Of a stretch of 42,669 nucleotides of DNA, positions 1-42,669 are shown piece after piece; positions within the stretch are counted from its first letter, which is position 1, and every line of letters begins with the position of its first letter. Below the pieces are notes generated by a model. The model had not been told where the DNA came from and ran no database searches. It worked only from the letters and a program-made list of their open reading frames with translations. Origin of the DNA: Candidatus Gracilibacteria bacterium S5_H10 (GTDB lineage: Bacteria; Patescibacteriota; Gracilibacteria; Absconditabacterales; Absconditicoccaceae). The stretch covers positions 1 through 42,669 of the forward strand of contig JAEHHG010000003.1 of NCBI GenBank assembly GCA_019248075.1, written 5' to 3'. The translations under genes and the position numbers were made by a program.

Positions 1-1083
1 AATGATATGTATATTGTAGAAGTTACTTTTGCATCATGAACTTTGCTGTGATCATGAATGACGTGAACTTTTTTGTGATCATGAAGTGGATTGTATTTCC
101 CTCAAGCTTGAATCTATTTCCCTGCAGAATTTTGACAAAAATATGCTGTGCTTAATCAATGAGAAAATGGTATGATAAAAGTTCAAAATATCTTAACTAA
201 CCAGATTATTCTTATCAATTATTTTGCTTGCAAAGCTACAGATCCTAATAAAAATTGTAAGCAACTTCAACAAAATATTTGAGCAAGTGCTGAAAAAACT
301 ATTACTACTTCAAATGGAGATAAACTTAATAAACTAGAATGAGTGACTTCATGGTTTTTCACTAATGCAAATTTATATGGATATTTTATTAATGATGTTC
401 CTGATCAAGAAGTCATTGATTTAGCAAATGCTTTGGTTTTGCCTAGTGAATTGTATATAAAAAATAATCTATTATCAAAACTTCAGACACTTTGTACGGA
501 TGGATCTACTTCACTTACTCAAGTGACTATGTATTCTCTTGGAATGAATCCTAATGGATTGATAATGAATCTTGAATGACCTACAGCTGATGGATCTGCT
601 ACTTGTAAAGTGTTTATTGATCCTTCGCAAGCTGCATGATGAAGTAAACTTAGTTATATTTCCAATACTCCAACAACAACTGATTCTTCAGATGTTGCGC
701 CATTACCGACACCAAATATCGATACATCTGTAAAACAATTTCCTATTAATTTAGAAAAGACTATGACCTTTTCTTCTTCTACCAAATGATATTCTATTAT
801 TTTCCCGTCAAGTAATATAGCGTATGAAGCGCTCAATGTTGATGAAAGTCTTGATCTTCCTGGTGTCCGTTGTTCTACTCAGATGAATGTTGTCAAATAT
901 TCTGATAAAGATCTGCTTAATGATGCTCCTACCGTAAAGATATTTGTCTGTACTATCAAATGAACCTTGAATAATTTATGAAATACGCTTATTCAGAAAT
1001 CTTCTGCAAATGGATTACAATTCCTTATCCAGATCATTGATCCTGCTTGGGCTGAATTTGCTGCCAATATCGTAATAGAATAA
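1..1083 (+). CDS. Unidentified protein, 3' part (5' end outside window)
   Basis: The frame is open from base 1 to a TAA at 1081-1083 when TGA is read as glycine; it holds more than a dozen TGA codons, often in glycine-type contexts such as paired TGA TGA near 619-624. No family was recognised. The visible 360 residues are rich in Ser, Thr, Asn and Gly, with a few scattered cysteines and no clear membrane segment, which fits an exported or surface protein, but that is inference. The start lies upstream of the window. A strong rho-independent terminator follows the stop within 20 bases, supporting this as the true gene end. Confidence 0.7.
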
Positions 1084-1101
1084 CGTGTCTTCATTCTTCG
1101 T

Positions 1102-1131
1102 AAAAAAAATCCGCATTGGCGGATTTTTTTG
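1102..1131. terminator. Rho-independent terminator, likely bidirectional
   Basis: The stem AAATCCGC/GCGGATTT with a 4-base loop is flanked by an A-run on the left and a T-run on the right. It lies between the convergent ends of the unidentified plus-strand gene and the minus-strand thioredoxin gene, so it can end transcription from both sides. Confidence 0.85.
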
Positions 1132-1150
1132 TAAGTTGTTTTTGTGATAG

Positions 1151-1504
1151 TTATGCTGCAGCTTTTTCTGTAGTAGGAGAAAGATGCTCAGCTATTTTTT
1201 CTTCATAAACAGTAGGAGGATTGACGCCAACGATTTTGTCTATCACTTGTCCGTCTTTGATAAAGTAGACAACAGGGATTGAAGATACTTGGAATGCTCC
1301 TGCAAGTTCTTGTTGTTCTTCCACGTTGACTTTTGAAATTTTCACTTCTGGATGTTTTTCTGCCAATTGATCAATTACTGGTCCAAGCATTCTGCAAGGT
1401 CCACATCGTGACGCTCGAAAATCTACTATAGCAAGTCCTTTGTGTTCTAAGATTTCTTTTTTGAAATGATCAGTTGATTCAATGTGTAAGGTCATTTTTT
1501 TCAA
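1151..1504 (-). CDS. trxA: Thioredoxin
   Basis: Cytosolic thiol-disulfide oxidoreductase of normal length (117 aa), reduced by the thioredoxin reductase encoded just upstream. The active site is at residues 33-37. Read literally it would be R-C-G-P-C preceded by F-R-A-S, but both arginine codons are CGA (1406-1408 and 1415-1417) and match the two invariant tryptophans of the family (DFWAxWCGPC). With CGA read as Trp the motif is canonical, so this gene is prime evidence for the reassignment. The cis-proline motif (SSIPVVYF) is present. A possible later start lies at residue 4. It sits 48 bases after trxB on the same strand and the two are probably cotranscribed. It ends in TAA. Confidence 0.95.
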   Translation of the reverse strand: MKKMTLHIESTDHFKKEILEHKGLAIVDFRASRCGPCRMLGPVIDQLAEKHPEVKISKVNVEEQQELAGAFQVSSIPVVYFIKDGQVIDKIVGVNPPTVYEEKIAEHLSPTTEKAAA

Positions 1505-1552
1505 TTAAGAATTAAAAATTAATGATGAATGATTTCTGTATTTTTTTTTGTA

Positions 1553-2500
1553 CTATTTTTGCTCTTGTATGTACTGTTGTGCTTCGATAGCTGCCATGCA
1601 TCAGCTTGCTGCAGAAGTAATCGCTTGTCTGTATTTTTTGTCTGCAACATCTCCAGCTGCAAAAACTCATTCTACATTGGTTGCTGTATGTATAGGGGAG
1701 TGTTTCGTTATAATGTATCCGTCCTTGTCGATATTGATCTGTCCTTCGAGAAAGTCTGTATTTGGTTTGTGTCCGATTGCATAGAAAAGTCCATTGCATT
1801 CTATGATAGATTCTTCATTAGTCTGATTGTTGATGACTTTGAGTCCGGTCAATTGGTTTCCATCACCAAGCGCTTCTACAGCTTCTGTGAATCGTTTGAA
1901 TTCTATCTTGGGATTTGTTTTTGCTCTTTGTTGCATAATTTCTGATGCTCTCAGTTTATCTGTCCTGACAAGTATAATGACTTTTGAGCCAAAATGAGTT
2001 AAATGGATAGCTTCTTCCATAGCAACATCTCCTCATCCGATAACGACTAAGACTTTATTTCTGAATATTGGCAACGCTCATTCACATATTGCACATGCAG
2101 AGATTCCTTTTTGTCGATAGTCTTTTTCTCCGGCGATACCTAAACGTTTTGCTGTCGCTCCGGTTGCTATGATGACAGTTTTAGCTTCAATACTTTCGTT
2201 TCCGCTGTAGACTTTGAGTGGTTTAGTGCTAAAATCTACTTTGTCGATAGTTTTTGTCTCTATTCTGGTTCCGCAATTTATCGATTGTTGTCTCATCTTT
2301 TCCATAAGTTCTATTCCATCGATCCCTTCTGGTCGTCCTGGAAAATTTTCTATTTTTGTTGTAGTAGTTAGTTGTCCTCAGGCTGCTACGCCTCCTGCCA
2401 TAAATCCTTCAAACATAAGCGGATTGAAATTTGCTCTTGCAGCATAGATAGCTGCTGTGTGTGCTGCTGGTCATGATCAAATAATCACTAGATTTTCCAT
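1553..2500 (-). CDS. trxB: Thioredoxin reductase (NADPH, FAD)
   Basis: Flavoprotein that passes electrons from NADPH to thioredoxin. The 315-aa product has an N-terminal FAD motif G-S-G-P-A (residues 8-12, both glycines TGA), a redox pair C136-A-I-C139, an NADPH motif I-G-G-G-D, and a C-terminal FAD motif F-A-A-G-D-V. Seven glycines are encoded by TGA. CGA codons fall on positions that are usually aromatic, mostly Trp, in this family: [20 protein letters not shown] and IEFK-W. The gene is upstream of trxA on the same strand. It ends with TAG at 1553-1555. Length and motifs are normal for bacterial low-molecular-weight TrxB. Confidence 0.95.
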
Positions 2501-2687
2501 TGCTTTATAATGATGCAATAAAATATTGTACACGAGTATGTAATTATTTTCAGTATATTTTCAACGGGTGCTTTCCATTTCATATACCAAAAAAATAGAA
2601 ATGGGCTATAATTTATATTATATCATAAAATAAAAACTTGTAAATGGTCTGAAAATCTTTATATCTTGTTTGAAAAAATTATATCAT

Positions 2688-3068
2688 ATGAAAAAAACTA
2701 TCGGAAAACGAGTTCTTATCATCAATGAAGATGAAAGAACACAAAGAGCGCTTCAAGGAAAGTTTCCTGAAGCTGCTTCGTTTGAAACGAGAAAAACTTT
2801 CCCTCAGGCGTATGAGGCGCTCGTAGGAAAAAAAGTGTTTGATGTTGTCGTTTTGCCCAAAAAATTTCCGGGGAAAAAAATGTCTGTTTCGGCAAAAGAT
2901 TTGATTTCTCTTGTTCGTCAGGGGAGATCTCATCGAGCAAGAATTTTTACTTGTGATTGATTTTATCTGTCGCTTAATATTGAATCTGTGGTATTTCTGC
3001 AGATTTTTTTTTGACAATGGAAATCATTTTCGTATAGTAAGCCTATCTTTATATTTCTCTGTCTATAA
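2688..3068 (+). CDS. Hypothetical protein, weakly receiver-like; 3' end doubtful
   Basis: ATG at 2688 opens a 126-codon frame (TTG at 2672 region is an alternative start). The first 95 residues begin with a beta-strand and acidic turn (VLIINEDE) like a response-regulator receiver, but no phospho-acceptor Asp is seen at the expected second strand (DVVVLP), so any such domain would be degenerate. After the TGA at 2958 the frame stays open to TAA at 3066-3068, but this tail is hydrophobic, runs through a terminator-like hairpin (2983-3012) and over a sigma-70-like promoter (3011-3038). The gene may really end near 2960-2980, possibly after a frameshift. Function unknown. Confidence 0.5.
2983..3012 (+). 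terminator. Terminator-like hairpin
   Basis: AATCTG (2983-2988) pairs with CAGATT (3000-3005) over an 11-base loop and is followed by a run of nine T. It lies inside the apparent 3' part of the preceding frame and directly before a promoter-like sequence, which suggests a true transcription boundary here. Confidence 0.6.
3011..3038 (+). promoter_or_regulatory. Sigma-70-type promoter for the membrane cluster
   Basis: A consensus -35 TTGACA (3011-3016), a 16-base spacer and -10 TATAGT (3033-3038) are followed by the ATG of the PrgI-like gene at 3071. It is one of the best promoter matches seen in the window and would drive the genes from 3071 onward. Confidence 0.65.
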
Positions 3069-3070
3069 GA

Positions 3071-3514
3071 ATGAAAGTTGTCTATCCAAAAAATATAAAA
3101 AGATGATTGCTTGCAGGTATGACCTTTAGTATTGGTCCTTTGACTATTAATGTTGTCCAGATGTTTATCCTTGCAATTGGTGTCGCTCTTGCATTGGCAG
3201 CTTTTAATTGATTTTCAAAATCAGGATCAAAAGCATTTGGTATCCTTGTTGCAATAATCGTTCTTATTGTTTTTATTATCATAGCATTTTTTAGAGTTTC
3301 AGAGCTATGACTTCTTGCGTATCTTGCAAAGCTTGTGAGAAATGGATTTTTTGATGCAAAGAAAAAATATCAGGTCAATTATGATAAAAACAATGCTGTT
3401 GATGTTATGATCCAAGAATCTAAAACCAAAGAAGAAAAACAAATTATTGAACAAAAAGAAAATACTTTTGATAAACAAATTCTGAAAGATATAGAAAAAA
3501 AATGATTGATTTAG
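3071..3514 (+). CDS. PrgI-like small membrane protein
   Basis: The 147-aa product starts with a short basic stretch, then IGPLT, two adjacent hydrophobic segments (about residues 29-47 and 58-75), and a cytoplasmic tail rich in Lys and Glu. The motif around GPLT followed by two membrane segments recalls the PrgI family, a VirB3-like component of type IV secretion systems; this is a fold-level impression, not a firm match. Glycines are partly TGA. It is followed after 20 bases by the VWA gene and later by pilin-like genes, a context that fits a membrane-spanning export or pilus complex. It ends in TAG. Confidence 0.5.
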
Positions 3515-3534
3515 TTTGCTTATAGTGCTAATAT

Positions 3535-4518
3535 ATGTCATTTTCTGTATATGGTATATGAATAAGTTTGCTGCTGATTGCACTTTGTGGTGTTTTTTTC
3601 TTTTTTAATAAGAAACCTAAATTTCTTGTTCCTATTTCGCTTTTGCAAAAAAATATTCGGCGGATTTATCGTATTTTGGTTGTGTCTTTGCTTGTCAGTG
3701 TTGTTTTGCTTCCTTTGCGTATTTCTTTTGTCAGTGATAAGCAAATTCTTGTGCAAAAAGATCTTCCTATCCAAATACTTCTTGATGTCTCTCTTTCTAT
3801 GGCTTCCAATGATCTCTCTCCAAGCAGATTCGTTGCTGCGAAGACCTCGTTGATTTCTCTTGTTCGTCAATTAGATTGATATTATATCTCTTTGATCGCT
3901 TTTTCGGGGAAACCTTTTGTCTATATCCCTTTTTCGTTTTCTTCGTCAGCAATAATAGCCAAATTGGAAACTATGAATCTTGGTGATTTTCCTCCAGTAA
4001 AAGATTTTTTGGGGACTGCTATCGGTGATGCACTGCTTCTCGGTATCCAAAACCTTCAACAAATGTTTCAGCAAGAAATATATAAACCGTGAATTGTCGT
4101 CCTGATCACTGATGGTGATTCGAATGTGTGATTTGATCCTGTGCAAATTATTGCATATTATAAAAAAATGAATGTCCCTCTTTTTGTGCTTGGTGTGTGA
4201 CAAGAGAATTTTTTGATAGGTCGTGATACTTGGAATGCTGATATTGTTACTGATATCAATCTTCCTTTGCTTCAACAGCTTGCTGATGCTGCATGATGAA
4301 GTTTTTATAGGATATTGAACGATCAGTCGTTTGATGAATTTTTCTATCAATTTTCTCAAAATATCCTTGATCAACAACAAACAAAAATCCAAAATATTTA
4401 TCGAGAACTAAATGATTATCTGATTTATCTTCTTCTTGCGTCGCTTCTCGGCGTTGGTGCTTTTATCGTTGCATCTTTGCTTCCTCAAAAAAAATATAAT
4501 ACAAAAACTACAAAATAA
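3535..4518 (+). CDS. Von Willebrand factor A domain membrane protein (BatA-like)
   Basis: The 327-aa product has two N-terminal hydrophobic segments (about residues 3-20 and 42-62), then a VWA domain with a complete metal-binding MIDAS: D-V-S-L-S, the threonine in L-G-T-A-I, and L-I-T-D-G-D. A final membrane helix lies near residues 298-318. This layout is that of BatA/aerotolerance-type proteins, which use the VWA domain for metal-dependent protein contacts at the membrane. Several glycines are TGA. It follows the PrgI-like gene closely, so the two are probably cotranscribed. No MoxR ATPase, the usual partner of BatA, is seen in the window. Confidence 0.8.
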
Positions 4519-4590
4519 ACATAAAAAAATTTGCTTTTCCAGACCTTTGTCTGTATTATTGGAGATGTATTTATTTTGTAATCTATTATT

Positions 4591-5154
4591 ATGCCATTCC
4601 CTGTAGGTGCTGATCGTGTATATAATTGACAGAATAAAAAACCCAGAGCTTTTGGAGATGTTTCAATTAAAAAATATACATCGAATAAGCTTTATTCGTC
4701 TATATCCACTACTTCAGCTATTGATAAGATTATCCATGATCTTAAAAAACAAAAAGCGCAACGTATCCAGGATATTCCTCCAAAAAAACAACGTCGCATC
4801 AGAGATCTTATCAATAGAGAATCTTGATGATCATCTCATCTTCCATGACATATTACGTATGAACAAATCAATCATAAAAAAGAGACATTCGTTCCAGCAT
4901 ATGCTGATCTTATCGTCAAACGTTATAATCAGGAAATAGAAAAACGTATTCAAGAAGCTCGTTATACTCATGAAAAAAAATTGCTTGCTGATTATAAAAG
5001 CGCTGAACTTCAAGAAAAGATAAAAGCTATTCCACCAAAGGTCAAACAAAAGATTCTTGCTTCTTTGCATCATACAAAATCTTCTGGTCCTTTGACCAAT
5101 GAAGTGAAGAAATCTCTCATAGCAATGTTTCATATTCTTAATGATCATAAATAA
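4591..5154 (+). CDS. Hypothetical basic, helix-rich protein
   Basis: ATG at 4591 opens a 187-aa frame ending in TAA at 5154. It contains four TGA-glycines, including a TGA TGA pair. The protein is very rich in Lys, Gln, Glu and Arg, has no signal peptide or membrane segment, and the region of about residues 105-150 is likely helical or coiled coil. No family recognised. It lies between the VWA gene and the pilin-like genes, all on the same strand, so it may belong to the same apparatus as a cytoplasmic factor; that is inference from position only. Confidence 0.7.
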
Positions 5155-5242
5155 TCTCTTTGAAAATTTGAAAATGAGATGAATTTATATATTATGCATA
5201 TAGTTTATTCCTCTGATCATCGTTTTATTTTTCTTCTCGCTT

Positions 5243-5737
5243 ATGAAAAAAATATTGTTCTTTATCGTTCTTATGACTTTTTCGTTGCCACTGCTAAGTT
5301 TTGCACAGTCTAGTGATAGCCGATGAAAATATGGAGAAGATCCTATTCAGATATTGGATAATGTTGTAAGTGAAGCAAATGATGATTATAAAATTCAACA
5401 GACAGCTTTGGATAATGCAACTGACAAACAATGAGCATATGCAAGTCAATATAAGATAGCAAATACTTTAGATTGGTTTAGAAATAATATCAATCCTTAT
5501 CTTCAATGGGCAGTATATATATGACTTTCTATAGCTGTTATTTTGCTTATTTATAATGGATTCCTTATGGTCACTAATGCTATTCATAAAGAAGGAGAAA
5601 CTGCAAAAATCAAAAAAAATATCATAAATATCGTTATAGGAGTAATTGTTTTGACTGGATTCTATTTTATTATAAAATTGATGGTTTCCATTATTAATTC
5701 TATTTTTGGTGGATACGGAGGAGATACGGGATTCTAA
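5243..5737 (+). CDS. Small exported membrane protein, VirB2/pilin-like
   Basis: The 164-aa product begins with a signal peptide (hydrophobic stretch to about residue 20, then S-F-A-Q), a polar region, and two hydrophobic helices near residues 91-112 and 128-152 separated by a short charged loop (HKEGETAKIKKN). Signal peptide plus two helices and a positive loop is the usual build of TrbC/VirB2-type or related pilin-like subunits. The neighbouring gene downstream repeats this build with more helices. Two or three glycines are TGA. The assignment is by topology only. Confidence 0.6.
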
Positions 5738-5790
5738 TATTAAAATTTAGAATTTAGAAATAAATAAAAATTTAAAATTTAAAATAAAAC

Positions 5791-6735
5791 ATGAGTGGTA
5801 TCAAAAAAGCATTGTTAGTTCTTGTCTTGTTGATTATTGGTGGGTGAATGGCTTCTGCAGCTGCACCATCATTCAATGATAATTTTGCTAATTATCTTAC
5901 TGATGCTACGCCTGATAAATATGGAAGAGTGGAAACTGTTTTTTCTCTTTGTATTGATAGAGATCTTTCTTTGATGGAAAATATCAGAAATATATTTTAT
6001 CCCAATTCAAGTACACCTACTTCATGATGTAGTGCATGATCTCAATGAGGACAACTTTGGGTGCTTATAAGGGCTGTATGATTCATTATTCTTTTTGTTT
6101 TTTTGGTGCTTACGTGAATAAATTTTATTTTGAAAGCCAAGGAACCTGATTGAGTCAAAAAAGCGTTTTCTAGTCTTATTTATATTCTTTATGGTGCATT
6201 TTTAGTGTTTGGTGTGACATGGATTTTGTGAACAGTCTTGAATATAGGTGATCTCCAAGGAAGTAGTCAGCTTGTCGATAGGGTCCAGAATTGATTGTTC
6301 CTTCAAATATTGTCATTTTTCAAGGTATTGGCGTTTTTTGCTGCGATAATCATGCTTGTTGTAACTGGATTTAGGATGATGTCAGCCATGGATAAGTCTG
6401 AAAAAGTCACTGCAGCGAGAAAATGAGCTATCAATATAATTATTGCATTGGTATTTATCAAAATTATTGATTATATCTTTTATATTGCGCAGACTCCAAC
6501 TTTTTCTGCTCAAGCTGCTGATATGATTGTCAATGTCGCTATTGTTCTTTGATGGGTGCTTTGATCGTTATTTGTCCTTGCGCTTTTTTATGCCGGATAT
6601 CTTTTGATTACCTCATCTGGTAAAGAAGATGCTATGAAGAAAGCTAAATGAATTATCATAAATATTTTCGTTATTGCAGTAGTGATATTTCTATTTCTTT
6701 TGATTGTCTATCAGATTTTCAACGAATTTGGATAA
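5791..6735 (+). CDS. Multi-span membrane protein, pilin-like
   Basis: The 314-aa product has a signal-like N terminus ending in A-S-A-A, then about six hydrophobic helices arranged as pairs, each pair joined by a short Lys-rich loop (ILKAKEPDGVKKAF, MSAMDKSEKVTAARKG, SSGKEDAMKKAKG). These loops resemble the loop of the preceding small protein, which suggests an internally repeated pilin-like unit. About fifteen glycines are TGA. It is the last gene of the cluster that starts at 3071; hairpins follow. Its role is inferred from context as part of a secretion or pilus-like membrane complex. Confidence 0.6.
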
Positions 6736-6778
6736 AATTTATCTATAAATTATATATCTGTTGAGTATGTGTTTTTGC

Positions 6779-6878
6779 TTTACCCGATTTTTTTTGGGGT
6801 AAATTTCCTATTTTTCCTTGATTTTGTGCCCTAAAATAGTATATACTTGCGGTAAGCCCTAATAGGGACTATTTTTTT
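6779..6878 (+). terminator. Two hairpins ending the membrane cluster
   Basis: A first hairpin pairs TTTACCC with GGGTAAA around a T-rich loop (6779-6803). A second pairs AAAATAGT (6833-6840) with ACTATTTT (6868-6875) and encloses the small stem CCCT/AGGG, ending in a T-run. Together they probably separate the membrane cluster from the downstream tRNA-Arg gene. Confidence 0.5.
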
Positions 6879-6906
6879 CTGCCTTAAACGGAGAAAAACC
6901 TGAATC

Positions 6907-6979
6907 GCTCCCGTAGTTCAGCTGGATAGAACGACTCTCTCCTAAGGAGTAAACACAGGTTCGACTCCTGTCGGGGGTA
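6907..6979 (+). tRNA. tRNA-Arg (anticodon CCT)
   Basis: A 73-base cloverleaf: acceptor GCTCCCG with CGGGGGT, D-stem GTTC/GAAC, anticodon stem ACTCT/GGAGT, loop CTCCTAA, T-stem ACAGG/CCTGT. The anticodon CCU reads AGG. CCA is not encoded. AGG is one of the codons still used for arginine here, unlike CGA and CGG. Confidence 0.9.
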
Positions 6980-7106
6980 AGAAATTAATCATCAATTACA
7001 CTATTGAAAATGAGTAATTGAGTCAATAAGGCATTGTCTAATACGGTTTATTACTGTTGACTTTGTTTTATATCATCTTTTTATTTTTTTAATCACCTTT
7101 TGTATT

Positions 7107-7373
7107 ATGGTAAAGAAAGTAGTAAAAACAAATGAACCAGATTCATTTAAGCTTCATGACACTGACACAGGATCTGTAGAAGTTCAAATCTGAATTTTAA
7201 CAAAAGAAATCACTGAATTACAATGACATCTTGTGTTGCACAAAAAAGATTTCGATGCTAAAAGATCACTGCTCAAAAAAGTAGCTAAAAGAAGAGCTTT
7301 TCTTAAGTATTTAAAATCCAAAAAGCTCTCTATCTACAACACAATATCAAAATCAGTAAGTGTAAAAGTATAA
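7107..7373 (+). CDS. rpsO: 30S ribosomal protein S15
   Basis: Binds 16S rRNA in the platform of the small subunit. The 88-aa product matches the family throughout: DTGSVEVQI, the LTEL..HL..HKKDF segment and KRR.FL.YLK. Two conserved positions (VQI-G-ILT and LQ-G-HL) are TGA codons. The ATG at 7107 gives the normal length. There is no recognisable Shine-Dalgarno sequence; the start follows an AT-rich leader. It lies between tRNA-Arg and rpsA. Confidence 0.95.
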
Positions 7374-7470
7374 GACTAGATATGTGATTCATGAGCTACT
7401 ACTAAATAGTTCTTGTCTCAGTTTTAAGATCTAGCATCTGTTTTTTTATTTTTTAACGTTTTATATTATA

Positions 7471-8859
7471 ATGGCTAAAGTAGATTTAATAGAGCAATTG
7501 CGCTCTGGTCAAATAGTCATGCCTATTATCAAGGAATGACAAAAAGTAAAAGGAGTTGTCCTCAAAGAAATAGAAAATGGAATTTTAGTTGACTGTGATA
7601 ATCATGCTTTTACTTGAGTTCTCTTGTCAAAAGAAGTTAAAGAACTTGAAAGATCTGGATACGAATTAGATCCAGGAAGAGAAATCGAATTGGAAATCGT
7701 AAATACAAATATCAGACATGAAGATGGTCACTATATCGTATCTATCACAAAATTACTTCAATACGATGTGTGGAAGTCTATTATGAAAAAATTCGAAGCT
7801 GATGATGTTATCACTGTGATTCCTACAGAAGCAAATCTTGGTGGTTTGCTTGTAGATATGCACGGAATCAAATGATTTGTTCCATTGTCTCAATTGGCTC
7901 CTATCCATTATCCAAGAGTAGAGGATGGTGATCAAGAAATTATCTTCGAAAAATTATTGGATCTTATCGGAAAAGAACTCAAAGTAAGAATCATCAATAT
8001 CGATGAAGATGAAAAGAGAATTGTACTTTCAGAAAGAGAAGCACTCAAAGAAGAAAGAGAAAGTATTCTCAAAGATCTTGAAGTCGGAAAAGTATATGAT
8101 TGAGTTGTGAGTGGATTATCTTCATACGGTTTGTTTGTTACTATCGGAGGAACTGTTGAATGATTGGTTCACATTTCAGAAATTACTTACGGACACGTTA
8201 ACAATATTGAAAAACTTTGAAAAATCTGAGATAAAATCAGTGTAAAAGTTATTGGATTAGAAAATGGTAAGATATCATTGTCTAGTAAAAAACTTAAAGA
8301 TGATCCATGGACAGCATTACCAAAACAATACAAAGTCGGTGATACTATCGAAGGAGAAGTTATCAGATTTGTTCCTTATGGAGTGTTTGTTAGAGTATTC
8401 CAAGATATTAATGGATTGGTACACTTGAGCGAACTTTCTCAAAAATCTATCCAAAATCCAAATGAAGTAGTAAAGCTTGGACAAATCATCAAAACAAAGA
8501 TCATTTTGCTTGATCCAAAAAATAGAAAGATCTGATTGAGTATGAAAAGTATGAATGAAGATAAATCAGCTCCAGAAAAGAAAGCTGAACCAACTGTTCA
8601 AACAAAATCAGTAGCAGAAGCACCTGTTTCACAACCTGTAAAATGACTTGCAGGTGTGGTTAAAAAACTTTCTGAAGAAAAACTTGAAGATAAAGCAAAA
8701 AGAATAACTGAAAAACTAGAAAAAAATCCTGATAAAAAAGATAAGACTGTAGAAAAAGAAAAGAAAGCTCCTAAAGAAGCAAAGGAACCAGCTGCTAAAA
8801 AAACAGCTGCAAAAGCTACAGAAAGGAAGGCTCCAGCCAAGAAAACAACTAAAAAATAA
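7471..8859 (+). CDS. rpsA: 30S ribosomal protein S1 (S1 RNA-binding repeats)
   Basis: RNA-binding protein that helps mRNA reach the ribosome. The 462-aa product has four S1-type repeats (about residues 20-90, 110-185, 205-275 and 290-360); the last two show the classic G-x-V..F-Y-G-x-F-V...G-L-V-H-I-S-E pattern (SSYGLFVTIGGTVEGLVHIS; PYGVFVRVF...GLVHLSEL). Many repeat glycines are TGA. A long Lys/Ala/Glu/Pro tail (about residues 375-462) is low complexity and probably disordered. The number of repeats is lower than the six of E. coli S1 but usual for shorter bacterial forms. It ends in TAA before a terminator. Confidence 0.93.
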
Positions 8860-8910
8860 TACTTATCTGAATATATCATTGGATTCCTTTCCATCTGATA
8901 TATACATAAA

Positions 8911-8946
8911 AATACCGTATGTCTTGAAGACTGCGGTATTTTTTTA
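8911..8946. terminator. Terminator between convergent rpsA and pseudouridine synthase genes
   Basis: AATACCG (8911-8917) pairs with CGGTATT (8934-8940), with a nested GTCTT/AAGAC stem inside, followed by a T-run. An A-run precedes it, so it may also serve the minus-strand gene. Confidence 0.8.
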
Positions 8947-8963
8947 ATAAACAATATGATTTT

Positions 8964-9857
8964 TTATATTTCTACGGTAATCAATTCATTGTCTGGATCT
9001 CTGAATATGAGTTTATATGCAGTTAATTGCATGGGACTCGTATCTTTGGTATCTCCATAGAGATAATCACCTACAATAGGTAATCCATGGTGAGAAAGAT
9101 GATATCTGATCTGATGTGTCCTTCCTGTCAGGATTTCGAGATTCAAGGTGATTGCAGTATCTGTTTTTTTGACGATTTCTAAAATCTTAGTTATTCATAT
9201 TTTGTTTAGTGTATGAGGTAATTTGGCGATGACGAGTTCTTCTATGATAAAAGGAAGTCAAGGAATTGAATCTATGAATATTTTTCATTCAGGTGTAAAA
9301 TATGCTGTTGCTCTATAAAACTTTTTTAATTCAGTTTGTTCTTTTTCATCGATATTTTTGCTTTCTGATTTTGCTTGAAAAAGTTTTTTAAAATGTTGCA
9401 ATCATTTTTCTGTTTTGGCGATAATCATGAGTCCATCTGTGTTTTTATCAAGTCTATGAAGAAGTCCTGATCTGATGAAATTTCCGATGGTCGGTAGTTT
9501 TTTATAGGTATGATAAAGAAATCCTACAACTGATGGCTCGTGGACATCTCGGACTGTTTTGGGGTGAGAAAGTACTCATTTAGGTTTATTTATCACAAGA
9601 TAATCTTCCTTTTCTAGTATGATAGGAATTGTTATGTCTGGTGCTTCATCCAATATAACAGAAGATAAATACCTTTTGATATCGTCTATCTCTATGTTAT
9701 CAGCAGTTTTTAATTGATATGATTTTTTTATCACTTTGTTGTTTACTTTGATTCATCATCTTTCTATGATATGGTGAAAAAAGCTTCTGGAATAGGAAAA
9801 ATGTTTACTCAATCGTGTGTCTATTCTTTCGTTTCCTAGACCTTCATATATTGTCAT
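8964..9857 (-). CDS. RluA/RluD-family 23S rRNA pseudouridine synthase
   Basis: Converts specific uridines in RNA, most likely large-subunit rRNA, to pseudouridine. The 297-aa product has an N-terminal S4 RNA-binding domain (residues 10-55), the KP.GV..HP entry motif, the catalytic H-R-L-D-K-N-T-D-G-L motif with its aspartate, and the family motif G-R-T-H-Q-I-R-Y-H-L near the C terminus. Eight or more glycines are TGA. CGA occurs in the S4 start (IDT-W-LS) and after HPKTV. The exact target nucleotide cannot be told. A terminator-like hairpin lies in its leader (9911-9950). Confidence 0.9.
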
Positions 9858-9910
9858 TTACAAGGTTATTCCTATTAAATAATGCTACTGTATATCTTTT
9901 TCGTAAAAAA

Positions 9911-9950
9911 ACAAGCCTATTTCTCCTTTCTTCTTGGTAGTATAGGCTTT
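9911..9950 (-). terminator. Terminator-like hairpin in the leader of the pseudouridine synthase gene
   Basis: On the minus strand AAGCCTAT pairs with ATAGGCTT (8 bp, 21-base loop) and is followed by G and seven T. No minus-strand gene lies upstream (the next gene to the right is on plus), so this is not the end of a known gene; it could be an attenuator or the end of a short RNA. Confidence 0.5.
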
Positions 9951-10013
9951 AAAATTTGCAAAATATAAAAAAAAACCTATAATTAGTATAGTTTTATATT
10001 GTAAACTATTTCG

Positions 10014-10547
10014 ATGGAACTAAATCAACCAACTCCATCTCCGGAAACTGCTGAGATTCCTACAAATATTCCTTCGTGAGTATTTGTTCCAAATAATCAG
10101 ACACCTGTGCAAAATGTTGTTTCACCGACTGACACGTCTCCAGTTGTTTCACAATCTCCAGTTGTTTCACAATCTCCAGTTGTTTCACAATCTCCTGTTG
10201 CACCGACACCTGTTGCACCAGCAAAAGAAGGAGCTTTAGATAAAGTCTTTAAATGACTTGCAAGATTTTTGGCAAAAGTTACAGGACAGCCTGATCCTAT
10301 TACTTGAGCACCAAATCCTGCATCACAAGCTGTGAAAAAGACAGAAAATATCGTAGGGAAAGTTCGAAATGTTGCTAATCAGGCGGTGGAAAAAGCTAGT
10401 GAAGTCGCTGTGAAAACTACTAATGTGGTTAATCAAGCGACAGAAAAAATTCAAGAAGTTATTCCTGCACCTACACCATCAGCAGAAACTCCTGCAGTGC
10501 AATCATCAGAACAACCAACAGTTCAAACAGTTCCTCTTGTTAAATAA
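10014..10547 (+). CDS. Hypothetical Pro/Val/Ser-Gln repeat protein with amphipathic helices
   Basis: The 177-aa product starts with a Pro/Thr/Ser-rich segment that includes the 6-residue unit S-P-V-V-S-Q repeated three times (exact 18-bp DNA repeats), followed by PVAPTPVAP. A central hydrophobic patch (GLARFLAKV) and a C-terminal region of about 11-residue helical repeats (NVANQAVEKASEVAVKT, NVVNQATEKIQEV) resemble amphipathic or LEA-like helices. It ends with another Pro-rich tail. Three glycines are TGA. No signal peptide; function unknown. A -10 like TATAAT lies near 9976-9981. Confidence 0.75.
10137..10190 (+). repeat. Three exact 18-bp tandem repeats inside a gene
   Basis: The unit TCTCCAGTTGTTTCACAA occurs three times without a mismatch and is followed by a partial fourth (TCTCCTGTTG). 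It encodes S-P-V-V-S-Q units of the protein at 10014-10547. Perfect identity suggests recent slippage expansion. Confidence 0.95.
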
Positions 10548-10563
10548 CATACTTTCTTTGTGT

Positions 10564-10597
10564 AAAAAAAACTGTCCGCCTAAGCGGACAGTTTTTT
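10564..10597. terminator. Bidirectional terminator
   Basis: ACTGTCCGC and GCGGACAGT form a perfect 9-bp stem over CTAA, with A-run before and T-run after. It separates the convergent genes at 10014-10547 (plus) and 10604-10789 (minus). Confidence 0.92.
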
Positions 10598-10603
10598 ATG
10601 TCT

Positions 10604-10789
10604 CTACTCTTCTTCTTTTAAGAGTTCTTTTATAAGAGGATCAATTTCGTTCATGAATTCCTTATTTTTTTCTAATCCGTTTTCACGGATAACTTGCAAT
10701 ACTCGATCTGCTCTTTTCTTTTTTTCTTTAATTTTTTCAATCTCCTTTGCATCTATAATGCTCAAATCTATAGGTTCTACTTTTGTCAT
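10604..10789 (-). CDS. Small charged hypothetical protein
   Basis: A 61-aa frame with ATG at 10789, starting 7 bases after the trpS stop on the same strand, so probably cotranscribed with trpS. It is rich in Lys, Glu and Ile (EKIKEKKKRAD), has no signal peptide or membrane segment, and a terminator follows directly. It contains no TGA and one CGA. No family recognised. Spacing and terminator support a real gene, but short length keeps this uncertain. Confidence 0.6.
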   Translation of the reverse strand: MTKVEPIDLSIIDAKEIEKIKEKKKRADRVLQVIRENGLEKNKEFMNEIDPLIKELLKEEE

Positions 10790-10796
10790 CTTTTTT

Positions 10797-11774
<978 letters not shown>

Positions 11775-11947
11775 CTTTTTTTCCCGAAATATAAATAAAA
11801 TTAGGTCATTTTCTTATGTACCGTTTTGATGAGCTAATTCAATCCATAATTGTATATTTTGTCTTGCAATGAGGTAGTAAATCTATATATACAATCACAT
11901 TCCTGTGTGAGCAGGACATTTTGTTTTTATGCTGTGAAAATATTGAT

Positions 11948-12018
11948 TGGGGAATCGTCTAATGGTAGGACAGCGGACTTTGACTCCGTCAGTCTAGGTT
12001 CGAATCCTAGTTCCCCAA
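11948..12018 (+). tRNA. tRNA-Gln (anticodon TTG)
   Basis: Acceptor TGGGGAA/TTCCCCA, anticodon stem GCGGA/TCCGT with loop CTTTGAC, T-arm TAGG/CCTA. U1-A72 is typical for tRNA-Gln. First gene of the tRNA cluster; it reads CAA. Confidence 0.93.
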
Positions 12019-12060
12019 ATTTAGATGTATACTAGACTGTTCATTGTTGCATTATTATAA

Positions 12061-12132
12061 TGCGGGATAGAGAAACGGTATCTCGTTGGGCTCATAACCC
12101 GAAGATAGGTGGTTCGACTCCATCTCCCGCAA
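12061..12132 (+). tRNA. Initiator tRNA-fMet (anticodon CAT)
   Basis: The anticodon stem carries the three G-C pairs of initiators (GGG CTCATAA CCC). Position 1 is T opposite A72, giving a weak U1-A72 pair instead of the usual C1xA72 mismatch. CCA is encoded at 12133-12135. Confidence 0.9.
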
Positions 12133-12169
12133 CCAAAAAATATTTAGATTCGAGACTATAGAGTACTGA

Positions 12170-12242
12170 TCGGGAGTAGCTTAGTTGGTAGAGCGTCTGA
12201 CTCTGAATCAGGAGGTCCTAGGTTCGAATCCTAGCTCCCGAG
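12170..12242 (+). tRNA. tRNA-Gln (anticodon CTG)
   Basis: Acceptor TCGGGAG/CTCCCGA, D-stem GCTT/GAGC, anticodon loop CTCTGAA, T-stem CTAGG/CCTAG. It reads CAG and complements the TTG isoacceptor two genes upstream. Confidence 0.92.
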
Positions 12243-12253
12243 AATACACCTGT

Positions 12254-12334
12254 GCCGGGGTGATGGAATGGTAGACATGCTTGGCTTAGAACCAAGTGCC
12301 ATACGGTGTGCAGGTTCGAGTCCTGTCCCCGGTA
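12254..12334 (+). tRNA. tRNA-Leu (anticodon TAG)
   Basis: Class II tRNA of 81 bases with a long variable arm. Acceptor GCCGGGG/CCCCGGT, anticodon stem CTTGG/CCAAG with loop CTTAGAA, T-stem GCAGG/CCTGT. It reads CUN codons. Confidence 0.92.
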
Positions 12335-12410
12335 AATTTATCTGTGTCATTTTATGTTGAAAACGATATCGGAATTCTTATAGCTTAATTCACCGAAAAA
12401 AAATAAACAT

Positions 12411-12483
<73 letters not shown>

Positions 12484-12520
12484 TTTACATAACATACTTT
12501 ATATTTATATATTATTAGCA

Positions 12521-12784
12521 ATGCCAATCACAAAATCAGCAAAGAAAGCAGCGAATAGGTCTCTTGTATTCCAAAAAAGGAATAATGAATTTAAACTTAG
12601 AATGAAAATGGCTATCAAAAAGTTTTTGAAAAGCATAAATAAATCTGAAAAAGTTTCACAAGAAGAACTTAATATGGTTTATAAGTTTATTGATAAGTGT
12701 CAAAAGGTTGGTGTTATCAAGAAAAATACCGCAGCAAGAAAGAAATCAAGAGTTGCAAAGGCATTTGCTAAAATAAACGCTTAG
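12521..12784 (+). CDS. rpsT: 30S ribosomal protein S20
   Basis: Small basic protein that binds the 5' and 3' minor domains of 16S rRNA. The 87-aa product has the normal length and the family pattern: M-P-I-T-K-S-A-K-K..R, the NRSLVFQKRNNEFKLRMK helix start, and the C-terminal VIKKNTAARKKSRVAKAFAK. It has no TGA and no CGA or CGG. It is embedded within the tRNA cluster, 37 bases after tRNA-Asn and 13 bases before tRNA-Thr, so it may be cut out of a common tRNA-mRNA transcript. Confidence 0.95.
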   Translation: MPITKSAKKAANRSLVFQKRNNEFKLRMKMAIKKFLKSINKSEKVSQEELNMVYKFIDKCQKVGVIKKNTAARKKSRVAKAFAKINA

Positions 12785-12797
12785 CAAGTGTTTATAT

Positions 12798-12870
12798 GCC
12801 GACTTAGCTCAACTGGCAGAGCAATCGCCTTGTAAGCGATAGGTTATCGGTTCGATTCCGATAGTCGGCT
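12798..12870 (+). tRNA. tRNA-Thr (anticodon TGT)
   Basis: Acceptor GCCGACT/AGTCGGC, D-stem GCTC/GAGC, anticodon stem TCGC/GCGA with loop CTTGTAA, T-stem ATCGG/CCGAT. Directly follows rpsT. Confidence 0.93.
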
Positions 12871-12907
12871 CCATAATACATTATAATAATCATAGATAAT
12901 TCAGCAT

Positions 12908-12981
12908 GGAGTGGTAGTTCAGCTGGTTAGAACGCCCGCCTGTCACGCGGGAGGTCGAGGGTTCGAGTCCCTTCCATTCCG
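12908..12981 (+). tRNA. tRNA-Asp (anticodon GTC)
   Basis: Acceptor GGAGTGG/CCATTCC, anticodon stem CCCGC/GCGGG with loop CTGTCAC, G73 discriminator. CCA is encoded at 12982-12984. Confidence 0.94.
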
Positions 12982-13029
12982 CCATATATTATCTAAAATC
13001 ACCAGTTCCATCCGTCAGATTGGTAATCT

Positions 13030-13101
13030 GGTCTCATCGTCTAACGGTTAGGACAGCGGACTTTCAATCCGCCAATCGGGGTTCGATTCCCCGTGGGACC
13101 G
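13030..13101 (+). tRNA. tRNA-Glu (anticodon TTC)
   Basis: Acceptor GGTCTCA/TGGGACC, anticodon stem GCGGA/TCCGC with loop CTTTCAA, T-stem CGGGG/CCCCG, G73. Also the likely substrate family for the GatB pathway context (misacylated Glu on tRNA-Gln is handled by GatB). Confidence 0.93.
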
Positions 13102-13113
13102 AATAATAGTAAT

Positions 13114-13187
13114 GGGTGATTAGCTCAGTTGGCTAGAGCATCTGCCTTACAAGCAGGGGGTCATAGGTTCGAGTCCTATATCACCCA
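13114..13187 (+). tRNA. tRNA-Val (anticodon TAC)
   Basis: Acceptor GGGTGAT/ATCACCC, anticodon stem CTGC/GCAG with loop CTTACAA, T-stem ATAGG/CCTAT, A73. CCA is encoded at 13188-13190. Its 3' half is copied in decayed form just downstream. Confidence 0.94.
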
Positions 13188-13204
13188 CCATTACAATGTT
13201 ATGA

Positions 13205-13270
13205 TTATAAGCAGGGGGTCGTAGGCCCGCCACGCAGTCCTGCGTGGTTTAGTCCTATATCACCTACCAT
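13205..13270 (+). pseudogene. Decayed 3' half of tRNA-Val with an inserted hairpin
   Basis: From the anticodon 3' stem onward the sequence copies the preceding tRNA-Val (AAGCAGGGGGTCxTAGG ... AGTCCTATATCACC), but a 20-odd-base segment containing a perfect 7-bp hairpin (CCACGCA 13230-13236 with TGCGTGG 13241-13247, loop GTCC) replaces the T-loop, and the acceptor 3' strand has a C-to-T change. No 5' half is present, so it cannot fold as a full tRNA. Confidence 0.8.
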
Positions 13271-13298
13271 AACAAACATTAATGCTAACAACCATCAT

Positions 13299-13372
13299 GG
13301 GTCTATAGCTCAGTTGGTTAGAGCAATCGGCTCATAACCGATTGGTCGCTGGTTCGAGTCCAGCTAGGCCCA
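13299..13372 (+). tRNA. tRNA with anticodon CAT (elongator Met or Ile2)
   Basis: Acceptor GGGTCTA/TAGGCCC, anticodon stem ATCGG/CCGAT with loop CTCATAA, T-stem GCTGG/CCAGC, A73. It lacks the three G-C pairs of the initiator. The arm GGTCGCTGGTTCGAGTCCAG resembles bacterial tRNA-Ile2, whose C34 is modified to lysidine; sequence alone does not decide between Met and Ile. Confidence 0.9.
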
Positions 13373-13433
13373 AGTAAAAAAACTTGATTATTGCTATATA
13401 ATTATTATATAGTGGATGTAATCGATTAGTCCT

Positions 13434-13507
13434 GCGGGTGTAACTCAATTGGCTAGAGTGCCTGCCTTCCAAGCAGACTGTTGCGAGTTCGAGTCTCGTC
13501 ACCCGCT
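13434..13507 (+). tRNA. tRNA-Gly (anticodon TCC)
   Basis: Acceptor GCGGGTG/CACCCGC, anticodon stem CTGC/GCAG with loop CTTCCAA, T73; CCA is encoded at 13508-13510. It reads GGN (GGA/GGG) codons, not UGA, which would need anticodon UCA. Last gene of the cluster. Confidence 0.94.
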
Positions 13508-13512
13508 CCATA

Positions 13513-13543
13513 AAAAAACTCCCTTCATAGGAGATTTTTTTAT
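13513..13543 (+). terminator. Terminator of the tRNA cluster
   Basis: CTCC (13519-13522) pairs with GGAG (13530-13533), with further A-T pairs outside, followed by a T-run. It lies right after tRNA-Gly. Confidence 0.55.
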
Positions 13544-13544
13544 T

Positions 13545-13577
13545 TTAAAAAAAACCGTCCGCGGAAGCAGACAGGTT
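13545..13577 (-). terminator. Terminator of the M23-like gene
   Basis: AACC-GTCCGC and GCAGAC-A-GGTT form an imperfect stem (one bulge, one mismatch) over GGAA. The A-run at its left end is a T-run on the minus strand, just past the stop at 13593. Confidence 0.75.
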
Positions 13578-13592
13578 CTTTCTTTTTTTTAA

Positions 13593-15503
13593 TTATTTTG
13601 TTAGGCTTTCTCCGAATTCTACGGTTTCAGGGTCATCGTTATTGATGTTTGGATTAGGTCCAGTTCTGAAAGGGAAGTCTTCTGGAATATAATATCCTTT
13701 GATTTGTGAAAGACACTTCAATACATTTGTTTGTCGATTGATAGGACTAGATGCATAGATTTTTCCGTCTTTGTTTCCATATCTTGAAAGTTGATTGATC
13801 GTATGGTACTTTCCAAGTGCTGCATTATTTAATGTTACTGGTATTGCTCTAGCTCCTGCATAAGCAGAACTAAATCAAACCCTATCTCATCTATCGTTAT
13901 TTCCTACGTTACCGATATTGTTTGATGTACTAAGATAGTGTCCAAGTGTACTTTCAGCAAATGCAATACAGATAGCTACATCTTTGTCAATATTGGTATT
14001 TTTTACTACATCTTCTCGGAACGATATTTGTCTATACATTCAAACACCATATCTTATAAGGAATTGACTTTCTCTTTTAGCTAATGTTTCTCCTGTCATA
14101 AGTTGTAAATTTGTTATATCGATAGCTCTAGCGTATTTGTCTCTTAAATATTTAATTTGATATCAGTCTGGTAACGCTTGTTTGTCTTTTACAATACTTG
14201 CATCTAAAATATCGAATGGATCCATAGCTATTCCATCTTTGAAAATTTCAAACGTCAGATTAGCTCCTTTGGAAATAAATCATGCACCTCTTGTTCATGG
14301 TTCTCATCAACTATATCATATAATTTGTCCTCTTCTAACTATGTCACCTGGAGAGACGATTATCTTGTTGAGATATTGATAAATGGTTACATATCCATCT
14401 GTATGGACAATGACTGCTCGATTGATTCCTATTTCATCATTGTCTGCTACAAAATAAATTATACCATCACGAGCTGAATATACTGGTGTTCATTGTTCTG
14501 CTTTGATTTGTATACCTATATGAGGAACTCCATATTCTTTTTGGAAATTAATATCACCAAAATACGTCTGGATTTCTTCAATAGGATAAAGCGGTCGTGC
14601 TAATGGATATGTTTTATTGTCGTTTTCTATTCCATTAAGTGTTGATAACTTCTTGTCCATATCAAAATCTACATTGTACGTTCATTTTTTAATATCTTTT
14701 ATTAACTCTATAGTTTTATCATATACTGATTTAGTACTTTCGAAAAAATTAGTTATGCTTACTTGTCTTTCTGTAGAATCACCTTGATAAAGCTTCATAA
14801 ATTGAAGAAGATAATTCTTTTTTTGCTGTAATTTTTCTATTTCTATTTGGTATTGTGCAATGCTTTCTTTTGCTTTGGATTTTAACTCATTGAGTTTTTT
14901 AATTGTTTCTAATTGTTCTGTTTCGTTTTCTTGAAAATTGTCCATCAAATCGTTGAGTTGAAGCATCATTGATTGAACAAGATAATCGTTAGCAAGTGTT
15001 ACGGGAATATTGTCAGAATTTGTTATTAATTTTATTTCATCTATGGTATTGGTATCTTCGTTATATAGTTTGTTATCAAGTTTATATATAAAATTTGCAA
15101 AATCTTCTATATATTGTTTGGTATCAACCATTCCTGATCTTGATGCTTGAATCTCTTTGTATGTAAGCATCATAAGTTTTTTGTAAGTTGTTATTTTTTC
15201 AAGTTGCTGACTGATAGTTTCTGTTGTTTGATTGATAGTTTGGATAACATTCACTATTTCTGTCCTTGTTGCTCTATAGGTATCAGAGATAGTGTTGTCT
15301 GCTCCTCTTTCTTTTTCATCGAGGCTATATAATTCTTTTACAACTTCATCAAGATTGCTTTTCAAATTTTCCATATTTGTCATAGCGCTTTCTACATCAA
15401 AACTATCTACTTCCGTAGTCGTAGTATTGTTTGTTTGTGCCCCACAAAGATTGATTCCTCCTATGAGGAGCATAAGGAGCGTAAGTCAAATTTTCTTTTT
15501 CAT
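13593..15503 (-). CDS. Exported coiled-coil protein with degenerate M23 domain and lysozyme-like C terminus
   Basis: The 636-aa product begins with a signal sequence (MKKKIGLTLLMLLIGG, possible lipidation Cys near residue 20), then a long helical/coiled region (about residues 25-280), an M23/LytM-like beta domain (about 300-430), and a C-terminal region with AESTLG and repeated N-I-G-N-V-G-N-N, typical of lysozyme or glucosaminidase folds. The M23 zinc motifs are altered: H-x-G-x-D is H-I-G-I-Q and H-x-H is N-L-T, so the domain is probably inactive, as in EnvC/NlpD-type activators of cell-wall hydrolases. CGA fits Trp at LA-W-PLYP and SPIN-W-QTN. Likely role: cell wall cleavage control in division. 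Confidence 0.8.
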
Positions 15504-15561
15504 CTATACAATCGAAGAATATAAATCACATCTAATTATACGTACAAAATTTGAAATAACC

Positions 15562-15584
15562 AAAAAATCCGCCTAGGCGGACAT
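15562..15584 (-). terminator. Terminator of the MFS-like gene / HIT operon
   Basis: The perfect palindrome TCCGCCTAGGCGGA (15568-15581) is preceded by six A, which is a T-run on the minus strand. It lies about 45 bases past the stop at 15629. Confidence 0.75.
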
Positions 15585-15628
15585 TATTATCCTTGACAAA
15601 ATCTTTTAAATATATCCTTTTTGTGTTA

Positions 15629-16828
15629 TTATTTCTTTGGTTTTGCCTTCAATGGTGCTTTTGAAACATCCGAACCATCAAATTTTTTGATAAAAAATGG
15701 CATCAATAATAGGATTACACCGAAGAAAAAAAATACTATTTTCGTTCCGATGGTTTTGCTCAGATAATCAGCTGCTATCATAATTAAAAAGATAATTACG
15801 CTTGTCATTATTCCATATGTTACTGATCCGTATTCTTTTCTATGATCGTCTCCGATATGAAAAAAGAATCTTCCTTCAAGCAGATTAACTGCGATTCCAA
15901 AGAAAAATCCGACGAAAAATCAGAAAATATTTAAGGTGATAAAGTATTCATATTTGTCTATAATATGCGGAAAATACATGGTTGAAAGTCAGAAAATGAT
16001 CGTAAATATCATTGCAATGGTTTTTCTTCTTCTCTTGAAAAATGCTGAAACTACATGTCAGCATATAGCTCCTATAAATGAGATTATTATTATGATAATT
16101 GAACTTTTCCATGTCTTTTGAAATATATCTATTCCTATTTCCAACATTTTTTGTCCTATTGCTGTAGATATTGCTCGAAGTGCTCCAATAGGAAGCAGAA
16201 GCCATATATATTTTTTTGTTATGCTCATGATGTTAGGAAATGACTTTTTGAATGTTATTGTAAAACTTTTGGCTTCAAAGTGATTGTCATAATTCATTGC
16301 CATGGTAAGCAAACTCGCTATTGCCAGCATTCAAATAATCGCTTGGAATCAATCTGGTCATCGTGTTGAAAATATGGTGAATCCTATATAGCTTCCTATC
16401 AATATTCCCAGTAAAATCGTTATGTTTATCATTCCATTGATTTTTGCTTCTCCATGATTTGAACGTTGTATCTCTATACTCAGGATGATTGATTTGACAA
16501 CAAGCCATAGACTGTATGCAAATCCCATACCGCTCACTAAAATAACGAATATCCAAAAAGGATAATAGCCTGCTATATTTCCTATCACTAAGCAACATAT
16601 TGCGAGCAATAATGAAAAAAGAATCAGATTTTTTTTGCGAAATCTATATGCGAGCGCTGATCATACGATGTATGATAAAATTCCTCATAAACTTAGATAT
16701 CCTGCTATTTCTTCTAGACTTATGCTGACGTCTTTGAGATATGATCGGAGAAAAAATTTCAATGCCGCTAAAAATATGCTTCGTATGAATGTGATGGCGA
16801 TAAAAAGAATTAGATTTTTGTGCTTCAT
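15629..16828 (-). CDS. MFS-like 12-helix transporter
   Basis: The 399-aa product is almost wholly hydrophobic with about twelve predicted membrane helices and short charged loops; a Lys/Arg cluster (FFKRRRKT) lies between the two halves near residue 250. The overall build is that of major facilitator superfamily permeases; the substrate is not evident. About ten glycines are TGA and two or three CGA lie in helices. The ATG at 16828 starts 7 bases after the HIT gene stop, so the two form an operon. An upstream in-frame ATG would overlap the HIT gene and is less likely. It ends in TAA. Confidence 0.75.
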
Positions 16829-16835
16829 GAGTTTC

Positions 16836-17294
16836 CTATGATAAAAATGCCTTTTTATATGAGTTTGCTGTTTTTGCATATGCTTTTTCGTCAAGTCGCT
16901 GACGATTTTCAGGACTTTGCTGTGATGGTGATTCTATATGAATACCGACATGAGGCAATAAATGAAAATGCAGGTGGTTGACAGATTTTTTGATGATATG
17001 ATTTTTGACTAATCCATCTCTCAAAAGTAAATTTACTTCTGCATATTTCTTGTGCAGTTTCTTCGCTCGTATATCTACTAATTTGTGCATTTCCAATAGC
17101 TCTGCATGGGTGAGTGTCGTAAGTGTGTTTACGTGTCTTTTTGGTATGATCAGAAGATGATGTTTGGTATATGCAGCACGTGCTGGTACGACAAAAAAAT
17201 ATTTCCCTTCTTGAAGCATATTTTCTTTTTTTTCGTGGCAAAATGGGCATTTATGTGTGGTTTCGTTTTTTTTGAGAATAGTGCTATATTTCAT
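16836..17294 (-). CDS. HIT-family nucleotide hydrolase
   Basis: Histidine-triad protein, 152 aa, of the family that splits nucleoside phosphoramidates or dinucleoside polyphosphates. It has an N-terminal CPFC pair that can bind zinc, the LLIIPKRHV strand typical of the fold, and the catalytic triad V-N-H-L-H-F-H-L-L-P near residues 119-128. The start was taken at 17294 because it gives the normal N terminus; the frame is open further upstream without homology. CGA occurs twice at non-invariant sites. It ends in TAG and is followed at once by the MFS-like gene. Confidence 0.9.
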   Translation of the reverse strand: MKYSTILKKNETTHKCPFCHEKKENMLQEGKYFFVVPARAAYTKHHLLIIPKRHVNTLTTLTHAELLEMHKLVDIRAKKLHKKYAEVNLLLRDGLVKNHIIKKSVNHLHFHLLPHVGIHIESPSQQSPENRQRLDEKAYAKTANSYKKAFLS

Positions 17295-17412
17295 GGTTTC
17301 ATTAGTAGTAAAAAGTGTGTGTATACTATAAAAAACTATTTTTTGAATGCAAACAGAGATGTTTTTTTTTATTTTCTTTCGTTGTTGTGTGCTCAAAAAA
17401 ATCAATATTTTT

Positions 17413-19905
17413 TTATAATTCTATGATAGAATCCCATATATCCATCTGTTGTATCTGTTGGCTGTGGGTGATAGTATAAAATTTTAATTCTCTTTGTTTT
17501 ACGAAATCTTCCAGCATATCGGCAACTTTTCCTACGGTATCTGCATCAAGATTGTTGATTGTTTCATCTAGGAAGAGGATAGGGGAGTTGATATATGATG
17601 AAATAGCGAGCATTCGGACTAATTTCAAAATAATTCTCTGACCGCCGCTCAATGATTTTGTTTCTCTTTCTCCTTTTTCATCGATGATTTTTGCTTCAAG
17701 CTCTACTTTGTCTCAAGAATTTTTTAGCTGTAACTTGATTTGATATTCTACTATTGATGAAAGGCGGATATTTATGATATCGTTTAAAACTGGTAAATGC
17801 TCTTGAATCACTATCAATAACAATTCTTTTGAAAAGATAGTATATAAATTTCCTAATATCTTTTCTTGTTCTTCTAGTTTTTGTCTTTCTAGTTGGTGCT
17901 GCTTAAATTCGTTCACCAACATATCTATATCGTGATAATGTTGTTTCATGGCAAGATAGTTTTTTTCTAAGATTACTGTCGTACCGCTTTCTATCTTTTC
18001 TTTTTCTTTCGCTATTGTTTTTCGTTCTTCTTCTTTTTTTGCTATGTTATCGATAAGATCTTTTGTTTGTTTTTCTATTGTTTCTTTTTGAATGCTGGCT
18101 TTTTGTACTTGTGTCTTCCATTCTTCTATTTGTTTTGCTTCTTGTTCCAGTTCGTTGATATGCTTATCTAACTCTTTTATCTCTTTGTCTTGGCTGGTAT
18201 ATTCTTTGTATATCTTTTCTATTGTTTGATATTCTATTTCTTGCAAAAATGATTTGATGGTTTCAATGTTTTTTTCTGTGTTTTTTTTCTGTGTTTCTCG
18301 TGCTTTTATATTTGTGTCATCTGACTTTGTTTCTTTTGCATTCAATATTTCTGCTTCTTTTTTTAGCTTATTTATCGCCGTTTTGATATGTTCCTGTTGT
18401 GCTATAAATGTCTGCTTTTGTTGATCTAATTGGTCAAAAGTCTTTTTGTTAATGATCTTGATGAAAGGACATTGATCTTTTATTTTTTCACAGGCAAATG
18501 CTGCTTGTGCTTCAATATTTTTTTCAAAATCACTCAATGTTTCTCAAATTTTTTTTGCCTGATTTTCTTGTTCTTGTATTTTTTCTTCGAGATGTTTTTT
18601 TTGTGTTGCTATCTTTTCTGCTTCGTTTTTTTTGATCAATTCATCATTTTTTATTTGTAACTGAATATTCTTGATTTCTTCGCTTCATTTTTTCCCTTCA
18701 TTTATAAGATTTTGTATCAAGAAATAACTATTGAAAACTGTAATATCTCCTGCTTGTTGAATGTCTTCTGCTCTCTCTTTGTCTTGGATAAAATCCCATA
18801 TTTTTTGTTTGGGGATTTGCTGTTCACTGGTGTGTTGTTGGTTGGTTATTTCGGATCTTCTTGTTTTTAGTGCTTCTATTGTTTTTTCATCAATATGTTC
18901 TATTTTTTTTTGAAAATTAGTGATGATTGTTTCATATTCTTTCTCTTTTGCTTGTTGTTCCTTGATCTTTTGCTGGTCCTGCTCGATAGCTTTTTGTATG
19001 GTTTCCAGCTGATGTATCGTTTTTTGTTCCTGTGATTTTTTCTGTTCAATATGTACATAAAGATTCTGTTCTCGATCAGTAGGAAAATCCTTGAGAGAAA
19101 AATCAGTTATTTGTATTTTTTCTTCTATTATTTTTCGTTCATCAAAGAATTTTTGATATGCTTTTGTATCTATATCGTTTTTTAGAAGCTCTTTTGTCTG
19201 TTGAAATAAGGAAAGATATCCTTGGATATTGGTTTTCAATTTTTCATCGTATTTGGAGATATCTGTCGTCGCTTTGATCTTATATCGGATTTCTCTTTTT
19301 TTGTCAGCCAAAACATCTTTTGCTTCATCGATTCCCATCAAGTTAAATACATTTTTTAGTATCGTTAGTCTATCCAGTGGCGTAAGCTCAAAAATGTTGT
19401 CAGAATCCTGCATGAGAAATATAGTATTCATGATTACTTCTCTTGGAGGCAAGATCGTCTGTAATGTCTGTTGGAGATCGGTTTCATTTTTAAATGCTAT
19501 TTCTTCCCGTGTCAGTCCAGCTTTTTGTCTAAGTAAAAGTTCAATGTCTTTGTCTTTTTGTATGGAATTTTCTTGATTGAGCGAAGAAATGTCTCCTGTT
19601 ATTTTGTAGAGTTTTGATTCGCAGGAATCTTTTGTTTTTCCTTTTTTGATATTTCTGATGACAAGATAATTCTCTTCCTGTATTTGAAACACAATCTTGA
19701 TATATCCTTCTTTGGATTTTATGTTTAAAATATTTCTTGCACTATATTTGTATAATCCGTAAATAGGTCCATCAAAGAATAGAAAACTTTTCCCTGATCA
19801 AATAGGTGCTTTGATAAGTATTTTTCCTGTATTGAAAAAAACGCTCAAGAGTTTGTCTTGGAAAGGTCAGATATTTTTGTAGGAAATAGCAATTAAATTG
19901 AGCAA
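17413..19905 (-). CDS. SbcC/Rad50-like SMC-family ATPase
   Basis: The 830-aa product has a Walker A at about residues 34-42 (K-A-P-I-G-S-G-K-S, one Gly TGA), two long coiled-coil arms, a C-terminal signature L-S-G-G-Q-R and a Walker B (I-L-F-L-D-E-T) followed by the D-loop and a switch His (T-H-S). This is the layout of SbcC/Rad50, which works with SbcD/Mre11 on DNA ends; no SbcD gene is in the window. Near the coil tip the sequence reads D-Q-C-P-F-I, with the second Cys of the usual CPxC zinc hook missing. The start is a TTG at 19903-19905: a TAA lies in frame just upstream and the N terminus fits the family. It ends in TAA. Confidence 0.85.
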
Positions 19906-20108
19906 ATTTTTTTATCTAATTGGGTAAATATTTACGTAAGCATATAGGAATACTTATTCTTTTCAAGATTAAACGATCTGTCATTCTTAAAATATTTACT
20001 ATATTTTTTGTTTCTGTCAAGGTATATTGGATTTGTTTTACTGATTTTTTTTGTGCTCTGATATTTTATCGATATAATAGTTGTATATATTTATCATTAT
20101 TGTCCAAT

Positions 20109-20939
20109 ATGTATTGATTACACGAACAACATCTTGATCAGCCAAAAAAACTTTCGTTTTGGCATGAAATCAGAACTTTTGTTTTTTTCTTTGTTGCGGT
20201 ATTTGTTAGTATCTTGGTTTTTACTAATTTGAATCTTTTCGCTTCAAATTTTCGTGCTTTGTTTGCTGAAGAAACACATCCTTCTGCGCCTATTAGCACT
20301 TCTCTTGTTTCTCAAGATAATAATATCGCTTCTCTTGTAGATGTTGCAGAAAAAAATGATATAGAGATCCAATGATTGCTCAAAAATTATCAACAGACTA
20401 CTGAAGTAAATACTTTAACTCCATCTACGGAAGAAGTCCTTCAATCTCATTTGATGGATTATAATTTTTCGTTCAATACTGTTCCTCCGGTAAATAGGCT
20501 TTTAGTTCCTTCTATAGGTCTTGATGTTCCTATTGTTACTGCAGAAAATAAAGATGCTACGGATTTTACCAAAGCTGATTTCAATGAAGAATTAGATCAA
20601 TGAATTGTTAAATATCCTACAACACCTGCTCCAGGAGAAGAATGAAATACTTTGCTTTTTGGTCATACGAGTTATGTTGTACGAAAAGATAATCCTTATG
20701 GGACTATTTTCAAAGATCTTCCTAAACTCAAAGATAGTACATTGATTCAAATCCTTTGGGAATGAAATCTTTATGAATATAAGGTTGTTGACCTTTTTAT
20801 TGTTACACCTAAACAAGTTCCTGCACAATATATGACGTATCAAAATGCTGGTGGAAGCTATATTACGTTGATGGGATGTTATCCGTTAGGAACTGATAAT
20901 AAAAGGATTATGGTCGTAGCGAAACTTATTACTGATTAA
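20109..20939 (+). CDS. Sortase
   Basis: Membrane-anchored cysteine transpeptidase that joins surface proteins to an acceptor or to each other. The 276-aa product has an N-terminal membrane helix (about residues 26-45), a spacer, and a sortase domain with catalytic His186 (F-G-H-T-S), Cys257 (T-L-M-G-C-Y-P) and Arg266 (D-N-K-R-I-M-V). Gly residues at GEEGNT, WEGN and others are TGA; CGA in SYVV-x-KDNPYG fits Trp. ATG at 20109 was chosen because it gives a short cytoplasmic head and leaves room for a promoter divergent from the SbcC-like gene. No sorting-signal substrate was identified in the window. Confidence 0.9.
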
Positions 20940-21273
20940 CTTATCGTTTCTTTCTTTTGGGTGCGCTTCGCCCCAAACCCCGATGTACTTTTTCTCTTAA
21001 TAGAAAAAGTATACAAAAAGATCAAGCCAGATGCAATACTCAGGCTGAATGTTTCTTGAATATATCATCTACCAACTCGTCTCCGTCCCATCCCAACGAA
21101 ATTCGGGATGGGTCCCACTTCGCCTCGTTTCATGGGATTGCTTCGTTATTGGATATATTCCTATTTCGTGGCGTGCATCTGGCATTGTAATCTAGTTGAT
21201 TTTTTTCTAAAACTACATTGTAATTTGTTAGGAAAAGGGTATAGATAGGGCAATCGAAATATAGTTTTCTTAT
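20940..21273. other. Gene-free region with a GC-richer structured element
   Basis: The stretch 20952-21190 is clearly richer in G and C than its surroundings and holds several perfect inverted repeats: TACTTTTTCT (20986-20995) with AGAAAAAGTA (21002-21011), and CCCATCCC (21087-21094) with GGGATGGG (21105-21112), plus a GGG...CCC fold around 20959-20978. No convincing reading frame with host codon use exists (no TGA-glycines in glycine contexts). It may be a repeat element of foreign origin or a structured RNA; no match can be named. Confidence 0.5.
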
Positions 21274-21298
21274 GGACTTTCTTCGAGGAGTCCTTTTT
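21274..21298 (+). terminator. Attenuator-like hairpin before typA
   Basis: GGACTTT pairs with AGGAGTCC-type 3' arm (GGACT/AGTCC plus two G-T pairs) over a loop containing TTCG, followed by five T, only about 26 bases before the typA ATG. Its place in the leader suggests read-through control, or the end of an upstream short RNA. Confidence 0.5.
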
Positions 21299-21323
21299 GC
21301 TTTATAAAGATAATTTTTTTTAA

Positions 21324-23135
21324 ATGACTATTAGAAATATCGCTATCATCGCTCACGTTGATCATGGAAAGACGAGTTTGGTCGACAAATTGCTTACACA
21401 GTCTGGAACTATGAAAATGGCGGAAGATCAGAATCTTATTATGGACAATAATGACCAAGAAAGAGAAAGATGAATTACTATTTATTCCAAAAACACTTCT
21501 GTCAACTACAAAGGAAATGTGATCAATATCATAGATACTCCGGGACATGCTGATTTTGGTAGTGAAGTGGAAAGAGTATTGAAAATGGTAGATAGTGTCT
21601 TGCTTGTGGTAGATGCTTATGAATGACCTATGCCGCAGACGAAATTTGTGCTTAAAAAATCCTTGGAGCTATGATTGAAACCGATTGTCGTCATCAACAA
21701 GATCGACAAAGATACGGCAAGGCCTACATGGGTAATCAATCAATTGTTCGATCTTTTCTTTTCGCTTGGAGCTACTGATGAACAAGCGGATTTTCCTATC
21801 ATCTACTGTAGCGCCAAAGGCGGATATGCATTCGATGACATGAAAGATTTTGAGGAAGCAAGGGAACACGGTAATATTATTCCGATATTCGATATGATAG
21901 AAAAATTTGTCCAACCTGCACCGGATTATTCTGACAAGCCGTTCCGCATGCAGATCGTGAATCTCGGTTATGATGATTTTATCGGAAGGCTTGGTATCGG
22001 AAGAGTCTATGAATGAACCGCAAAACCGTGACAAGAAGTGGTGATTTTCGATAATGATGGAAATAAAAGAAAGGGAAAAATAACAAAGATATTCACTACA
22101 CTTGGGCTTTCTAGGATAGACACTCAAGAGGCGAAATGCGGTGATATTGTTACGATTGCGGGTATCCCGAACATTTTCGTGGGGGAGACTGTTGGTGTGG
22201 AATGATGTGAACCATTCCCTCCGATCAAGGTGGATGCACCTACTTTGACGATGGATTTTCTTGTTAATGATTCTCCGTTTGCCGGCAAAGAAGGAAAGTT
22301 AGTTACCTCAAAAAATATCCAGGAAAGATTACACAAAGAATTACAGACCAATGTTTGATTAGAAATTGATTTCGATAAATGAGGAAACAGATTTGCAGTT
22401 TCTGGTAGGTGAGAACTACATTTGTCAGTTCTTATTGAAACGATGAGAAGAGAGTGATTCGAACTTCAGGTCTCTGCACCACAAGTTATCTTCAAGGAAG
22501 AAAACGGAGAAAAATTGGAACCGATCGAACAAGTTATTATCAATGTCGAAGATGATCTCTCTGGAACTATTATTGATATGGTTGCTAAGAAAAAAGGACA
22601 GATGACGAACATGAACTCGGTGAACGGTATTACTACCTTGGAATTCGAAGTGCCTACTAGAGGACTGCTTGGATTCAGATCTCAATTTATTCTTGTTACC
22701 AAAGGCGAAGGAATCATGTATAGTTCATTCTCTCATTATGGACTGTATAAGGGTGATATTCCTAAGAGAACAACTGGTTCTATGATTAGCCAAGAAAATG
22801 GAAAATGTATGAAATATAGTATTCGAAAGTTGCAGGAAAGAGGAAAGATTTTTATTCTTCCTCAGGCTGCGATGTATGAATGAATGATTGTATGAGAATC
22901 TGCTAAACCAGGTGATATGATGGTCAATCTGACAAAAAATAAGCAACAGACCAATGTGAGAGAAAGTGGAAATGACGAATCGATGAGATTAGAACCTATT
23001 ATCCCGTTGACACTGGAGGATTCACTTGCTTATATTGCAACTGATGAATATGTAGAAATCACTCCAAAAAATATCAGATTGAGAAAAGTATTTCTTACAG
23101 ATTCTGAGAGAAAGAAAAATGGTGTAAAGAAATAA
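21324..23135 (+). CDS. typA: GTP-binding translational regulator TypA/BipA
   Basis: Ribosome-binding translational GTPase related to EF-G and LepA, acting in ribosome assembly and stress adaptation. The 603-aa product is full length: G1 A-H-V-D-H-G-K-T-S (residues 10-18), G2 R-E-R-G-I-T-I, G3 D-T-P-G-H-A-D, G4 N-K-I-D near residue 125, then domains II, III, V and the C-terminal TypA domain with G-R-G-E-L-H-L-S. About twelve glycines are TGA, including the glycine of the G2 loop and one in the GRGE motif. The single CGA (YSI-x-KLQERG) matches a Trp or other aromatic in relatives. It ends in TAA before a strong terminator. Confidence 0.96.
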
Positions 23136-23160
23136 AAAAAAAGCCCGAAAGGGCTTTTTT
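23136..23160 (+). terminator. Rho-independent terminator of typA
   Basis: AAGCCC pairs with GGGCTT over GAAA, with an A-run before and six T after. It can also serve the convergent lipoprotein gene on minus. Confidence 0.92.
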
Positions 23161-23169
23161 ATGTATATA

Positions 23170-23646
23170 CTATGGTACATAGAGTGGTGGTGTTATAACT
23201 TTGAAGGTGTCATTTATTTTTTTTACTGTATATTCGAAAGTGTCCTTTGGTGGCATTTCCTCTTCTGTTGCTCCACAACATGGTCAGAGAACAAAAACAC
23301 TACCATCATTTTTATAAAATTGTACTTTATACTGATATTCATCACCACTTATTTTCGTGCTTTCTATATTATTTACTGGAAGACAGGTTAGTGTAGCTTG
23401 GCAATAGTTCTCTATTATATCGTCATGATCTGTTTCTCTTTCAGGATTGTAGATATTCAAACTTTCCCATATCTCTTTGTCAGTTGTGAAATATTCTAGT
23501 GCTTTAACAAAATTTTGTTTATTTAGATTGTCGAAAAAGCTTGTCAACGTGTTTTGTGCGATTACTGCTTCATCGACCACCTCCTTTTTTGTGCAGCCTG
23601 CAAATATTATAAAGAATATCATAATTATACTTATTGTTTTTTTCAT
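23170..23646 (-). CDS. Small lipoprotein of unknown function
   Basis: The 158-aa product has a signal peptide ending in a lipobox (I-F-A-G-C) at residue 18, so it is probably anchored to the membrane by lipidation. The mature part has the look of a lumazine-binding/DUF4878-like fold (alternating helices then strands; LNKQNFVKALEYF), but that is only an impression. A C-terminal G-P-C-C-G segment, with the first Gly as TGA, carries a cysteine pair. It ends in TAG at 23170-23172, facing typA. Confidence 0.75.
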
Positions 23647-23684
23647 GATGATAACGTCATGGATAAAAACTTACTATGTGTTTC

Positions 23685-24302
23685 TTAATGATTATATTGC
23701 TGTGTAAGGAACATATGTGCTTGATCTGCAGAAATGTCTGGTGAAAGTATCAATATTTCTGAGTTGCCGAAATGAAAATTCATTAATACGTCTTTTCGAT
23801 CCAGTCCGTAATATGTCGTGTAAAGCATTTTACCGAAATCTCCGTGCGTTGTGATCAGAATGTTTTCGTCTTTGTGTTTGTCTTGGATATATGCTAAGGC
23901 TTGTTTCGCTCTTTCCAATAATTGTGGAAACGTTTCTGCTCCTTCCGGATCGAGGAAATAGGTAATGATTTCTGATTTTATGATGTTAGGTGAGCAGAGC
24001 GGTTCTATATCTTTGATTGGTTTTCCTGTCATCATTCAAAAATCACGTTCTATGAGAATATCTAGTTTTTCTGGTGCATCTCTATTTAGTGCTTCTGTAA
24101 TTATTTTGCCTGTGGTGTATGCTCTCTGTAAGGGAGAACTATATGCTTTATCAAAAGCGATATGAGCGTTTTTTATTTTTTTTGCTAGTTGTTCAGCTTG
24201 TTCTTTTCACTTTTCTGTTAATGGCATATCGCGATGTCCGTTAAGGATACCGTTGGCATTGTCTTCGTCCTGTCCGTGTCTGATGATATAGATGTTTGTC
24301 AT
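23685..24302 (-). CDS. Histidine phosphatase (phosphoglycerate-mutase-like)
   Basis: The 205-aa product starts with the catalytic I-I-R-H-G motif (phosphohistidine His at about residue 9), has the SSPLQRAYTT helix, the G-A-E-T acid motif and the second catalytic His in T-T-H-G-D-F. This is the full set of the RHG superfamily; whether it acts as a phosphoglycerate mutase or a general phosphatase cannot be told. Two glycines are TGA, and one CGA (GLD-x-KDV) sits where Trp is common in relatives. It is a free-standing relative of the domain inserted in IleS. Confidence 0.88.
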
Positions 24303-24332
24303 TACTGATATTGAATATAAATATTTGTTGTT

Positions 24333-24923
24333 TTATATTTTTTGTCTTATAAAGATAAGAAATATTGTCAGCATGGTGAAAAAAAATAGTTCAAACATTC
24401 ATGTATTTCAAAAGATGAGTAACATGATAAGTGATCATCATATGATAGTGTAGAGTAGTCATATAGATCGTCTGTATGCTTTTTTATCGTGATTTTGGAG
24501 TGTCGTTATAAAGAGATATAATGAAGCAATCAAACAGATAGCAAAAATTATTGCTGTTACGAGATGAAGTTTTTTTCATAGGGGAAAGTTATTGGTCGCG
24601 GGTATTATTACTGTTAGAATCAATGATATGATTCATCGATAGAGAAGCTTACGTGCTTTCTTATCTTTGAATGAGTCAAGTAGATATAATCTCAAAATAT
24701 AAAAACTCAGCATAGTTCCTATAATAATTCATCGTATGATAAATTGTATTCTATGTCATAATTTGTTTCCTATCATACTCAGTGTATACTCAAATGGTGA
24801 GCCGTTTGTTGCTAATATATAGGTGGAAAGCGGTATTGCTATAATGGCAAACAGAGAAAGATAGACAAGTTGTTTGTCGTGAAGTTTTCTTTCTATAAAA
24901 TGTTCTAGTTTTTTGTAAACCAT
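24333..24923 (-). CDS. Hypothetical membrane protein
   Basis: The 196-aa product has about six hydrophobic helices with short charged loops (LLDSFKDKKARK, LQNHDKKAYR). Eight or so glycines are TGA, several beside CGA (I-W-G-I, Y-W-G-I when read as Trp-Gly). No family recognised. Start at 24923 is just 7 bases downstream of the stop of the next gene on the same strand, so the two are probably cotranscribed. It ends in TAA. Confidence 0.7.
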
Positions 24924-24930
24924 GATACTA

Positions 24931-25347
24931 TTATATTAAGTATTTTTTTATTTTTTTCTGAAATTCGGCATTTAATGCTCCAGGTTTTATTTCTTTACGA
25001 TCTTCACTTTCCTGATGAAGATTGTCTAAATATGCTAGTCTTTTTTTAATACGTGGATCTTTTAAAGATGCTTTTCTTTGTTTTTTCATGAATGGGCCTA
25101 CTTTTGATATTTTTCGTACTTCGACTTTTGATATATCCCCTCATAAATTTTCTATTTGTCAGATAGTATCCAAAATCTCTTTTCTTGTCTTTTCAAAGAT
25201 CTCTTCCGCTGTTCCTGTTAGTTCCAAAGGAGTTTCTGCGTTCTCCTCTTCCAATAGTTTTTTGATTTTATTGGATTTTATTGTAATAATTCTTTTGAAC
25301 TGTGGAATCTTCTTTTCTGGAGTATTTTCTCTTGTTTCTAAAGCCAT
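24931..25347 (-). CDS. Hypothetical charged cytoplasmic protein
   Basis: The 138-aa product is rich in Lys and Glu, mostly helical, with no signal or membrane segment. Three glycines are TGA (DTI-G-QIENL-GG-D). The C-terminal third (KKQRKASLKDPRIKKRLAYLD) is strongly basic, which might suit nucleic-acid or ribosome binding, but no family was recognised. Its stop overlaps closely with the start of the membrane gene downstream. The ATG at 25347 follows the small gene at 25378-25575 by about 30 bases. Confidence 0.7.
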
Positions 25348-25377
25348 TGTTTTTTTGCTGATGATATAAAATTTCCC

Positions 25378-25575
25378 TTAGATGCAGTTGACGTTTAGTG
25401 TCTCTTCTGAAGGATTTTTTGAATGTTTGCCAAGTTCGCTTACTCTTTTTTTTGCAATTTCTGTTTGTTCGATGCTTTTTAATACTTCAGCTAATTCACC
25501 TGCTGGAAGTTTATTGATTTTGAATGTTTTTATTTCCTTTGCTTGTTGTTCAAGATTAAAGGTTTCTTTTCCCAT
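25378..25575 (-). CDS. Small hypothetical protein
   Basis: A 65-aa frame starting 23 bases after the proS stop on the same strand. It is polar and likely helical (NLEQQAKEIKTF, LAEVLKSIEQTEIAKK) and ends in N-V-N-C-I before TAA. No TGA or CGA. No family recognised. Position between proS and two other small genes suggests a shared transcript. Confidence 0.6.
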   Translation of the reverse strand: MGKETFNLEQQAKEIKTFKINKLPAGELAEVLKSIEQTEIAKKRVSELGKHSKNPSEETLNVNCI

Positions 25576-25598
25576 GATGATATTTCAAAAAAAATAAA

Positions 25599-27098
<1,500 letters not shown>

Positions 27099-27176
27099 GT
27101 TTATATATATATAAATAAATTTTGTAGTGATTTTTTATTGAAAAGGGCTTGATTATCAAGGGTATTGGTCTTGATT

Positions 27177-27269
27177 TTAACAAATCCCTTCTCACCTCCC
27201 TTTATCAAGGGAGGAACGTTTAACTAGCTCCCTCCTTGATAAAGGAGGGCTTGGGGGTGGATTTGTTAA
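27177..27269. repeat. 93-bp imperfect palindrome (MITE-like)
   Basis: The ends TTAACAAATCC and GGATTTGTTAA are perfect inverted repeats, and inside them CCTCCCTTTATCAAGGGAGG faces CCCTCCTTGATAAAGGAGGG. The whole element can form a long hairpin around an AACGTTTAACTAG centre. It lies between proS (start 27098) and the gene ending at 27333, and has no coding frame. Such structures are typical of non-autonomous repeat elements. Confidence 0.8.
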
Positions 27270-27283
27270 TAAAAAAAATCAAA

Positions 27284-27315
27284 TAAAAAAACCCTACATC
27301 GCTGTAGAGTTTTTA
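27284..27315 (-). terminator. Terminator of the 102-aa membrane protein gene
   Basis: On the minus strand CTCTACA/TGTAGGG form an 8-bp stem (one G-T pair) over GCGA, followed by a T-run (A-run at 27285-27290). Located 18 bases past the stop at 27333. Confidence 0.7.
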
Positions 27316-27332
27316 TAGTGAAACTCGTTGAA

Positions 27333-27641
27333 TTATTTTTGTCTTTTGAGGAAGAATCCTGTAACAAAAAGAATACCTATTACGATCAAAAGCATTCCAC
27401 CGATCATATTGCGAAGAACATACAGACCAAATATCAAAAGAATAATACCGATGATAGTGAAAATTTTTTCTTCTGTTGTAGATACTTCTCGTCGAGCTCC
27501 GATTTTGCTTCCAATTTCTTTACTTTCAGACTTGATGACTTTAGCTTCTTTTTCGAAATTTTTTGCAAAAGATTTAGCTTTCATTTCTACTGCACTTGTT
27601 TTTGTTGTAGAAGTTTTTTTGATAGGTTTTTTTGCTGGCAT
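27333..27641 (-). CDS. Small basic protein with two membrane helices
   Basis: The 102-aa product has a Lys/Ser/Thr-rich N-terminal half, a short acidic linker (STTEEK) and two hydrophobic helices joined by a tight turn (about residues 60-78 and 81-97), ending in K-R-Q-K. Two adjacent CGA codons before the linker would read Trp-Trp. No TGA. No family recognised; topology suggests a small inner-membrane protein with a cytoplasmic basic tail. Confidence 0.7.
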   Translation of the reverse strand: MPAKKPIKKTSTTKTSAVEMKAKSFAKNFEKEAKVIKSESKEIGSKIGARREVSTTEEKIFTIIGIILLIFGLYVLRNMIGGMLLIVIGILFVTGFFLKRQK

Positions 27642-27751
27642 TACAAATATATGTAAAGGTATAAAAGGTTAACTTAAATATAGAAAATGAAATGGCGTTT
27701 GCAAGTGAATATACGTATATTCTAATTTTTAAAATTCTAAATTCTAAATTA

Positions 27752-30700
27752 TTATAATCTTATCTGCATTTTTGCAAGTGGTTGTTTGACCGCCATTTTA
27801 TTTTTTGATCTGACAAACAATCCAAGTGAAATTATTCTTCTTACTATTTCTATCTCTTCAAGAAGCTTTTTATCAATATATTTTTCTGATCGTAATGGCA
27901 GATGCTCGAGGTGAATAGAATTTCATTCTGTTTTTCCTTGTTGTGTGAATTTTTGTAATTCAAGATAGATATATTCACTGATAAATGGAGCGAATGATGT
28001 ACAAATTTTCAAATAATTTTGTAGGACTTCAAACAAGGTATTGTATGCTGAATGTTTATCTTGATCCATTCCTGAAGCTCGGAATCTTCTTCTTGATCTT
28101 CTGATGAATCGGTTGTTTAATTTTTCTATGAATCCCAATATGAGCTTTGCTCCGTTATCTAAGAGATACTTGTCCATCTCTTGTTCAAATTGCAATCAGA
28201 GATTGTTGAGTTCGGCCAAAATCCATTTATCCAATTCGTTGCTTATTTTTGTTGTCGGCAATTTGATGATCTCTCCAGCAGTTATATCTGTTTTTGTTCC
28301 GTAGAGTTCTTTCCAAAGATTTGCTATCTTTGTTTTGTCATCTATGATGAGAATATGTTTTCCTGCTCCCTGTTTGCATATAGTTTCATATGCAGGGATT
28401 TCTGCCTTGATCTCTACATTTTTATTTCTGTATTCTTTCATAATGTTTGCTATTTCTTCCGCTTTTTTCTTATCTGTTGTATAGATGATATCTGTCTGTG
28501 TTCTTAGAATTTTTCCTAGTTCCTGTTCTGTCTGTTTTCGTGATTTTTCTAGACAATAGACAGTAGTGTCGTCAGCAATCCATTTATCTACTGTTGCATA
28601 CGTTTCGAAAAATTTGTATGCATTTAGAATCGCTACGGTGAAATCTTTGTAAACCTGATCTACCGCTTTTTCTGAGAATCTTACTGGTTCTGCTTTGACT
28701 CCTGGTGAAGAGAGGAGATAAAGTCTGTAAGCATCTGTTCCGTATCTTCCAAAAAGATATTCTGGATCTGGATAATTTTTCAATTTTTTTGACATTTTCT
28801 TTCCGTCTTCAGCAAGAACGAGCCCATTGATGATCACGTTGTTGAAAGAATTTTTTTTCATGACAGCGTTTCCACAGACGTGCATTGTTCTGAATCGTCC
28901 TCTGGTCTGGTCCAATCCTTCGATAATGAAATCAGCAGGATAAACAAATGGTTTTGCCTTTGTGGATTCAAGATTCGAAATTCAAGATTGTCATGCATCA
29001 TGTGTCTTGGATCATGTATCTCAGGTATATCCGCATTGTCAAAATGGCATGGATCATGATTCAAATCGACAGTCCATAACTTCAGAAATCCTACGATATT
29101 TTTTTCAATCTTTATTAAATCGATAGCTGTCGACATATGGTTTATGGAGATCCATCTCAGCTTTTCTCTCGTTGTCTCGATAGCGGACGATAATATTTGT
29201 ATTGTTTGTATTGTAGTCTTGTTTTTTTGTTAAATAATCAAAATCTTTGAATGCTTTTTGAATTAATATGACTGATTCCTTATGTGTTATTGTTATTATG
29301 GTTTTTGTGGCGAATTTGTTGTTGATATCGATAGCATAACTTTTGCATCTTGATATTACATTATCTATTGATTCTCCTTCAGTGGTTAGTTTCTCATTTG
29401 TTGCTTTGCTTGTTGTTAGGTTAGCAATTCGTGGTTTGTCTTGGAGATCTGGAACAATAAGATCTGTTATTCTAAAATCAACATATAATTTTTCGTTGAT
29501 TTGGAAAAGATGCTGTTTCGAAGTATCTTGGATGTATGATTGTATTTCTTTTTTGTCTCGAAGGTCCTGATAAATTTTTTGTATTTCTTGATATTTTTTT
29601 TGGATATCTTTGATGCTATCAGAGAATTCGTTTTCTAAAAATGGTAGCACTGTCTGTAGTGATCTAGAGAGAGGTGTTACGACAATTACTCGGTCATCTT
29701 TTTTTATTGTTTTTAGATATTTACTTACTTTTTCTGCTTGTTCTTTTCATTCTTCGTTTAGATCTGTTTTGCTGTAGCTATCGTGTGTCCATGTTTCATT
29801 GTAGATAGTTCTTCAGTGTCTTAGGATTATATTTTTGGTAATATTTTGTGATCCTGTTCTCGTTCCTTGATAAATTTCTTCGAGTGTTCCACAGACGATG
29901 ATATCTTCTGGATTTTCTGTATTTTCCCGAACTGGTATAGGTGCTCATCGGTATCTATTTCTTGCAAGATTTCGGTCAGGAGCTGTTTTCAATACATCGA
30001 TAAATCTCTTTTTCACTCCTTCAGGGACAAAATCTATACTTTCTGCGTTTGGAACGGTTGTTTTATTTAATTCTGGCTCCTTGATGAATCGGCTGGTCAA
30101 AGCTTTGGAAATCAATGGCGTATCGCATCTTCGGCAATGCGGGTAGGAGTGTTCGTATGATCTTTGTCCGATAAGTTTCTTTTCTTCTTTTAGTCTTTGG
30201 ATAACATCTTTGTTTGCATCATAGACTCTGATTCATTTTCGTTCAGGTACTTCGTCTGTGAATTCTCCGTATTCGTTCACTGGCAAAAATAGCCGATCTT
30301 TGGCAAATTCTCTTGGTAAGAATTGAGCGACTGCGTTAAAATCTTCCATACCGAATGCTGGCGCGATATGTACAATTCCTGTTCCATCTTCGGTACTGAC
30401 GAATTCTCCTGGGATGATTTTGAAAAACTGATCTTTGTATTTTTGGTCTATCTTGCTGCTATTGATGTGTTGGAAGAGCGGCTCATATTTCAATCCTAGC
30501 AATCCTTCTCCTTGGATAGTTTTGATGAGGATATATTCTTCTGGATTTCTGTAATAGCTCTTTAAAAGATTCTCAGCTATGACGAAATATTCTTTTACTC
30601 CTGTATCGTAGACTACAGAGTAGCGGATATGATTTCCTATCGCCAAGAACATATTGCTCGGCAAGGTTCGTGGAGTAGTTGTCCATGCGAGTACGCTAAG

Positions 30701-31828
30701 TTTAGCTGCAGGATCCGTGTGTTCATATATTTTTTTCTCGTAGAGATAGAGGTCATAGAATTGGCTCATGATCTCCATGTCATCATCGACGATTGTATTT
30801 TCTATTTTGACAGCAAACCCTAATGTGTTGTCTGATGTAATGACTTCTGCTCGTACCATCTGCGGCAATTTTTCCGGCTCCATGAGCTTTGGTTCTCCTT
30901 CGATTTCGATTTCAAACATATTGAGATTGAATAATCCTCCGCGAAGGATCTGTTTTACATCTCCTAATGGTTTGATGGATTTTACTTTAACACCTAATTC
31001 TTCTGATATCTCTTTTTGCACTGTTTTTTCTAAAGAATCTCCTTTATCTACTTTTCCTCCTGGACAGACGTATTTTTGTCCTTTTACGCTGTAGTTCATG
31101 AAAATTTTACCGTCGCGTTTGATGATACAGTCGACGACTTGAATATATCCATCGTCAGTTGTTTCATATTTACTGAAATCAAAATTTCGTTGGTTATTTA
31201 CTTTGTCTCGACATAATGGGAATTTGATTGTGATAGCTGGATCTTGTCTAGTTTGGTATCCTTCGTTTACTTCTGCATTGGATAAAGTCGTTGCACAACT
31301 TGGACACATCCATTGCACATTGAATCATTTATATACTAGATTCTGCTTGTACATATTCTGAAATACCCGGGTTACGGATTCCATAAAATCAAGATTCATT
31401 GTATAATATGCATGATCCATGTCTGCTCGTCTTCCGATCCGATCTCAGAAAACTCTCCATTCATCGCTGGTATTGCTGACGGATTTTCTACATTCTTCGA
31501 CGAAATTTTGTACGCCGATCTTGTTTTCTATGTCTTTTTTTCCATCGATACCGAGCAGTTTTTCTACATATTTTTCTACTGGTAATCCATGACAGTCCCA
31601 TCATCGATCTCTGTTTACCTTATATCCTTTCATGGTTTTGTATCTAAGAATAGTATCTTTCATTGATCCAACCAATCCATGTCAAAAATGCGGAGTCCCT
31701 GAAGCGAATGGAGGTCCATCGTATGTGATTGATTGAAATTTTTCTGAACGTTGTTCGAGGGATTTTTCAAAAATCTTGTGCTGTTTCCAATATGCGTTAA
31801 GCTGTTGGTTCAATTCTTTCTGATTCAT
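27752..31828 (-). CDS. ileS: Isoleucyl-tRNA synthetase with inserted Nudix and histidine-phosphatase domains
   Basis: The 1358-aa product, far above the usual 950-1050, charges tRNA-Ile. Class I motifs are intact: H-F-G-H near residue 47 (Gly TGA) and K-M-S-K-K near 1010. The CP1 editing region keeps TTPWTLPSN and [12 protein letters not shown]. Between FPL and WTTTP (about residues 226-370) lies a Nudix domain with box GKVDKGD...[10 protein letters not shown]. Between the GTLEE strand and DLHKPYVD (about 660-880) lies a histidine-phosphatase domain with L-R-H-G, T-E-G-E-S and T-H-K. CGA matches invariant Trp at IGR-W, TTP-W, HC-W-RC, TS-W-F, PD-W-N, RY-W-G, DC-W-FESG, RG-W-F; CGG at SVT-W-VF (31367-31369) and IPV-W (29927-29929). 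The zinc-finger C terminus of E. coli type is absent. Confidence 0.92.
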
Positions 31829-32002
31829 GACTAAACGACTAAACGATAAAATGATCAAACGATGTTTTGTGGTTGAATAGTGAATATAGTAAATCAGCCC
31901 CTGCTTTCAAGTCCAAGGAAGAATTTTTGGGTAAATTATGTTGTATTTTTTTCTAATTTCTTTAGCCTGATTATGTCGTATTTATTTTTTTCTTTTTTTG
32001 TC

Positions 32003-32881
<879 letters not shown>

Positions 32882-32903
32882 ACTGAATGACAAAATGATA
32901 AAA

Positions 32904-32923
32904 GCCCCGCAGAACTGCGGGGC
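32904..32923 (+). terminator. GC-rich hairpin after the native thyA
   Basis: GCCCCGCAG/CTGCGGGGC form a perfect 9-bp stem over AA, flanked on both sides by the direct repeat AAATGATAAAA, without a T-run. A second, weaker hairpin with a T-run follows at 32941-32971 (TTTCCC...GGGGATTTTTTT). One or both probably end thyA transcription. Confidence 0.55.
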
Positions 32924-33038
32924 GATAAAATGATAAAATTTCCCTGAGTTGTTTAGCTTGGGGATTTTTTTAGTTCTTGATTTATTCTATTTTTTTGATA
33001 TAGTATCTGTCCAAAATAGAAAAATAAAAACTCATCAT

Positions 33039-33317
33039 ATGAAAACAAAATCACCATTTTCTCCTTTTTCGGAATTGCTACCGAAAAATAAGGATGATAG
33101 GTTTCTCTATTGGATTGGTATCCATACATGTGAAATCCTTGTCATAGAAACTTTTGAACAAGATGATTTCCTTTTGCAAAAAGAAACGCAATTGTCAGGA
33201 TGTCTGAATGCAACTCAAGAAACCACGATGTTAGAATTTGCTGGTCTATCTTTGGATATTGAACGAGATCAGGAAATTCAAAAATATTTTGCATTTAGAA
33301 TATGTGAAACTGATTAA
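33039..33317 (+). CDS. Small hypothetical protein between the two thymidylate synthases
   Basis: The 92-aa product (ATG at 33039) has the core R-F-L-Y-W-I-G-I-H-T-C-E-I-L-V-I-E, which looks like a short beta-sheet, then an acidic, Gln-rich second half with no signal peptide. It has three glycines, all GGN, and one TGG Trp, too few to decide whether it shares the foreign code use of the gene downstream. No family recognised. It is followed after 30 bases by the second thymidylate synthase gene. Confidence 0.65.
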   Translation: MKTKSPFSPFSELLPKNKDDRFLYWIGIHTCEILVIETFEQDDFLLQKETQLSGCLNATQETTMLEFAGLSLDIERDQEIQKYFAFRICETD

Positions 33318-33347
33318 AAAAAATGTTAAACTAAAATAAAAACCCCT

Positions 33348-34178
33348 ATGAATTATAAAGAAATGAAACTCATCAATCCGTTTGATGCAGAGTATCACAA
33401 ACTTTTGAAAAACATTTTGACAAAAGGTGTGCAGAAAGGTGATCGTACTGGTACCGGTACACGTAGTATATTCGGTTATCAGATGCGGTTTGATCTAAGT
33501 AAAGGATTTCCTTTGTTGACAACAAAGAGGATTCATCTTAAATCTATCATTTATGAACTACTTTGGTTTCTTAATGGAGATACCAATATTAAGTACTTGA
33601 ATGATAATGGAGTAACTATTTGGGACGAATGGGCTGATAAAAATGGCGATTTGGGACCTGTTTATGGATATCAATGGCGTCACTGGAGAACAGCTACTGG
33701 AGATGAAATTGATCAAATCCGTGAAACTATTGCTTCATTGAAAAACAATCCTGATTCCCGCCGCCATATCGTGAGTGCATGGAATGTTGGTGAATTGAAT
33801 CAGATGAAATTGCCACCATGCCATATTCTTTATCAGTTTTATGTTGCTAACGGCAGACTGAGTTGTCACATGTACATTCGCAGTTGGGATGTATTTCTTG
33901 GTGGTCCTTTCAATATTGCATCATACGCTTTATTGACAATGATGTTTGCTCAGGTTACTGGTTTACAACCTGGCGATTTTATTGTTTCAAGTGGTGATAC
34001 TCATTTGTATCTTAATCATCTTGAACAGGTAAATTTGCAACTTACCCGTGAACCTCGGATGGCACCGGTAATGAAAATCAATCCTGAAGTCAAAGATATC
34101 TTTGATTTTCATTGTGAGGATTTTGAGCTAAAAGAATATAATCCACATCCATCTATCAAAGCAGATATTTCTGTATAA
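33348..34178 (+). CDS. thyA: Thymidylate synthase, standard-code copy (horizontal transfer)
   Basis: The 276-aa product is a textbook Thy[37 protein letters not shown], catalytic Cys in L-P-P-C-H, and G-D-T-H-L-Y-L-N-H. Unlike almost every other gene here it has no TGA in frame: its 19 glycines are GGN and its seven tryptophans TGG. Arginine is mainly CGT/CGC, and CGG occurs at two conserved Arg sites (Q-M-R-F and E-P-R-M), where the host code would give Trp. The native copy 470 bases upstream uses AGA at the first of these. This points to recent acquisition from a standard-code bacterium. Confidence 0.95.
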
Positions 34179-34183
34179 CTTTG

Positions 34184-34211
34184 TTCCCCGGGAATTTCCG
34201 GGGATTTTTTT
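34184..34211 (+). terminator. Rho-independent terminator of the second thyA
   Basis: CCCCGG (34186-34191) pairs with CCGGGG (34198-34203) over GAATTT, followed by a T-run. Confidence 0.88.
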
Positions 34212-34326
34212 GTTTGTTTTTTTTTATTAAAAGAGTAAAAGAGAAAATGAAATGAAAAGTCAGACCTTGATCTGTAGGTTGAGCGTTTGATGATGTTCAG
34301 TTTTTTTTATTTTTTTGTTTATCGTT

Positions 34327-35454
34327 ATGAAAATATTGGTTATTAATGCGTGAAGTTCTTCATTGAAATATCAGCTCTTTGATATGGAAAAAGATGTTGT
34401 CGTAGCAAAAGGAAATGTTGAGCATATCTGAGAAAATGGTTGTGAAATAAAAAATCATACAGAAGCATTGCATTCTATTTTACCACATGTTTCTGTCGAT
34501 GGAAAATTGGAATTCGATGCGATTGGACATAGAGTCGTGCATGGCGGGGAATATTTTAAACAGCCAGTTATCATCACTGATGAAGTGATTGCAAAGATAG
34601 AAGAATGTGCTGATTTGGCACCGCTTCATAATCCTGCTAATCTGCAAGCAATTTTAGCATGTAAAGCTTTGTTGCCTGAAGTACAGCAAGTGGCGATTTT
34701 TGATACTGCTTTTCATCAAACCATGGAAGCAAAACATTATCTCTATGCATTGCCTATGAAATATTATGAAAAATATAAAATCAGAAGATATGGTTTTCAT
34801 GGAACATCTCATCAATATGTCTATGAACAATTAATGCAGAATGTAAAGCAACCAGAAAAAGTGATTACGTGTCATATAGGAAATGGAGCGAGTATTACTG
34901 CCATACAAAATGGGAAAGTAATAGAAACATCTATGGGGATGACTCCGTTGGAAGGAGTAATGATGTGAACGAGGTCAGGAAATATAGATGCTGCGATTAT
35001 TCCTTATCTTATGAAACATGAATCTTTGCAAGTAGATCAAGTGATGAATATCCTCAATAAAGAAAGCTGAATCTTGTGAATTTCATGAATTTCCAATGAT
35101 ATGAGAGATATTTATGCTTGAATCGAACAATGAAATCAAAGGTGTCAAATCGCTTTCGATATGTATCTTACTTCTTTGATAAAATATATCTGATCATATA
35201 CAGCGATCCTTTGATGAGTGGATGCGATTGTTTTGACTGGCGGAGTTATGGAACATAAAGCTTTGATAAGAACACTTCTTCTTGAAAAACTTTCCTGGAT
35301 GTGAATCACGCTTGATGAAAAATCCAATCCAGACGAGATTTCTCATATGACTCGTTTATCTACGTCAGATTCCAAAATTGAAGTTTTTGTTATTCCTACC
35401 AATGAAGAACTTATGATCGCCAAAGAAACTTTTGCTTTGATAAAAACCTCATAA
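34327..35454 (+). CDS. ackA: Acetate kinase
   Basis: Interconverts acetyl phosphate plus ADP and acetate plus ATP; in a fermenting cell it yields ATP. The 375-aa product shows the ASKHA phosphate-1 loop I-N-A-G-S-S-S-L-K (Gly TGA), G-H-R-V-V-H-G-G, F-D-T-A-F-H, the family signature G-F-H-G-T-S-H, C-H-I-G-N-G-A-S and G-T-R-S-G (Gly TGA). Over ten TGA codons fall on glycines, many in the C-terminal half (GILGISGISN). It is slightly shorter than typical (about 400). A phosphotransacetylase gene is not in the window. It ends in TAA. Confidence 0.95.
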
Positions 35455-35577
35455 ACATTTAAATTCTAGTCCTTTGTTTCTACTATTTTACTCTCTTTCA
35501 AGGACTTGAAATATATCATAACTTTACTATAAGCTATTTGGTTATTTTTGATTTTTAATTTTTTATCATTATATCGT

Positions 35578-36180
35578 ATGGAACAGACACACCCACAACA
35601 TCCACATCAAAAAAAACATTTTAGTGAAGAAGCTGCTTTGGATACTGTAGAAAAAAAGATAGATCACAGTATGTCCAAAATCATGAGCAAGTGATTTGTT
35701 CACAAATTCGTTAGTAATAAGATTGTAAAGCAAATTCTTGGTGCTCATTTTGTCAATGACGTCAATACTAAACTTCAACCATATCTCAAAACTATTTTTA
35801 CTGTTATTGGTTGGATATCTCTCATTACATGAATTATTGGAATATTCTCATTTTTGATTTCTTTGAGCTGACTTGGATTTATGTTTAGTCTTTGATTTGG
35901 TATTGGTGTCCGTGTTCTTCTCTATGTATTGTTGGCAATAGCATTTTCTTTATTGTCTCTCTTGATAGGAATAGGTTTGATCAGATTCAAAAAATGGGCA
36001 ATTTCTCTTATATTGCTTTGATTTGTTGTTTCTGTATTGTCAGTCATTATTAGTTTGATTCCTATATGAATGTATTCGTATAAAGCATATGGAAGTTTTG
36101 GGTCTAGTTTTTTCAATCTTCTTATTACTTTTGTTTTCTTGGTATTAGCAGTAAAAAATGAGCATTTGTTTAAAAACTAG
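35578..36180 (+). CDS. Hypothetical membrane protein with His-rich head
   Basis: The 200-aa product begins with a His/Gln/Pro-rich stretch (QTHPQHPHQKKH), a helical soluble region, and four hydrophobic helices in the second half with small-residue turns, many of whose glycines are TGA (SGLGFMFSLGFGIG). No family recognised, though the shape recalls small chromate- or DUF-type membrane proteins. It starts 123 bases after ackA and ends in TAG, 32 bases before the next gene. Confidence 0.75.
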
Positions 36181-36212
36181 TACTTCTTGTTTTTAATTTT
36201 TTTATCCTTGCT

Positions 36213-36896
36213 ATGAAGAAATATTTTTTTCTTCTGTTTGCATTCTCTTTTTTTGTAGTGTGATGTGCAAAAACTATGAATCTTTCGGAAGTTGCTAAGA
36301 TTACTGATTTGTCAGTTTTACAAAATGTTATTGCTCGTGTTTCTCAAGAGATAGAGCAGTGAACGATATCTTCAGATGAAGCACAAGCTATGGTAAATCA
36401 GTTACAACAAAAATATTTGGAGCTTACTGATGGTACGCAAGAAGACATTGAAAACAGTTTTGCACATATACAAACGCTTTTTGATACTCAATCGAATTCT
36501 TATGGATTACCGTTTTGGGCCAAAAAACTGTGAATGACAGAACCCAAAGGGATGTTTTTTGATAAACAGCATTCTCAAAAGACCTATGTAAATGCTGATG
36601 GATATACTTCTACTATGCTTGTGTATACTTGAAATTATACATTTGCTATGCAACAAGCAGAAACTATTGCTAAAAGTGCCAATCTCTATGTAAGCAAAGA
36701 TTTTGAAAGAGCACAGTCACTCGTAAACAGCGGTGATGTAAAGTATATTTCATGACTAGATATCAGCAGTCTGTCTGCTTGAATAATATATGTCAATCAT
36801 GAATTGCTTGATACAAATATTGATTATCTTTTGTCCGTGAGTGTTGATCAATCATGAACATTAATTATAGAAACAACGAAATATGCTGATAATTAG
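36213..36896 (+). CDS. Exported lipoprotein of unknown function
   Basis: The 227-aa product has a signal peptide with lipobox F-V-V-G-C at residue 18, where the lipobox glycine is a TGA codon. The mature part is helical at first (EVAKITDLSVLQNVI, SSDEAQAMVNQLQQKY) then mixed. Five other glycines are TGA. No family recognised. It lies between a membrane protein gene and the thioredoxin-CcdA-like gene on the same strand, so an envelope role is likely. It ends in TAG. Confidence 0.78.
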
Positions 36897-36947
36897 TATT
36901 CTCTTTAAGAATATTGTCAGCTAAAATTTATTTTGTACTTATATATT

Positions 36948-38132
36948 ATGAAATATATCATAGGAATACTTACTTTCTTTGTTGCTATGTTAGGCGTGAG
37001 TATTGCTCAGGAATATATTCTTTTTTATGGTAATGGATGTCCTCATTGCGCTGAAGTGGAACAATATATCAAGGATAATGATCTCACAGAAAAATTCGAT
37101 CTGGCTTCTAAAGAGGTGTTCTATAATAAAAAAAATCTGAATGAACTGAACAAACATCTCAAAATGCATGATTTGACCTATGATAACATTTGAGTCCCTT
37201 TTCTTGTTGTTACTAGCTGAACTGATTGTGATTTTGTGAATGGAGACATTAATATCATAGAATATTTTTCATGAAAGCTTGCTCAGATAACTGCAGCAGC
37301 ATGTAAAGATACTACATTGAGTGGAGGAGTACAAGCTGTAGAAAAAAATCTTAAACAAAGGCTTTCATTTTTTTGAATTATGCTTCCCGCTGCTATTTCT
37401 GATAGTATCAATCCTTGTGCATTTGCGGTTATGCTTTTGCTGCTTTCTACTATTCTCAGTAGACATCAGAGTAGAAGAAAAACCTTGTTGGCTTGATGAC
37501 TTTTTGCTTTAGCTGTTTTCTTGAGCTATCTTGCTATGGGTGTCTGATTGTTTTCTGCACTTGCAACTGCGTCAAATACTTTCATCTTAAAACTTGTTGT
37601 GGGAATTTTTTGATTGCTTGTCTGACTTGCCAATATCAAAGATTTCTTTTGGTATGGTAAATGATTTGTCATGGAAGTACCATTCAGCCGAAGACCAAAA
37701 ATGATGTCGCTTATAGAAAAAGTTTCATCTCCATGGTGAGCATTTGTCGTATGATTGTTAGTTAGTTTATTTTTGCTTCCTTGTTCTTCGTGACCATATT
37801 TCACTATCTTATGATTTTTGAGCTCTGAAAGCAAAGATCTTAATCTTCGAGGATATATTTATTTGCTTCCTTGTTCTTCGTGACCATATTTCACTATCTT
37901 ATGATTTTTGAGCTCTGAAAGCAAAGATCTTAATCTTCGAGGATATATTTATTTGCTTGTCTATAATCTTATTTTTGTTTTGCCAATGTTGATTATCGCA
38001 ATATTTGTTGCGTTCTGACGAGCATCTGTAGATAAATTAGCAAAATTGAAACATGATAAGACTAAACTTATTCACTTGATTGTTGGATTGTTGATGCTTG
38101 GCCTTGGTATTTATGTACTTACAACAATTTAA
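36948..38132 (+). CDS. Thioredoxin-fold / CcdA-like thiol-redox membrane protein
   Basis: The 394-aa product has a signal peptide, an extracytoplasmic thioredoxin-like domain with N-G-C-P-H-C (about residues 30-35), then a CcdA/DsbD-type membrane part with the two redox segments D-S-I-N-P-C and L-P-C-S-S-G-P-Y. Such proteins carry electrons across the membrane from thioredoxin, which fits the trxB-trxA pair at 1151-2500. The second redox segment is present twice in tandem by an exact 90-bp duplication (37772-37958), giving an additional helix with a membrane cysteine. Over a dozen glycines are TGA. It ends in TAA before a terminator. Confidence 0.85.
37772..37958 (+). repeat. Perfect 90-bp tandem duplication inside the CcdA-like gene
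   Basis: Bases 37772-37868 are identical to 37862-37958, so the unit of 90 bp (30 codons) is present slightly more than twice. It keeps frame and repeats a residue block from L-L-P-C-S-S-G-P-Y to L-N-L-x-G-Y-I-Y, including the redox cysteine. Confidence 0.97.
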
Positions 38133-38147
38133 TAGTTCTTTTTATAC

Positions 38148-38176
38148 AAAAAAATCCCCACTTCGGGGATTTTTTT
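38148..38176. terminator. Bidirectional terminator
   Basis: AAATCCCC pairs with GGGGATTT over ACTTC, with A-run and T-run on the two sides. It lies between the convergent CcdA-like gene and gatB. Confidence 0.92.
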
Positions 38177-38187
38177 ATTATATATTC

Positions 38188-39645
38188 TTAGCTGAGTAAC
38201 TTCTCAAATATTTCTTGTGCTATTTTTGGATTTGTCTTGCCTCAAGTTTTCTTCATTAATTGTCCTATGAAAAATCAAATGGTTGTTGTTTTTCCTCACT
38301 TGTATTGGTCTACTATTGCTGGATTCTCTTCAAGAACTTCTTTTGCCAGCGCTTCTATTTCATTATTATTAATAGCAGGAGCGTCAAATCATTTTTCTTT
38401 GATGATTTCACTTGCTGATTTTCCTGTAGAGAGCATTTCCTGCATTACTACTTTTAATTGATTTTCTATGAGATTTCCCTCTTGAGCTTTAGTTAAAAAT
38501 TCAGTTAATTTTGTCTTGTCGAAAGCAAGTTCATTGATGGTTTTGAAATTTTCATTCATTCGTGCTACAATCGGTCAGCTGATTCGTTTTGCTATGAGTT
38601 TAGATTTTGATCATGATTCATTTCCCTCTTTGGCAAAAAGATTTTCTATCTCGAAGAAATAATCGAGTATTTCTTTGTCTCCGATAAGTGCGTTGATATA
38701 TTCTTTATTGAATCCATAAGTTTCTTTCATCTTTTTGATAATCTCATGGGGTAGTATTGTTTTTTGATTCTGTAATCGATCCAATATCTCTTTTTCTAAT
38801 TTTAGTGTAGGCAAGTCGGGTTCTGGAAAATATCTGTAGTCGAGAGCATCTTCCTTTGATCTCATCAGATAAGATTCTCCTTTGGTATCATCCCATCATC
38901 TGGTTTGTTGCTCAAATGTCTCTCATTTGGTATATAATGCTTCTTGTCTGTTTTTTTCATGTTCGATCGCTCTTTTGATCATACCAAATGAATTGATATT
39001 TTTCATTTCTACTCTTGTACCATATGGATCGTTTTCGTTGTTTCTTATAGATATGTTTACATCTACTCTCATCTGTCATTTTTCTAAGTCAGCATCCGCA
39101 ATATTGTTGAATCTGACTATTCTTTGTAATTCTTTGAGAAATTCAATAACTTCTTCTGGATTTCTGAAATCTGGTAATGTTACTATCTCAACTAAAGGTG
39201 TCCCTGCACGATTAAAATCGATCATTGCTTCTCCTTTATTGTGGATCATTTTTGCTGTATCACATTCCATGTGAGCGTCTTGGATATGGATGATTTTTTC
39301 TGTTGTATAGTTATTTAAGAAAAACTTTACATCTCCTGCTGTGTTGGTTGGATGATAGAGTTGTGTTATTTGGTAGCCCATCGGTAAATCTGGATAGAAG
39401 TAGGATTTTCTATCGAAAGATGATGTTTCATTTATAGTGCAATTCAATGTTTTTCCTAAAATTAATGCTTTTTCCAAGACTTCTTTGCTTAATGTAGGAA
39501 GTGCTCATGGCTGTCATGTACATACTGGACAAATATGTGTGTTCGGTAAAAGATGGTCAAAATTTTGCTCATTTTGACATTGGCAAAACATTTTATTTGT
39601 GGATTTTAATTTTATATGAATCTCGAGACCTATGGTGAGCAACAT
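38188..39645 (-). CDS. gatB: Aspartyl/glutamyl-tRNA amidotransferase subunit B
   Basis: tRNA-binding and kinase subunit of GatCAB, which converts Glu-tRNA-Gln (and Asp-tRNA-Asn) to the correct amide form. The 485-aa product has I-G-L-E-I-H, the zinc cysteines C-Q-C and C-P-V-C, P-G-A-L-P (Gly TGA), [30 protein letters not shown] and the C-terminal YqeY-type domain. CGA fits Trp in IAK-W-ISG (family NWI). Start at 39645 gives the usual N terminus; an in-frame ATG upstream adds only a low-complexity head. gatA and gatC are not in the window. Confidence 0.95.
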
Positions 39646-39717
39646 TTTTGTGAATGCAAAATGTAAAATGTAGAATGCAGAATTCGTACTATACATATTT
39701 GTGATTTGTTTTCAATG

Positions 39718-42669
39718 CTATGGATTTAATAATGTTTTGAGTAAAGGATTAATTATTTCTCTAGTTGTTGGACCAAGATATCCTGCTCCGGTATCATTTT
39801 CATCAGTTACAATGTCATTGTCAGATTGATACTTGAATAGTGCATTTACCGTCGCTGTAGTATTCGTCCCGTTGATCGCTCCTGTATAATATTGTTTTGC
39901 CTTAAGAAAATATTGTAGATATTTTACGCCAATATTTGACTGTCCTGCTGTATATCATTCGGTAAATTGGTAATTTTTATTTATGTTTTTTATGAAATTT
40001 AATTCTGTCGTTGTAAATTGTGATGCTGTTGTAGTACTAGTAGCATTGGGAACAAATGTTGTTGTTCATCGAAGTGAGGTAAAATTGAGATATGAACTTT
40101 TTGTAATATTTTTATCTGATCTCATCATCATCAGCATTACATATCCTCTCAATTCTCGATTAAATGGTTTGTCTATTACGGTTACAATATTTTTTTCTTT
40201 GAGTGCTTTAAGGTGTTTTTCATATCGATTTTGTCAACCATTGTGTGTTTCTCCTCGTAATGCTCTTGAAAGCGTTGTTCCAAAAATTGCTCTATTGACT
40301 TGATCATCAGGATCAAATTTTATTGCTGGTGTCCCATCAGTTTTGAGTCCCATAAGTCAAAGTTGACATGCAGTAATCGCATATTTTTTAAATTCTTCTG
40401 ACTGATTTGTCATATCACTAAATATACAATTTCTTGTAGTGTCTGGTGTTTTTCCTAATACTTTGATGGCGTATTCTGACATCATTTTTGCTAGATGCGA
40501 TCTGATTAATATTCCTGTCATGTTAGCCCATTTAATATCTGTTACTGTTGTTATTTTGATATTATATGCATAAAAATATGCGTTGGTAAGCTCTTCATTA
40601 AAAGGTGATGAAAAGCGTACCCATTTCCCTGTATTTGTCACTCCTGTGCTTGCTTCGACTTTTGTTGCGTCTTTACATAATCCATCATTTGGATCACCTG
40701 AATAATCTCAATCTACACAAATATCTGCGCATGCACTATTGGTTTTTCCTCATCGACAAAGTACTCATGTTTTCGCTTGATATTTCCCATTTACACACAT
40801 AAGTTGACTATCTAAACATGTTGCAATTGAACCACCACCTCATCAACCACCTCATCATCCTGATGGAGCAGTATAGTTGATAGTGAAATTAGGAATGTTT
40901 AATCGTGATGAACTATTGCCAGCGCTGTCTGTTACTTTGAGTTGACATCACGAATAGGTTGCATTAGCTAAGGTAAATGTTGTCGTATTCCTTCATGAAA
41001 TACTGGTAAGTAATGATCCTGTTCAGCATGCTCATGAATATATTACACTTCCTGCTTCATCACCAGTAAATACAAATGTTGCTGTCTGATTTGCTACGTT
41101 TACGGTAGATCATGAAAGATTTGGCGCAATGGTGTGTCGAGTAAAATTCATGGTTCCTGTAGTTATGTTGTTTGCATTGTCTTTTACGACTACTTGTAAT
41201 ATATATATTCCATCTCAACTTCCTGTTACTATAGGATTTTGTGCTGTACTTGAACTAAATGAAATTGTACCTATTCCTGAAAGTTTTGTCCACGTATATC
41301 ATGAAATTCACGAGATATCTCCTGTGACTGTGATATCTGTTGTTATTCACGTATTCGTTGTGATGTCTCATCCTATGCTAAGTAATGGTGCAGTTTTGTC
41401 TATCTTATATGCTTGTTGTCCTGTTCTTATATTCCCTGCTTTATCCATCACACAAGCATATCATGTTCGATATCCATCTGTAGTAAATGTTGGTGGTAGT
41501 GTAGTTCATCAATTACATGTACCGGTAAATGCAGTATTAGTTCTATATACAACTCCTGTTGATCGTAATCATGCTAATGTGTCTGTACTTGTTCCTGTTG
41601 CTGTTGCAGAAGTTTTTCTTCGATTGCTATTCGCATCTGCAAATACGATAGCTGTCGGTGCTGTTGAATCTATATAAAATGCTGCTGTTTCTGCTACTTT
41701 GTTTAATCATGCCCTATCAACAACTGTTATTTTTAATTTTACTCAACTGTTATTTATATTCGGTGTTGTCCATGCATAAGCAAAACTATTCATAGTATCT
41801 GTATATATCGTTGTTCATGGAAAGAATCCATTAGTCGAATATTCTACTATTTTTCCTGATAAAAAATTATCTGTTCCTCATGATCGAGTAACTGTATATC
41901 CTGATCATCATTTAAAAAATTCACCTCCTGATGGAAATGTTATGGTTACATCTGTCGGTGCTGTGCTATCAAGTGTAAAGAGATTCCCTGTAAATGCTGC
42001 TGTATTTCCGGCAAGATCAGTAGCTATAATTCTTACGCTTGCGAGTGTACTATCAACAACGGGGAATGTCCGATTATAGGATCAATCATTTGTTGTTCAC
42101 GTACTAATTATAGAATGTAATGTTGATCGTCAATCGTTGGAATATTGTAAAATTAATGGTTGTGATCAAAAATTTATTTCTGTTCCTGTATTCCATAGTA
42201 TTTCTCTTGTGGTTCATCATTGAAAATATGTTGTATTTGTAGGATTAATAATACTTATCCCTGCTGGAGCTGTTCTATCAAAAATTATTGTACTACTAGT
42301 AAATATTGTTCCGGTATTCCCTACGAGATCAGTCATCAGAATGTTGAATCCAATCGCTCATTGTATGTCAGTGCTTTTCATGACGTAGCTTCCAGAATAA
42401 GTATTTCATCAAATATTAGTTACTATTCATGTACTTGTTCATCACGAAATAGTCATTGTTGGTGTCCCTGTCAAAACTTCATGTGATTGGAAAAGCACAG
42501 TAATAGTATCTCCTACTTTAGCGTATCCTGTATTTGCTGAGTTATTTGAGCTGAATGTTGTTGTCCCTGTGAGTACGGGTAATTCTTTGTCGATATAAAA
42601 TCTTTCAGAATGTATTGTTTCTATGTTATAAGATTTGTCTATACTATAGAATCTAAGATATTTTATCGT
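39718..42669 (-). CDS. Large Ig-like surface protein with SLH-like and peptidoglycan-binding C terminus (5' end outside window)
   Basis: The visible 983 residues contain repeated bacterial Ig-like units, each with a closing D-x-T-A-P and a D-x-A-G-N turn (TDLAGNT, DKAGNI, DSAGNS), typical of cell-surface adhesins. A Gly-only stretch (GGGGGGGGG, many as TGA) leads into a Cys-rich segment, then an SLH-like region (RALWGETHNGGQNWYEKHLK, ELRGYVML) and a terminal peptidoglycan-binding-like unit (GVKYLQYFLKAKQYYTG). These would hold the protein to the wall. CGG in GSYN-W-TFPV and CGA in TVT-W-SGG fit Trp. Dozens of glycines are TGA. It ends in TAG. Confidence 0.85.

Follow-up and report, generated by a model that had tools for sequence, protein, structure and literature searches.

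The window, the 42,669-nucleotide stretch of DNA analysed here, belongs to a 952-kb genome in 258 contigs. On its minus strand lies an ileS gene, which forms a single open frame of 1358 codons when TGA is read as Gly and CGA and CGG as Trp. This is the code published for Absconditabacteria (PMC8629427). The window translates well under it, and 43 of the 1358 ileS codons require the altered reading. The encoded isoleucyl-tRNA synthetase (IleRS) has a complete core, with in-frame insertions at three junctions, J1, J2, and J3 (Table 1). Such genes are easily taken for chimeras during annotation, more so under an altered code.

Table 1. The ileS gene of the window, its core blocks, and its inserted domains, in the order of the protein after the whole gene.
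Feature	Residues	Positions	Strand	Remarks
ileS, isoleucyl-tRNA synthetase	1358 aa plus stop	27752..31828	(-)	TIGR00392 749.6 bits, cut-off 621.4
IleRS core block A	1-205	31214..31828	(-)	HxGH motif at 47-50
Insertion 1 (J1), Nudix domain	206-377	30698..31213	(-)	Pfam NUDIX; 38/46 other order genomes
Nudix box	258-280	30989..31057	(-)	Glu273, Glu276, Glu277, all three invariant in 17 aligned relatives
IleRS core block B	378-662	29843..30697	(-)	Editing domain (TTPWTLP at 384), then re-entry into the catalytic fold
Insertion 2 (J2), histidine phosphatase HP1	663-892	29153..29842	(-)	RHG 670-672, second His 849; Pfam His_Phos_1; 29/41 readable order genomes
IleRS core block C	893-1079	28592..29152	(-)	KMSKK at 1011
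Insertion 3 (J3), degenerate second histidine phosphatase HP2	1080-1196	28241..28591	(-)	Catalytic motifs lost
Anticodon-binding domain	to protein terminus	27755..28240	(-)	C-terminal PF19302-type domain absent

The protein passed the cut-off of the ileS equivalog model (NCBIfam TIGR00392). Its signatures are HFGH at residues 47–50, TTPWTLP at 384, and KMSKK at 1011, in which Lys takes the place of the last Ser. In a phmmer alignment against solved structures, yeast IleRS covered the core in four blocks, leaving three gaps at residues 216–385, 675–901, and 1089–1202 of P0001 (P0001 minus 10 gives the residue numbering used otherwise). A preliminary description of this DNA, made from the letters alone, had stated that both halves of IleS remain intact around the inserted segments, and the score and the alignment bear this out. 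The C-terminal domain PF19302, present in other IleS, is missing from the window protein. The core would have synthetase activity.

The insertion at J1 is a Nudix domain that ends just ahead of TTPWTLP, where the preliminary description had placed it. It exceeded the Pfam NUDIX cut-off of 21.1 bits in the whole protein (30.4 bits, 4.4e-7) and as an isolated insert (33.8 bits). Compared with the box GX5EX7REUXEEXGU, Asp264 replaces the first Glu and Lys272 replaces the Arg, the same two substitutions that had been read from the sequence before. The metal-ligand residues Glu273, Glu276, and Glu277 are kept.

The insertion at J2, HP1, is a branch-1 histidine phosphatase (HP; Pfam His_Phos_1, 4.1e-14, 53–56 bits, above cut-off). 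An RHG-type phosphatase with both histidines had been claimed here, and the motifs are indeed complete: R670-H671-G672, the second Arg (R722), and the second His (H849). Asp789 of the window corresponds to a Glu in most relatives. The Arg-His pair, the second Arg, and the second His were invariant in the 24 sequences chosen for alignment, and a simple motif count found RH(G/A) with the second His in 73 of 77 J2 inserts. The four J2 inserts without RH(G/A) are those of L054, L075 (RHE), L096, and L185. HP1 is not essential, since its first motif is missing in G017 and the whole domain is gone from G018–G021; G028 carries two tandem HPs at J2.

The preliminary description counted two internal insertions. 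Both are real, and the count was too low, as it had overlooked a third insertion, HP2, at J3. By itself, the HP2 segment of the window gave zero Pfam matches. When compared using hhalign, it matched a profile of the relatives’ HP2 (99.7%); HP2 in turn was joined to HP1-type phosphatases (99.6%), and His_Phos_1 was matched by all 16 of the relatives’ HP2 sequences chosen for that profile. Many relatives carry MRHA...SP..R..TA...SH at J3. In HP2 of the window, neither the RHG/RHA motif nor the second His was found, and the motifs are lost in several relatives too; according to the simple motif count, 47 of 58 J3 inserts have RH(G/A) with the second His. HP2 was also considered as a substitute for the lost C-terminal domain, which is missing in 33 of the 33 members of the window’s order with an HP at J3. 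This idea was rejected: elsewhere in the class, 24 of 24 members with an HP at J3 keep the C-terminal domain. Because the two coexist there, a single event in the past is the simpler account. The sole order member lacking both the J3 HP and the C-terminal domain is G023, whose ileS stops at a contig end.

Structure prediction, which the preliminary description had proposed as a check, supported the core and was less informative for the insertions. The AlphaFold2 model of residues 1–1195 had a mean pLDDT of 73, with a confident core, a fair HP1, and low values for Nudix and HP2. The modelled core matched IleRS 8wnd_B best (Z 35.7, 646 residues, 2.3 Å). Nudix models, built without relatives of the insert, reached a pLDDT of 39 for the domain alone and stayed mostly below 60 within the 1–1195 model. 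The matches shown by Foldseek and by VIA were synthetases without exception, and are therefore uninformative on the inserts. The fold assignment of the inserts thus comes from sequence and not from the structure model.

A survey of IleS in related genomes had also been suggested as a safeguard against misassembly. The ileS model gave a match in 49 of 49 genomes of the order, above the cut-off in 31; the model also matches ValS, and the inserts fragment its matches. Among the 46 other order genomes with a readable ileS, 38 have Nudix at J1; J2 carries an HP in 29 of 41 genomes, and J3 does so in 33 of 42 (these tallies leave out G008, G029, and the window, and the genes of G003, G004, G034, and G038 were each read as two segments). 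Where an order member lacks an insert, the junction is a short loop of 5 to 28 residues; G001 is the exception, with a GNAT domain at J1. The ileS of several relatives breaks at contig ends. These broken genes, which have no counterpart in the window, are what could be cited for an artefact of assembly or annotation, or for removal of the segments by splicing as an intron or intein. The same architecture is repeated in many separate assemblies, among them the single-contig genome G042, which rules against an artefact; moreover, the frame of the window gene is continuous, and Rfam at gathering thresholds found only tRNAs as non-coding RNA in the window. We regard this explanation as extremely improbable.

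The insertions extend beyond the order. The class contributed another 70 genomes, a non-random set of which 10 were chosen for Nudix hits and 60 to spread over families; here, Nudix occupied J1 in 10 of 68, and an HP occupied J2 in 32 of 68 and J3 in 24 of 66. Across the phylum, a match that begins in the left IleS flank and spans the HP was present in at least 57 of 379 genomes, including that of the window (match from position 9 or lower to 234 or higher of 248; counted by hand). Outside the class, Nudix at J1 was found in G518 and G520. Among 80 named IleS loci, 15 have an HP at J2; they come from Patescibacteria lineages, phylum-less bins, and one contig labelled Spirochaetia, and none has a Nudix where J1 is readable. 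The Spirochaetia-labelled locus, L088, is probably misbinned, since its HP groups with that of the Wolfebacteria locus L161 (100/95). Viral contigs gave one match, confined to the IleS flank. HP insertions are a recurrent feature of IleS in Patescibacteria.

Phylogenies of the cassettes differed from that of the core. In a tree of 150 HP domains, comprising IleS inserts and nine free genes, the J2 and J3 lineages were apart, and switches between the sites were few (7 changes, against a shuffled mean of 54). A tree of 64 Nudix domains placed the J1 cassettes of the order in one clade (95/99), together with free genes, the Nudix domain carried by UvrA, and those at J1 in G162 and G188; the J1 Nudix domains of most other families fell outside it. 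The long branches of this tree call for caution. A core tree was built from 116 IleS, 13 of them chosen from the 80 named loci; on its starred branches, the minimum number of changes was 6 for Nudix, 11 for the HP at J2, and 6 for the HP at J3. Nudix and HP were gained and lost separately. Between G005 and G006, identity was 0.88 in the core, 0.39 in Nudix, and 0.40 in HP1. The core tree recovered the genus as a clade (SH-aLRT 100), and the Nudix tree rejected it (lnL difference 102, p-AU 8e-36); the genus had been picked for the AU test after the identities were seen. This conflict between the two trees shows that cassettes have been swapped between species.

Selection was estimated as dN/dS (Nei–Gojobori) from twelve pairs, many with dS above 1 or saturated, so that the values are rough: between the window and G006, they were 0.03–0.11 for the core blocks, 0.08 for Nudix, 0.10 for HP1, and 0.36 for HP2. 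For HP2, the second pair involving the window gave 0.28 and the pair G024/G025 gave 0.30, within a range of 0.03 to 0.36 over the twelve pairs. High values for the other cassettes (0.49 for Nudix in G045/G047, 0.44 for HP1 in G024/G025) both coincide with low cassette identity. From these data, Nudix and HP1 of the window look maintained, and HP2 looks to be under relaxed selection.

Further passengers were found in IleS or ValS, namely serine hydrolase, HAD, DUF559, GNAT (acetyltransferase), and an IS200-like transposase domain. The ileS of G035 and G037 is split, and other ORFs lie between its two parts. An intron was considered for this split and rejected in favor of a gene divided by intervening ORFs; Rfam at a relaxed threshold found no intron family, with weak snoRNA- or miRNA-like matches. 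The DUF559 domain of G162 was likewise dismissed as an occupant of the G035/G037 split site, because it sits in a different loop. A constructive-neutral origin would have the inserts land by chance in permissive loops and persist without benefit, clean excision being rare. The retention of an inactive-looking HP2, the transposase and DUF559 domains among the passengers, the intervening genes in G035 and G037, and the patchy presence of the inserts would all fit such a history. The conservation of catalytic residues over wide distances and the low dN/dS of Nudix and HP1 speak against it, and we consider it improbable. In several lineages, HP has decayed or is cleanly missing; some of the passengers may thus be near-neutral.

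We searched for other hosts of the same domains. In an HP-family search of 277 genomes of the phylum, the long hosts (at least 860 aa) among the matches listed were IleS in 28 genomes and ValS in 4; this tally covers resolved hosts only, and 27 of the 28 IleS were recognised by the IleS-flank match. Among these matches, HP is biased to IleS and ValS, two sister synthetases that both edit, and the counts are inflated by the shared ancestry of the J2 insertion. The shorter HP fusions scanned were end-to-end with VTT, 2-hydroxyacid dehydrogenase, or Nudix; an MFS-type HP fusion also emerged from the phylum search with the IleS flank and HP, and L275 of G518 is a free Nudix-HP fusion. UvrB of G056, a genome outside the 277 searched, contains an HP and a serine hydrolase. 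Nudix is also inserted in LeuS of G056 and G264 and in UvrA of G021. In a 98-row HP tree that added ValS, UvrB, and other fusions to a chosen part of the inserts (a quick search with many weak forks), the ValS copies were scattered, with 5 changes, at least 2 of them on starred branches. This scatter argues for more than one HP acquisition by ValS. The HP of G056 UvrB adjoins that of the IleS of the same genome (SH-aLRT 94).

The host bias raises the question of whether the passengers act on products of the synthetase. HP, and Nudix with it, might process AMP, pyrophosphate adducts, ApnA, or misactivated adenylates at the synthetase, or HP might dephosphorylate a regulator of IleRS and ValRS. 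HP recurs in IleS at two positions and in ValS at the corresponding one, the scattered ValS copies look as if acquired more than once, and the resolved long hosts listed are only IleS and ValS. An HP is also present in 37 of 38 Nudix-bearing IleS as against 47 of 78 Nudix-less ones (116 IleS). After correction for kinship, this co-occurrence was insignificant (median p 1), with too few informative pairs for significance to be reached. A MutT1-like pairing of Nudix and HP was rejected on the same kinship-corrected test, itself a weak one. Coupling is further opposed by the presence of Nudix in UvrA, in LeuS, and, for the lineage of the order, in free genes, by the HP in UvrB, and by unrelated passengers (acetyltransferase, serine hydrolase, DUF559, IS200-like transposase) in the same synthetases. 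On this evidence, coupling to by-products or substrates seems unlikely, though less so than neutral insertion. The preliminary description had suggested that the synthetase may remove or sense ApnA of its own making, or damaged nucleotides, in the manner of MutT1; cleaning of ApnA is possible, and the findings just named make the idea less specific.

The explanation that we consider probable, with some reserve, is that IleRS serves as a scaffold for passenger enzymes in permissive loops, Nudix and HP1 being functional and HP2 a relic. The insertions, all in frame, would be of compact alpha/beta hydrolases: J1 lies at the base of the editing domain, J2 between the halves of the catalytic fold, and J3 ahead of the anticodon domain. 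The IleRS core would function normally, these loops tolerating compact domains. Nudix and HP1 are likely to be catalytically competent, to judge from their retained residues; they would fold independently and act as hydrolases of small nucleotide or phosphate compounds, presumably house-cleaning metabolites. HP2 would be dead and persist as a structural relic. Tethering may have been the reason for retention, through steady expression, stability, and perhaps, for HP, closeness to a by-product of the synthetase. Passengers alone do not explain the bias of HP to IleS and ValS. Since the resolved long hosts listed are all IleS or ValS, this bias points to a role more specific than generic house-cleaning, and is the strongest hint of one.

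A broader and more tentative reading, on balance doubtful, is that essential enzymes of Patescibacteria (IleS and ValS above all, with LeuS, UvrA, and UvrB) are landing pads for circulating catalytic cassettes. If so, cassettes would be inserted in fixed surface loops and move from species to species through recombination, old ones being retired and others taking their place, and essential genes would also carry a pool of accessory enzymes in very small genomes. Aminoacyl-tRNA synthetases are highly conserved, and one would not expect entire, seemingly active enzymes to enter their catalytic body time after time in the same loops. The same core with, without, or with swapped passengers offers a natural experiment on the acceptance of inserted domains. 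It also makes testable the question of whether a phosphorylated by-product or regulator of IleRS and ValRS is removed by a tethered phosphatase.

Several known systems resemble parts of this architecture. IleRS of yeast (8wnd) and type 2 IleRS of Priestia megaterium (8c8v) are like the window protein in the aligned catalytic, editing, and anticodon parts; the window protein differs from both in its three in-frame inserted domains and its lack of a C-terminal domain. In genes-in-pieces, enzymes are split by a homing endonuclease gene. These resemble the split ileS of G035 and G037, not the ileS of the window. Mycobacterial MutT1 (PMC11784022) unites the same two families, Nudix and RHG phosphatase, placed N- and C-terminally in a single small enzyme, whereas in the window they are separate inserts in a synthetase, Nudix and HP1 being 285 residues of IleRS apart. 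The resemblance to MutT1 is limited to the domain families. Judged by title and start of abstract, none of the open papers listed by literature searches reports a Nudix or histidine phosphatase inside IleS. The NCBIfam family NF040702 (ileS_w_GNAT), compared by name and description, is likewise an IleS with an extra enzyme; its passenger, an N-acetyltransferase, differs from those of the window and recalls the GNAT of G001. An extra enzyme in IleS is therefore already known, and it is the set found in the window, its recurrence, and its swapping that appear to be new.

Passenger domains also occurred in synthetases other than IleS and in repair proteins. In the tabulated ValS hosts, the histidine phosphatase insertion lay at the site corresponding to IleS J2, between the halves of the catalytic fold. 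ValS L280 carried two such domains, L270 contained a serine hydrolase besides the phosphatase, and L267 contained both a HAD domain and a serine hydrolase. UvrB and UvrA served as hosts as well, and in the tree the UvrB phosphatase of G056 adjoined the IleS phosphatase of the same genome.

Coordinates of host genes, free-standing domain genes and split ileS genes
Feature	Location	Genome	Domain match
UvrB with inserted histidine phosphatase and serine hydrolase	L195:2061-5435	G056	
UvrA with inserted Nudix	L190:170-4072	G021	
ValS with inserted histidine phosphatase	L265-L271, L279, L280		
IleS with IS200-like transposase domain	L222:2523-6455	G055	Y1_Tnp, 5.4e-13
IleS, 1749 aa: Nudix, serine hydrolase, histidine phosphatase, DUF559	L178:500-5746	G162	
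IleS, 1932 aa: Nudix, serine hydrolase, histidine phosphatase	L182:3201-8996	G165	
IleS, 1572 aa: three histidine phosphatases, three sites	L282:2667-7382	G066	
Free-standing histidine phosphatase	23685-24302	window	
Free tandem Nudix-Nudix frame	L188:2948-4384	G022	
Split ileS, two genes	L073:2291-6624	G035	
Split ileS, two genes	L075:2174-8375	G037	
Thymidylate synthase frames	31862-32881; 33348-34178	window	

Within IleS, the transposase domain of G055 was in frame and lay inside the editing domain. DUF559 was found in the G162 member of the G162/G165 pair. The IleS phosphatase of L088, a contig labelled Spirochaetia, was sister to that of Wolfebacteria, and the contig is therefore probably misbinned.

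Four ORFs separated the free histidine phosphatase gene of the window from ileS, and comparable genes occurred near ileS in G005, G006 and G010; these showed no close kinship to the inserted phosphatase domains. The first Nudix of the tandem frame fell in the clade of the IleS J1 (editing-domain base) inserts; the IleS of that genome is without Nudix. The two thymidylate synthase frames of the window are adjacent and unequal in length.

The split ileS genes of G035 and G037 were broken after FESGAMPFGQEHY. The genes between the halves encode a pyrimidine 5'-nucleotidase (UMPH-1) in one case, and DUF559 and DUF4357 proteins in the other. These are gene-in-pieces IleRS.
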